Shown here: one piece after another, positions 1-46,873 of the stretch
How the letters are laid out: every line of letters starts with the position of its first letter
How positions within the stretch are numbered: the first letter of the stretch is position 1
Assembly: GCA_902524385.1 (NCBI GenBank)
Contig: CABZCZ010000012.1
Span: 1-46,873 of the forward strand
Reading direction: 5' to 3'
DNA: 46,873 bases
Source: an uncultured Alphaproteobacteria bacterium
GTDB taxonomy: Bacteria; Pseudomonadota; Alphaproteobacteria; HIMB59; GCA-002718135
Notes under the pieces: generated by a model
The model's input: the letters and a program-made list of their open reading frames with translations, nothing else
The model's database searches: none
What the model was told of the DNA's origin: nothing
Made by a program: the position numbers and the translations under genes

Positions 1-44
1 TTATACATTGGTGAAATAAGAATTATTGATAATTTTAAATTATA

Positions 45-653
45 CTAAGGTATTAACCATTCGTATTCTGGTTCATTATTAATAAATTTTAATTTCAATC
101 TACGATGACCTGAAATTTCTAAATATAGCCAATCAATTTCGTCAATTTTATTTTCAACTACTGTAAAATTTTTATAACCTTGCTCACTTTCTTCAAGACT
201 TGGTTCTTTCCCAGTCAGATGTTCTGGAATTCCATCTTCTGGAAACTCAGTAACTGAGCTTGGGTCTTTTAATGTTAAATAACATTTTCTACTAAATAGT
301 CTTGTCTTATCCCACATTTCTTTAGCTTTCTCATTTTGATTATTTATTGAAGAAGTTGTTTTGATACGTAATTGAATTTTCAGTTTATGATCATAAAAAA
401 CAAAAAGAGATTTATTATTTTTTTGTAAATTAAAAACTTTTGGAGATCTGAAATCTGTATGAAAATTTAGTATTAAATCAGCAGGATCAAATTTTCGTAA
501 AACTACTACTCTCGAATCTATTCCACCTTCAGCATCAACATTACTAATTACAGGGGTGTGAAAGGCATGTTTTCTATCCTTTACCGCTCGGGTTAAATTT
601 TTCTTTATATCTTCAAATATTTCTTGAGTATTTTCTTTTGAAGAAGTCGACAT
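45..653 (-). CDS. Pyridoxamine 5'-phosphate oxidase-like flavoprotein
   Basis: A 202-residue protein of the FMN-binding split-barrel fold, closest in look to the Alr4036-type PNPOx-like family. What is seen: an N-terminal stretch with SRVVVLRKFD (about residues 47-56), where PNPOx proteins bind FMN phosphate, a LNFHTDFRSPK segment like the conserved Y/F-T-D-xRS-K region, and a C-terminus HRRLKLKF...EWLIP resembling the R-x-H/W-x-P end of true PNPOx. True PdxH would have stronger C-terminal substrate residues, so a role in making PLP is not assured; it could be a general flavin reductase/oxidase. It ends in TAG and is divergent from the CCA enzyme across only 41 bases, so both promoters must lie in that gap. 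Confidence 0.75.
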   Translation of the reverse strand: MSTSSKENTQEIFEDIKKNLTRAVKDRKHAFHTPVISNVDAEGGIDSRVVVLRKFDPADLILNFHTDFRSPKVFNLQKNNKSLFVFYDHKLKIQLRIKTTSSINNQNEKAKEMWDKTRLFSRKCYLTLKDPSSVTEFPEDGIPEHLTGKEPSLEESEQGYKNFTVVENKIDEIDWLYLEISGHRRLKLKFINNEPEYEWLIP

Positions 654-694
654 AATTCATGTAATATAAATTGTTTTGAAGAAATAGCTAGATC

Positions 695-1489
695 ATGCAA
701 ATAAATAAACTTACTGATTTAATAAATCTAGAACATGTACAGCTTTTAATATCAATTTTTAAAAAAAATAATGCAGAAATTCGATTAGTAGGTGGATGCA
801 TTCGCGATGCACTTATTGAAAGAGAAATTAAAGACATTGATACCGCCACAATTTTAGAACCTCAGGATGTTTTATTTCTATTAAAAGAGAATAATATTGA
901 ATACGATGATTTCGCTATACAATACGGCTCTATCATTGCTTACCCACATAATCGAAAAGTTCAAATTACAACTCTACGTGAAGATATCAATCAAATGGGT
1001 AGACACACAAATGTAATTTACACTAAAAGTTGGAAAAAAGACTCAGCTAGAAGAGATTTTACTTTTAATGCGTTATATGTTGGTGATAATAATAAGTTGT
1101 ACGATTATTATGGAGGTCTATCCGATTTAGAAGAAAACAAAATAAGTTTTATTGGTGAAATAGAAGATAGAATAAAAGAAGACTATTTAAGGATCTATAG
1201 ATACTTTAGATTTAGGGGATTATTTAATTTACCTAAGACAGCTTTAAGTGATCAAAAAATTGTTGAGAAATATATTCATGAGTCGTTGGCAGTTTTAACT
1301 AATGATGTAATTAGGCAAGAGATACTAAAAATGTTTAATATGTCATTTCCACTAAATTGTTTTTACGTATCTCATCAAACATTACAAAAATTTAAATGGA
1401 TTGAAATTATTAAAGAGCATTTTATTAGAACAAATTATGAGTTGGGATTAAATAAATGTCTAGATAGAATTGATAATTTAATAAACTAA
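695..1489 (+). CDS. cca: CCA tRNA nucleotidyltransferase (short form)
   Basis: Class II nucleotidyltransferase that would add or repair the 3' CCA end of tRNAs. Visible motifs in order: LVGGCIRDAL (31-40), the metal-binding DID (47-49), TTLREDINQMGRH (92-104), ARRDFTFNAL (118-127), the nucleotide-template helix EDYLRIYRYFRF (162-173) and a motif E-like IRQEILKMF (about 206-214). Alphaproteobacterial relatives are usually about 380-420 residues; this one is 264, so head and neck are present but most of the C-terminal body/tail that grips the tRNA elbow is absent. Only 7 bases separate its stop from the end of the convergent zur gene, so no missing tail lies just downstream. A poly(A) polymerase-type activity is the alternative, but the RRDFT and LREDINQMGRH context fits CCA-adding enzymes. 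Confidence 0.85.
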   Translation: MQINKLTDLINLEHVQLLISIFKKNNAEIRLVGGCIRDALIEREIKDIDTATILEPQDVLFLLKENNIEYDDFAIQYGSIIAYPHNRKVQITTLREDINQMGRHTNVIYTKSWKKDSARRDFTFNALYVGDNNKLYDYYGGLSDLEENKISFIGEIEDRIKEDYLRIYRYFRFRGLFNLPKTALSDQKIVEKYIHESLAVLTNDVIRQEILKMFNMSFPLNCFYVSHQTLQKFKWIEIIKEHFIRTNYELGLNKCLDRIDNLIN

Positions 1490-1496
1490 TAAAATT

Positions 1497-1901
1497 TCAG
1501 TTCTTTAATTTGCAATTTTCACACAAACCATAAATTTCAAGACAGTGTTTATTATATTTAAAATTATTTTTATCAGCTTGTTTAGAAAAATAAGAAAATA
1601 AATTGTTTCCAATTAATTCAGTAACATTATCGCATTTTTCACAAATTAAAAAAGATGTAGAGGTTTTTGCATTACATCCTTCATGTTTACAAGCAACGTA
1701 AGAATTTCTACTTTCTATTTTATGGACTTTTCCAATTTCAATTAATTTATCGAGTGCCCTGTAAACTTGAAGAGGAGATTTTATTCCCTTTTTTTGTATA
1801 TCATAAAGAATTGTATAAGCTTTCATCGGTTCAGAAGAGTTTTCTAAAACTCCAAGAACTGTTTTTTGATTTTTGGTTAAATTTTCTGATGCTAATGCCA
1901 T
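1497..1901 (-). CDS. zur: Fur-family zinc uptake regulator Zur
   Basis: Zinc-responsive repressor, 134 residues from the ATG at 1901. An in-frame TTG nine bases upstream would add three residues but the ATG has a GAG three bases closer and gives the usual N-terminus. Seen: a winged-helix segment with LQVYRALDKLIEIGKVHKIES, as in Zur proteins, then two CxxC pairs (C87/C90 in LICEKC and C127/C130 in GLCENC) that form the structural zinc site, plus C71/C76 near the regulatory site. It lies 23 bases past znuB on the same strand, so znuC-znuB-zur is probably one autoregulated transcript from the operator at 3490-3509. Fur, Mur or PerR are less likely because of the znu context and the Zur-like palindrome. 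Confidence 0.9.
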   Translation of the reverse strand: MALASENLTKNQKTVLGVLENSSEPMKAYTILYDIQKKGIKSPLQVYRALDKLIEIGKVHKIESRNSYVACKHEGCNAKTSTSFLICEKCDNVTELIGNNLFSYFSKQADKNNFKYNKHCLEIYGLCENCKLKN

Positions 1902-1924
1902 AAATCTCAATTACCAAATTGTTT

Positions 1925-2728
1925 TCATTTTTGCAACTTACCTTTCAACTGTAATGGAATTAGAGAAATAATAAATAATATTAGTGCTATAACAATAATT
2001 GATGGTCCTGAAGAGGTATTCAATTCTAAAGAAGTAAATAAACCAATTGTAACAGATAAAATTCCAATTAATATAGCTACAAATACCATTTGCTTTGGAT
2101 TGTTAGTGATATTTCTCGATGCCGCTGCCGGTATTATTAGTAATCCTGTAATTAAAAGAGTCCCAATCATTTTTATAGATAATGCAATAACTCCAGCAAG
2201 TAGTAGGGTAAAAATCATATTGTATATGTTAGGTTGCATCCCCTCTGCTGAAGCTAGATCATAATTAACTGTAGCAGAAAATAATGATTTCCAAATAAAA
2301 TATAAAATTCCTAAAATTATAAAACCACCAATCCAAACTAAGGCAATATCTTGAAGAGTCACTGCTAAGATATCGCCAAAAAGTAAACCCATAATATCAA
2401 AACGAATACTTGATAAAAAACCCATTAAAACCAAACCAATTGCAAGAGTAGAGTGAGCTAATAATCCAAGTAATGAATCACCAGCTAATCTAGTCCTCTT
2501 TTGAAGGTGAAGAAGTAGTAAAGCAATAACTGCAGATATTACAAATACTGAAAAGGCAATATTTAAACTAAAAGCATAAGCTAAAGTAACTCCTAACAAA
2601 GCGGAGTGAGCTAAAGTATCACCAAAATAAGACAGTCTCCTCCAAATTACTAAGCAACCTAGTGGCCCTGTAATTATTGCAATACCAATACCGGCAACTA
2701 ATGCTCTAGTAAAAAAATCATCTAACAT
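1925..2728 (-). CDS. znuB: Zinc ABC transporter permease ZnuB
   Basis: Inner-membrane permease of the high-affinity zinc importer, 267 residues, family ABC-3 (PF00950). The sequence has about eight hydrophobic spans and the family signature around ITGPLGCLVIWRRLSYFGDTLAHSALLG-like residues at 19-46, with the D-x-x-A-H-S-A-L motif that is typical of zinc/manganese permeases. Its ATG overlaps the stop of znuC by one base (TAATG), which indicates translational coupling. Works with ZnuC (ATPase) and the periplasmic ZnuA encoded divergently. A manganese transporter is the alternative, but the linked Zur-type regulator and COG0523 GTPase favour zinc. Confidence 0.93.
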   Translation of the reverse strand: MLDDFFTRALVAGIGIAIITGPLGCLVIWRRLSYFGDTLAHSALLGVTLAYAFSLNIAFSVFVISAVIALLLLHLQKRTRLAGDSLLGLLAHSTLAIGLVLMGFLSSIRFDIMGLLFGDILAVTLQDIALVWIGGFIILGILYFIWKSLFSATVNYDLASAEGMQPNIYNMIFTLLLAGVIALSIKMIGTLLITGLLIIPAAASRNITNNPKQMVFVAILIGILSVTIGLFTSLELNTSSGPSIIVIALILFIISLIPLQLKGKLQK

Positions 2729-3468
2729 TAACTTGATACACTTCCGTCAGAAGAATGTGTGTGATCATGATCGTGCTGATAATATGTTAAAGTTTTTGAT
2801 CTATGCTCACCAAATAATTCTATATAAGCTTTATCTTTTATAACCGAACTTGGTTTTCCTGAACAACATATATGTCCATTTAAACAAATTACATGATCTG
2901 TTGCAGACATTACAAAATGCAAGTCATGGGAGACTAATAAAATTCCACAATTTAGGTTTGCTGAAATATTTTTTATAATATTATAAAGGTCAATTTCTCC
3001 ATTAAAATCAACTCCCTGGACAGGTTCATCTAAAACTAGTAATTCTGGTTTTTTTGCGATGGCCCTCGCTAGAAGGACACGTTGAAATTCGCCACCAGAT
3101 AGACCATGTATTTGTTCCTTGAAAAGTTTTTCTACACCAGTTTGATTTAAAGATTCAATAATTTCATTATTGCTAAGATTATTGGTTAATCGCATAAAAT
3201 CTACAACACGTAATGGCATAGTCCAATCGATATTAATTTTCTGAGGAACATATGCTATTTTATTTGTATACCGCTTCAATGAACCTTCATCAGGTTCAAG
3301 AATATTAAGTACCATTTTAGCTGTTGTAGTTTTTCCAGAACCATTGGGTCCAATTAGGGTAACTATTTGACCACTTTTTACCTCAAGAGATACACCTCTT
3401 ATCAACCATTTTGGTGACTTATAAATCCCTGCGTTCTCTAAACTTACCAATAAATTATTTTTACTCAT
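2728..3468 (-). CDS. znuC: Zinc ABC transporter ATPase ZnuC
   Basis: ATP-binding subunit of the zinc importer, 246 residues, cytoplasmic face of the membrane. Walker A GPNGSGKTT is at about residues 40-48, the ABC signature LSGGEFQRVLLARA and Walker B LLVLDEP follow, then the switch His in LLVSHDLHFVM. The C-terminus ends in a short His/Asp stretch (HDHDHTH, about 231-238), a feature common in zinc-handling proteins and echoed by ZnuA and the GTPase in this cluster. First gene of the leftward znuC-znuB-zur operon; its ATG is 21 bases from the Zur palindrome, so binding there should block the promoter. Confidence 0.95.
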   Translation of the reverse strand: MSKNNLLVSLENAGIYKSPKWLIRGVSLEVKSGQIVTLIGPNGSGKTTTAKMVLNILEPDEGSLKRYTNKIAYVPQKINIDWTMPLRVVDFMRLTNNLSNNEIIESLNQTGVEKLFKEQIHGLSGGEFQRVLLARAIAKKPELLVLDEPVQGVDFNGEIDLYNIIKNISANLNCGILLVSHDLHFVMSATDHVICLNGHICCSGKPSSVIKDKAYIELFGEHRSKTLTYYQHDHDHTHSSDGSVSS

Positions 3469-3489
3469 TTTTCTATTTACAATTCAAAA

Positions 3490-3509
3490 TGTAATATTAT
3501 AACATTACA
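3490..3509. promoter_or_regulatory. Zur operator between znuC and znuA
   Basis: The 20-base sequence TGTAATATTATAACATTACA is an inverted repeat with 9 of 10 matched positions per half. It lies in the 77-base space between the divergent znuC and znuA genes and resembles known alphaproteobacterial Zur sites built around GTTATAACATTAC-type half-sites. One dimer site here would control both znuCB-zur and znuA. The assignment is by pattern and context, not by experiment. Confidence 0.85.
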
Positions 3510-3545
3510 CCATTTAACAGACTTAATTCTAATAGGAATACTTTT

Positions 3546-4592
3546 ATGAAACAAACGAACTTTTTTCTACATATTTTTAAGATTATTTTGTTTTCAGGAA
3601 TTCTTGTTGCAACTGCATCTGCTAGAGCAGAGCTAAAAGTTGTTACCACAATTAAACCACTACATTCATTGATTTCTAATGTTATGGATGGAGTAGGTGA
3701 ACCTGGACTCATAATTGATGGAAGTATATCACCACACAGTTTTACAATGAAACCTTCTCATGCGAAAATGCTTGAGGAAGCAGATGTCATTTTTTGGATT
3801 GGAGAGGGTATTGAAACATCAATGGAAGAACCTCTAGACTCAATTGCTAAAGATGCGGAAGTAATTGAGTTTATGGAACTTGATACAATTGCTAAATTAA
3901 AATTTAGAGAAGAATCAATTTTTGGCGACCACGATGATCATGACGATCACGATGACCACGACGACCACGATGATCATGACGATCACGATGACCACGACGA
4001 CCACGATGATCATGACGATCACGATGACCACGACGACCATGATGATCACGACGACAACGATGATCATGATCATCACGGCCATGCACACGGTGAATTTGAT
4101 GCTCACATTTGGCTAGATCCAATGAATGCTAAAGAAATGGTTCATGAAATAGCTCATGAGTTAGGTGATTTAGATCCTGCCAATAAAGAGAAATATGAAG
4201 CAAATGCTGAAGCAACAATTAAAGCTTTAGATCAGCTTATTAGTGATGTTGGTACAGATATTAATTCTGATGCAAAATTTGTTGTGTTCCATGACGCCTA
4301 CCAATATTTTGAAGAAAGATTTGGTGTAAGAGCTGCAGGAGCTTTAACATTGAATACTGATGTTTTACCGGGTGCAAAGCAAATAGCTGATATTCAGGAT
4401 GTTATTAAGGACAAAGGAATAAAATGTATTTTTTCTGAACCTCAATTTAATCCAAAGATAATCACGACTATAGCTGAAGATATGAATATCAAAACTGGTG
4501 TCTTTGATCCTCTGGGTGCAAACATCGACCCTGGTAAGTCACTTTACTTTAAGTTGATATCAAATCTCGGTAACGAGCTTAAAGGCTGTTAG
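3546..4592 (+). CDS. znuA: Periplasmic zinc-binding protein ZnuA with long His/Asp tract
   Basis: Solute-binding protein of the zinc importer, 348 residues. A Sec signal peptide is visible (hydrophobic stretch 9-24, likely cleavage after ASARA, residue 28). The cluster A-I ligands can be placed: H64 (SPHSF), H187 (DAHIWLDP), H249 (VFHDAY) and D321 (VFDPLGA). Between the first two lies the family's flexible loop, here expanded to about 55 residues of nearly pure His-Asp-Asp triplets (127-182) ending in HDHHGHAHG. This tract likely captures Zn2+ and delivers it to the site, as in other ZnuA proteins with charged His loops, but it is unusually long and regular. Expression is expected from the shared Zur operator upstream. 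A perfect hairpin follows the gene at 4609-4637. Confidence 0.96.
   Translation: MKQTNFFLHIFKIILFSGILVATASARAELKVVTTIKPLHSLISNVMDGVGEPGLIIDGSISPHSFTMKPSHAKMLEEADVIFWIGEGIETSMEEPLDSIAKDAEVIEFMELDTIAKLKFREESIFGDHDDHDDHDDHDDHDDHDDHDDHDDHDDHDDHDDHDDHDDHDDNDDHDHHGHAHGEFDAHIWLDPMNAKEMVHEIAHELGDLDPANKEKYEANAEATIKALDQLISDVGTDINSDAKFVVFHDAYQYFEERFGVRAAGALTLNTDVLPGAKQIADIQDVIKDKGIKCIFSEPQFNPKIITTIAEDMNIKTGVFDPLGANIDPGKSLYFKLISNLGNELKGC
3930..4037 (+). repeat. 36-bp perfect tandem repeat (3 copies) in znuA
   Basis: Three identical 36-base units at 3930-3965, 3966-4001 and 4002-4037, each coding four His-Asp-Asp triplets with the same codon order (CAC GAT GAT, CAT GAC GAT, CAC GAT GAC, CAC GAC GAC). A diverged fourth unit runs on to about 4076. 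Exact identity including synonymous sites points to recent duplication by slippage or unequal crossover. The unit has no stop codon in several frames on both strands, which produces spurious overlapping reading frames. Confidence 0.98.
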
Positions 4593-4608
4593 TTTTTAAT
4601 ATTTAAAA

Positions 4609-4637
4609 AAATTCCACCTTGTATTAAGGTGGAATTT
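4609..4637 (+). terminator. Hairpin after znuA
   Basis: A perfect 12-bp stem (AAATTCCACCTT / AAGGTGGAATTT) with a five-base loop GTATT, 17 bases after the znuA stop. There is an A-run before it but only a short T-run after it (TTT then ATAAA), so it could be a leaky terminator that lets part of the transcript continue into the GTPase gene, or an mRNA stabiliser. Confidence 0.7.
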
Positions 4638-4664
4638 ATAAACTAATTAAAAAGGAAATTAAAA

Positions 4665-5636
4665 ATGGAAAATACTTCTCAGGTTCCAGTTACTGTTCTA
4701 ACAGGGTTTCTTGGAGCAGGAAAAACAACACTTTTAAATCGAATATTAACTGAGCAACATGGCAGAAAATATGCCGTAATTGTAAATGAATTTGGAGAGC
4801 AGGGAATTGATAATGACCTTGTTGTTGATGCAGACGAAGAAGTATTTGAAATGAATAACGGATGTATATGCTGCACTGTTAGAGGCGATTTAATAAGAAT
4901 TCTAAGTGGATTAATGAAACGTGCTGATAAGCTTGATGCAATTATTGTTGAGACAACTGGTTTAGCAGATCCAGCACCAGTTGCACAAACCTTCTTTGTT
5001 GATCAAGATGTTGCTGATCGTACAAAATTAGATGCTATTGTTACAGTGGCAGATGCAGTCCATTTAAGTTCTCAATTAACAGAACATCATGAAGCGGAGG
5101 AGCAAATTGCTTTTGCTGATGTTATTCTATTAAACAAAGTTGATCTTGTAGATGAAAGTAGATTAGACCGAGTTAAAGATCGGATTAAAAAAATTAATCC
5201 TTTTGCCAAAATAATTAATACAACTCGTTGTTCAGCTCCCTTAGATGAAGTGGTTGGACTTAATGCTTTTAGTTTGGATCGTATCTTGGAAGTAGAACCT
5301 GATTTTTTAGAATCAGATCATGATCATGAACATGATGATGATGTTACTAGCTTATCCTTTGTCTCTGATATACCATTAGATATGGATAAGTTCCAAGATT
5401 GGTTTGGAAACTTATTAAGGACAAAAGGTCAGGACATACTTCGATCAAAAGGAATTTTGAACTTTAAAGGTGAAGAAGAGCGATATGTATTTCAAGGAGT
5501 ACATATGCTAATGGACGCTTCACCAATGGGACCTTGGCCTAAAGGAAAAGATAGAAGTTCTCGAGTAGTATTTATTGGTCGTGATCTTGATAATATGAAT
5601 CTTAAGGAAGGCTTTGATAATTGTAAATCAGCATGA
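4665..5636 (+). CDS. COG0523 (CobW/ZigA-type) GTPase, putative zinc metallochaperone
   Basis: G3E-family P-loop GTPase, 323 residues, cytoplasmic. Seen: Walker A GFLGAGKT (14-21), the metal-site CxCC motif GCICC (66-70), ETTG (96-99), NKVD (157-160), and a short His-rich stretch [10 protein letters not shown] (217-226) before the C-terminal CobW_C domain. Known members deliver zinc to client enzymes when zinc is scarce, while others serve cobalamin or nitrile hydratase; the znu/zur neighbourhood argues for the zinc branch (ZigA/YciC/ZNG1 type). An AAGGA ribosome site lies 8 bases before the ATG. No Zur palindrome is visible in the 72 bases upstream, so it may depend on read-through from znuA. 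It overlaps the WD40 gene by four bases. Confidence 0.92.
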
Positions 5637-6670
5637 ATGCTGATTTAGAAAAACTTCAAGAATCAAATAAAACTGAACTTGAAAGAAGAGGTTCAATTTT
5701 TAATATTGGAGCCCCAGCTACGGAAGCGGTTACAATTCGTGATCAAATAGCGGTAGGATTTGGAGACGGCTCTGTAAGATTTTTTCAATCTGGATCTGAT
5801 CCTAAAACTGTTAAAGCACATAAGGGCGTTGTGTTGAGCATGACTAATTATGAAGATCATGTGTTAACTGGTGGAGACGATGGACGTTTTCTAAAAATAT
5901 CATCCGATGGAAATATTGATGAAATTTTTAATTTTGGTTCAAAGTGGGTTGATTGTGTAGCTTCCCACAAAGATACTAAAGTTTGTTCATCAGGTAAAAA
6001 TGTTTATATTTGGACAAAAAACAAAGATAAACCACAAACTTTAGAGCATCAAAGTACTGTTGCTGGATTAGCATTTGATAATAAAGGCAAGCGCCTCGCG
6101 GTCTCAAGATATGGTGGAGTAACAGTGTGGAAACTAAATAATAATAAATGGACATCATCAAATTTTACATGGAAAGGATCGCATGGAACTGTAACGTTTA
6201 GCCCAGATACAAAATATATTGTTACAGCGATGCAAGAAAATCAAATTCATGGTTGGCGCTTAAACGATAAAGCTGATTTAGCAATGAGAGGTTACCCATC
6301 AAAAATTAAAAGTTTTACTTGGGTTGGTGATACACCATATTTGGTAACATCTGGATCAAGTGATGCAGTTTGCTGGCCATTTGATGGTAAAGAAGGACCA
6401 ATGGGAAGAAAGCCAATTGTTGTTGCAAACGGTGGTAAAGAACTTGCAACATTTGTTAAAGCACTAAATGGAGAAAAAGCTGTTTTCACTGGTTTTACAG
6501 ATGGGTCAGTTTTATTAGCAGAAATTGATGAAAGTAAAAAACCAATTATGATTAGAAGTTCAACAGGTTCGGAAGTTTCAACAATAGCTATATCTAGTGA
6601 TAACTCACAAATATTAATTGGCGATATGAAAGGTTCTATTCTTTTATCATCTTTATGGGCAGACAATTAA
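5633..6670 (+). CDS. WD40-repeat protein coupled to the zinc GTPase
   Basis: A 345-residue beta-propeller protein with no signal peptide or membrane span, so probably cytoplasmic. WD40-like blades can be seen, e.g. AHKGVVLSM...[13 protein letters not shown] (about 62-88), [28 protein letters not shown] (about 140-167) and [26 protein letters not shown] near the end. The segment [13 protein letters not shown] (about 198-210) and EGPMGRKP match, as I recall, a family conserved in alphaproteobacteria that has no established function. The start ATG overlaps the GTPase stop (ATGA), so the two are translationally coupled and probably act together, for example as a scaffold for metal delivery. That role is inference. 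Confidence 0.85.
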
Positions 6671-6680
6671 AGGAGAAAAT

Positions 6681-6869
6681 ATGTTTAATCGTAAAACTCA
6701 AAATGTTGAAAAAATAAGAAATCTTAAACAGTTAATTTCCAGGAAATATAAATTACCGGAAAATACTATAATAAGTATTGCCGAGCTCAGTTGTCATGAG
6801 CCCGATTGTCCACCGATAGAAACTGTTATTACTGCAAGAAATGAAGACGGATCAATGATAAATTGGTGA
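6681..6869 (+). CDS. Small CxxxxCPP protein, apparently truncated by an in-frame TGA
   Basis: A 62-residue protein, third gene of the GTPase-WD40 operon, with a strong AGGAG ribosome site five bases before the ATG and ten bases after the WD40 stop. It contains LSCHEPDCPPIETVIT, whose C-x4-C-P-P core (C38 and C43) could bind metal. I recall a family of about 80-95 residues with E-P-G-C-P-P-[IV]-E-T that continues with a W-[KR]-I-x-K-P-x-x-E-I-x-x-x-D-I stretch. Here the frame stops at TGA (6867-6869) right after Trp, yet the same frame continues with VAKSIEEIQKSDINNL up to TAA at 6933-6935. So the gene looks like an 84-codon reading frame with one nonsense codon, probably AGA or similar changed to TGA, or a sequence error. 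TGA is an ordinary stop elsewhere in the window. Confidence 0.75.
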   Translation: MFNRKTQNVEKIRNLKQLISRKYKLPENTIISIAELSCHEPDCPPIETVITARNEDGSMINW

Positions 6870-6916
6870 GTAGCGAAATCAATAGAAGAAATACAGAAGT
6901 CAGATATTAATAATCT

Positions 6917-6941
6917 AACAATTCACACTCATTAAATTGTT
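6917..6941. terminator. Weak AT-rich stem-loop between convergent small genes
   Basis: AACAATT (6917-6923) and AATTGTT (6935-6941) form a 7-bp stem, 8 with the flanking T/A, around an 11-base loop. It lies between the end of the CxxxxCPP gene and the end of the Cys-rich peptide gene, so it could serve both strands. The stem is AT-only apart from one G-C pair and lacks a long T-run, so confidence is low. Confidence 0.35.
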
Positions 6942-6958
6942 AAATTTAAAATATTTTA

Positions 6959-7042
6959 TTAACAGCAATCTCCACCTTCACAAGTACAACAACAGCTACA
7001 ACTGCAGCCACACTTTGGAGGGTTTGGATTTTGATTTTTCAT
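6959..7042 (-). CDS. 27-residue Cys-rich metallothionein-like peptide
   Basis: A very short frame that standard gene finders skip. It reads 27 codons to TAA and codes nine cysteines at positions 11, 13, 15, 17, 18, 19, 21, 26 and 27; the core is CGCSCSCCCTC (11-21), preceded by MKNQNPNPPK. CxC, CC and CCC spacing like this is typical of metal-thiolate cluster proteins. An AGGTG ribosome site (7048-7052 on this strand's complement) sits five bases before the ATG, and the gene has its own 40-base space shared with the divergent pirin gene. It borders the zinc cluster. I know of no named family with this exact pattern. Zn2+/Cu+ storage or buffering is an inference from composition and place; that it is translated is supported by the ribosome site and the strong non-random codon content. 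Confidence 0.7.
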   Translation of the reverse strand: MKNQNPNPPKCGCSCSCCCTCEGGDCC

Positions 7043-7082
7043 AATTTCACCTATATATTTTTAATATAATTTTAAAATACAA

Positions 7083-7940
7083 ATGAGAAAAGCATTAGAG
7101 ATTAAACAATGTATGAAGACTTTTGAGGGTGATGGAATCCCAGTTACCAGGGCTTTCCCTGTACCTGGAATGAGAGAAAACGATCCATTTCTTCTTTTTG
7201 ATCATTTTGGTCCTATTAATTATGAACCAGGAGGTGCAACTGGTGTACCAGCCCATCCTCATTGCGGATTTGAGGCAATTACTTATATGCTTGGTGGTGA
7301 AGTAGAACACAGAGATTCATTTGGTGGACAAGCAGAAATTGAAACTGGTGATGTACAATGGATGACAACTGGATCAGGTTTAATTCATTCTGAATTAGTA
7401 ACAGAAAAATTTAAGAAGAGTGGTGGTGTCATGCAAGGTTTACAAATCTGGGTTAACCTTCCACAAAAAAATAAAAAAGTTAAACCTTGGTATCAGCATA
7501 TTAAAAAAAATGATATTCCAACAGTGTCTGAAAATGCAAATATAGAAATAAAAGTTCTTGTGGGTGAAATAAATGGAACTAAATCAAAAGTTCAAACATA
7601 TTCACCTGTATCAATATTTGATATTCAATTTTCAAAACCTGATATGACAAAGTTTAATGTGGACAAAGATCAAAATCTAATGATCTATATTATCGATGGT
7701 CAATTACAATTTAATAAAGAAGATAAAATAGCTAATAAAGGTGATATGATTTACTTTGATCAGTCAAGTGATGAGATTCAACTTACATCAAAATCAGAAA
7801 AGGGATCCTATCTAGTTTTAGCTGGAAAGCCGCTTAAAGAACCTGTAGCACGTTACGGGCCATTTGTGGCAAATTCTGAAGGAGAAATCAAGCAAGCAAT
7901 GATGGACTATCAAGAAGGAAAGATGGGAAACTTAGCTTAA
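7083..7940 (+). CDS. Pirin family protein
   Basis: Bicupin of 285 residues. The N-terminal cupin has the metal ligands of pirins: H58 and H60 in PAHPHCGFEAITY and H102 with E104 in GLIHSE. The C-terminal cupin segment (about 180-265) ends with PVARYGPFVANS, a conserved pirin_C motif. Bacterial pirins bind Fe2+ and some act as quercetinases or redox sensors; the sequence alone does not tell which. Its last four bases overlap the end of the convergent trmL gene. Confidence 0.9.
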   Translation: MRKALEIKQCMKTFEGDGIPVTRAFPVPGMRENDPFLLFDHFGPINYEPGGATGVPAHPHCGFEAITYMLGGEVEHRDSFGGQAEIETGDVQWMTTGSGLIHSELVTEKFKKSGGVMQGLQIWVNLPQKNKKVKPWYQHIKKNDIPTVSENANIEIKVLVGEINGTKSKVQTYSPVSIFDIQFSKPDMTKFNVDKDQNLMIYIIDGQLQFNKEDKIANKGDMIYFDQSSDEIQLTSKSEKGSYLVLAGKPLKEPVARYGPFVANSEGEIKQAMMDYQEGKMGNLA

Positions 7941-8383
7941 TTTAATTGGCGTAACATTTCACCAGCTACTATTGCAACTGAACTACTAAGATTAATCGAC
8001 CTAGCCCCCTTTATCATTGGTATTGTTAACCTCTCATTGACGGAACTATGGACGTAATCAGGTACCCCTGCACTTTCTCTCCCAAATAAAATAATATCAT
8101 TTGATTGAAATTTGTGATCGAAATAACTTTTTTTACTTTTTGTTGTTAGAAGAATGAGTCGATATGAATTATCTTTTGACCACTCATAAAATTTTTCCCA
8201 ACTTAAATGTTTTTTTAATTCTAGATAATCATAATAATCCATTGATGCTCTTTTTAGTTTTTTATCATCAATCACAAAGCCAACTGGCTCTATTATATCT
8301 ACGGGTATTCCAAGACAGGCACCTAGCCTAAATATGTTGCCAGCATTTTGTGGTATGTCAGGTTCAAATAGTGCAATTCTCAT
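7937..8383 (-). CDS. trmL: tRNA (cytidine(34)-2'-O)-methyltransferase TrmL
   Basis: SPOUT-class methyltransferase, 148 residues, that 2'-O-methylates the wobble base of certain tRNA-Leu. Seen: IALFEPDIPQNAGNIFRLGACLG (3-25), the knot residues FGRESAGVP (about 100-108) and the SAM-binding RLTIPMIKGARSINLSSSVAIV (about 118-139), all hallmarks of the TrmL/SpoU family. The length fits TrmL, which lacks the extra RNA-binding domain of TrmH. It is divergent from petA, an arrangement common in alphaproteobacteria. Confidence 0.93.
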   Translation of the reverse strand: MRIALFEPDIPQNAGNIFRLGACLGIPVDIIEPVGFVIDDKKLKRASMDYYDYLELKKHLSWEKFYEWSKDNSYRLILLTTKSKKSYFDHKFQSNDIILFGRESAGVPDYVHSSVNERLTIPMIKGARSINLSSSVAIVAGEMLRQLN

Positions 8384-8478
8384 ATTTTTTTACTATATTA
8401 TTTTATTACTTGCGTCACGCTGGCACATATTTAAAAGGTATTTTTCTACGTATTTAAGATATAAGAAATTCAAAATAA

Positions 8479-9009
8479 ATGGCCAAAAAACACAAAAAAA
8501 ATAAAAGAAGAGATTTTCTTCAACTGAGCACTGTAACGCTTGGCGCCGTAGGTACAGCTGCATTTATATGGCCATTTTTAAAAAGTATGAGTCCAGCAGA
8601 AGATACATTAGCTGCAGGATCAACTGAAGTAGATATTAGTGCCATCGAAGAAGGTCAAAGTATAACAATAAAATGGCGAGGAAAACCTGTTTTCATTAAA
8701 AAAAGAACAAAAGAAGAAATCAATGCAGCAAAAATAGTTCAAGCTTCTGATTTAAGAGATCCACAAGATGATGCAGATAGAGTTCAAAAAGAAGAATGGT
8801 TAGTTTTGGTGGGAGTATGCACTCACTTAGGATGTGTTCCACTTGGTCAGAAAGTTTCAGATATGAAAGGTGAATATGATGGTTGGTACTGCCCATGTCA
8901 TGGTTCACACTATGATACATCAGGAAGAATAAGAAAAGGACCTGCACCCAAAAACTTGGACATTCCGCCATATGCTTTTTTAAATGATAATACTATAAAG
9001 ATTGGATAA
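8479..9009 (+). CDS. petA: Ubiquinol-cytochrome c reductase Rieske iron-sulfur subunit
   Basis: The Fe-S subunit of the cytochrome bc1 complex, 176 residues. An N-terminal RRDFLQL followed by a hydrophobic anchor (about 14-34) suggests Tat-dependent membrane insertion. The 2Fe-2S ligands are in CTHLGC (C114 and H116, with C119) and CPCHGSHYD (C138 and H141, with C140); C119 and C140 would form the stabilising disulfide. It starts the petA-petB-petC operon with 2 bases to petB. Takes electrons from ubiquinol at the Qo site and passes them to cytochrome c1. Confidence 0.97.
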
Positions 9010-9011
9010 CT

Positions 9012-10304
9012 ATGGATAAGAATAGAAAAGTACATCAATTTAAAAATCCCGTCCTTAACTGGATAGAATTTCGTCTCCCAATTATTTCTTATTTTAAAAA
9101 AGAATACGGTGATTACCCAATGCCTAAAAATTGTAATTATTTTTGGAGTTTTGGTGCATTAGCAACAATTACACTCATTACAATGATAGTAAGCGGAATT
9201 TTTCTTGCAATGAATTACACACCACATACCGATATGGCATTTGATAGTGTTGAGAGAATAATGAGAGATGTTAATTATGGTTGGTTAATGAGATATATCC
9301 ATTCTAATGGGGCATCGTTTTTCTTTATTATAGTTTACATTCATATCGTAAGAGCAATGTATTTTGGCTCCTACAAATATCCAAGAGAACTTAATTGGAT
9401 TTTAGGAGTATTCATATTTCTTTTAATGATGGCAACTTCTTTTCTTGGTTACACACTACCTTGGGGACAAATGTCTTACTGGGGAGCAACAGTTATAACT
9501 AATTTATTTAGCGCTATACCAATTATTGGTGAAGGATTAAAAACATGGCTTCTTGGTGATTACAACGTTGGAAATGCAACATTAAATCGATTCTTCGCTC
9601 TTCATTATGTTTTACCTTTTGTGATTTTTGGTGTTGTAGGATTACACGTTGCCGCCGTCCATGTTCATGGTTCAAATAATCCAGATGGAATTGAAATTAA
9701 AAGTAACAACGACTCAGTAAATTTTTTCCCATATATGCTGATTAAAGATACAGTAGCAATGTGCGCCTTTGGAGTTGCTATATCTGCAGTTATATTCTTT
9801 GGACCAAACTTAATGTCAGAAGTTGATAACTATATACCTGCAGACCCACTTGTTACTCCAGCCCACATCGTACCAAATTGGTATCTTGCTCCTTTCTATG
9901 CAATTTTAAGAGCCGTACCTGATAAACTTGGAGGTGTTCTTTTGATGTTTGGCGCAATTGCAATTTTATTCGTTTTACCTTGGCTTGATAGGTCAAAAGT
10001 AAGAAGTTGTAATTATAGACCAATATATAAGTGGTTTATGATGGGCTTTTTCGTTAACTTTTTCGCATTAGGTTATGTTGGCATGCTTCCTGCTGAAGGT
10101 TTATATCTTTTAATTGCTAGAGTTGGCTTACTTTACTATTTTGGTTTTTTCTTCATTATTACCCCATTTGTTGGTTGGATAGAGAAGCCAAACAAGCTGC
10201 CACTCAGTATTAGTGATGTTTATGCTAAAAACATAGCTCCTAACATTGGTGGAGGAGAAACAAGGATGCCTTCACCAGCTATGCAAAAAGATACAAATCT
10301 ATAA
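9012..10304 (+). CDS. petB: Cytochrome b of the bc1 complex
   Basis: 430-residue integral membrane subunit carrying hemes bL and bH and the quinone sites. The four axial histidines can be placed at H97/H198 and H111/H212 (spacing of 14 in both helices, as in the family). Eight or more hydrophobic spans are seen. The Qo-site motif that is normally PEWY (PDWY in some bacteria) reads PNWY at 288-291 here. Because that acidic residue is considered important in quinol proton release, the Asn is notable. The stop overlaps the petC start by one base (TAATG). Confidence 0.97.
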   Translation: MDKNRKVHQFKNPVLNWIEFRLPIISYFKKEYGDYPMPKNCNYFWSFGALATITLITMIVSGIFLAMNYTPHTDMAFDSVERIMRDVNYGWLMRYIHSNGASFFFIIVYIHIVRAMYFGSYKYPRELNWILGVFIFLLMMATSFLGYTLPWGQMSYWGATVITNLFSAIPIIGEGLKTWLLGDYNVGNATLNRFFALHYVLPFVIFGVVGLHVAAVHVHGSNNPDGIEIKSNNDSVNFFPYMLIKDTVAMCAFGVAISAVIFFGPNLMSEVDNYIPADPLVTPAHIVPNWYLAPFYAILRAVPDKLGGVLLMFGAIAILFVLPWLDRSKVRSCNYRPIYKWFMMGFFVNFFALGYVGMLPAEGLYLLIARVGLLYYFGFFFIITPFVGWIEKPNKLPLSISDVYAKNIAPNIGGGETRMPSPAMQKDTNL

Positions 10305-11053
10305 TGCACCTATTACTTATTATTTTTTTATTCTTCTCTTTAAATATATTTGCCGCTGAAATGAGTACTGAAAAAATGCCAAAACATGATTGGTCTTTTA
10401 AGGGTGTAACGGGAACTTTTGATAGAGCTGCAATTCAAAGAGGTTACAAAGTCTACAGAGAGGTGTGTGCAGGATGTCATTCAATGAAACTACTATATTA
10501 CAGAGATCTAATTGACGTTGGCTTTTCCGAAGCTCAAGTAAAAGTAATTGCTTCTGAATATACTGTTTTAGATGGTCCAAATGATGATGGTGAAATGTTT
10601 GAGAGACCAGCTAGACCAGCAGACAGATTTGTTAATCCATATGCAAATGATAATGAAGCGAGAGCAAATAACAATGGAGCTTATCCTCCAGATTTGAGTG
10701 TAATTACAAAAGCTAGAAAATATGGAGTTGATTACATTTATAATCTTCTTCTAGGATATGTTGACCCTCCAAAGGGAATGGAGGTTGGTAATGGAATGTG
10801 GTATAATAAATGGATGGCTGGAAATCAAATAGCTATGCCTGCACCTATTGCAGATGGAAGTGTAGATTATGATGATGGCACTGATAATAATGCACAACAG
10901 TTATCATCTGATGTAACACATTTTCTTCACTGGGCTGCTGAACCAGAAATGGAAGAAAGAAAAAATCTAGGAATTAAAGTAATACTATTCTTTATTATTC
11001 TTGGAACGATTGTGTACTTAGCAAAAAATAGACTCTGGCGAGATGTTACTTAG
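10304..11053 (+). CDS. petC: Cytochrome c1
   Basis: 249-residue periplasm-facing heme subunit of the bc1 complex. A cleavable signal peptide (1 to about 18) precedes EMSTEKMP; the covalent heme site is CAGCH (55-59) in VYREVCAGCHSM, the sixth ligand is likely the Met of GNQIAMPAPI, and a C-terminal membrane anchor (about 224-241) with a following NRLWRDV tail is visible. The length is typical for an alphaproteobacterial stand-alone c1 rather than the b-c1 fusion (fbcH) of some relatives. Its last bases overlap the convergent ychF stop by four. Confidence 0.96.
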   Translation: MHLLLIIFLFFSLNIFAAEMSTEKMPKHDWSFKGVTGTFDRAAIQRGYKVYREVCAGCHSMKLLYYRDLIDVGFSEAQVKVIASEYTVLDGPNDDGEMFERPARPADRFVNPYANDNEARANNNGAYPPDLSVITKARKYGVDYIYNLLLGYVDPPKGMEVGNGMWYNKWMAGNQIAMPAPIADGSVDYDDGTDNNAQQLSSDVTHFLHWAAEPEMEERKNLGIKVILFFIILGTIVYLAKNRLWRDVT

Positions 11054-12150
11054 ACATTAAATAAAAAGTTCATTACATCACCATCTTTGACGACATAATC
11101 TTTACCTTCTTGTCTCAACTTTCCTGAATCTCTACTCCCAGCATCACCATTATTTTCTACATAGTCATCATAAGAGACAGTCTCTGCTCTAATAAAACCT
11201 TTTTCAAAATCAGTATGAATTTTTCCAGCTGCCTGAGGCGCAAATGTTTCCCTTTTTATTGTCCACGATCTTGTTTCTTTTGGACCACATGTAAAATAGT
11301 TAATTAGACCTAAAAGTTCATATCCTGATTTTATTACCTTATTCAATGTTGTTTGATCTAAATTAAGCTCTTTAAGAAATTCAAGTTTTTCTTCCTCATT
11401 ATCTAATTTAGCTATTTGTGCTTCAATTGATGCAGAGATTAAATCTACTGAATGGTTATTTTTTTTAGCATACTCGATGACTGTATTTGATAATTTGTTT
11501 CCAGTATGAATAGATTCTTCATCTACATTACATATGTACATAGTGGGCTTTAGACTAATTAAGTTAAGACTATTTACAAAATCAATTTCATTACTAGCAA
11601 ATTCATCATTTTTTAAGATGCTATTAGCATCTAGCATTTGTAAAATTTTATTTATTATATCAAATTGATTTTTAGCTTCTTTGTCATTTGCTTTTAATTT
11701 TTTTTCCAAACTATTTTTTTTATTATTTAAGCTTTCAAGATCAGCCAGTTGTAACTCTAAATTTATTGTATCAATATCATCTAATGGATCAATTTTTGAT
11801 GATACATGAGTAATATTAGTATCTTCAAAACATCTAACAACATGTGCTATTGCATCAACTTCTCTTATATGTCCTAAAAATTTATTTCCTAAACCTTCTC
11901 CTTGTGAGGCTCCTTTTACTAATCCTGCAATATCAACAAAATCCATGAAAGAAGGAATTATTTTTTCACTTTTTCCAATAATTGCAAGTTTATCTAATCT
12001 ATCATCAGGTACTGCAACTCTTCCTATATTAGGTTCTATAGTTGCAAATGGATAATTTGCAGCCTCAGCTTTATTTGATTGGGTGAGAGCATTAAATAAA
12101 GTGGATTTTCCAACATTTGGTAATCCAACTATACCACACTTAAATCCCAT
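11050..12150 (-). CDS. ychF: Redox-regulated ATPase YchF/OLA1
   Basis: P-loop NTPase of the Obg family that prefers ATP, 366 residues, the usual length. Motifs: GLPNVGKSTLFNAL (G1, 8-21), DIAGLVKGASQGEGLGNKFLGHIREVDAI (G3 region), and a C-terminal TGS-like domain with FFTCGPKETRSWTI-type residues and DFEKGFIRAETVSYDD. It is thought to interact with ribosomes and stress responses. Two bases after pth on the same strand, so the two are co-transcribed as in many bacteria. Confidence 0.96.
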   Translation of the reverse strand: MGFKCGIVGLPNVGKSTLFNALTQSNKAEAANYPFATIEPNIGRVAVPDDRLDKLAIIGKSEKIIPSFMDFVDIAGLVKGASQGEGLGNKFLGHIREVDAIAHVVRCFEDTNITHVSSKIDPLDDIDTINLELQLADLESLNNKKNSLEKKLKANDKEAKNQFDIINKILQMLDANSILKNDEFASNEIDFVNSLNLISLKPTMYICNVDEESIHTGNKLSNTVIEYAKKNNHSVDLISASIEAQIAKLDNEEEKLEFLKELNLDQTTLNKVIKSGYELLGLINYFTCGPKETRSWTIKRETFAPQAAGKIHTDFEKGFIRAETVSYDDYVENNGDAGSRDSGKLRQEGKDYVVKDGDVMNFLFNV

Positions 12151-12152
12151 AT

Positions 12153-12713
12153 TTAATTTTGCTCACTTATTTTTGTTAAAAATAGAGGAATATTTGAAAA
12201 TATTAATTCAATATTATTAACCATTTTATCAACCTTTTTATTTATTATTTCTTCTTCTGATTCTAAAAATTTATTTAAAACATAACTTGAAACTAAATCT
12301 TTATGTCCAGGATGATCAATTCCAATACGTATTCTAAAATAATTTTCTCCAATATATTGGTCAATACTTTCCAATCCATTGTGACCTCCATTTCCACCAC
12401 CTTGTTTTATTTTTACTTTCGATAATTCTAAATCAAGGTCATCATGTATAACAAAAGTATGGTCTAATTTTATTTTATAAAAATTTACAATTTCTGAAAC
12501 AGCTTTTCCAGATAAATTCATGAATGTCAGAGGTTTTAACACAAAGATTTTTTGATTATTAATTACGCCTAAATATAATTCTTTTATTTTATCTTCTTTG
12601 ATTTTTTCTAAATTAAAATGCGAGATTATATTATCCGCTAAATGGAAACCTACATTATGTCTGGTATTTTTATAATCTATACCTGGGTTACCAAGTCCAC
12701 AAATTAAAAACAT
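12153..12713 (-). CDS. pth: Peptidyl-tRNA hydrolase
   Basis: 186 residues; releases peptides from prematurely dropped peptidyl-tRNA. Seen: the N-terminal GLGNPGIDYKNTRHNVGF (catalytic His in TRHN at about residue 19), PLTFMNLSGKAV, HDDLDLELSKVKIKQGGGNGGHNGLESI with the catalytic Asp and clamp residues, and FRIRIGIDHPG. Lies between rplY and ychF, the standard bacterial order. Confidence 0.96.
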   Translation of the reverse strand: MFLICGLGNPGIDYKNTRHNVGFHLADNIISHFNLEKIKEDKIKELYLGVINNQKIFVLKPLTFMNLSGKAVSEIVNFYKIKLDHTFVIHDDLDLELSKVKIKQGGGNGGHNGLESIDQYIGENYFRIRIGIDHPGHKDLVSSYVLNKFLESEEEIINKKVDKMVNNIELIFSNIPLFLTKISEQN

Positions 12714-12734
12714 ATAATGAAATATAAAGTAAAG

Positions 12735-13412
12735 TTACTTAGATTCTTTATTTTCTTCTTTATTATCTGAAGATTCTTCCTTCTTTTCCTCTGATTTCTC
12801 TTCACCACCTTCTGCAACACCTTCTTCTGTTGTTTCTTCAGTTTTAGTTTCAACTTCTACAGTTGGCGGAACTAAAGTAGCTATTACGAAATCTCTATCT
12901 GATATAGTAGGAGCAACTCCCTCAGGTAGTTTAATATTACTAATTTTAACTGCATCACCTATTTCACTTTCAATTAAATCAAATTCTAGTTTGCTAGGTA
13001 TATTATTTGCATTACATGTTAGTTCAACAAGTCTTCTAACAGTATTTAAAACTCCACCTTTTTTCAAACCTGGACATTTATCTTGATTTAAAAACTCAAC
13101 AGGAATTTCAACGTTTACTTTTGTATTTTCTTGAACTCTTAAAAAATCAATATGAATAAGTTGATCACTTACAGGATGATATTGTAATTGTTTGGGTAGT
13201 ATTTTTTCTTTCTTTCCATCAACATCAAGGTCGATAATAGTTGAATAAAAGGAACCAGTACCCATTAATTTTTTGAGTATTTTATCTTCTAGAGCGATTT
13301 TCTTAGGCTCAGTTCCCTTGCCATAAATTATACCAGGAACCAATCCCTTCATTAAAAGATTATGATTTGAACCAATATCTTTATTTCTTTCTATCGCCTT
13401 AAAATCACTCAT
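12735..13412 (-). CDS. rplY: Ribosomal protein bL25, Ctc/TL5 long form
   Basis: 225 residues: an N-terminal 5S rRNA-binding L25 domain (about 1-90, with VPGIIYGKG at 26-34) and the C-terminal TL5/CTC beta domain (about 95-185, with VEIPVEFLN and LPEGVAPTISDRDFVIATL). The end is a long acidic and lysine-rich tail of about 40 residues, common in marine alphaproteobacteria. Eleven bases after prs and followed by pth; the order prs-rplY-pth-ychF is classical. Confidence 0.95.
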   Translation of the reverse strand: MSDFKAIERNKDIGSNHNLLMKGLVPGIIYGKGTEPKKIALEDKILKKLMGTGSFYSTIIDLDVDGKKEKILPKQLQYHPVSDQLIHIDFLRVQENTKVNVEIPVEFLNQDKCPGLKKGGVLNTVRRLVELTCNANNIPSKLEFDLIESEIGDAVKISNIKLPEGVAPTISDRDFVIATLVPPTVEVETKTEETTEEGVAEGGEEKSEEKKEESSDNKEENKESK

Positions 13413-13423
13413 AAAATAAAAAT

Positions 13424-14359
13424 TTAATCGAAAAGGGCCGACACTGAAGTATCAGTGTTAATCCTTTTAATCGCATCACCCATTAAAGGAGCGATACTAA
13501 TATGTCTAATGTTTTTTGTGCTTTTCACCTCTTTAGAAGGCTCAATGGTATCCGTTAACACCAATTCTTTTATGCTAGAATTTTCAATCTTTTTAAGCGC
13601 ATCTCCAGATAATACACCGTGAACAATATAAGAATAAATTTCTTTAGCCCCATTTTTACTAAGAGCTTCTGCAGCATTACATAATGTGCCTGCAGAGTCA
13701 GCTATATCATCTAGTAAGATACAAGTTTTATCTTTTACATCCCCAATAATATTCATTACTTCAGATTCACCAGCCTTTTCTCTTCTTTTATCGGCAATTG
13801 CTAGTCCAGCCTCTAACCTCTTAGCAAAAGCTCTAGCTCTAACAACACCACCAACATCAGGTGAAGCAACAACTAAATCTTTGTTTCCATTAAATCTTTC
13901 TTTAACATCATCGATTATCGGTCTTACAGAAAAAATATTATCTAAAGGAATGTCAAAAAAACCTTGAATTTGACCAGCATGCAAATCCATTGTTAAAACC
14001 CTATCAGCGCCTGCGGATGTAATTAAATTTGCTACAAGTTTGGCAGTAATTGGCGTTCTAGGTCCAGTCTTTCTATCTTGTCTTGCATATCCATAATATG
14101 GGATAACAGCAGTAATCCTTTTTGCTGAACCTCTTCTTGCAGCATCAATTGTAATTAAAAGTTCCATTAAATGGTCATTTGCTGGATGTGATGTGGATTG
14201 AATAATAAAAACATCTTCACCTCTAATATTTTCATTAATTTCTACAAATATTTCCCTATCATTAAAAGTTTTAACAGAGGCATCTGCTAATGGAACATCA
14301 ATATGTTTAGAAATTTTATCTGCTAAAGATTTGCTGCTATTACAGGCGATTATTTTCAT
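13424..14359 (-). CDS. prs: Ribose-phosphate pyrophosphokinase
   Basis: Makes PRPP from ribose 5-phosphate and ATP for nucleotide, histidine and tryptophan synthesis; 311 residues, the usual length for class I. Motifs: [22 protein letters not shown] (flexible ATP-site region), the catalytic-loop [52 protein letters not shown] and the PRPP-binding [14 protein letters not shown]. Its ATG is 47 bases past the pgeF stop side, and a separate promoter may lie in that AT-rich space. Confidence 0.97.
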
Positions 14360-14406
14360 ATAATCTATGTTATTACTATATCAGAATAATAATAGATCAA
14401 CTAAAA

Positions 14407-15171
14407 TTAATTATTAAATGCAATGATATTAAGCATTCTTCCAGTATCTTTAAATTTTTGTGATTCCCTACGATGGCTAAAAAAAACTCTCTTATTTGAG
14501 AAGGTATCTTTGTTAATATTATATATATTTTTAATACCCAATTCATTAAATTGATAGTTAATCAATTTTCTTAAATTAAATAAATCTTTGTCTTTATTTT
14601 TGTATTTGAAGAAAATAGAGTATTTTTTATTTTTGCTTATAAACTTTCTTTTAAAGTCTTTTGATACTTCAAAGTTTTTAAAGCTTAAACAAGGACCAAT
14701 AAGAACAACAATATTTTTTTTAATTATTTTTTGTTTAACAAAATATTCTATACCATTAGCAGCTATATTTTTTAATGCACCTTTCCAGCCTGAATGAAGA
14801 GCGCATATATATCTTTTATTTTTATCAAAAATAAAAATTGGACAGCAATCTGCAGTTAAAACCCCTAAAGCTATTTGCTTATTGCTAGTGATTAACCCAT
14901 CTCCAGAATATTTTTTACCTATATTTTTTTTATTTATTTCTACAATCTTGTTTGAGTGTATTTGACTAATAAATTTAATTTTTTTTTTGATATTTAAATT
15001 TTTTTGACAAATATCAATATTTTTATTTACATTTACTTTAGTATCTTTGCGGTTTAAACTACAGTTTAATGAATAGTTTTCTTTTTTTGATACTCCACCA
15101 TTTCTAGTAAAAAAACCAGCTCTAACAAAAGACTTAACTTTTGCATGTGTAAAATAATTTTTAGCAATCAT
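14407..15171 (-). CDS. pgeF: Multicopper polyphenol oxidase/purine nucleoside phosphorylase family (PgeF/YfiH)
   Basis: 254 residues from the ATG at 15171, which overlaps the midA stop as ATGA; an upstream Met at 15192 would add seven odd residues (with CC) inside midA and is less likely. The family (PF02578) acts on purine nucleosides or edits wrongly built peptidoglycan precursors. Seen: GFFTRNGGVSKKENYSLN near the N-terminus, ADCCPIFIFD with the metal-site cysteine, and ALHSGWKGALKNIAANGIE with the catalytic His. The gene is richer in Lys/Asn and AT than average, as are its neighbours midA and lgt. Confidence 0.9.
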   Translation of the reverse strand: MIAKNYFTHAKVKSFVRAGFFTRNGGVSKKENYSLNCSLNRKDTKVNVNKNIDICQKNLNIKKKIKFISQIHSNKIVEINKKNIGKKYSGDGLITSNKQIALGVLTADCCPIFIFDKNKRYICALHSGWKGALKNIAANGIEYFVKQKIIKKNIVVLIGPCLSFKNFEVSKDFKRKFISKNKKYSIFFKYKNKDKDLFNLRKLINYQFNELGIKNIYNINKDTFSNKRVFFSHRRESQKFKDTGRMLNIIAFNN

Positions 15172-16220
15172 AAGTAAGAAACAACAAGACACTTAAATAA
15201 GTTTCCCATCCTATCAACATTAATTAATCTATCCAATTCTTCATCTAATAAATTTTTATTTAAATTTGAATTTTGAGTGAGTAATTTTTTCTTTCGTTCT
15301 ACTATTCCATATTTTAATAAAAAATCTTTTTGTGAAACAAATTCGTTGATTTGTAATTTGTTTTGTTTTGCTATTTCAATTAATTCATTGAAATTTACAT
15401 GACTTGAAATGTCTTGTTGGCCTATATTTTCAAATATGGTGGTTTTTTTATGATTGTATATTGATTGTAATGTAAAGTTTTTAATTTTCTTATTATATCC
15501 ATAATCGAATAAAATACATATACCCCTATTTTTTTTTAGATATTTACAAATTTGCTCAAAATATTTATTTCTTGAATAAGAAACTTCATAAATTTTTTGT
15601 CTTTTGTATTTACGTAAATAATCTAATATTTTATTACTAACTACCCGTTTATTTATAGAATAATATTTATTTTCCTTTTCATTAAATTTTACATATTTTT
15701 CAAACCAATGATTATTATCATTTAAAAATTGCCTTACAGGAAAACAGTCAAAAAATTCATTTGAATATATTATTGAAGGCAGTTCAGATCTGAAATCTAA
15801 AGCTGTTGACCATCTAATTTTTGATTGTTTAAAATAATGTAGATTTTTCTCTTGTATTTTTCTTAATTCTTTATTTATTTCTATAAAATGAACATCAGCA
15901 TTTTCAAAAAAATTTGGAAGTATCTTTGCAGTTCTTTCAATATCTTTAAATAACGTGCCATTTCCTGGACCTAATTCAATTAAATTAAATTTTGAGTTAA
16001 TTTTTTCTTTCCAATGATAAAGTAAATATACGCCAATAATTTCTCCAAACATTTGTGAAATTTCTGGAGATGTAACAAAGTCAAATTTTCTTCCTATGGG
16101 TTTTTTGCTTAAGTAATAACCATTTCTTTCATACAAAGCCAAGTCTATAAATTTATCTAAACGCAAATTTTTTTTATTGTTAGGAAGTTTTACTTTATTA
16201 ATTTTTCTTTTGCTTAACAT
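15168..16220 (-). CDS. SAM-dependent methyltransferase, MidA/NDUFAF7 family
   Basis: 350 residues, PF02636. The SAM-binding motif LIELGPGNGTLFKDI (about 81-95) is clear, with the N-terminal family sequence GRKFDFVTSPEISQMFGEIIG (about 43-63) and SNEFFDCFPVRQF (about 153-165). The mitochondrial relative NDUFAF7 methylates an arginine of a complex I subunit, so a respiratory assembly role is plausible but unproven here. The start lies 23 bases inside the end of lgt, and the end overlaps pgeF; lgt-midA-pgeF is a widespread alphaproteobacterial operon. Confidence 0.88.
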   Translation of the reverse strand: MLSKRKINKVKLPNNKKNLRLDKFIDLALYERNGYYLSKKPIGRKFDFVTSPEISQMFGEIIGVYLLYHWKEKINSKFNLIELGPGNGTLFKDIERTAKILPNFFENADVHFIEINKELRKIQEKNLHYFKQSKIRWSTALDFRSELPSIIYSNEFFDCFPVRQFLNDNNHWFEKYVKFNEKENKYYSINKRVVSNKILDYLRKYKRQKIYEVSYSRNKYFEQICKYLKKNRGICILFDYGYNKKIKNFTLQSIYNHKKTTIFENIGQQDISSHVNFNELIEIAKQNKLQINEFVSQKDFLLKYGIVERKKKLLTQNSNLNKNLLDEELDRLINVDRMGNLFKCLVVSYL

Positions 16221-16989
16221 TTTTAATTATCAATATTCCAAAAACAAAAAAAGGTATACATAGTATTTGACCCATTGAAATAAAATTAAAAAATAATCCT
16301 AGGTGCAAATCTGGTTCTCTGACGTATTCAATTAAAAATCTAAATATTGAATACAATATTAAAAATAGACCACTAATTGCTCCATAAATTTTGTATTTTT
16401 TAATCTTATAAAAATAGATTAATAATATGAGAAATAAAATAATTCCCTCAAGAAAAGCTTCATATATTTGAGAAGGATGTCTTGGTATATTATCTATTGA
16501 TGGATAAATAACTGAAATATAAAAATCGGTTGGTTTACCTATTAGCTCTGTATTAATAAAGTTTGCAATTCTCCCAAAGAATAATCCTATAGGAGCAACA
16601 ATTGAAACTAAATCAGATAGGTAGAAAAAGCTTTTTTCATTAATTTTTGCAAATATAAAAGTACTTATTATTATACCCGTCAACCCACCATGAAATGACA
16701 TACCTCCGTTCCAAATTTCAAATAGATAAAAAGGATTAGTTAAAAATTCATAAAGTTGATAAAAAATAACATAACCTGTTCGTCCTCCGATAATTACACC
16801 TAATACTGCCCAAATAAGAAAGCTATCTATATTTTTATTACTGTATTGATTTCCATAAATTGCGTTTAATCTTTTAATAATATAAATTCCTAAAAGAAAT
16901 CCCAAGATAAATGCTAAACTGTACCATCTTATCTCAATGAAACCGATTGATAAGATGACAGGATCTATTGATGGTTGAATAAAATTCAT
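16198..16989 (-). CDS. lgt: Prolipoprotein diacylglyceryl transferase
   Basis: Inner-membrane enzyme that adds diacylglycerol to the lipobox cysteine of lipoproteins; 263 residues with seven hydrophobic spans. Seen: IRWYSLAFILGFLLG (24-38), the WNGGMSFHGGLTG signature (about 93-105, with the essential His of FHGG), and GRIANFINTELIGKPTD (about 139-155) with the conserved Arg-Asn-Asn/Glu residues. First gene of the leftward lgt-midA-pgeF run; 23 bases from the divergent UbiK-like gene. Confidence 0.96.
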   Translation of the reverse strand: MNFIQPSIDPVILSIGFIEIRWYSLAFILGFLLGIYIIKRLNAIYGNQYSNKNIDSFLIWAVLGVIIGGRTGYVIFYQLYEFLTNPFYLFEIWNGGMSFHGGLTGIIISTFIFAKINEKSFFYLSDLVSIVAPIGLFFGRIANFINTELIGKPTDFYISVIYPSIDNIPRHPSQIYEAFLEGIILFLILLIYFYKIKKYKIYGAISGLFLILYSIFRFLIEYVREPDLHLGLFFNFISMGQILCIPFFVFGILIIKNVKQKKN

Positions 16990-17012
16990 TTATCTATATT
17001 TAATATTATAAC

Positions 17013-17303
17013 ATGGTTGATAGAAACAAAATACTTTCCGATTTATCAAAATTTGCAGTTGATGCTATGAGCACTTTTTCAGGTATTAAAGAAGAAATTG
17101 AAACAATTGTATCTTTACGAGTTAACAAAATAATAAAAAAAATGAATCTTGTTAAAAAAGATGAATTTGATGCACTGAAAAAAATGGTGCAAAAAGTAAT
17201 GATGGAAAATGAAAAATTAAAAAAAACATCTTCAAGATCATTAAAATCTAAGAAAAAAACAGTTAAAAAGAAAAAAACTATTAAAAAGAAATCAAAAAGG
17301 TAG
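17013..17303 (+). CDS. UbiK-like accessory factor (BMFP family)
   Basis: 96-residue protein of PF04380. The core VSLRVNKIIKKMNLVKKDEFDALKKMVQKVMMENEKLK (about 35-70) has the family's KKDEFDALK...ENE coiled-coil pattern, and the start holds an amphipathic helix. The last 25 residues are almost all Lys with Ser/Thr, a basic tail seen in related marine genomes. UbiK in gammaproteobacteria helps aerobic ubiquinone synthesis and binds lipids; in alphaproteobacteria the role is less certain. It stands alone between lgt and the YbjN gene. Confidence 0.8.
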   Translation: MVDRNKILSDLSKFAVDAMSTFSGIKEEIETIVSLRVNKIIKKMNLVKKDEFDALKKMVQKVMMENEKLKKTSSRSLKSKKKTVKKKKTIKKKSKR

Positions 17304-17411
17304 GAATTCTCAACTAATTCACATTTTTTAAAGATTTTGCCTTGCAAAATACGAGTCTAATCTAGTAATCAAGATATAGTACTAATTATATGTGCCATGA
17401 CTATATAGTGT

Positions 17412-17900
17412 ATGCAAAATGAGAATATATTGTTAAATCCCATAGATATCATTGAAGATGTTATTCATCAAAAAAAATGGAATTTTAGTAGAGCTGCCGA
17501 TCATGAATTAGTTGCTGAGATAGCATCCCATTGGTGTGCTTACAGATTATATTTTACATGGTCTGAAAATATCAACGCTCTAAGTTTTTCAATAACTTTT
17601 GATATTAAGTTTCCAGTAACCAAACTCAATAAGGCGTATGAACTACTAGGACTTATAAATGAGAACTTATGGATTGGGCATTTTGATATAACAAGTAAAA
17701 ATGGTATCCCAGCTTTTAGACATACTTTATTATCAAATAATTCAACAGAAACATTGCACAAAAAATTTGAAGATCTTGTTGATATTGGAATTTATGAATG
17801 TGAAAAATTTTATCCAAGTTTTCAGCAAGTTCTCTTTGACGATATACCTCCTAAAGAAGCTATAAAATTTTCTAATTTTGAAGTTATTGGTAGAGCTTAA
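17412..17900 (+). CDS. YbjN-domain protein
   Basis: 162 residues, PF10722 type. Seen: HELVAEIASHWCAYRLYFTWSENINALSFSITFDIKFP with an aromatic/acidic pattern and LNKAYELLGLINENLWIGHFDI, both typical of the alphaproteobacterial YbjN group that sits next to proC. No catalytic residues are known; members are proposed to act as chaperone-like or motility/stress modulators. It lies 32 bases before proC on the same strand and 108 bases after the UbiK-like gene; that gap shows no RNA gene or clear hairpin. Confidence 0.85.
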   Translation: MQNENILLNPIDIIEDVIHQKKWNFSRAADHELVAEIASHWCAYRLYFTWSENINALSFSITFDIKFPVTKLNKAYELLGLINENLWIGHFDITSKNGIPAFRHTLLSNNSTETLHKKFEDLVDIGIYECEKFYPSFQQVLFDDIPPKEAIKFSNFEVIGRA

Positions 17901-17932
17901 TTTTTATTATAAAACTGCTATATTATAGATAG

Positions 17933-18748
17933 ATGAAAAATATCTTATTAATTGGATGTGGTCATATGGGAGGATCTTTAATGTCTGGATGGTTTAAATC
18001 CAAGAATTACGCCATCAGTGTTATAGATAAAAAAAAATATGCAACTCTTAAAAAAAGAAATAGAAATAAGAAAATAAAATTTTTTAAATCAATTGACGAT
18101 ATCAATAATCAAAATAATCTTGATTATATAATATTTGCAACTCGACCGATTGAATTAACAAATGTCTTTAAAGAATTAAAAAATGCAAATTTTAATAAAA
18201 AATCTATAGCAATAAGTGTAATAGCAGGCAAAAAAACAGAAATTTTTAAAAAAAATTTATTAAATATTAACAAAATTGTAAGAGTAATGCCAAACATGCC
18301 TGCTTTAATAGGAGATGGCGTTCATTGCATTTATACGAATAAATCTATTAACAAAAAAGAAATTAAAGAAATTGATAAATTGTTCTCTCTGAGTGGCAAA
18401 ACTCTTTTTTTTAATAGTGAAACTTTTATAGACAAGGCAACTGCTGTATCAGGGAGTGGTCCGGGGTTTATATTTCAATTAATTGATATTATGGAAAAAT
18501 CTGCAATTAATTTAGGTTTTTCCAAAAACACAGCTAAAATTTTAATTAATGAAACTTTTAGAGGTTCTGTAAATCTATTAAACTCTAATAATATTTCTGC
18601 TGAAAAAATGGTTGAAACTGTTGCCACTAGAGGAGGTACAACCGAAGCAGGTATTAAGAAAATGAAAATAAATAAAGTTGATAATATTTTTAATAAAGTT
18701 TTTAAGGCAGCATACACAAGAGCAAAACAACAAGGTGAAGGTAAGTGA
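17933..18748 (+). CDS. proC: Pyrroline-5-carboxylate reductase
   Basis: Last step of proline synthesis (P5C to proline with NAD(P)H); 271 residues. Motifs: Rossmann ILLIGCGHMGGSLMSGW (4-20), KIVRVMPNMPALIGDG (about 115-130), AVSGSGPGFIFQLIDIM (about 166-182) and the C-terminal MVETVATRGGTTEAGIKKM (about 223-241). It overlaps the COQ9-like gene by four bases (GTGA), so the ProC-COQ9-CsaA genes form one operon. ProC and the PutA of this window run opposite halves of proline metabolism. Confidence 0.96.
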   Translation: MKNILLIGCGHMGGSLMSGWFKSKNYAISVIDKKKYATLKKRNRNKKIKFFKSIDDINNQNNLDYIIFATRPIELTNVFKELKNANFNKKSIAISVIAGKKTEIFKKNLLNINKIVRVMPNMPALIGDGVHCIYTNKSINKKEIKEIDKLFSLSGKTLFFNSETFIDKATAVSGSGPGFIFQLIDIMEKSAINLGFSKNTAKILINETFRGSVNLLNSNNISAEKMVETVATRGGTTEAGIKKMKINKVDNIFNKVFKAAYTRAKQQGEGK

Positions 18749-19281
18749 AACAAAATAAAATATCCCTAGCAAAAAAGACTTTACAATATTTAGAGAAAAA
18801 AAAATTAAGAGACATTAATCTTAAAAATTTTTTGTCTAATAGTAAAGTGCCTAATATGAATAATAAAATTGATTTAATCTTAAATATAAATGACTTCTTT
18901 GATTTTCAATTAAAAAAAAATCTTGTTAATATAGAAAAGTCATCACAGAGAGATATGCTATTTGAAATTATGATGGCACGTTATGATATATTGAATGAAT
19001 ATAGAACTTCTGTAAAAAATATAATTAATCACTTTATGTCTAGACCACAAGAAGTATTAAAACTTATTCCTAAATTAATTGAGAGCAAAATTTTAATTGC
19101 TACTTTTGCAAATATAAATCCTAGTGGTATTCAGGGTGTTATAAAATTAAAAATTATTTTTGCGCTTTATTATATAACTCTAATTACTTGGTTTAATGAT
19201 GAAAATAAAAGTTTAGAAAAAACAATGAGTGCCTTAGATAAATATTTAAACAATATTGAAAAAGTTATAAAATTTTCATGA
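18745..19281 (+). CDS. COQ9-like (TetR-fold) ubiquinone biosynthesis protein
   Basis: 178 residues starting at a GTG that overlaps the proC stop. The central SSQRDMLFEIMMARYDILNEYRTSVKNI (about 65-93) and the C-terminal LKIIFALYYITLITWFNDENKSLEKTMSALDKYLNNIEK (about 132-172) match the alphaproteobacterial COQ9/TetR-type family, in which the W-x-x-D-x-S-x-x-L-x-K-T-M-x-x-L-D motif is characteristic. COQ9 presents lipid intermediates to the ubiquinone hydroxylase Coq7. The N-terminal DNA-binding helix-turn-helix is degenerate, which fits a lipid-binding rather than regulatory job. Confidence 0.8.
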   Translation: MKQNKISLAKKTLQYLEKKKLRDINLKNFLSNSKVPNMNNKIDLILNINDFFDFQLKKNLVNIEKSSQRDMLFEIMMARYDILNEYRTSVKNIINHFMSRPQEVLKLIPKLIESKILIATFANINPSGIQGVIKLKIIFALYYITLITWFNDENKSLEKTMSALDKYLNNIEKVIKFS

Positions 19282-19625
19282 GCTCTCACAATTTTATAAA
19301 TTACAAAGAATTTGAAAATGTAGATATAAGAATAGGAACAGTAATTGAAGCATATGAATACAATGAACTTAAAAAACCATCAATAATTTTGAAAATAGAT
19401 TTTGGTGAAAAAGTTGGTATAAAAAAAACTTCTGCACAATTACAAAAATATTATAAAAGTGATGAATTAATTAATAAGCAAGTTATTGCTGTTGTAAATT
19501 TTGAACCTAAACAAATTGGTAAAATTATTTCAGAAGTATTAGTTCTTGGTGTACCAGATTTAGAAAATGAACCAGTTTTATTGTCTCCAGATAAACTGGT
19601 AAATAATGGAGGCAAATTATTTTAA
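19278..19625 (+). CDS. csaA: tRNA-binding domain protein, CsaA family
   Basis: 115 residues forming a single OB-fold EMAP/Arc1p-like tRNA-binding domain. Seen: FENVDIRIGTVIEAYEYNELKKPSIILKIDFG (about 12-43), which holds the D-[IL]-R-[IV]-G-x-I/V motif, and AVVNFEPKQIGKIISEVLVLG (about 74-94), matching CsaA's V-x-N-x-x-P-[KR]-x-I/M-G. CsaA dimers act as tRNA-binding or export chaperones. Start ATG overlaps the COQ9-like stop (ATGA). Confidence 0.9.
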   Translation: MSSHNFINYKEFENVDIRIGTVIEAYEYNELKKPSIILKIDFGEKVGIKKTSAQLQKYYKSDELINKQVIAVVNFEPKQIGKIISEVLVLGVPDLENEPVLLSPDKLVNNGGKLF

Positions 19626-19627
19626 AA

Positions 19628-20920
19628 TTAAAGTGGCAGTAAAACTTTAATTTGAAGACCTCCTAGATTTGAGTCAGATAATTTAACATCACCTCCATGT
19701 GATCTAATAATATCCCTTGTAATAGTTAATCCTAAACCACTTTCTCCTTTAAGTTTGTTCCTGGAGGGATCTAAAGTAAAAAATGGTTTAAATACATCTT
19801 CATATTTATCTCTTGGTATACCCTCACCATCATCATTAAATTCAATGACACAGTCTTTTTCATTGGTATAAAGAATTATTTCAATTTTTTTTGCATATCT
19901 TTGTGAATTATCGATTATGTTATTGAAAGCTCTTTTAAGTTGGATCTGTCTACCAGAAGTTTGAATAGTGTTTTTTTCTTTTATATTTAACTTAACACCA
20001 TTTTTTTCAACAGTTTTTAAAATATCACAAATTAATTCATTTATTATAATTGTTTCTATTGGTTCAGGTGATTCTGTTTTTACAAAACTGACATAACTAT
20101 CTAACATTGAAGTCATTTCATTAACATCTACTTCTAGTTCAGATTTTGCTTTTTCATCTTTCATTAATGAAATTTGTAATTTCATTCTTGTTAAAGGCGT
20201 TCTAAGATCGTGGCTAACACCAGCTAGCATTTCTGTTCTTTGCTTTAAAAATCTTTTAATTCTTGTCCTCATCTGATTGAAAGCATTAGCAGTTTGCCTT
20301 ATTTCATATGCTCCCGCAGTCTTTATATCTGGAGCATCTAAACCTCTTCCAAATGTCTCAGCAATTATCGCCAGTTTTTTAAGGGGTCTTAATTGTCTAC
20401 TCATTAAAAAGTAAGACATAAAAAAAAGAATAATAGAAGCAAAAATCATCCAAAGTAGAAAGACAAAAGCAGATTCACTATATAGCCTATCTTTATCAAC
20501 ATTAATTTCTAAAATATCTCCCTCAATTTGAATATATATCAGAACACCCTCTTCAAGATTAGACAAATCATAATCAAACTTTCTTTTCAAATTACTTAAG
20601 GATTGATTTAATCTATTAGATAATATTCCTGAATTTAAACTAAATTTTGAAGACAATAATTGTTTATCACTAATAATATTGATTTTCATTTTAAAATCCT
20701 GATTTGCTATATTAATTGCATTATCTGTAAGATCACTATTAATTAATTTTACTAAAACATTAATATCAGCAGCCACAGATTCCGTTAGTCTTTTAGAAAT
20801 AATACTCCATGAGGTTTGATAGAAAACAAACGAAGTAAGTAGGACTATGATAATTATAGGTACAAAGATTATAATTATTGATCTTCCAATTAGAGTAGAA
20901 GGTATTATTTTTTTAATCAT
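19628..20920 (-). CDS. EnvZ-like sensor histidine kinase
   Basis: 430 residues: membrane span 1 (about 13-33), a periplasmic domain of about 115 residues, span 2 (about 152-173), a HAMP linker with MSRQLRPLKKLA, the H-box AGVSHDLRTPLTRMKLQ with phospho-acceptor H237, and an HATPase domain with N-box NNIIDNSQRY, DDGEGIP, and GESGLGLTI. The layout is that of EnvZ. It overlaps the regulator gene by one base and is the third gene of marR-ompR-envZ. What it senses is unknown. Confidence 0.93.
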   Translation of the reverse strand: MIKKIIPSTLIGRSIIIIFVPIIIIVLLTSFVFYQTSWSIISKRLTESVAADINVLVKLINSDLTDNAINIANQDFKMKINIISDKQLLSSKFSLNSGILSNRLNQSLSNLKRKFDYDLSNLEEGVLIYIQIEGDILEINVDKDRLYSESAFVFLLWMIFASIILFFMSYFLMSRQLRPLKKLAIIAETFGRGLDAPDIKTAGAYEIRQTANAFNQMRTRIKRFLKQRTEMLAGVSHDLRTPLTRMKLQISLMKDEKAKSELEVDVNEMTSMLDSYVSFVKTESPEPIETIIINELICDILKTVEKNGVKLNIKEKNTIQTSGRQIQLKRAFNNIIDNSQRYAKKIEIILYTNEKDCVIEFNDDGEGIPRDKYEDVFKPFFTLDPSRNKLKGESGLGLTITRDIIRSHGGDVKLSDSNLGGLQIKVLLPL

Positions 20921-21600
20921 TAACTTTCATTACAAATTAATTTATATCCTTTACCTCTAATAGTTTTAATAAATTGAGGTTGTTTTGCATTTGTTTCAAT
21001 TTTTTGTCTTAAACGCGTAACTTGTACATCAACTTTTCTAAGTTCAGTTTCATCAAATTCCTGATCTGCTAGTTCCTCTCTTAAAACAATATCATTCCTT
21101 TTATTTGTTAATTTTACAAGTAAATTATTTTCTCCTTCTGTTAAATAAATTAATCGATCATTTTTTTGTAATTTAAAATTAGATGTATCAAAGGTAAATT
21201 CTCCAAAAGAGATCTTAATATTTTTATTTTTAAGATTTTCAAATAAATCTAGTAAATTTTTAATTCTTAAAAATAATTCTTCTGGCTCAAATGGTTTAGA
21301 TAAATAATCATCAGCACCAATTTTTAATCCATCAATTTTATCTTTGTTTTCCCCCATTGCTGTAAGCATAATTATAGGCGTATTAGAAAATTGTTTTATA
21401 TGCTCAATTAGCTCTATACCATCACCACTAGGCATCATTCTATCAAGAATGATTAAATCAAATAAAACAAGAGATAAAATTTCTTTCGCTTCATTGTAAT
21501 CCTCACTTTGATAAACTTGTAAATTTTTTTCTGTTAAATAATCTTTAAGAAGTTCTCTCAATCTTTTATCATCATCAACAATCAAGATATTTTTATTCAT
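20920..21600 (-). CDS. OmpR/PetR-type response regulator
   Basis: 226 residues: receiver domain with acidic pocket VDDD (8-11), phosphoacceptor D53 (LIILDRMMPSGDG), the Thr of IIMLTAMGE and Lys of YLSKPFEPEEL, then an OmpR-type winged-helix domain (about 130-224) with ELRKVDVQVTRLRQKIE and TIRGKGYKL. With the MarR-family gene just upstream it matches the petP-petR pair, which in Rhodobacter capsulatus is needed for petABC expression. Whether it controls petABC 10 kb away here is an inference. Confidence 0.93.
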   Translation of the reverse strand: MNKNILIVDDDKRLRELLKDYLTEKNLQVYQSEDYNEAKEILSLVLFDLIILDRMMPSGDGIELIEHIKQFSNTPIIMLTAMGENKDKIDGLKIGADDYLSKPFEPEELFLRIKNLLDLFENLKNKNIKISFGEFTFDTSNFKLQKNDRLIYLTEGENNLLVKLTNKRNDIVLREELADQEFDETELRKVDVQVTRLRQKIETNAKQPQFIKTIRGKGYKLICNES

Positions 21601-21602
21601 TG

Positions 21603-22088
21603 TTATCTATTTATTTCATCAAACTTTTCTTTATTATTATCATCGACCATCTCATAAAGTACTTTTTTAAAACCATTTATATCTATCTCATTAAAATTTA
21701 ATAAAACATTACGTATTTTTTTTATCTGAATTTCAGATAATCTTTTCTCTAATTCTTGACCTTTTTTTGAAAGTATTAATTTCTTAGTACGTTTATCTTC
21801 ACCAACAGATAATATAATATATTTCTCGCTTACAAGTTGGTTTAATACTCTAGACAAACTTTGTTTAGTTATTTTCAATATCGAAAGAAGCTCTTTAATT
21901 GTAAGATTTTTTTGCTTTCCAACAAAATATATCACTCGATGATGTGCTCTGCCAAAATTTATTTTTTCTAAAACTTTATCAGGACCCTCTGTAAAATCTC
22001 TATATGAGAAGAATAATAGCTCTATAATCTTCCTAATTTCTCCCTCATTTAAAAAAAGAGGAGTTAACAATTTATTTAGGTCAGCCAT
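21603..22088 (-). CDS. petP: MarR-family regulator, PetP-like
   Basis: 161 residues, first gene of the regulator operon. The segment SYRDFTEGPDKVLEKINFGRAHHRVIYFVGKQ followed by LTIKELLSILKITKQSLSRVLNQLV (about 29-85) contains the R-D-F-T and GRAHHR motifs and the recognition helix that, from memory, mark the PetP group of alphaproteobacteria. PetP is required with PetR for cytochrome bc1 expression in Rhodobacter capsulatus. The start is 61 bases from the divergent ilvE start, and a 7-base inverted repeat (22089-22095 and 22114-22120) lies between. Confidence 0.82.
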   Translation of the reverse strand: MADLNKLLTPLFLNEGEIRKIIELLFFSYRDFTEGPDKVLEKINFGRAHHRVIYFVGKQKNLTIKELLSILKITKQSLSRVLNQLVSEKYIILSVGEDKRTKKLILSKKGQELEKRLSEIQIKKIRNVLLNFNEIDINGFKKVLYEMVDDNNKEKFDEINR

Positions 22089-22120
22089 ATTGACTTAATT
22101 ATGCATCACTGATAGTCAAT
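22089..22120. promoter_or_regulatory. Inverted repeat between marR-type gene and ilvE
   Basis: ATTGACT (22089-22095) and AGTCAAT (22114-22120) are perfect inverted 7-base arms separated by 18 bases, directly upstream of the MarR-type gene and of ilvE. TTGACT is also a fair -35 on either strand. It could be the autoregulatory operator of the MarR-family protein, or simply two opposed -35 elements. Confidence 0.45.
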
Positions 22121-22149
22121 TGTCATTAAAAAAAAAATTAATAAAGAAT

Positions 22150-23034
22150 ATGCTTAAATCATTTGAAAATAGAGATGGATGGATTTGGATGAATGGTAAA
22201 ATAATTCCATGGCAGGATGCAAATTCCCATGTAATCTCTCAAGGTCTTCATTATGCAAGCGCAGTATTTGAAGGTGAAAGGGCCTACAATGGTAAGATTT
22301 TTAAATCAGAGGAGCATACAAAAAGGTTTTTTAGATCCGCTGAAATAATTGGAATGGAAATTCCTTTCACGCATGATCAAATTAATAAAGCAAAATACGA
22401 ACTAATTGAAAAAATGAATTATAAAAATTGTTATGTAAGACCACTTGCCTGGAGAGGTGGAGATCAAATGGGTTTATCAACAGGTAAATCGAATATCAAT
22501 GTAGCCATTGCTGTTTGGGATGATTGGACAACTTATTTTAAAATTGAAGATCAAAAAGCAGGTTTAAGATTAATTACATCTCCTTGGAAAAGACCTGCAC
22601 CAGATACTGCTCCATATGAAGCAAAAGCTTCTGGACCATACATTATTTGTACGCTGTCAAAAGAATTTGCAGAAAAAAAAGGCTTTCATGATGCCTTGAT
22701 GTTAGATTACAGAGGTTATGTTGCTGAAGGAACAGGAGCAAACATTTTTTTTATTAAAGATAACAATATTCACACTCCTATTCCAGATTGTTTTCTTAAT
22801 GGCATTACTCGTCAAACCGTTATTGAAATGGCAACTAATCAAGGTTTTGAAATAACAGAAAAGCATCTAATACCTGAAGAAATTGGAAATTATGATGAAG
22901 CCTTTTTAACAGGAACTGCCGCAGAAATTACTCCTATTAAATCTATTGATGATTTTAAATATAATACTGGTGATAATACTACCACTTTTAAATTTATGAA
23001 TGATTTTAGCGATATGGTTAAAAACGCTATCTAG
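22150..23034 (+). CDS. ilvE: Branched-chain amino acid aminotransferase
   Basis: PLP enzyme (fold type IV) that interconverts Leu/Ile/Val and their 2-oxo acids; 294 residues from the ATG at 22150, chosen because it gives the usual short lead before DGWIWMNGKIIPW. An in-frame TTG at 22120 would add ten basic residues. Motifs: SQGLHYASAVFEGERAY (with the substrate loop), RPLAWRG, the PLP lysine in YEAKASGPYI, and the C-terminal LTGTAAEITPIKSI. Divergent from the PetP-like operon, as in several alphaproteobacteria, and overlaps the convergent moaE by eight bases. Confidence 0.94.
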   Translation: MLKSFENRDGWIWMNGKIIPWQDANSHVISQGLHYASAVFEGERAYNGKIFKSEEHTKRFFRSAEIIGMEIPFTHDQINKAKYELIEKMNYKNCYVRPLAWRGGDQMGLSTGKSNINVAIAVWDDWTTYFKIEDQKAGLRLITSPWKRPAPDTAPYEAKASGPYIICTLSKEFAEKKGFHDALMLDYRGYVAEGTGANIFFIKDNNIHTPIPDCFLNGITRQTVIEMATNQGFEITEKHLIPEEIGNYDEAFLTGTAAEITPIKSIDDFKYNTGDNTTTFKFMNDFSDMVKNAI

Positions 23035-23446
23035 AATTTTCTAACCATTCATCATCTTTAAAATAAAATTCATTCTTCCAGAATGGAGCATCTTTTTTTA
23101 AATAATTCATAATAAACTCACAAGCTTCAAAGCTATTTTTTCTATGCTGTGAAAAACAACAAACTAAAACAATTTTTTCATTAACAATTAATTTTCCATA
23201 TCTATGAATTATCAAAGTATCAATTAAACTCCATTTTTTAGTCGCGTTACTTTCAATTTTTGACAATTCTTTAAATGCCATTTCTTCATAAACTTCTAAA
23301 TTTAAATATTTAACATCTTTATTATTATTTAAATCTCTTACGTAACCAACAAAAGATGTTAGTGCTCCAATGTCTGAATGTTTATTTTTAATTTTCTCAA
23401 TTTCTTCTTCTAAATTAAAATTTTTTTTTTGTATTTTTATCATCAC
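23027..23446 (-). CDS. moaE: Molybdopterin synthase large subunit MoaE
   Basis: 139 residues; with MoaD transfers sulfur into precursor Z to form molybdopterin. Seen: GALTSFVGYVRDLNN (about 27-41), LNLEVYEEMAFKEL (about 48-61), IIHRYGKLIVNEKIVLVCCFSQHRKNSFEACEFIMNYLKKDAPFWKNE (about 79-126) with the catalytic Lys pair of KKDAPFWK. It follows moaD with a four-base overlap. Other molybdopterin genes are not in the window. Confidence 0.95.
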   Translation of the reverse strand: MMIKIQKKNFNLEEEIEKIKNKHSDIGALTSFVGYVRDLNNNKDVKYLNLEVYEEMAFKELSKIESNATKKWSLIDTLIIHRYGKLIVNEKIVLVCCFSQHRKNSFEACEFIMNYLKKDAPFWKNEFYFKDDEWLENSR

Positions 23447-23688
23447 CCACCACTAACTGGTGGAAAGATTGCTATTTCATCAATTGGTTTTAAATTCAAA
23501 TTTTCTGAAACATATTCCTGATTAACTGCAAATCTTAAAACATCTTGTAAAAAATGTTTTTTTAGCTCTGGATATAAATTTTCTAAATACCTTTTTAATT
23601 CTTGCATGTTTTTAGGGTGATTTATATCAATTATTTCATAATCTTTATTTGTTATATCCTTAATCCAAGCAAAATATCGAATTCTCAT
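23443..23688 (-). CDS. moaD: Molybdopterin synthase sulfur carrier MoaD
   Basis: 81-residue ubiquitin-like protein ending in the required Gly-Gly (FPPVSGG). MRIRYFAWIKD at the start and EIAIFPPVSGG at the end are the family hallmarks. The terminal glycine is thiocarboxylated and donates sulfur in the MoaE complex. One base after pgsA and four-base overlap with moaE. Confidence 0.95.
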   Translation of the reverse strand: MRIRYFAWIKDITNKDYEIIDINHPKNMQELKRYLENLYPELKKHFLQDVLRFAVNQEYVSENLNLKPIDEIAIFPPVSGG

Positions 23689-23689
23689 T

Positions 23690-24232
23690 TTAAAAATGTT
23701 TTATTGACCTTTTAATATAATCATAGGCTGTATAGAGGGTCAGAATTCCAGCAATCCATAGAAAAGTCTTACCTAAATAAATAATAAATAATAAATTTAG
23801 ATTACTCTCGGATAATATAAGTAAACCAAGTGCAGCTAGTTGAAGAAAGGTTTTTGCTTTAGCAATTCTTGAGACTGGTATACTGATTTTTATTCCTGCT
23901 AAATATTCCCTTAAACCAGATACTGTTATTTCTCTTAATAATATTATAAGGGCTGGAATAGTGTCCCAGTCTTTTATTACACCTTTAGAAGTTAAAATAA
24001 GAATCACTGCTGCTACTAATAACTTATCTGCAATTGGATCTAAAAATGTTCCAAAATTTGTTACTTCATTTCTTAGTCTAGCTAAATAACCATCAAAGTA
24101 ATCTGTTATTCCGGCTAAACAAAATAATATAAATGCAATCCAACCAAAGTATGGATTCGTAAGGTATATACAAAGAACTATAATCGGGATTATAGCAATT
24201 CTAATTATTGTTAGAATATTGGAGATATTCAT
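23690..24232 (-). CDS. pgsA: CDP-diacylglycerol-glycerol-3-phosphate 3-phosphatidyltransferase
   Basis: 180-residue inner-membrane enzyme that makes phosphatidylglycerol phosphate. The CDP-alcohol phosphotransferase motif D-G-x2-A-R-x8-G-x3-D-x3-D is seen as DYFDGYLARLRNEVTNFGTFLDPIADKL (about 43-70). Four or five hydrophobic spans. Lies between uvrC and moaD; the order uvrC-pgsA-moaD-moaE is common in alphaproteobacteria. Confidence 0.95.
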   Translation of the reverse strand: MNISNILTIIRIAIIPIIVLCIYLTNPYFGWIAFILFCLAGITDYFDGYLARLRNEVTNFGTFLDPIADKLLVAAVILILTSKGVIKDWDTIPALIILLREITVSGLREYLAGIKISIPVSRIAKAKTFLQLAALGLLILSESNLNLLFIIYLGKTFLWIAGILTLYTAYDYIKRSIKHF

Positions 24233-24259
24233 TTCTATTCTTTGTAGATGAAGAATTTT

Positions 24260-26092
24260 TTAAACGCTATGAAAATATTCATAAATTTTTGTTAGAATTG
24301 ATTCAGGTATGGATTTAACCTCTTTTAATTCATCTAAACTAGCTAATTTTAATTTTTCTACTGTACCAAAGTGTTTTTTTAAAATTTTCTTTCTTTCAGG
24401 ACCTATTCCTTCTATATCATCAAACACAGATCTGACACTCATCTTTGATCTTTTTGAACGATGTGTTGTTATCGCAAATCTGTGCACTTCATCTCTAATA
24501 TTTTGTAAAAAGTGAAGAAGTGGATTATTTTCATTTAATCTATACGTAAATTTATCATGTATCAGAATTTCTCTACCTGCATCTCTTTCTTCACCTTTTG
24601 CCATAGAGATAATTGGTATATCTATTTTTAAACTATCTAATACTTTTTTTGCAGAATTATATTGCCCTTTGCCTCCATCTATAAGCAATAAACTTGGCAA
24701 ATCTAATTCACCTTGAAATTTTGAATTACTAAATCTCCTAGTTAGCATTTCTTTCATCATATAATAATCATCAACTTTATTTTTGTTTTCTTCAAGATCA
24801 AATCGAATATTAAATTTTCTATAATTTGATTTTATAAATCCATTTTGATTATAGGCAATCATTACACCTATAGGATGTTTACCAAATGTATGACTATTAT
24901 CGAAAGCTTCTATTTTTATAATTTCATCTTTAAGTTTGAATATTTTTTTTATTTCTGTATTAAAATTATCAAAAGATTTAAGTTTATTTAATTTGATGTC
25001 TAAATTTATTTTAGAATTTTTTTCTGCAAATTTAAGTAAATTTTTTTTAGGTCCCTTTAATGGTTTAATGAATTTTGTTTTTTCAAAATTTTTCCCTAAA
25101 ATTTCTGAATTATTATTTTTATCAATAATTATGTTGGTAATAATTGTTTCAGGGATATCTTTTTCTGCATAAAATATATTTATGAAACCTAACATTATTT
25201 CCTCGTGATCCAATAAGTTATCATGATCTGGGTAGAAAGCTTTACCACCATAAGAAGTATTATTTCTGAAAAAACTTCCATAAATACATGTTTTTCCTTC
25301 ATTTGATGTTATTGCAAAAATGTCAGCATTTTTAATATCCTTAATCTTGATTGAATTATTTTGCTCAATATGTTTTAAAGCTTTAAGTCTATCTCTTAAA
25401 GATGCTGCTAATTCAAAATTATTTTTTTTTGAAGCCTTATACATTTGATCTGTAAAATTTTTTTGTATTTTTTGAGAATTGCCACTACTTAGAAAATCAT
25501 CTGCTGCTTCTATTAATTTTGAATACACCTCTTTCGATATTTTTCCTCCACAAGGTCCAGAACATCTTTTAAGATAATAATTGAAGCATAATTTATTTCC
25601 TGCGTTTACCTCTTTGTCTGTGCATGATCTTAAAAGAAATATTCGTTGTATTGTATTAATAGTTCTATTTACTGCATCTGGACTTGCAAATGGTCCATAA
25701 TATCTACCCTTTTTCTTTTGTGGACCACGATGTTTTTCAATTCTAGGAAAATCATGTTCTGATGAAATAAATATATAAGGAAATGATTTATCATCTCTTA
25801 ACAGAACATTAAATCGAGGTTTATGTTTTTTGATTAAATTACATTCAAGTATAATTGCTTCTAACTCTGTATTTGTTACAAAGAAGTTCATTGATTTAGT
25901 TAGACTGACCATTCTTTGAATTCTTCTGGTTAGGTTATTTAAAGATAGATAATTCTTTACTCTATTGGATAATACTTTTGCTTTTCCAATATATAAAATA
26001 TTACCTTTGTCATCTTCCATTTGGTATACACCAGGCTGATTTGGCAAAGTTTTTGATGTAGCCTTAATAATCTCTTGTCCAAGAAGCGTCAT
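24260..26092 (-). CDS. uvrC: Excinuclease ABC subunit C
   Basis: 610-residue nuclease that makes both incisions in nucleotide excision repair. Domains in order: GIY-YIG endonuclease with GVYQMEDDKGNILYIGKAK (about 21-39), the Cys-rich segment CFNYYLKRCSGPCGGKI, UVR motif (about 205-240), the RNase H-like domain with KIEAFDNSHTFGKHPIG and LLLIDGGKGQYNSAKKVL, and a C-terminal helix-hairpin-helix pair with DIEGIGPERKKILKKHFGTVEKL. Length is normal. First gene of the uvrC-pgsA-moaD-moaE run. Confidence 0.97.
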   Translation of the reverse strand: MTLLGQEIIKATSKTLPNQPGVYQMEDDKGNILYIGKAKVLSNRVKNYLSLNNLTRRIQRMVSLTKSMNFFVTNTELEAIILECNLIKKHKPRFNVLLRDDKSFPYIFISSEHDFPRIEKHRGPQKKKGRYYGPFASPDAVNRTINTIQRIFLLRSCTDKEVNAGNKLCFNYYLKRCSGPCGGKISKEVYSKLIEAADDFLSSGNSQKIQKNFTDQMYKASKKNNFELAASLRDRLKALKHIEQNNSIKIKDIKNADIFAITSNEGKTCIYGSFFRNNTSYGGKAFYPDHDNLLDHEEIMLGFINIFYAEKDIPETIITNIIIDKNNNSEILGKNFEKTKFIKPLKGPKKNLLKFAEKNSKINLDIKLNKLKSFDNFNTEIKKIFKLKDEIIKIEAFDNSHTFGKHPIGVMIAYNQNGFIKSNYRKFNIRFDLEENKNKVDDYYMMKEMLTRRFSNSKFQGELDLPSLLLIDGGKGQYNSAKKVLDSLKIDIPIISMAKGEERDAGREILIHDKFTYRLNENNPLLHFLQNIRDEVHRFAITTHRSKRSKMSVRSVFDDIEGIGPERKKILKKHFGTVEKLKLASLDELKEVKSIPESILTKIYEYFHSV

Positions 26093-26224
26093 TTTATCAA
26101 TCGTAAATAATTATTTTTTCATTAAATAGGAATTTTATAAAATTAATAAATAACTAACAAGATTATTGTAGTTCATTTAATAATTAATTTAATGTAGGTA
26201 AGAATAATATATTAAGGATTTATA

Positions 26225-27994
26225 ATGGCAAAAATGACAACAGAAGAAGCATTTGTAAAAGTTTTACAAAAACACGGTATACAACATGCTTTTGGAATAA
26301 TTGGATCAGCGTTTATGCCAATATCAGATCTTTTTCCTAAAGCGGGAATAACATTTTGGGATGTTGCTCATGAGTCAAATGGCGGAATCATGGCTGACGG
26401 TTATACTAGATCAACAGGTAAAATTGCAATGTGCATTGCGCAAAATGGACCAGGTATAACTGGCTTGGTTACACCTATAAAAACTGCGTTTTGGAATCAT
26501 ACTCCAATGCTCTTAGTTACTCCTCAAGCAGCTAATAAAACTATTGGTCAAGGAGGATTCCAAGAAGTTGAGCAAATGAACTTATTTAAAGATATGGTGT
26601 GTTATCAAGAAGAAGTAAGAGATCCCTCCAGAGTTGCAGAAGTTTTAAATAGAGTTATTTCAAAAGCTATTAAAGGATCTGCTCCTGCTCAATTAAATAT
26701 ACCAAGAGATTTTTGGACTCAAGTTATCGATATTGATTTGCCACCTATAATTAAGTTTGAAAGACCATCTGGGGGAACAGAAGCAATCAAAGAAGCCGCA
26801 AATCTTTTATCTAATGCAAAATTCCCAGTTATTTTATCTGGTGCTGGAGTGATTTTAGCTGACGCCATTGATGATTGCAAAAAACTTGCGGAAAAATTAA
26901 GTGCTCCAGTTGCTTGCGGATATCAACATAATGATAGTTTTCCAGGCAAACATCCTCTTGCTGTTGGTCCTTTAGGATACAATGGATCTAAAGCAGCAAT
27001 GGAAATAATATATAAGGCAGATGTAGTTCTCGCACTTGGTACAAGGTTAAATCCTTTCTCAACTTTACCAGGTTATGGAATAGATTATTGGCCAAAAAAT
27101 GCAGATGTAATTCAAGTTGATATTAATTCTGATCGTATTGGTTTAACAAAAAAAATTAGTGTTGGTATTTGTGGAGATGCAAAACTGGTTGCAGAACAAA
27201 TATTAGAAAATCTTTCATCAAATGCAGGAGATCAAGATCGAAAAGAACGTGAAGAGTTAATTCATAAAACAAAGTCTTCATGGCTTCAGACATTAACAGG
27301 GCTTGATCATGAAGAGGATGATCCTGGTACATCTTGGAACAAAGACTCACGAGATAGAGAGCCAGAGAAAATGGCACCAAGAATGGCATGGAGAGCTATT
27401 CAAGCAGGCCTACCAGAAGATGCAATTATATCAAGTGACATAGGAAATAATTGTGCGATAGGTAACGCTTATCCAACTTTTGAGAATGGTAGAAAGTATC
27501 TAGCACCTGGTTTATTTGGACCATGTGGCTATGGTTTTCCATCTGTAATTGGAGCAAAAATAGGTTGTCCCAATACACCAGTTGTAGGCTTTGCAGGTGA
27601 TGGAGCATTTGGAATTAGTATGAGTGAAATGACTTCTTGCAATAGAGATGGATGGCCAAGTATTACTATGATAATTTTTAGAAATTATCAATGGGGAGCG
27701 GAAAAAAGAAATACTACACTTTGGTATAATAATAACTTTGTTGGCACTGAACTTGATCCTAAATTAAGCTATGCAAAGATTGCAGAAGCATGTGGATTTA
27801 AAGGTGTTAAGGTTCATACTCAAGAGGAGCTTACTGAAGCTTTAGAACAATCTTGTAAAGATCAAATGGAAGGTGTAACTACTTTTATAGAAGTAATGTT
27901 AAATCAAGAACTAGGAGAACCCTTTAGAAGAGATGCAATGAAAGCACCAGTTGAAGTTGCTGGAATTGACCCTAAAGATACTTTAATTCAATAA
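26225..27994 (+). CDS. xsc: Sulfoacetaldehyde acetyltransferase
   Basis: ThDP-dependent enzyme that turns sulfoacetaldehyde and phosphate into acetyl phosphate and sulfite, the shared last step in breakdown of taurine, isethionate and related C2 sulfonates; 589 residues. Seen: MTTEEAFVKVLQKHGIQHAF near the N-terminus, ThDP-activating E50 (AHESNGG), QAANKTIGQGGFQEVEQM (about 100-117) and the ThDP motif GDGAFG...FRN (458-487). The sequence is strongly Xsc-like over its length, more than acetolactate synthase. AAGGA lies before the ATG. It stands alone, with no pta, tauABC or sulfite exporter next to it, and a hairpin with a T-run follows. Confidence 0.93.
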   Translation: MAKMTTEEAFVKVLQKHGIQHAFGIIGSAFMPISDLFPKAGITFWDVAHESNGGIMADGYTRSTGKIAMCIAQNGPGITGLVTPIKTAFWNHTPMLLVTPQAANKTIGQGGFQEVEQMNLFKDMVCYQEEVRDPSRVAEVLNRVISKAIKGSAPAQLNIPRDFWTQVIDIDLPPIIKFERPSGGTEAIKEAANLLSNAKFPVILSGAGVILADAIDDCKKLAEKLSAPVACGYQHNDSFPGKHPLAVGPLGYNGSKAAMEIIYKADVVLALGTRLNPFSTLPGYGIDYWPKNADVIQVDINSDRIGLTKKISVGICGDAKLVAEQILENLSSNAGDQDRKEREELIHKTKSSWLQTLTGLDHEEDDPGTSWNKDSRDREPEKMAPRMAWRAIQAGLPEDAIISSDIGNNCAIGNAYPTFENGRKYLAPGLFGPCGYGFPSVIGAKIGCPNTPVVGFAGDGAFGISMSEMTSCNRDGWPSITMIIFRNYQWGAEKRNTTLWYNNNFVGTELDPKLSYAKIAEACGFKGVKVHTQEELTEALEQSCKDQMEGVTTFIEVMLNQELGEPFRRDAMKAPVEVAGIDPKDTLIQ

Positions 27995-28029
27995 TTATTT
28001 TTTATCATTAATTATTTAAAATTTTTTTT
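27990..28029 (+). terminator. Terminator after xsc
   Basis: AATAATTA (27990-27997) pairs perfectly with TAATTATT (28009-28016) around an 11-base loop; after TAAAA there is a run of eight T (28022-28029). The stem is AT-only but the T-run makes an intrinsic terminator likely. Confidence 0.55.
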
Positions 28030-28082
28030 GCTATATACTAATTAATTTAAACATATATCTAATTTAAATAATTAAATTGTTA

Positions 28083-28994
28083 ATGGATATCTATTTCGCA
28101 ATAATAGGATTGGGACTTTTAGTATTAGGTGCGGAAATCGTTATAAGAGGTTCAGTTAGTTTAGGAAAAAAAATAAACATTTCATTATTTGCTATAGGAG
28201 TCGTAATTGTAGCAGGGGGTACTTCTCTGCCAGAGTTAGCAAGTTGTATTAATGCAGTTCTAAATAATTATTCTAACCTTGCTTTAGGTGCAGTAATTGG
28301 AAGCAACATAGCTAATCTAATACTTGTTATGGCTGCAACAACAATAATTTTTCCAATCCTAAATATAAATAAAAACCAAATTAATCAAGCATGGATAAAT
28401 ATCTTCTTAGGTATTGTTTTAATTACTATGACATTTTTTTATTTCAATTATATTTTTGGAATTGTTGCTATTATTGCTCTTATTTATTTAATGTACAATC
28501 AAATAAAAAAAGGAGAAATAGATAACTCAGATATAGATAAAAATAATTACTCAATGATAATTTCACTAATATTTATTGTATTAGGTATTATCTTAATAGT
28601 TTTAGGCTCAGATTTACTAGTTAATTCATCAATCAAAATTGCAAAAAAATACAACGTTTCTGAAACAGTAATAGGATTATCATTAATTGCTTTTGGTACA
28701 TCACTACCTGAATTAGTTGTAGGAATAATATCTGCTTTTAAAAGAAAAGTAGATTTTGCATTAGGAAATATTTTAGGATCAAATATTTATAATGTACTCG
28801 GAGTTCTTGGAATAAGTTCTTTTTTTGGTAAATTTTCAATTCCTAATATTTTAGTGACTCAAGATCTTTTTTTTATGATTTTTATTACAGTTTTAGTTTT
28901 ATTTTTTATGCTTTTTTTCAAAAAGCTAGGAAGATTATATGGACTTATAGGTATATGTTTATATTTTTCTTATATATATTTTATTTACGTATAA
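28083..28994 (+). CDS. Calcium/sodium antiporter, CaCA family (YrbG-like)
   Basis: 303-residue membrane protein from the ATG at 28083 (an in-frame TTG lies six bases upstream). Ten or so hydrophobic spans and the two inverted alpha repeats are clear: GGTSLPELASCINAV...GAVIGSNIANLIL (about 46-85) and AFGTSLPELVVGIISA...LGNILGSNIYNVLG (about 203-241), with the Glu and Asn ion ligands. Exchanges Na+ for Ca2+ across the inner membrane. It lies between xsc and the ABC permease, end to end with the latter with two bases between; no functional link with xsc is evident. Confidence 0.92.
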   Translation: MDIYFAIIGLGLLVLGAEIVIRGSVSLGKKINISLFAIGVVIVAGGTSLPELASCINAVLNNYSNLALGAVIGSNIANLILVMAATTIIFPILNINKNQINQAWINIFLGIVLITMTFFYFNYIFGIVAIIALIYLMYNQIKKGEIDNSDIDKNNYSMIISLIFIVLGIILIVLGSDLLVNSSIKIAKKYNVSETVIGLSLIAFGTSLPELVVGIISAFKRKVDFALGNILGSNIYNVLGVLGISSFFGKFSIPNILVTQDLFFMIFITVLVLFFMLFFKKLGRLYGLIGICLYFSYIYFIYV

Positions 28995-28996
28995 CT

Positions 28997-29926
28997 TTAT
29001 TTTCTACCAGATGTTAGAGCTACAGCTGCAATAATTACAAGACCAGTTGTTAAGTCTTTATAAAAAGGATCAGCATTTAAAATATTGAAACCATTATTAA
29101 TTAATGCAAGAAGCATAACACCAGCTATTGATCGCCAAACAGCACCTGAACCACCATAAATACTTGTTCCTCCTAATATTACTGCGGCTATAGCTTGAAG
29201 CTCCATTCCCAAACCAGCTTGAGATGTACCTAATGATATTCGAGATACTTGTATTGCCGCAGCTATTCCAGCTGCAAGTCCACAGAAAGAAAAAGCAAAA
29301 ATTTTGATAAAATTGACTTTTATACCTGATAATATTGATGCATCTTCATTTCCACCAATAGCAAAAATATATCTTCCTATTGTTGTCCTAGTTAAAATAA
29401 AAGTAGAAATAATTGCAAAAACTATAAGAATATATACTGCAACATGCACTTCAAAAATTTTTTCTCTTCCCAACCAAGTAAACTCTTTCATTCTGACTGG
29501 TATTAGAAATCCTCCTGTGATTAAAATTGCTAAACCCCTAAACACTAAACTCGTTGCAATTGTTGATAAAAAAGAGTGCACTTTAAATGATGTAATTATT
29601 ATTCCATTTAAATATCCTAAAATAATTCCTATAATTGGGGCAATCAATAAACCAATATATGGATTATAATTAATTGCAATCCACGCCGAGCTTACGCTAG
29701 CTACTGCAAATATTGCACCAGTAGATAAATCAAATCCTCCAACAATTATAACAAGTGTAAGGGCGCAAGCAATGATAGCTAAAGGTGCATTTTGATTTAA
29801 TATATTCAATAAATTTCTTGGAGTTAAAAAAGCATCACTTGAAAGTGTCAATACTATCATTAATAAAACAATTAAAATTAAAACAGCATAATCTCTACAA
29901 AAATTTATTATTTGTGAACTATTCAT
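28997..29926 (-). CDS. Ribose/sugar-type ABC transporter permease (RbsC-like)
   Basis: 309-residue permease of the BPD_transp_2 family with about eight to ten spans. Seen: LNILNQNAPLAIIACALTLVIIVGGFDLSTGAIFAVASVSSAW (about 42-84), in which GGFDLSTGAI is the signature of the RbsC/XylH/AraH group, plus VILGGTSIYGGSGAVWRSIAGVMLLALINNGFNI (about 245-280). Third gene of SBP-ATPase-permease, overlapping the ATPase by eight bases. The substrate is not a given: this family carries sugars, but also autoinducer-2, purines and other small molecules. Confidence 0.92.
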   Translation of the reverse strand: MNSSQIINFCRDYAVLILIVLLMIVLTLSSDAFLTPRNLLNILNQNAPLAIIACALTLVIIVGGFDLSTGAIFAVASVSSAWIAINYNPYIGLLIAPIIGIILGYLNGIIITSFKVHSFLSTIATSLVFRGLAILITGGFLIPVRMKEFTWLGREKIFEVHVAVYILIVFAIISTFILTRTTIGRYIFAIGGNEDASILSGIKVNFIKIFAFSFCGLAAGIAAAIQVSRISLGTSQAGLGMELQAIAAVILGGTSIYGGSGAVWRSIAGVMLLALINNGFNILNADPFYKDLTTGLVIIAAVALTSGRK

Positions 29927-31466
29927 TGCTTACTTTCTCTGCACCAAATAATTCAAAAAGAACGTTATCGATAGAAGTTTGATATGGAATAATTTCATTA
30001 ATTGTTTCACCTTCTTTAACTAAATATGCTCTATCTGCAAGACCCATAACCTCCTCTAGTTCTGAAGACACTAATAAAATAGCTACACCTTTTGAAGAAA
30101 GGTTGTTTATTAATTCATAAATTTTTCTCTTTGCTCCTACATCAATTCCTCTTGTAGGCTCATCTAATAAAATTAATTTTGGTGAGTTAAAAATCCATTT
30201 TGCAAACAGAACTTTTTGTTGATTGCCTCCTGAGTAAAAAGCAATATTTCCATTTGGTGATGTAGGTTTAATATCTAATAAATTTATTAAATCTTTAACA
30301 AGTTTAATTTCTTTTTGAGTATCTATCACTTGATTTTTACTAATATTATTTAAGTTAGTAATTGAAATGTTTGACTTTGTATTTTGAGTAAATACTAAAC
30401 CTAATTTTCTTCTATCTTCCGGTATCATCACAATACCTTTATTAATTGCATCTTCAACTTTTTTGAAATTAGTTATTTCATTTTCATATTTTATACTTCC
30501 GCTTTGAACTTGATCAATGCCAAAAATACTTCTTAATATTTCTGTTCTTCCACTTCCAACTAAACCTAATAAACCAACAATTTCTCCTTTATTAATTGTT
30601 AAGTTGACATTTTTTACTCCAGTATATGTTCTGATGTTTGATAATTCTAATATTTTTTTATCAAAGATTTTATCCTTCTTTTTATTTGGAAAAGCAATTT
30701 CTTCTTTAGTGCCAAGCATAGCCTCAACAATACTTGATTTTGTTTCATTTTGAATTTTAGATGAACGAATTAAGTTACCATCCCTTAATATTGATATTTT
30801 GTCACAAACCTCAATAATTGCATCAAGGAAATGTGAAACATATATTATTAAATATCCTGATTTTTTTAATTTATGCATTAAATCATGAAGTTTGATTACT
30901 TCATCATTTGTTAATGATGATGTTGGTTCATCCATAATAATAACTCTGGCATTTCTTGCTAAAGCTCTAATTATTTCAACTTTTTGTTGATCGGCAATAC
31001 GTAAACTTGATACTTTTTGATTAGGATCAAGATTAAATCCAATTTTTTGATCAAGATCATTAAATAATTTTGTATTTTGTTTACCTATAATTCCATAATA
31101 ATTTTCTTCAATTCCAAGAAATATATTATCATAAACAGTCATATCAGGAACCAGAGCTAACTCTTGATGAATCATTGCTATGCCATTATCAAGTGCAATT
31201 TTAGATGACCATTTTTTGATTAAGTTATTATTAAGAAAAATCTTACCAGAAGATAATTTATAATGCCCTCCTATAATTTTTCCTAATGTTGATTTTCCAG
31301 CTCCATTTTGACCAACTAAACCGTGAATTTCACCTGAAGTAAATTCTAAATTAATGTCATTTAGAACTGTTATTCCAGAAAAAGATTTGATAATATTTTT
31401 TAATGTGATTTTTGTTTTAGAACCTGAATTATTTTTATCTAATTCAGGTTCATTATTTGTATTCAT
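29919..31466 (-). CDS. Ribose/sugar-type ABC transporter ATPase, two-domain (RbsA-like)
   Basis: 515 residues with two ABC domains. Domain 1: Walker A VGQNGAGKSTLGKI (about 52-65), Walker B VIIMDEPTSSL. Domain 2: degenerate P-loop LLGLVGSGRTEILRSI (about 295-310), signature FYSGGNQQKVLFAKW and LILLDEPTRGIDVGAKRKIYELI. The degenerate second Walker A is normal for RbsA/MglA types. Second gene in the importer operon, 24 bases after the binding protein. Confidence 0.94.
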   Translation of the reverse strand: MNTNNEPELDKNNSGSKTKITLKNIIKSFSGITVLNDINLEFTSGEIHGLVGQNGAGKSTLGKIIGGHYKLSSGKIFLNNNLIKKWSSKIALDNGIAMIHQELALVPDMTVYDNIFLGIEENYYGIIGKQNTKLFNDLDQKIGFNLDPNQKVSSLRIADQQKVEIIRALARNARVIIMDEPTSSLTNDEVIKLHDLMHKLKKSGYLIIYVSHFLDAIIEVCDKISILRDGNLIRSSKIQNETKSSIVEAMLGTKEEIAFPNKKKDKIFDKKILELSNIRTYTGVKNVNLTINKGEIVGLLGLVGSGRTEILRSIFGIDQVQSGSIKYENEITNFKKVEDAINKGIVMIPEDRRKLGLVFTQNTKSNISITNLNNISKNQVIDTQKEIKLVKDLINLLDIKPTSPNGNIAFYSGGNQQKVLFAKWIFNSPKLILLDEPTRGIDVGAKRKIYELINNLSSKGVAILLVSSELEEVMGLADRAYLVKEGETINEIIPYQTSIDNVLFELFGAEKVSNE

Positions 31467-31490
31467 TTTTTGTTTACTAAAAAACTTTAA

Positions 31491-32492
31491 TTAACCTCCC
31501 CATTCAGGTGTCCAGCCTGGATTAGCATCTAAAACTTCTTTAGTAATAATTGGATCAATACCAACAATTTCAGGTTTGGTAATATCAATTACAGGATCAA
31601 CACTTTCACCGTTAAGCGCAGCTATAACTGCTTTTGCAGCAAGGTATCCTTCTGAAAAAGGTACTCCTATAAAAGTTGCATCCCATTGACCAGCTTTTAT
31701 AGCATCAATAGCCACTTCTGCAGCACCCCCTCCCATTAGATATAAGTCCTCTACATTATAACCTGCATCTGCAAGTGCAATTTCAGCACCTAAAAGATGT
31801 TGATCAGCATTTGATAAAACTACATGAACATCTTTTGCTGATTGTAGTGCATCTGTCATTCCAGTTAATGAAACGTCTGGTGAATAATTACCCTCAACAG
31901 TTGCAACTATTTTTATATTTGATTCTTTACCCAAAATATCAAGGAAAGTATCGTATCTTAATTTGTCAAATGGATAAATTTTTTGTCCAATCATTATAAT
32001 TGTATTACAAGGATTTTTATCAGCACAATATTTTACAACTTCATTAGCTTGTAGAGTTGCTCCGTACACTGGAGAACCAGCGGCAGTTGCAGTAAGTCCA
32101 TTTACTTGTGGTTCTAAAGTAGTTAAATCAGGACCAATTGGAAAAAGACTTGTAGCAACTTTTATACCTGCATCTATGGCTTGTTCTATTGCGCCTGCAA
32201 TACCGACAGTATCATTTGGAACCACAACAAAACCATCAAATTTACCAGATGCTATTATGTCTTCTATTTGTCCATATTGTAATGTTGCATTAAATTCACC
32301 ATTGAATATTTCTGCATTAACATTTCCTGCTTCACTAGCAGCTTTTTTCACACCTTCCCAGGTTGCTTGATTGTAACCGTTTTCACTTGATGAAGCAAAA
32401 AAAGCAATATTTAAATTTGCTGCTGAAGAAGAAAATGAAAGAAAAAATACAAATAACGGCAATGCAAAAATTTGTATAATTTTATTTTTCAT
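31491..32492 (-). CDS. Periplasmic sugar-type solute-binding protein
   Basis: 333 residues, LacI-like type I binding protein (Peripla_BP_4). A signal peptide (about 1-24, ending in SSSAA) is followed by LNIAFFASSSENGYNQATWEGVKKAASEAG and FDGFVVVPNDTVGIAGAIEQAIDAGIKVAT, and the hinge region VVLSNADQHLLGAEIALADAGY. CxxxxC (YCADKNPC) is a possible disulfide. The start has a perfect AGGAGG ribosome site five bases upstream (32498-32503), strong for this genome, in keeping with a binding protein made in excess. The ligand is unknown; divergence from the hyuAB cluster suggests that it is what those enzymes break down. Confidence 0.92.
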   Translation of the reverse strand: MKNKIIQIFALPLFVFFLSFSSSAANLNIAFFASSSENGYNQATWEGVKKAASEAGNVNAEIFNGEFNATLQYGQIEDIIASGKFDGFVVVPNDTVGIAGAIEQAIDAGIKVATSLFPIGPDLTTLEPQVNGLTATAAGSPVYGATLQANEVVKYCADKNPCNTIIMIGQKIYPFDKLRYDTFLDILGKESNIKIVATVEGNYSPDVSLTGMTDALQSAKDVHVVLSNADQHLLGAEIALADAGYNVEDLYLMGGGAAEVAIDAIKAGQWDATFIGVPFSEGYLAAKAVIAALNGESVDPVIDITKPEIVGIDPIITKEVLDANPGWTPEWGG

Positions 32493-32497
32493 TTAAA

Positions 32498-32503
32498 CCT
32501 CCT
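32498..32503 (-). promoter_or_regulatory. Consensus ribosome site of the solute-binding protein gene
   Basis: AGGAGG on the minus strand, five bases before the ATG. Most other genes here have weak or no Shine-Dalgarno sequences, so this suggests high translation of the binding protein. Confidence 0.8.
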
Positions 32504-32650
32504 AAAAGAATGTTTTACTTAATTTTTTTAACTAATCATAATTACAATAACATTTCAAATATTAATGTCTAATGTCAAAGAATTATTATTGAAATTATTT
32601 AATTAAAAAATATTAAAAAAAACAATTTTTTACTGGAATTAAAGAATTTT

Positions 32651-32678
32651 TTGATATTAACTGTTAATTAAATATCAA
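32651..32678. promoter_or_regulatory. Inverted repeat upstream of hyuA
   Basis: TTGATATT (32651-32658) and AATATCAA (32671-32678) are perfect inverted 8-base arms with 12 bases between; inside is a second palindrome TTAACTGTTAA (32657-32667). It ends 15 bases before the hyuA ATG, in the 201-base divergent space between the transporter and hyuA. A repressor operator for the catabolic genes is plausible. The rest of the gap is AT-rich with no reading frame or RNA gene that I can see. Confidence 0.5.
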
Positions 32679-32693
32679 TTTAATTCGTTAATT

Positions 32694-34706
32694 ATGTATA
32701 GAGTGTCAGCAGATATAGGGGGAACATTTACTGACATAGTAGTCGATGATACTGAAAACAATAATATTAAAACAATTAAAGTGCTCTCAACACCTGAAAA
32801 CCCAGCGAATGCTGTCTTTAATGGTTTAAATTCAAATTTAGAAATTGAAAATATAGATTTTATTGTTCACGGAACAACTGTTGGTTTGAACGCTTTTTTA
32901 GAGAGAAAAGGTTCAAGAGTTTTATTAATAATGACAAAAGGAGTTAGTGATACATATACAATTGCAAGAGGAGACAGAAAAGAATTATATAATGTTAGAT
33001 ATACAAAACCAGGAACACTAGTTCCAAGAAAAGATGTTTTCGAAGTAGAAGAAAGGACAATGTGGGATGGTTCTATTAAAACAAAGCTAAATGAAGATGA
33101 TCTTTCAAATATTGCTGAAATAATAAATAAAGAAGATATTAAAGCAGTATCAATTTGTTTCTTGCATTCATATGTAAATCCTCAGCACGAAATTCAAAGT
33201 AGAAATTATCTATCAAAACTTATCAAGGAAGATGTAGTCATTTCACTTTCACATGAAATTGCCAGAGAGTGGAGAGAGTATGAAAGAGCTTCTACCGCGG
33301 TAATGAATAGTTACATTGGCCCAGTAACAAACAATTATTTAAAATCATTACAAAAACAACTTGAGGGAAGTAATTATAAAAAACCTCTTTATATAATGCA
33401 GTCTAATGGCGGTGTTATAAGAGCTGAGTCAGCTCTTGAACAACCAGTAAAAACTCTTTTATCTGGTCCTGTAGGAGGAACAATTGGAGGTCAAGCATTA
33501 TCTAAATTAATAAAAAGACCAAACTTAATTTGTGTAGATATGGGCGGAACTTCTTTTGATATGAGCTTAATTATAAATGGAAAACCTTCTGTAACTAATG
33601 AAACTGAACAAGAGTTTATTCCTTTGTTAATTCCACTTGTAGATATTCATACAATAGGAGCTGGTGGAGGATCAGTTGCATGGTTAGAAAATGAAGCGCT
33701 TAGGGTAGGCCCAAGAAGTTCAGGAGCTAGTCCTGGACCAGCATGTTATGGTAAAGGTGGGCAAGAACCAACTGTTACTGATGCAAACTTATATTTAGGA
33801 AGGCTAGGTAAAGAATCTAAACTTGGTGGGTGGATGGATTTAGATTTGAATGCCTCTGAAATTGTTTTAAAAAGTTTATCTGAAAAACTTAATATATCTT
33901 CATCTGAATTAGCTGAGGGTATTTTGTCGATCATTAATGCCAAAATGGCTGATGCAATAAGAACTATTACTGTTAAAGAAGGAATTGATCCAAGGGAATT
34001 TAGTTTGGTTGCCTTTGGAGGAGCAGGTTCTATGCATGCTGTTTGGTTAGCTCAAGAACTTGAGATTAATGAAATAATAGTTCCAAATGATCCTGGAACT
34101 TTTTCTGCCTGGGGTATGTTACAAACAGATATCAGAAGAGATTTGACTGTCAATTTTTATCAAAATTTTCAATCATTAGAAAAAGATAAACTTTTAGAAA
34201 ATTTTAATAAGTTAAAAGATGAAGCAATAACCTTATTAAAAAGTGAAAATGTTATTGAAAATGACATGAGTTTTAGCTTAACAGCTGATATGAGATATAT
34301 TGGTCAGGAATATTATGTTAATGTTGATATTAATGAACCTTTTAACTTGAATGAAATTAATAATAATTTTCATAAAACATATGAAAAACAATACGGTCAT
34401 TCAACCCCTGAAGGTCCAAGTGAATTTATAAATTTAAGATTAATTGCAACAGGAAAGATTAAAAAAACAGACTCTGTAAAGAGTATAGAAGTTGATAAAA
34501 CAATTAAAGATTCAAAAAGAAAAATTATTTTTAACCAAAAAGAATATGAAACAAAAATATACTCAAGACAAAATATTAAAATAAATGAAAGTTTTCAAGG
34601 ACCAGCAGTAATTGAAGAATCAACTGCAACAACTGTTATTCCACCAAATTATTCAATTGTAAAAGACGAATTAGGTAATATTATCATAACTAAGGATAAA
34701 TTATGA
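32694..34706 (+). CDS. HyuA-type hydantoinase/oxoprolinase alpha subunit
   Basis: 670 residues of the N-methylhydantoinase A / 5-oxoprolinase ATP-dependent family (Hydant_A_N, Hydantoinase_A, C-terminal domain). Seen: SADIGGTFTDIVVDD (5-19, the nucleotide-binding phosphate loop), FIVHGTTVGLNAFLERKG, MQSNGGVIRAESALEQPVKTLLSGPVGGTIGG (about 240-271), CVDMGGTSFDMSLI and IHTIGAGGGSVAW, then ASPGPACYGKGG. These proteins couple ATP to opening of cyclic amides (hydantoins, 5-oxoproline) or carboxylation of ketones. Which substrate this one uses cannot be read from the motifs. Coupled to hyuB by ATGA. Confidence 0.92.
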   Translation: MYRVSADIGGTFTDIVVDDTENNNIKTIKVLSTPENPANAVFNGLNSNLEIENIDFIVHGTTVGLNAFLERKGSRVLLIMTKGVSDTYTIARGDRKELYNVRYTKPGTLVPRKDVFEVEERTMWDGSIKTKLNEDDLSNIAEIINKEDIKAVSICFLHSYVNPQHEIQSRNYLSKLIKEDVVISLSHEIAREWREYERASTAVMNSYIGPVTNNYLKSLQKQLEGSNYKKPLYIMQSNGGVIRAESALEQPVKTLLSGPVGGTIGGQALSKLIKRPNLICVDMGGTSFDMSLIINGKPSVTNETEQEFIPLLIPLVDIHTIGAGGGSVAWLENEALRVGPRSSGASPGPACYGKGGQEPTVTDANLYLGRLGKESKLGGWMDLDLNASEIVLKSLSEKLNISSSELAEGILSIINAKMADAIRTITVKEGIDPREFSLVAFGGAGSMHAVWLAQELEINEIIVPNDPGTFSAWGMLQTDIRRDLTVNFYQNFQSLEKDKLLENFNKLKDEAITLLKSENVIENDMSFSLTADMRYIGQEYYVNVDINEPFNLNEINNNFHKTYEKQYGHSTPEGPSEFINLRLIATGKIKKTDSVKSIEVDKTIKDSKRKIIFNQKEYETKIYSRQNIKINESFQGPAVIEESTATTVIPPNYSIVKDELGNIIITKDKL

Positions 34707-36418
34707 AAAAAGCAGATCCAATTAGCACTGAAATAATTAGAAATGCATTTATTTCTATCGCACAAGATATGAATGCGGTTTTAATCAGAAGTGCTTACAC
34801 TCCTGTTATTTATGAAGGTAAAGATTGTGTTGTAGCTCTTTTAGATGAAAAAGGTGAAGTGTTGGGTCAATCTTCTGGCCTACCTTTATTTTTAGGTAAT
34901 CTTCAAGTTTGTGTTCAAGAAACTGCTAAAATTTATGGATGGGATTATTTTAAAGAAGGTGATATTTTTTTTGTAAATGATTCCTTTTTTACTGGAACAC
35001 ATCTTAATGATATCACAATTTTTGCTCCAATTTTTTGGAATGGACAGTTAGCAGGCTTCTCTGCTAGTAGAGCACATTGGTTAGATGTAGGTGCAAAGGA
35101 TCCAGGTGGCTCAATGGATTCTTCTAATATTTACCAAGAGGGTTTTAGATGGCCTGTTACAAGATTATATGAAAATAATGAACCAAAGAAAGAAATAATT
35201 GAATTTTTAAGAATCAATGGGAGATTTGGTTACTCATTAATTGGAGATATGAATGCTCAAATTGCAGCAGGTAAAACTGGTGAAAAAAGATTTCAGGGAA
35301 TACTTGATAGATTTGGAATCGATTTAGTTAAATCAGCAAGAGATGAAATTTTTAGACAATCTGAAGAATTAGAAAGAGAAGCAGTAAAAGGTATAAAGAA
35401 TGGTACTTATTACGCTGATGGTTTTTTGGATGACGATGGTCTTGGCAGTGATCCAGTTAAGATCAACATGAAAGTAATTGTTGAAGATGAAAAGATAACA
35501 ATTGACTTAGATGGTTCAGCAGATCAAACTCAAGGACCTGTTAACTGTGGATTTGCTCAAACAATCTCAGCATGCAGAGTAGCTTTTAAACTGCTAATTA
35601 ACCCTAAGAGACCAGTCGATGGTGGTACATTCAAGACACTAGATGTAACTGCACCAAAGGGATCAATTTTCAAAGCTGAAGAACCTGCAGCTTGCCAGTG
35701 GTATTTTTCAAGTCTTGGATTGCTTATTGATGCCTTTGTAAAAGCACTTTCGGGATCAGCCAAGGAACATTCAGCAGCAGCACATTATGGTGACTCGATG
35801 GTTATATTTATTGGAGGTGTCGATCCAAGAAATAAATTTCCTTTTTTATCTGTTGAACCCACTTGTGGAGGTTGGGGAGGTTTTCAAGGATCAGATGGAG
35901 CTGATGCTCTAATTAATAACGTTAATGGTGGTTTTAAGGATTTACCCATAGAGGTTTTTGAAAATAAGTATCCTGTTTCAATTTTTAATTATGGTTTTAG
36001 AGAAAATTCTGGTGGGCTTGGTAAATTCAGAGGAGGATCTGGACTATACAGGGAATACACAATCAATACTGATGGATTTGTTTCATTGTGGTTCGAAAGA
36101 TCTGTTACTCCTGCTTGGGGTTTGTTTGGTGGAAAAGATGGCATGCCACCTAATGTAAATATCAAAATACCTGATTCACCAGAAAAAAATATTTTAAAAG
36201 CAAACGGATTACAAATTAAAAATGGAACAGTTTTGACAACTTATACTGGAGGAGGAGGAGGTTTCGAAGAACCTCTCGAAAGACAACCTGATAATGTTTT
36301 AAAAGATGTAAAAAATAGGTATGTTTCAATAGAGAAGGCAAAAGAAGATTATAAAGTTGTCATTACTAAAAACCTTGAAATTGATCATAAAGCAACAGAA
36401 GATTTAAGAAAAAAATAA
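34703..36418 (+). CDS. HyuB-type hydantoinase/oxoprolinase beta subunit
   Basis: 571 residues, hydantoinase B family (PF02538). Seen: ADPISTEIIRNAFISIAQDMNAVLIRSAYTPVIYEGKDCVVALLD (about 3-48), GDIFFVNDSFFTGTHLNDITIFAPIFWNG (about 87-115) and GWGGFQGSDGADALINNVNG (about 392-411), all core motifs. Pairs with HyuA to form the heteromer. Overlaps hyuA by four bases and is followed by the GAF gene after three bases. Confidence 0.92.
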   Translation: MKKADPISTEIIRNAFISIAQDMNAVLIRSAYTPVIYEGKDCVVALLDEKGEVLGQSSGLPLFLGNLQVCVQETAKIYGWDYFKEGDIFFVNDSFFTGTHLNDITIFAPIFWNGQLAGFSASRAHWLDVGAKDPGGSMDSSNIYQEGFRWPVTRLYENNEPKKEIIEFLRINGRFGYSLIGDMNAQIAAGKTGEKRFQGILDRFGIDLVKSARDEIFRQSEELEREAVKGIKNGTYYADGFLDDDGLGSDPVKINMKVIVEDEKITIDLDGSADQTQGPVNCGFAQTISACRVAFKLLINPKRPVDGGTFKTLDVTAPKGSIFKAEEPAACQWYFSSLGLLIDAFVKALSGSAKEHSAAAHYGDSMVIFIGGVDPRNKFPFLSVEPTCGGWGGFQGSDGADALINNVNGGFKDLPIEVFENKYPVSIFNYGFRENSGGLGKFRGGSGLYREYTINTDGFVSLWFERSVTPAWGLFGGKDGMPPNVNIKIPDSPEKNILKANGLQIKNGTVLTTYTGGGGGFEEPLERQPDNVLKDVKNRYVSIEKAKEDYKVVITKNLEIDHKATEDLRKK

Positions 36419-36421
36419 CTT

Positions 36422-36916
36422 GTGTTTAATTTAAATCAAAAACTTATTAAAGATATAAAAAAAGAAAATGAAAAAAATTTTTATAAAAAAATTGATAAAA
36501 TTGTTCATTCTTTAATAGGGCACAAACTAATAACATTTACAGTTATTGATCAAAAATTAAAATTTTGTGAAAGAGTATATTCAAATAATAATAAAATATA
36601 TCCAATACTTGGCCAAAAAAAAATGCCGAAAAATATCTGGTCAACTAAAGTTCTTAAAAATAAACAACATTTTATTTGTAAATCAAAAAAAGAGATTAAA
36701 AAAATATTTTTTGATTATGAAATAATTTTTTCGTTAGGATGTGGCTCAATAATAAATTTATTAATTCTTTTTCAAGGAAGGCCAATAGGAACTGTAAATA
36801 TCCTTAATAAAGAAAATCACTATTCAGACAAAGATTTTAAAAAAATTGATTTTCTTACTGTTTTTTTAATTCCTTATTTTATTAAACATCAACTAAAAAT
36901 GGAGAAAAAAATATAA
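36422..36916 (+). CDS. Small GAF-domain protein of the hydantoinase cluster
   Basis: 164 residues beginning with GTG three bases after hyuB. It has a GAF-like fold signature: LIGHKLITFTVIDQ (about 31-44), NIWSTKVLKNKQHFICKS, and FSLGCGSIINLLILFQGRPIGTVNILNKENHYSD (about 103-136), where SLGCGSxxNLPxxxxGxxxGTVNLL is, as I recall, a conserved motif of a small GAF family found with hyuA/hyuB and M24 peptidases. It has no DNA-binding domain. It could be a ligand sensor or an enzyme accessory protein; function unproven. One-base overlap with the peptidase gene. Confidence 0.7.
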   Translation: MFNLNQKLIKDIKKENEKNFYKKIDKIVHSLIGHKLITFTVIDQKLKFCERVYSNNNKIYPILGQKKMPKNIWSTKVLKNKQHFICKSKKEIKKIFFDYEIIFSLGCGSIINLLILFQGRPIGTVNILNKENHYSDKDFKKIDFLTVFLIPYFIKHQLKMEKKI

Positions 36917-38007
36917 TGATAGAAAAATTACAAAGATTACTTAATGATAAAAAAAATGAATTAGATGCGTTTGCTTTAGTCCCTGGTCCAAACTTTAGAC
37001 ATATAACTGGCGGTCAATTTTTTTTAATGGAACGGCCCTTTGTACTAATAATTTCAAAGTTTCATAAGCCTGTTGCTGTAGTTCCAGTTTTAGAGGTTTC
37101 TAACTTTATTAATTTAAATTTCGATGCAGAAATAATTGAATGGCAAGATAACGATGGATTTCAAAGTGCTTTTAATAAAGCTTTTGAATTATTAGGTAAT
37201 AATTTTAATTTAGGAATTGAAGGTCAATTAATGCGAGCATTTGAGATGCAGGCAATTATGCAAGCTTCAAAAGAAATTAAAATAAAAAATGCTCATAAAA
37301 TAATTAGTAAAATACGATTACATAAAAGAAAATATGAAGTTGAAAATATACGTAAAGCAGTAGATATAGCTGAACAAACTCTTAGTGATACCATTAATTT
37401 TGTTAAAGAGGGAAGAACTGAAATTGAAATTAAAAAATTTCTGATGCAAAAATTATTAGAATTTGGTGCAAACGATATTGCATTCGAGCCACTTGTTTTA
37501 GCTGGTTCAAATTCTGCATTATGTCATGGTCACTCCAGAGATGATTATCACATAAAAAAAGGTGATTGTATTTTATTTGATTTTGGTGCGAATGTTAATG
37601 GTTACAACTCTGATATTACTAGAACTTTTTTTTTAGGCTCAGTCAATGAAGAAAATAGAAACATGTACGATGTTGTCCACGAAGCAAACTCAGTTGGAAG
37701 GAAAGTTTCAAAACCTGGGATTTCTATGCATGACTTAGATGATAATGTTATGAAAATCCTAGAATCGTCGAATTTTAAAGAATATATAGTTCATAAAACC
37801 GGCCACGGTTTAGGAATGGATGTACATGAAGATCCATATGTAATGAGAAAAAATCATGAATTATTAGAAGAGGGAATGGTAATTACAATCGAACCAGGTT
37901 TGTATAAAGAAAATCATTTAGGAATAAGAATTGAGGATGATGTGCTTATAACTAATAACTCTTGTGAATCATTGACAACTTTTAATAGAGAATTAAAAAT
38001 AATTTAG
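36916..38007 (+). CDS. M24 family metallopeptidase (Xaa-Pro dipeptidase/creatinase-like)
   Basis: 363 residues: creatinase N-terminal domain (about 1-130) and pita-bread catalytic domain. The dinuclear metal ligands are all present: D222 (FDFGAN), D233 (NSDITRTFFLG), H297 (KTGHGLGMDVHED), E326 (TIEPGLY) and E340 (RIEDDVLI). Because all five ligands are kept it should be a metal-dependent peptidase; true creatinase has lost them. In this setting it may hydrolyse a prolyl-type or N-carbamoyl-type amide made by HyuAB, which is inference. Confidence 0.9.
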   Translation: MIEKLQRLLNDKKNELDAFALVPGPNFRHITGGQFFLMERPFVLIISKFHKPVAVVPVLEVSNFINLNFDAEIIEWQDNDGFQSAFNKAFELLGNNFNLGIEGQLMRAFEMQAIMQASKEIKIKNAHKIISKIRLHKRKYEVENIRKAVDIAEQTLSDTINFVKEGRTEIEIKKFLMQKLLEFGANDIAFEPLVLAGSNSALCHGHSRDDYHIKKGDCILFDFGANVNGYNSDITRTFFLGSVNEENRNMYDVVHEANSVGRKVSKPGISMHDLDDNVMKILESSNFKEYIVHKTGHGLGMDVHEDPYVMRKNHELLEEGMVITIEPGLYKENHLGIRIEDDVLITNNSCESLTTFNRELKII

Positions 38008-38019
38008 ATAATTATTTTA

Positions 38020-39123
38020 ATGAAAATAAATAATATTAAAGTTTATCAGATTGATATTCCACTGATAGAAAAAGCATACAAGTGGGCTAATGAAAATATA
38101 GTTAATAATTTTGATTGCACAATCGTAGTTATAGAAACAGATAACAATATTCAAGGAGTAGGAGAGGTTTGTAACTTAGGATCCTCTTACTTACCAGCAT
38201 ATTCAAAAGGTGTTAGATCAGGAATCTTAGAAATTGGAAAAAATCTAATAGGAAAAGATCCTATAAATATAAATACAATCAATTTGGAGATGGACAAAAG
38301 TTTATATGGTCATCCATATGTTAAATCTCCTATTGATATGGCTTGTTGGGATATAATAGGAAAATATTATAAAGCTCCAATCTGGCAACTCTTTGGAGGT
38401 AAATATGGAGAAACTATTAATTTATATAGAGCCATATCTCAAGAACATCCTGAAAAAATGAAAGAAAGTGTAAAGCAATACAAAAGTGAGGGATATCAAA
38501 GATTTCAATTAAAAGTAGGCGGTAATTATCTTGAAGATATTGAAAGGATAGTACAAGTTGATTCTATACTTAATGATAGCAATATCTTAGTTGCTGATGC
38601 AAATACAGGTTGGAAAACTCATGAGGCACTTAAGGTAATAGATAAAACATGTCATTTAAATATCTATTATGAACAACCTTGCGCATCTTATAATGAATGT
38701 CTTTTGATAAGAGAGAAAAATAATAAGCCCTTTATTCTAGATGAAAGTATTTTTTCTTTAAATAGTTTTTTAACTGCTTACAAAGATAATGCAATGGATA
38801 TCATTAACCTTAAAATTAGTAAATTAGGCGGTCTGACTAAAAGTAAACAAATTAGAGATTTATGCATTGAGCTTAATATTCCTATGACCATAGAAGACTC
38901 TTGGGGTGGTGATATAGCAACGGCAGCAATATCACATTTAGCACATAGTACACCTGTTGATCACCGTTTTTCTTCAACAGATTTTAATAGTTATAATGCT
39001 ATTAGTTATTCTGACGGATCACCGAAAAGAATAAATGGACAATTTAAGGCTTCAGATAACTATGGCCTTGGAGTAGATTTAGATTTTACGAAATTAGGTA
39101 AACCAGAGTTTGTAATTAGTTAA
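38020..39123 (+). CDS. Enolase-superfamily dehydratase/racemase, cis-3-hydroxyproline dehydratase-like
   Basis: 367 residues of the mandelate racemase/muconate lactonizing group. Metal ligands D193 (VADANTGW), E218 (YYEQPC), D241 (ILDESIF) and two base candidates K165 (FQLKVGG) and K265 (LKISKLGG). The layout with a Lys on each side of the barrel, YRAISQEHPE loop, and IEDSWGGDIATAAISHLA is what I associate with the cis-3-hydroxy-L-proline dehydratase / proline-betaine epimerase branch. Such a reaction would yield a pyrroline-2-carboxylate or an epimer that feeds into proline, and putA is the next gene (convergent, one base between). Substrate not certain. Confidence 0.85.
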   Translation: MKINNIKVYQIDIPLIEKAYKWANENIVNNFDCTIVVIETDNNIQGVGEVCNLGSSYLPAYSKGVRSGILEIGKNLIGKDPININTINLEMDKSLYGHPYVKSPIDMACWDIIGKYYKAPIWQLFGGKYGETINLYRAISQEHPEKMKESVKQYKSEGYQRFQLKVGGNYLEDIERIVQVDSILNDSNILVADANTGWKTHEALKVIDKTCHLNIYYEQPCASYNECLLIREKNNKPFILDESIFSLNSFLTAYKDNAMDIINLKISKLGGLTKSKQIRDLCIELNIPMTIEDSWGGDIATAAISHLAHSTPVDHRFSSTDFNSYNAISYSDGSPKRINGQFKASDNYGLGVDLDFTKLGKPEFVIS

Positions 39124-39124
39124 A

Positions 39125-42100
39125 TTATTTTTTTTCAGGCAACATAAATAGTGAAGCATTACCTCCAGAAGTTGTCATATCATGAGAATAAGTTTTTTCA
39201 TTAAGTAAATTAATCAGATAATTAGGTCCACCTGCTTTTGGACCTGTTCCCGACAGACCTCTGCCACCAAAGGGTTGCACACCTACTACAGCCCCTGTGA
39301 TATTTCTGTTAATATAAATATTTCCTATATTTGCATTCTTAAAAATATAATTGATAGTATTATCTATTCTACTGTGTATTCCCAATGTTAAACCATAATT
39401 CATCTCATTTATTGTTTCAATTAATTTTTCAAGTTCATTAGAATCATATTTATAGACATGTAAAACGGGACCAAAAACTTCGTTTTTAATATCACCTAGT
39501 TTATCTAATTCGATAATTTTAGGACCTACATAGAAACCATTTAAGTCATTATTAATTGGTAGATCAAATAAAATTTTATTTTTAAATTTTGTTAAATGAT
39601 CATTAATTTTTTTCTTTGCATTTTCATCAATTAGTGGGCCTAAATCAGTTTCAAGTTTATCAGGTAACCCAACTTTGATTTTTTTAGTTGCACCAATTAA
39701 CATTTGTATAGTTTTATCATATACTTCGTTTTGTATGGCTAATATTCTTAAAGCCGAACAGCGCTGTCCAGCAGAGTTAAAAGCTGACTCAATTACATCA
39801 TCTACTACTTGCTCTGTAAGTGCAGATGAGTCAACAATCATAAAATTTTGACCACCAGTTTCTGCAGTCAATGACACCAATTCTTCTCTTTTATTTAAAT
39901 CATTTTGAATACTTTTTGCTGTTTCACACGAGCCTGTAAACAATACACCTTTTATATAATTATTTTGTAATATTTTTTCACCTATTTTTGAGCCTTCACC
40001 TAATATTAATTGCAATGCATTTACTGGTAAACCAGCATTAAATAAAAGTTTAATAATTTTATATGCAATAATGGATGTTTGTTCAGCTGGTTTGGCTATT
40101 ATGGTATTTCCACATAACAAAGCTGCAACAATCTGACCAACAAAAATTGCTATTGGAAAATTCCATGGACTTATACAGAAAATAACTCCCTTAGACTCAT
40201 AAATTAATTTATTTTTTTCACCAGTAGGACCGTCAAATATAATTTCTTTATTTAATATCTTTTTAGCCTCACTGGAATAGTAATAACAAAAATCGATCGC
40301 TTCTCTTAAATCATTATATGAATCATTAATTGTTTTACCTGCTTCATTTACACAAACTTTTAAAAGATCTTCTTTATTTTTTTCCAATAAGAAAGCAAAT
40401 TTTTTAATTATTTTTATCTTTTCATCAATTCTAACACTACTCCATTTTTTTTGATATTCATGAGATACCATTAACGCATCATTAATTATATTTTCATCTG
40501 CATAACTTACACTACCAACTATTTTCGTATTAGATGAAGGAGAAAAAATTTTAACCTTATTTGAACTAATTTTTTCTTTATTTAATATTAATGAATGAGC
40601 ACTATGATTTTCATCATTTAAGTTAAAAAAATTTTCTAATTTTGCAATTGTTTTCTCACTAAATAAATTTGTACCTAATGAGTTTTCTCTAGTTGGTAAA
40701 AACATTTTATTAGGTAATGGAATATATGGATTGTCATATTCTTTATAAGATTGTACAATTTCTATAGGATCTGAAATTAATTCATCAATATGTATTTTCA
40801 GGTCATTTAATTTATTTACAAAAGAGGTGTTTGCGCCATTTTCGAGTAATCTACGCATTAGATAAGGAAGGAGATCTTCATAATTGCCCACCGGTGCGTA
40901 TATTCTACATTTAGAATAATTATTATTTAAATTTTTATTAAAATAATCGTTTAGAATATCAGCCATTCCATGGATTCTTTGAAATTCAAAATTTGAATTT
41001 TTTCCTATTTCTTCAATAAATGCTATTGAATGTGCATTATGAGTTGCAAAAGCGGGAAATATATTTTTTTGATATTTCAACATTTTAATTGCACATGCCA
41101 TCCAAGACAAATCAGTTATAGATTTTCTTGTAAAAACTGGATATTTTTCTAATCCCAATTCCTGTGCAGCTTTAATCTCACTATCCCAATAGGCTCCTTT
41201 AACTAAACGAACTGGTATAATTTTATTATTTTTTATTGCTATATTATTTATCCAATCAATAGCATAAAAGGCCCTTTTCTGATAAGCCTGCAAAGCTAAA
41301 CCTAGGCCATTCCAATTACTAAGTTCCTTTGTTTCAATTAATTTCTTAAGTACTTTCAAAGATAATATAAATCTTTTGTCTTCCTCAGCATCTATACACA
41401 ATTGAATATTTTTCTTTTTGGCAAGAAGTCCTAACTCAATCAATTTTGGAATTAATTCAGTTTCTAAATCTTTATATTTATGTCTTTCATATCTTGAGTT
41501 TAGTGCAGAAAGTTTTATTGATACTCCATTAGAATATCTCACATCTTCATCACTAGATAAAATATTACCAGTGAACTCGATGCTTTTTTTATACTCTTGG
41601 AAATATTTTTCAGCATCCTCTTCCGTTCTTGCGCCTTCTCCTAACATATCAAAGGAAAAAATATTATTTTTATATTTTTCTGATTTTGTAAATTTAACTG
41701 CTTCTTCCATTTTAGATTTGAACACAAACTGTTTTGCTAAAACCATAACAGCTTTTCTAATTATTCTTCTAAAAACAGGCTCTGAACTTTTCTTTAAGAG
41801 GCTTTTATAATTTTCTTCTATTGAACTTTCATCAAACTTACTTCTTTTTAATATATTCCCAGTTATTAAAAATGCCCATGATGAAGCATTTACAAATATA
41901 CCTTTATCAAAACCAGTATGTTTTTTCCAATCCGTCGATGTAAACTTGTCTTCTAAAAGTCTATCAATAGTTTTTTGATCTGGTATTCTAAGTAAAGCTT
42001 CTGCTAGACATAAGAGAACAGTACCCTCTTCAGTATTAAGTTTATATTCTTGTAGAAGATGTTCAATAGGACTCTTAATTAAACTAATAGATTTTCTAGA

Positions 42101-42256
42101 CTCCCTTACAATTTCTAAAGCTCTATTATTTATCTGATCTTTTTTTCTTGAGTATTCTGGTAATAAGTAATCCATCATTTTTTTAACTATGACAGTTTCT
42201 TCAAGATATGTTATATTATCAATTTCTATCAATGCATTATTAATTATTTGATCCAT
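39125..42256 (-). CDS. putA: Bifunctional proline dehydrogenase / glutamate-semialdehyde dehydrogenase PutA
   Basis: Oxidises proline to P5C (FAD, quinone) and then to glutamate (NAD+); 1043 residues. The PRODH barrel is at about 120-500 (GVSIKLSALNSRYE; VRLVKGAYWDSEIKAAQELG; FQRIHGMAD; RIYAPVGNYEDLLPYLMRRLLENG) and P5C dehydrogenase at about 550-1030 (FCISPWNFPIAIFVGQIVAALLCGN; TGSCETAKSIQ; TAETGGQNFMIVD; the catalytic C833 in SAGQRCSALR). It lacks the N-terminal ribbon-helix-helix DNA-binding domain, so it is a short, non-regulatory type. Convergent with the enolase gene; the 83-base gap to cysQ holds the divergent promoters. Confidence 0.96.
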   Translation of the reverse strand: MDQIINNALIEIDNITYLEETVIVKKMMDYLLPEYSRKKDQINNRALEIVRESRKSISLIKSPIEHLLQEYKLNTEEGTVLLCLAEALLRIPDQKTIDRLLEDKFTSTDWKKHTGFDKGIFVNASSWAFLITGNILKRSKFDESSIEENYKSLLKKSSEPVFRRIIRKAVMVLAKQFVFKSKMEEAVKFTKSEKYKNNIFSFDMLGEGARTEEDAEKYFQEYKKSIEFTGNILSSDEDVRYSNGVSIKLSALNSRYERHKYKDLETELIPKLIELGLLAKKKNIQLCIDAEEDKRFILSLKVLKKLIETKELSNWNGLGLALQAYQKRAFYAIDWINNIAIKNNKIIPVRLVKGAYWDSEIKAAQELGLEKYPVFTRKSITDLSWMACAIKMLKYQKNIFPAFATHNAHSIAFIEEIGKNSNFEFQRIHGMADILNDYFNKNLNNNYSKCRIYAPVGNYEDLLPYLMRRLLENGANTSFVNKLNDLKIHIDELISDPIEIVQSYKEYDNPYIPLPNKMFLPTRENSLGTNLFSEKTIAKLENFFNLNDENHSAHSLILNKEKISSNKVKIFSPSSNTKIVGSVSYADENIINDALMVSHEYQKKWSSVRIDEKIKIIKKFAFLLEKNKEDLLKVCVNEAGKTINDSYNDLREAIDFCYYYSSEAKKILNKEIIFDGPTGEKNKLIYESKGVIFCISPWNFPIAIFVGQIVAALLCGNTIIAKPAEQTSIIAYKIIKLLFNAGLPVNALQLILGEGSKIGEKILQNNYIKGVLFTGSCETAKSIQNDLNKREELVSLTAETGGQNFMIVDSSALTEQVVDDVIESAFNSAGQRCSALRILAIQNEVYDKTIQMLIGATKKIKVGLPDKLETDLGPLIDENAKKKINDHLTKFKNKILFDLPINNDLNGFYVGPKIIELDKLGDIKNEVFGPVLHVYKYDSNELEKLIETINEMNYGLTLGIHSRIDNTINYIFKNANIGNIYINRNITGAVVGVQPFGGRGLSGTGPKAGGPNYLINLLNEKTYSHDMTTSGGNASLFMLPEKK

Positions 42257-42339
42257 TTGTTTTAAATACTTTATTTAATGTAACTATGAATATAACATTA
42301 TCATAAAATTTTATTATAAATAAAAAAAATTATAAGTTT

Positions 42340-43137
42340 ATGCTCAGTAAAGAAAATTTATTAGAAATTGTAAATATTTCTATAGACGCAGGTGAAGTAA
42401 TTTTACATTATTATAATAAAAATGTTGATTTCATTTATAAAGCTGATGAATCTCCTTTAACAAAAGCAGATCTAGCTTCACACAAAATAATTACCGACTC
42501 GATTAAAAAAATTACACCAGATATTCCAATATTAAGTGAAGAAGAATTTATTGATTGGAAAATAAGAAAAAAATGGAAAAAATATTGGTTAATCGATCCT
42601 CTTGATGGGACTAAAGAATTTATTAAAAAGAATGATGAATTTACAGTTAATATAGCATTAATTGAAAATAATAGACCAACATTAGGTGTAATTTACTCAC
42701 CAGTCTTAAATGAATTATTTTTTTCAATTAAGAACTCTGGATCATATAAAATATTAACTAAAAAAAAGTTAAATACACTTAATGAAGCAACAAGAATTTC
42801 AATTAATAAGAAAAAATCAAATAAAGTTAAGATTGTTAGAAGTAGATCGCACTCAAATCCTGAAATTGAAAAATGGGTTAAAAAAAATTTTAATGAATTT
42901 GATATTTTACAAAAAGGAAGTTCTTTAAAGTTTTGTTTAATTGCTGAAGGATCTGCTGATATTTATCCTAGATTTGGACCAACTTCTGAATGGGATATAG
43001 CAGCGGGACATATAATACTTGAAGAAGCTGGTGGAAAACTTAAAAGCATCGATAATAAAGAGATTTTATATAATGAAAAAGAAAATATTCTTAACTTCGA
43101 TTTTTTTGCTTACAGCAATATTGAATTTGTAATTTAA
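42340..43137 (+). CDS. cysQ: 3'(2'),5'-bisphosphate nucleotidase CysQ
   Basis: 265 residues of the inositol monophosphatase fold. It removes the 3' phosphate of PAP, the by-product of PAPS use. Metal-site motifs: DESPLTKADLASHK (about 36-49), LSEEE (about 65-69), WLIDPLDGTKEF (about 84-95) and EWDIAAGHIILEEAGG (about 219-234). Its TAA directly abuts the cysD ATG, so cysQ-cysD-cysNC form one operon. Confidence 0.94.
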   Translation: MLSKENLLEIVNISIDAGEVILHYYNKNVDFIYKADESPLTKADLASHKIITDSIKKITPDIPILSEEEFIDWKIRKKWKKYWLIDPLDGTKEFIKKNDEFTVNIALIENNRPTLGVIYSPVLNELFFSIKNSGSYKILTKKKLNTLNEATRISINKKKSNKVKIVRSRSHSNPEIEKWVKKNFNEFDILQKGSSLKFCLIAEGSADIYPRFGPTSEWDIAAGHIILEEAGGKLKSIDNKEILYNEKENILNFDFFAYSNIEFVI

Positions 43138-44037
43138 ATGACTTTTAATCATCTAAAAAAACTTGAATCTGAGAGCATTTATATAATTAGAGAAGTTGTG
43201 GCTGAATTTAAAAACCCAGTCATGCTTTATTCAATTGGAAAAGATTCTTCTGTTATGTTGCATTTAGCAATTAAAGCTTTTGCTCCAAATAAAATCCCTT
43301 TTAAACTTTTACATGTAGATACAACTTGGAAATTTAAAGAAATGATAAAGTTTAGGGATCAAATTACTAAAGAGCACAACTTAGATTTAATAGTGCATAT
43401 AAATCAAGAAGGAGTGAATTATAAGGTTGGGCCAATAACTCATGGCTCTAAAACACATACTGATATTATGAAGACCCAATCATTAAAACAAGCATTAAAT
43501 AAATATAAATTCGACGCTGCATTTGGAGGAGCAAGACGAGATGAAGAGAAATCTAGAGCAAAGGAAAGAATTTTTTCTTTTAGAGATACAAATCATCGAT
43601 GGGATCCCAAAAATCAAAAACCTGAATTATGGAATTTATTTAATACAAAAATATCAAATAATGAAAGTGTAAGAATATTTCCATTATCAAATTGGACAGA
43701 AGTCGATGTGTGGCAATATATATATCAAGAAAATATTCCCATTGTCCCCTTATATTTTGCAGCAAAAAGACCTGTAATAAATAGAGAAGATATGTTGATA
43801 ATGGTAGATGATAATAGATTAGAAATAAAAAAAGATGAGAAGATAGAAGAAAAATTAATTAGATTTAGAACTCTTGGTTGTTATCCTCTAACTGCAGCAG
43901 TAGAATCTAAAGCATCAAATATTGAGGAAATAATTATTGAACTATTAGAGTCAAAGCATTCAGAGAGACAGGGAAGACTAATAGATTCAGATCAAATTGG
44001 ATCAATGGAAATAAAAAAACAAGATGGTTATTTCTAA
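43138..44037 (+). CDS. cysD: Sulfate adenylyltransferase subunit 2
   Basis: 299 residues, PP-loop ATP pyrophosphatase subunit of ATP sulfurylase, which makes APS from sulfate and ATP. Seen: [20 protein letters not shown] (about 30-49, PP-loop), [14 protein letters not shown] (about 59-72), [22 protein letters not shown] (about 129-150) and [20 protein letters not shown]. The length is typical. It overlaps cysNC by one base. Confidence 0.96.
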
Positions 44038-45908
44038 TGGATTTAAAAAAATTTTTTATTAATCAAAATTCCAAAAAACAACTTAAAATCTTAACTTGTG
44101 GTTCTGTAGATGATGGAAAATCAACTTTAATTGGAAGACTTCTATTTGATTCTAAAAGTATTTATAGTGATCAGATTTCACAGACCAAATTTGAAAGTGA
44201 GAAATATGGTACTCAAGGTAAGGAAATAGATCTTGCATTACTAATAGATGGGTTACAAGCTGAAAGAGAACAAGGCATAACAATCGATGTAGCTTATAGG
44301 TATTTTGAAACAGAAAAATGTAAATTTATAATTGCAGATACACCGGGTCATCAAGAATATACTAGAAATATGGCTACTGGTGCATCAAATTCAGACATTG
44401 GTATTGTTTTAATTGATGCAACTAAAGGCATATTAGATCAAACTAAGCGACATACTTTTATTTTATCACTGTTAGGGGTAAATCACATTGTAATAGCTGT
44501 AAACAAAATGGATATTTTGAATTATGACAAAATAAATTTTGATAATATTGTTCAATCATTCGAAAAACTATCTAAAAATTTTAATTTTTTATCTAAAAAA
44601 TATATTCCAATGTCAGCGCTTATTGGTGACAATGTTTTTTCAAAATCAAAAAAAATGCCGTGGTATTCTGATGAAACATTAATTAGTACATTGGAAAGTT
44701 TCGATATTGATAAATCTTCTATAGATGAAGAATTTTCAATGCCTATTCAATGGGTTAACCGATCAGGTTCAGATTTTAGAGGATATAGTGGAACAATCTC
44801 TTCAGGAAAAATTAATATTAATGATGAAATCATAGTAGTATCATCAGGACAGAAAGCGAGGGTTGGTAAAATATTAACTCCCGATGGAAATGCAGATTTT
44901 ACATATGAAAATCAAGCAGTAACTATCTCTCTAGATAAAGAGATAGACATTTCTAGAGGGGATTTAATTACTACTGATTTAGATAAAATTAAAATAGCAG
45001 ATCAATTTTCAGCATATATTATATGGATGCATAAAGATAACATGTTGCCTGAAAGAAATTATATATTCAGATTTATTAATTCATACATAAACGGTAAAAT
45101 TACTAATCTTGAATACAAAATAAACATCAACTCTTATGAAAAAATTGCAGCAAAATCTCTAGAGTTAAATGATATTGCATATTGTAAAATTGCATTGAGT
45201 AAAGCAACTTTTTTTAAATCTTATACTCAGAATAATCAGCTTGGAAGTTTTGTAATAATTGATCAATTTAATAATCTTACAGTTGGAGCTGGAATGATTG
45301 ATTTTGAGCTAAGAAGATCAAATAACATTATATGGCATGATATGACAATAGATAAGAAGAAAAGATCTAAATTGAACTCCCAAAAACCCTGTGCTTTATG
45401 GTTCACAGGACTTTCTGGCTCAGGTAAATCAACTATTGCAAATATTTTAGAACAAAAATTACATCAACTTACTAAAAGAACATACTTATTGGATGGAGAT
45501 AATATTAGGCATGGATTAAATAAAGACTTAGGATTTACCGATGTTGACAGAGTAGAAAATATTCGAAGAGTTGCTGAAGTATCAAAATTAATGACTGACG
45601 CAGGATTAATAACACTAATTTCTTTCATTTCACCTTTTAAATCTGAGAGAAAAATGGCTAGAGATTTATTTTACGATAATGAATTTATAGAAATTTTTGT
45701 TGATACACCTATAGAAGAATGTGAAAAAAGAGACCCTAAAGGATTATATAAAAAAGCAAGATCAGGAAAACTAAAAAATTTTACAGGAATTGACTCTGAT
45801 TACGAAATACCTTTATCACCGGAAATAAAATTAAAAACAGTTTCAAAAAATCCTGAAGAATTAGCTGATGAAATTTTAAATTATATGAAAAAAAATAATA
45901 TTATTTAA
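44037..45908 (+). CDS. cysNC: Fused sulfate adenylyltransferase GTPase subunit and APS kinase
   Basis: 623 residues. The N-terminal CysN GTPase (about 1-430) shows [14 protein letters not shown] (22-35), [13 protein letters not shown] (about 76-88), [11 protein letters not shown] (about 101-111) and NKMD (about 157-160). The C-terminal CysC kinase (about 435-623) shows [16 protein letters not shown] (P-loop, about 456-471), [17 protein letters not shown] and [24 protein letters not shown]. It hydrolyses GTP to drive APS formation and phosphorylates APS to PAPS. No PAPS reductase (cysH) is in view, so PAPS could serve sulfotransferases or a reductase elsewhere. It overlaps the convergent HisD-like gene by four bases. 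Confidence 0.96.
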
Positions 45909-46873
45909 TTTTTAATTTTTGCAGCAGGTTTGCCGTATTCTACATTTAAACCACCATATCTTCTCACTCTAACATTGCATTGTTCAGTGTGACCAATAAA
46001 TCCTTCAAGGTGCGAAAGCCTAGATCCATATTCTCCAATAAGTGTAGCTGCTTCATCTGTCATAATTTTTTGATATGTGTGAGTTTTAATAAACTTACCA
46101 ACCCATAAACCACCAGTGTATCTTCCAGCTTTTTTTGTAGGAAGAGTGTGGTTGGTGCCAATTACTTTGTCACCATTAGCAACATTAGTTCTAGCACCTA
46201 AAAATAGAGCTCCATAAGATGTCATATTTTCTAAAAACCAATCGTCTTTTTTTGTCATCACTTGTACGTGCTCTGATGCTATTTCATTTGCTTTAGATAA
46301 TATCTCCTCATAGGTATCACATAAAATAATTTCCCCATAATCTTTCCAGCTTATACTCGCTGTTTCTTTGGTAGGTAAAATTTCTAAAATTCTATCAATC
46401 TCTTTAAATGTATCTTCTGCAAGTTTTCTTGAGTTTGTTATCATAACAGCAGGAGAATTATATCCATGTTCAGCTTGTCCTAATAGATCAGTTGCACATA
46501 TTTCACCATCAACAGTTTCATCAGCAATAACCATTGTTTCAGTTGGACCAGCAAATAAATCTATACCAACCCTACCATACAATTGTCTTTTTGCTTCAGC
46601 AACAAATGCATTTCCAGGTCCAACAAGCATATCAACTGGTTTAATAGTTTCTGTACCAATAGCCATTGCGCCGACTCCTTGCATTCCTCCTAAAACATAA
46701 ATTTCGTGAGCACCACCCATTTTCATTGCTGTTACAACAGCTGGATTTGGTTTACCTTTAAAAGGTGGAGTAGTGGCTACAATTCTTGGTACCCCAGCAA
46801 CAGAGGCAGTAACAACTGACATATGTGCAGAAGCTACCATAGGAAATTTACCAGCAGGTACATAACAACCAAC
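45905..46873 (-). CDS. HisD-family dehydrogenase, sulfopropanediol dehydrogenase (HpsN)-like, partial
   Basis: The frame stays open through the window edge: 322 residues are present and the N-terminal part (roughly 100 residues) is missing, the first in-frame Met at 46840 being internal, since [11 protein letters not shown] lies before it. Seen: [48 protein letters not shown] and [11 protein letters not shown], which match zinc-dependent HisD. The sequence [50 protein letters not shown] and the C-terminal [14 protein letters not shown] are closer to HpsN, which oxidises 2,3-dihydroxypropane-1-sulfonate to sulfolactate, than to biosynthetic HisD with its HxLPT and shorter end. No his genes flank it. 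Confidence 0.85.

Follow-up and report, generated by a model that had tools for sequence, protein, structure and literature searches.

The bacterial metallothioneins covered in the available part of PMC7387436 use Cys together with His as ligands, and one Pseudomonas metallothionein holds zinc through nine Cys in a Zn3Cys9His cluster. In the available part of PMC13107397, a His-free Yarrowia metallothionein, which has a CCC motif, is described as taking as many as four Cu(I) into a Cu4Cys8-9 cluster that engages every Cys, the nine-Cys beta domain of MT3 as forming Zn3Cys9 or Cd3Cys9 or, with Cu(I), species of four, six or ten ions, and the seven-Cys fungal (fungi-I) peptides as binding about six Cu(I). 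Here we describe a nine-Cys peptide of 26-27 residues from the order HIMB59/AEGEAN-169. Family 1 is the family of the window (the whole stretch of DNA analysed, 46,873 nucleotides) and family 2 is the second peptide-carrying family of the same order. We think it rather probable that the peptide is the product of a genuine stand-alone micro-gene and acts as a minimal cytosolic metallothionein, with one nine-thiolate cluster, buffering or detoxifying soft metals.

The open reading frame in the window

Read from 7042 to 6959 on the minus strand, the peptide is MKNQNPNPPKCGCSCSCCCTCEGGDCC (27 residues, nine of them Cys, 33%), and it ends at a TAA (6961-6959). The clean-stopped, nine-Cys, 27-residue ORF claimed for this strand in an earlier note on the DNA was confirmed by direct reading. 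CxC, CCC and CC motifs are all present, F, W, Y and H are absent, there is no hydrophobic segment, and the short ligand-free N-terminal tail is rich in Pro, Asn and Lys. The coding sequence and the site ahead of it, both read from the sequence, are:

6959..7042, minus strand: coding sequence of the nine-Cys peptide (ATG 7042-7040, TAA 6961-6959)
7047..7052, minus strand: AGGTGA, Shine-Dalgarno-like, four bases ahead of the ATG

Among all ORFs of 15-80 amino acids in the window, this is the sole one with at least seven Cys and at least 25% Cys, and 100 first-order Markov windows of equal length contained no ORF of this kind. On sequence grounds the 6959-7042 ORF is a real, hitherto unannotated gene, and its status as a gene is far beyond chance because it is conserved in 110 of the 162 genomes of the order. 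The gene was said to overlap no other; this holds for the listed neighbours (one ends at 6869, the other starts at 7083), but two mechanical ORFs do overlap it: one, starting with GTG, has 21 codons and shares its strand (6946-7011), and the other, starting with TTG, has 35 codons and lies on the opposite strand (6937-7044). The proposed AGGTG ribosome site is likewise found in the window, as AGGTGA at 7052-7047, but AGGT is missing from 21 of the 36 upstream regions inspected (present in 15/15 pirin-adjacent, 0/8 other family-1 and 0/13 family-2 regions). A longer protein was considered and rejected; the in-frame N-terminal extensions of 29-67 codons seen in some relatives are missing in the window and in the other family.

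Common gene finders have a default minimum gene length of 90 nt, which would explain why an 84-bp gene lacks annotation. Eight of 5.8 billion predicted proteins contained the peptide (the query was a 40-residue frame, so candidate lengths were limited to about 22-70), and all eight are longer than 27 residues, seven by upstream extension and one by the altered end of the draft genome G016. GMSC predicts ORFs of at least 30 nt according to the available part of PMC11364881 and could contain the peptide. A search of 5.39 million open-licence papers gave, among the matches listed, no report of a metallothionein in these bacteria or of the peptide motif, and the word "metallothionein" is absent from the main texts of PMC10734472 and PMC10308909.

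Distribution and conservation

Relatives were present in 110 of the 162 genomes of the order, in two of its seven genera and in two families (74 carriers in family 1 and 36 in family 2). Considering the 101 close genomes, 72 were carriers, 43/61 in the genus of the window and 29/40 in family 2; nine of the 101 were first placed in family 2 provisionally and then confirmed there. No match was found in the sampled genomes of the other five genera or in the one-contig genome G061, and among the order genomes that are at least 90% complete 12/20 carry the peptide and 8/20 have no match. With this patchy distribution (five of seven genera, eight of 20 near-complete genomes and G061 without a match), the peptide is therefore dispensable.

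Family 1 is the GCA002718135 family of the HIMB59 clade. According to the available part of PMC10734472, the clade splits into two families and AG-891-K05 is the reference single-cell genome of GCA002718135; this genome is among the carriers (peptide locus L112). Because the clade divides into the GCA002718135 and HIMB59 families in that source (PMC10734472, available part), the HIMB59 family is presumably our family 2. The part of PMC10308909 available equates AEGEAN-169 with SAR11 subclade V (HIMB59) and describes a trace-metal transport that differs from that of SAR11. The "SAR11-type" genomes of the earlier note were therefore near the mark in the sense of this former subclade V (PMC10308909, available part).

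All nine Cys were kept in 103 of 107 family-1 loci and in 27 of 27 family-2 loci, i.e. in 130 of 134 loci that are not mutually independent. The 107 family-1 loci represent 50 of the 74 carrier genomes of this family, together with 55 named loci, some of which duplicate those genomes, and two repeats; the 27 family-2 loci comprise 25 of the 36 carriers and two repeats. A pattern scan of the genome contigs gave 237 stretches; comparison with the window peptide confirmed 55, and the remaining 182 should include the family-2 genomes. The four loci that do not keep nine Cys come from three draft genomes: the frame is altered near the end of the peptide in G016 (loci L023 and L044), the peptide is truncated in G485 (L154) and one Cys is substituted in G514 (L160). 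The metagenomic protein P0005 ends in CY in place of CC.

The family-2 version has 26 residues, typically M[DE]xNKPKPDCGCSCSCCCTCGDGCC[QSN], and the Cys order across both families is C-G-C-S-C-S-C-C-C-T-C-x(3,4)-C-C. In an alignment of 16 intact versions, built before loci L154-L165 were added, every Cys, M1, P6, P9, G12, S14 and G23 were invariant and T20 nearly so; CCC was present in 16/16 versions and His in none. Outside this alignment, L159 differs at P6 and L156 has a GTG start.

No convincing relative was found beyond the order in the class and phylum samples. In the class sample (385 genomes), 72 genomes had a match at E<=1, and only four genomes of the order itself fell below 1e-9; the other 68 matches begin at E 0.006, and the 16 loci inspected were fragments of unrelated, mostly GC-rich frames. 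The phylum sample (398 genomes) contained, besides the window itself, two weak matches (E 0.006 and 0.0097). An origin from phages or plasmids was rejected: viral contigs gave 600 pattern matches, none of which passed tblastn, and phages and plasmids gave none.

Selection acts on the predicted peptide

Mean pairwise pN/pS, averaged over pairs within each family and not tree-based, was 0.069 in family 1 (37 distinct DNA sequences, 14 distinct peptides) and 0.068 in family 2 (22 distinct DNA sequences, 10 distinct peptides). The frame-disrupted loci L023, L044 and L154 were left out of this set, and L156 (GTG start) and L160 were kept. Variable columns at codon positions 1/2/3 numbered 8/6/23 in family 1 and 2/2/22 in family 2, a third-position excess in both (23/37, binomial p 3e-4, and 22/26, p 1e-7, respectively). 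Moreover, in the sequences inspected, family 1 uses AGY codons for Ser14 and Ser16 and family 2 uses TCN, with exceptions at position 16 (Gly in family-1 L035, Pro in three family-2 loci). The switch between AGY and TCN needs two changes and only the residue is common to both, and therefore the residue was kept, not the DNA. As judged from these substitution patterns, selection is on the peptide.

The three opposite-strand frames were open across the coding sequence in 101/107 family-1 and 4/27 family-2 loci, in 91/107 and 21/27, and in 0/107 and 1/27, the 35-codon TTG frame (6937-7044) being the one open in 91/107 and 21/27. Since opposite-strand frames are often open, openness alone cannot settle the coding strand. 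In the two opposite frames that are often open, the third positions of the peptide fall on first or middle positions (middle in the TTG frame), so that variation there would alter the opposite-strand product; the peptide frame is the constrained one. The earlier note had proposed a conservation and dN/dS-type comparison and would have abandoned the gene if relatives lacked conserved homologs or carried a broken frame; the outcome, nine Cys in 130/134 loci and pN/pS of about 0.07 within each family, speaks for the gene.

Neighbourhood in family 1

In the window, the peptide gene lies between a pirin gene and a group of zinc-related genes:

1497..1910, minus strand: Fur-family regulator, probably Zur by context (Pfam PF01475)
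1925..2728, minus strand: presumed ZnuB-like permease, named by position
2728..3468, minus strand: ZnuC-like ATPase (Pfam PF00005)
3490..3504, plus strand: Zur-box-like palindrome TGTAATATTATAACA in the znuC-znuA gap
3546..4592, plus strand: ZnuA, zinc-binding protein of the zinc ABC transporter (Pfam PF01297)
4665..5636, plus strand: CobW/COG0523-type GTPase (Pfam PF02492, PF07683), which we take to be a putative zinc metallochaperone
5633..6670, plus strand: WD40-repeat protein of the zinc cluster (Pfam)
6681..6869, plus strand: 62-amino-acid ORF, convergent neighbour, shorter than the 84-amino-acid version in relatives
6870..6958, no strand: intergenic region separating the peptide gene from the convergent 62-amino-acid ORF
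7043..7082, no strand: divergent intergenic region of 40 bp between the peptide and pirin, presumed promoter region
7083..7940, plus strand: pirin gene (Pfam PF02678/PF05726), divergent upstream neighbour, given as context and not as part of a demonstrated system

A sigma-70 promoter scan called nothing for the peptide; one terminator-like match of the scan falls inside the coding sequence (7011-6992). The counterpart of the 62-amino-acid ORF (6681-6869) has 84 amino acids in the relatives L043 and L101, and the window is without the DUF1636 gene that comes after this type of ORF in many relatives (e.g. L004, 1023-1430). ZnuA (3546-4592) has a long Asp/His repeat (DHDDH...), and its length varies widely among relatives, with open frames of about 330-530 residues in full-length matches.

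Neighbourhoods were compared on a fixed gene list, and the nearest compared gene may be separated from the peptide by small ORFs; DUF1636 and MurJ were identified by Pfam. In the 107 family-1 loci, the nearest compared downstream gene was always convergent and was the 62-amino-acid type ORF (p62) in 46, znuA in 30, DUF1636 in 29 and the WD40 gene in two, both of which sit at contig ends. Thus, in 107/107 the nearest compared downstream gene either belonged to the cobW-WD40-p62-DUF1636 cluster or was znuA. The upstream neighbour was always divergent (pirin 94, MurJ 13).

The link to zinc drawn in the earlier note is weak: these zinc-cluster genes are the nearest compared downstream neighbours in all family-1 loci, but they are absent next to the peptide in family 2, and a consensus scan of the window detected no Zur-like box close to the peptide gene. 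With the same consensus, Zur-type matches with up to three mismatches were not commoner in the window (31) than in shuffled sequence (mean 33). No metal-sensor gene directly adjoins the peptide in the window. The zinc neighbourhood of family 1 counts as one inherited event at one location. Zinc specificity deduced from synteny was rejected as an argument, weakened by family 2, where the peptide adjoins the Anbu gene instead.

The position beside ZnuA or the COG0523 GTPase cluster in family 1 would also suit a partner peptide that depends on metal: as a small subunit or metallochaperone it would dock on a specific protein and deliver zinc or copper, and not serve as a bulk buffer. The invariance of P6, P9, G12, S14 and G23, with T20 nearly so, in the 16 versions (L159 differs at P6) points the same way. 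However, no candidate partner emerges, since no compared gene is common to the neighbourhoods of both families, and we hold this explanation to be unlikely.

Neighbourhood in family 2

In family 2, the downstream neighbour is convergent and consists of an Anbu-type proteasome-like gene (24 of 27 loci) or of TenA followed by Anbu (3); Anbu is the name that we assume for the Pfam Proteasome-family protein adjoining an ATP-grasp protein there. The divergent upstream neighbour is a methyltransferase in 18 of the 27 loci and a 306-amino-acid protein in seven; of the remaining two, L162 has a divergent 62-amino-acid ORF upstream and L165 is cut by the contig end. A znuA match was present in 30 of the 36 family-2 carriers, and in 30/30 it lay on a different contig from the peptide. 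Among the genes compared, none was common to the neighbourhoods of both families. The peptide is constant and its neighbourhood variable; we exclude a leader role and take the zinc neighbourhood for a single inherited event.

A small opposite-strand frame with a hydrophobic stretch, ending at the stop of the peptide and lying before the next gene, was seen in the three family-2 loci translated there, L046 (about 3840-3998), L053 and L061.

Precursors of ribosomally synthesised, modified peptides (RiPPs) are typically short and Cys-dense, and a methyltransferase and an ATP-grasp protein near the family-2 loci could be taken to suggest that the peptide is such a precursor, bufferin- or methanobactin-like, possibly exported and with its maturation enzyme encoded elsewhere. 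But ATP-grasp and Anbu go together, 7 of the 27 loci have another gene in place of the methyltransferase, no recognised maturation enzyme (radical-SAM or other) was found among the family-1 neighbours profiled, and no export signal was seen by eye. In addition, MNIO (PF05114) and YcaO (PF02624) were each found in 0/13 carrier genomes, of which 12 have a completeness of 90% or more, and the controls matched in 2 and 5 of 14 genomes. A RiPP of the MNIO or YcaO type was rejected, as none of the 13 carriers has the enzyme, and the wider RiPP explanation appears quite improbable to us.

Gain and loss of the gene

Ten of the 11 family-2 genomes without the peptide are also without the Anbu gene, including G061, G065 and G068 (92-99% complete); in the eleventh, G087, Anbu sits at a contig end. 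The joint absence of both genes in G061, G065 and G068 suggests one variable region. Among the 18 family-1 genomes without the peptide, a pirin match is missing in 13, a pirin of 75-77% identity is present in four, and in one the contig breaks inside pirin. Upstream of the four pirins there is a small CDGSH-like protein (by eye) in two cases, a contig end in one and other genes in one. G060 and G486 (family 1) keep the znuA-MurJ gap with an alignable MurJ-side flank and the peptide is missing there, and four genomes of the genera g279 and g281 keep the znu genes without the peptide. A tree of ZnuB plus ZnuC (19 rows; 23 loci were offered and four without full-length genes were dropped) requires at least two changes of the peptide label.

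On the upstream side of family-2 loci, a tRNA-Thr gene lies 0.6-3.8 kb from the peptide in 11 of 15 loci scanned; no tRNA was found near the peptide in the three family-1 loci scanned. In L162 (2115-3245), the tRNA-Thr lies some 0.6 kb upstream of the peptide and runs into the beginning of an ORF that has a Phage_integrase domain; a tRNA overlapping an integrase ORF is the usual look of an island site. Because of the non-carrier loci, the label changes in the tree and the tRNA-Thr genes, we conclude that the micro-gene comes and goes as a unit, by loss or transfer.

Transcript end

In L037, a MurJ-type locus adjacent to znuA, the last peptide codons and the sequence after the stop form a hairpin near 3068 (-25.6 kcal/mol, z -5.3). 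The hairpin of the L033 version is -13.4 (z -2.5), and no such hairpin is present in the corresponding stretch of the window (z +0.5). The L037-type hairpin is a probable terminator shared by the convergent peptide/znuA pair, and it may account for the GGG codon at position 25 of the L037- and L033-type versions.

Runs of Cys codons occur in attenuators, and in L037 the last codons are the left arm of the strong hairpin (z -5.3), so that a leader peptide whose Cys run senses cysteine or metal, a dual-function RNA or a non-coding regulator with a chance ORF was considered. The downstream gene is, however, convergent in 134/134 loci, with nothing co-directional to lead, synonymous changes dominate in the peptide gene, the sole Rfam match is far below its cut-off, and the L037 hairpin, which the window lacks, is better read as the shared terminator. 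The convergent downstream neighbour argues that this is not a leader peptide, and together with pN/pS it led us to reject the leader and RNA explanations, which have in our opinion scarcely any chance of being right.

Proposed metallothionein-like function

A metallothionein-like peptide is most likely by composition, as proposed in the earlier note (9/27 Cys; CxC, CCC and CC), with metal binding putative. By sequence, the features of the class are present: the peptide is short, about one third Cys in CxC and CC motifs, without aromatics, and its Cys are conserved under purifying selection. The bacterial metallothionein PF02069 was found in 0/17 order genomes, 13 of them carriers (the control Synechococcus elongatus matched), and this was counted in favour, the carriers having no PF02069 metallothionein that already fills the role. 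None of the 16 aligned versions had a Pfam or NCBIfam match at E<=10, and no sequence match was found in the PDB. This lack of matches was counted against a metallothionein, as were the zinc-free neighbourhood of family 2, the patchy distribution, the disrupted or altered copies and the often-open opposite strand.

Nine Cys within 16-17 consecutive residues would fit a single M3S9 or Cu4-6S9 cluster. The nine thiolates would wrap one metal-thiolate cluster with a load of roughly three ions in the case of Zn(II)/Cd(II) and four to six in the case of Cu(I), the Pro/Asn/Lys N-terminal tail would stay free of ligands, and the loaded peptide would buffer or detoxify soft metal ions. That the peptide is translated in the cell and binds metal, with what stoichiometry, whether Cu or Zn, and to what physiological end, are points that we infer.

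Cys-rich micropeptides can have other functions. Nine close thiols could also form a dense thiol reservoir, i.e. a thiol redox, sulfur/persulfide buffer or ROS scavenger in which metal is incidental, and a capacity of metallothioneins to scavenge reactive oxygen and nitrogen species is described (PMC7387436, available part). However, the CCC/CxC order of the Cys is conserved beyond what a simple store of thiols would require, and the two neighbourhoods have no compared gene in common; we judge that such a reservoir has a low probability.

If the metallothionein-like peptide does bind metal, streamlined open-ocean bacteria carry a metallothionein-like buffer that is unlisted in the profile libraries and literature searched; it would be a natural scaffold of very small size on which a single Zn3 or Cu4-6 thiolate cluster is held, and would mark the management of trace metals in metal-poor surface water. 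The kind of function is known (metallothionein-like, putative), and the unusually small variant appears to be new. More tentatively, and with some doubt, we suggest that no smaller kind of bacterial metallothionein is known: it would be a self-sufficient nine-thiolate CCC peptide of 26-27 residues, unrelated to known families, from a mobile stand-alone micro-gene settled at unrelated sites (the zinc-uptake locus in family 1; beside Anbu near tRNA-Thr in family 2), and a metal buffer that would be cheap in gene and nitrogen cost.

Comparison with known metallothioneins

MymT of Mycobacterium is about twice as long as the peptide, and the peptide matches no Pfam or NCBIfam model. Like the peptide as we read it, MymT is a bacterial metallothionein, with a copper role (PMC7387436, available part). 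SmtA and the Pseudomonas metallothionein (PF02069) share with the peptide their bacterial origin and richness in Cys, and a Pseudomonas protein also has nine; unlike them, the peptide is smaller, His-free and without a match to the profile, which has 51 positions and whose proteins have His ligands. SmtA has a divergent SmtB repressor (PMC7387436, available part), whereas the family-1 peptide has pirin or MurJ there.

The beta-domain of vertebrate metallothioneins resembles the peptide in its nine Cys; unlike the peptide, it is part of a longer protein, has no known homology to the peptide and is not known to contain a CCC.

The fungal Cu-metallothioneins differ in Cys order, and two of them, with seven Cys, are 25 residues long. 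Fungi-I (Neurospora, Agaricus) are like the peptide in their tiny size. The fungal proteins are eukaryotic, unlike the peptide, and neither the PDB nor the Pfam search gave a match that would indicate homology. The description of the peptide as one of the smallest metallothioneins is fair for bacteria, but two fungal Cu-metallothioneins, with seven Cys and about six Cu(I) (PMC13107397, available part), are about as small. In the same part of that source (PMC13107397), the Yarrowia protein has a long Cys-free N-terminus, unlike the peptide, but fungi-IV (Yarrowia) shares with it the CCC motif and Cys without His, and the Yarrowia protein holds one Cu(I)-thiolate cluster on 8-9 Cys.
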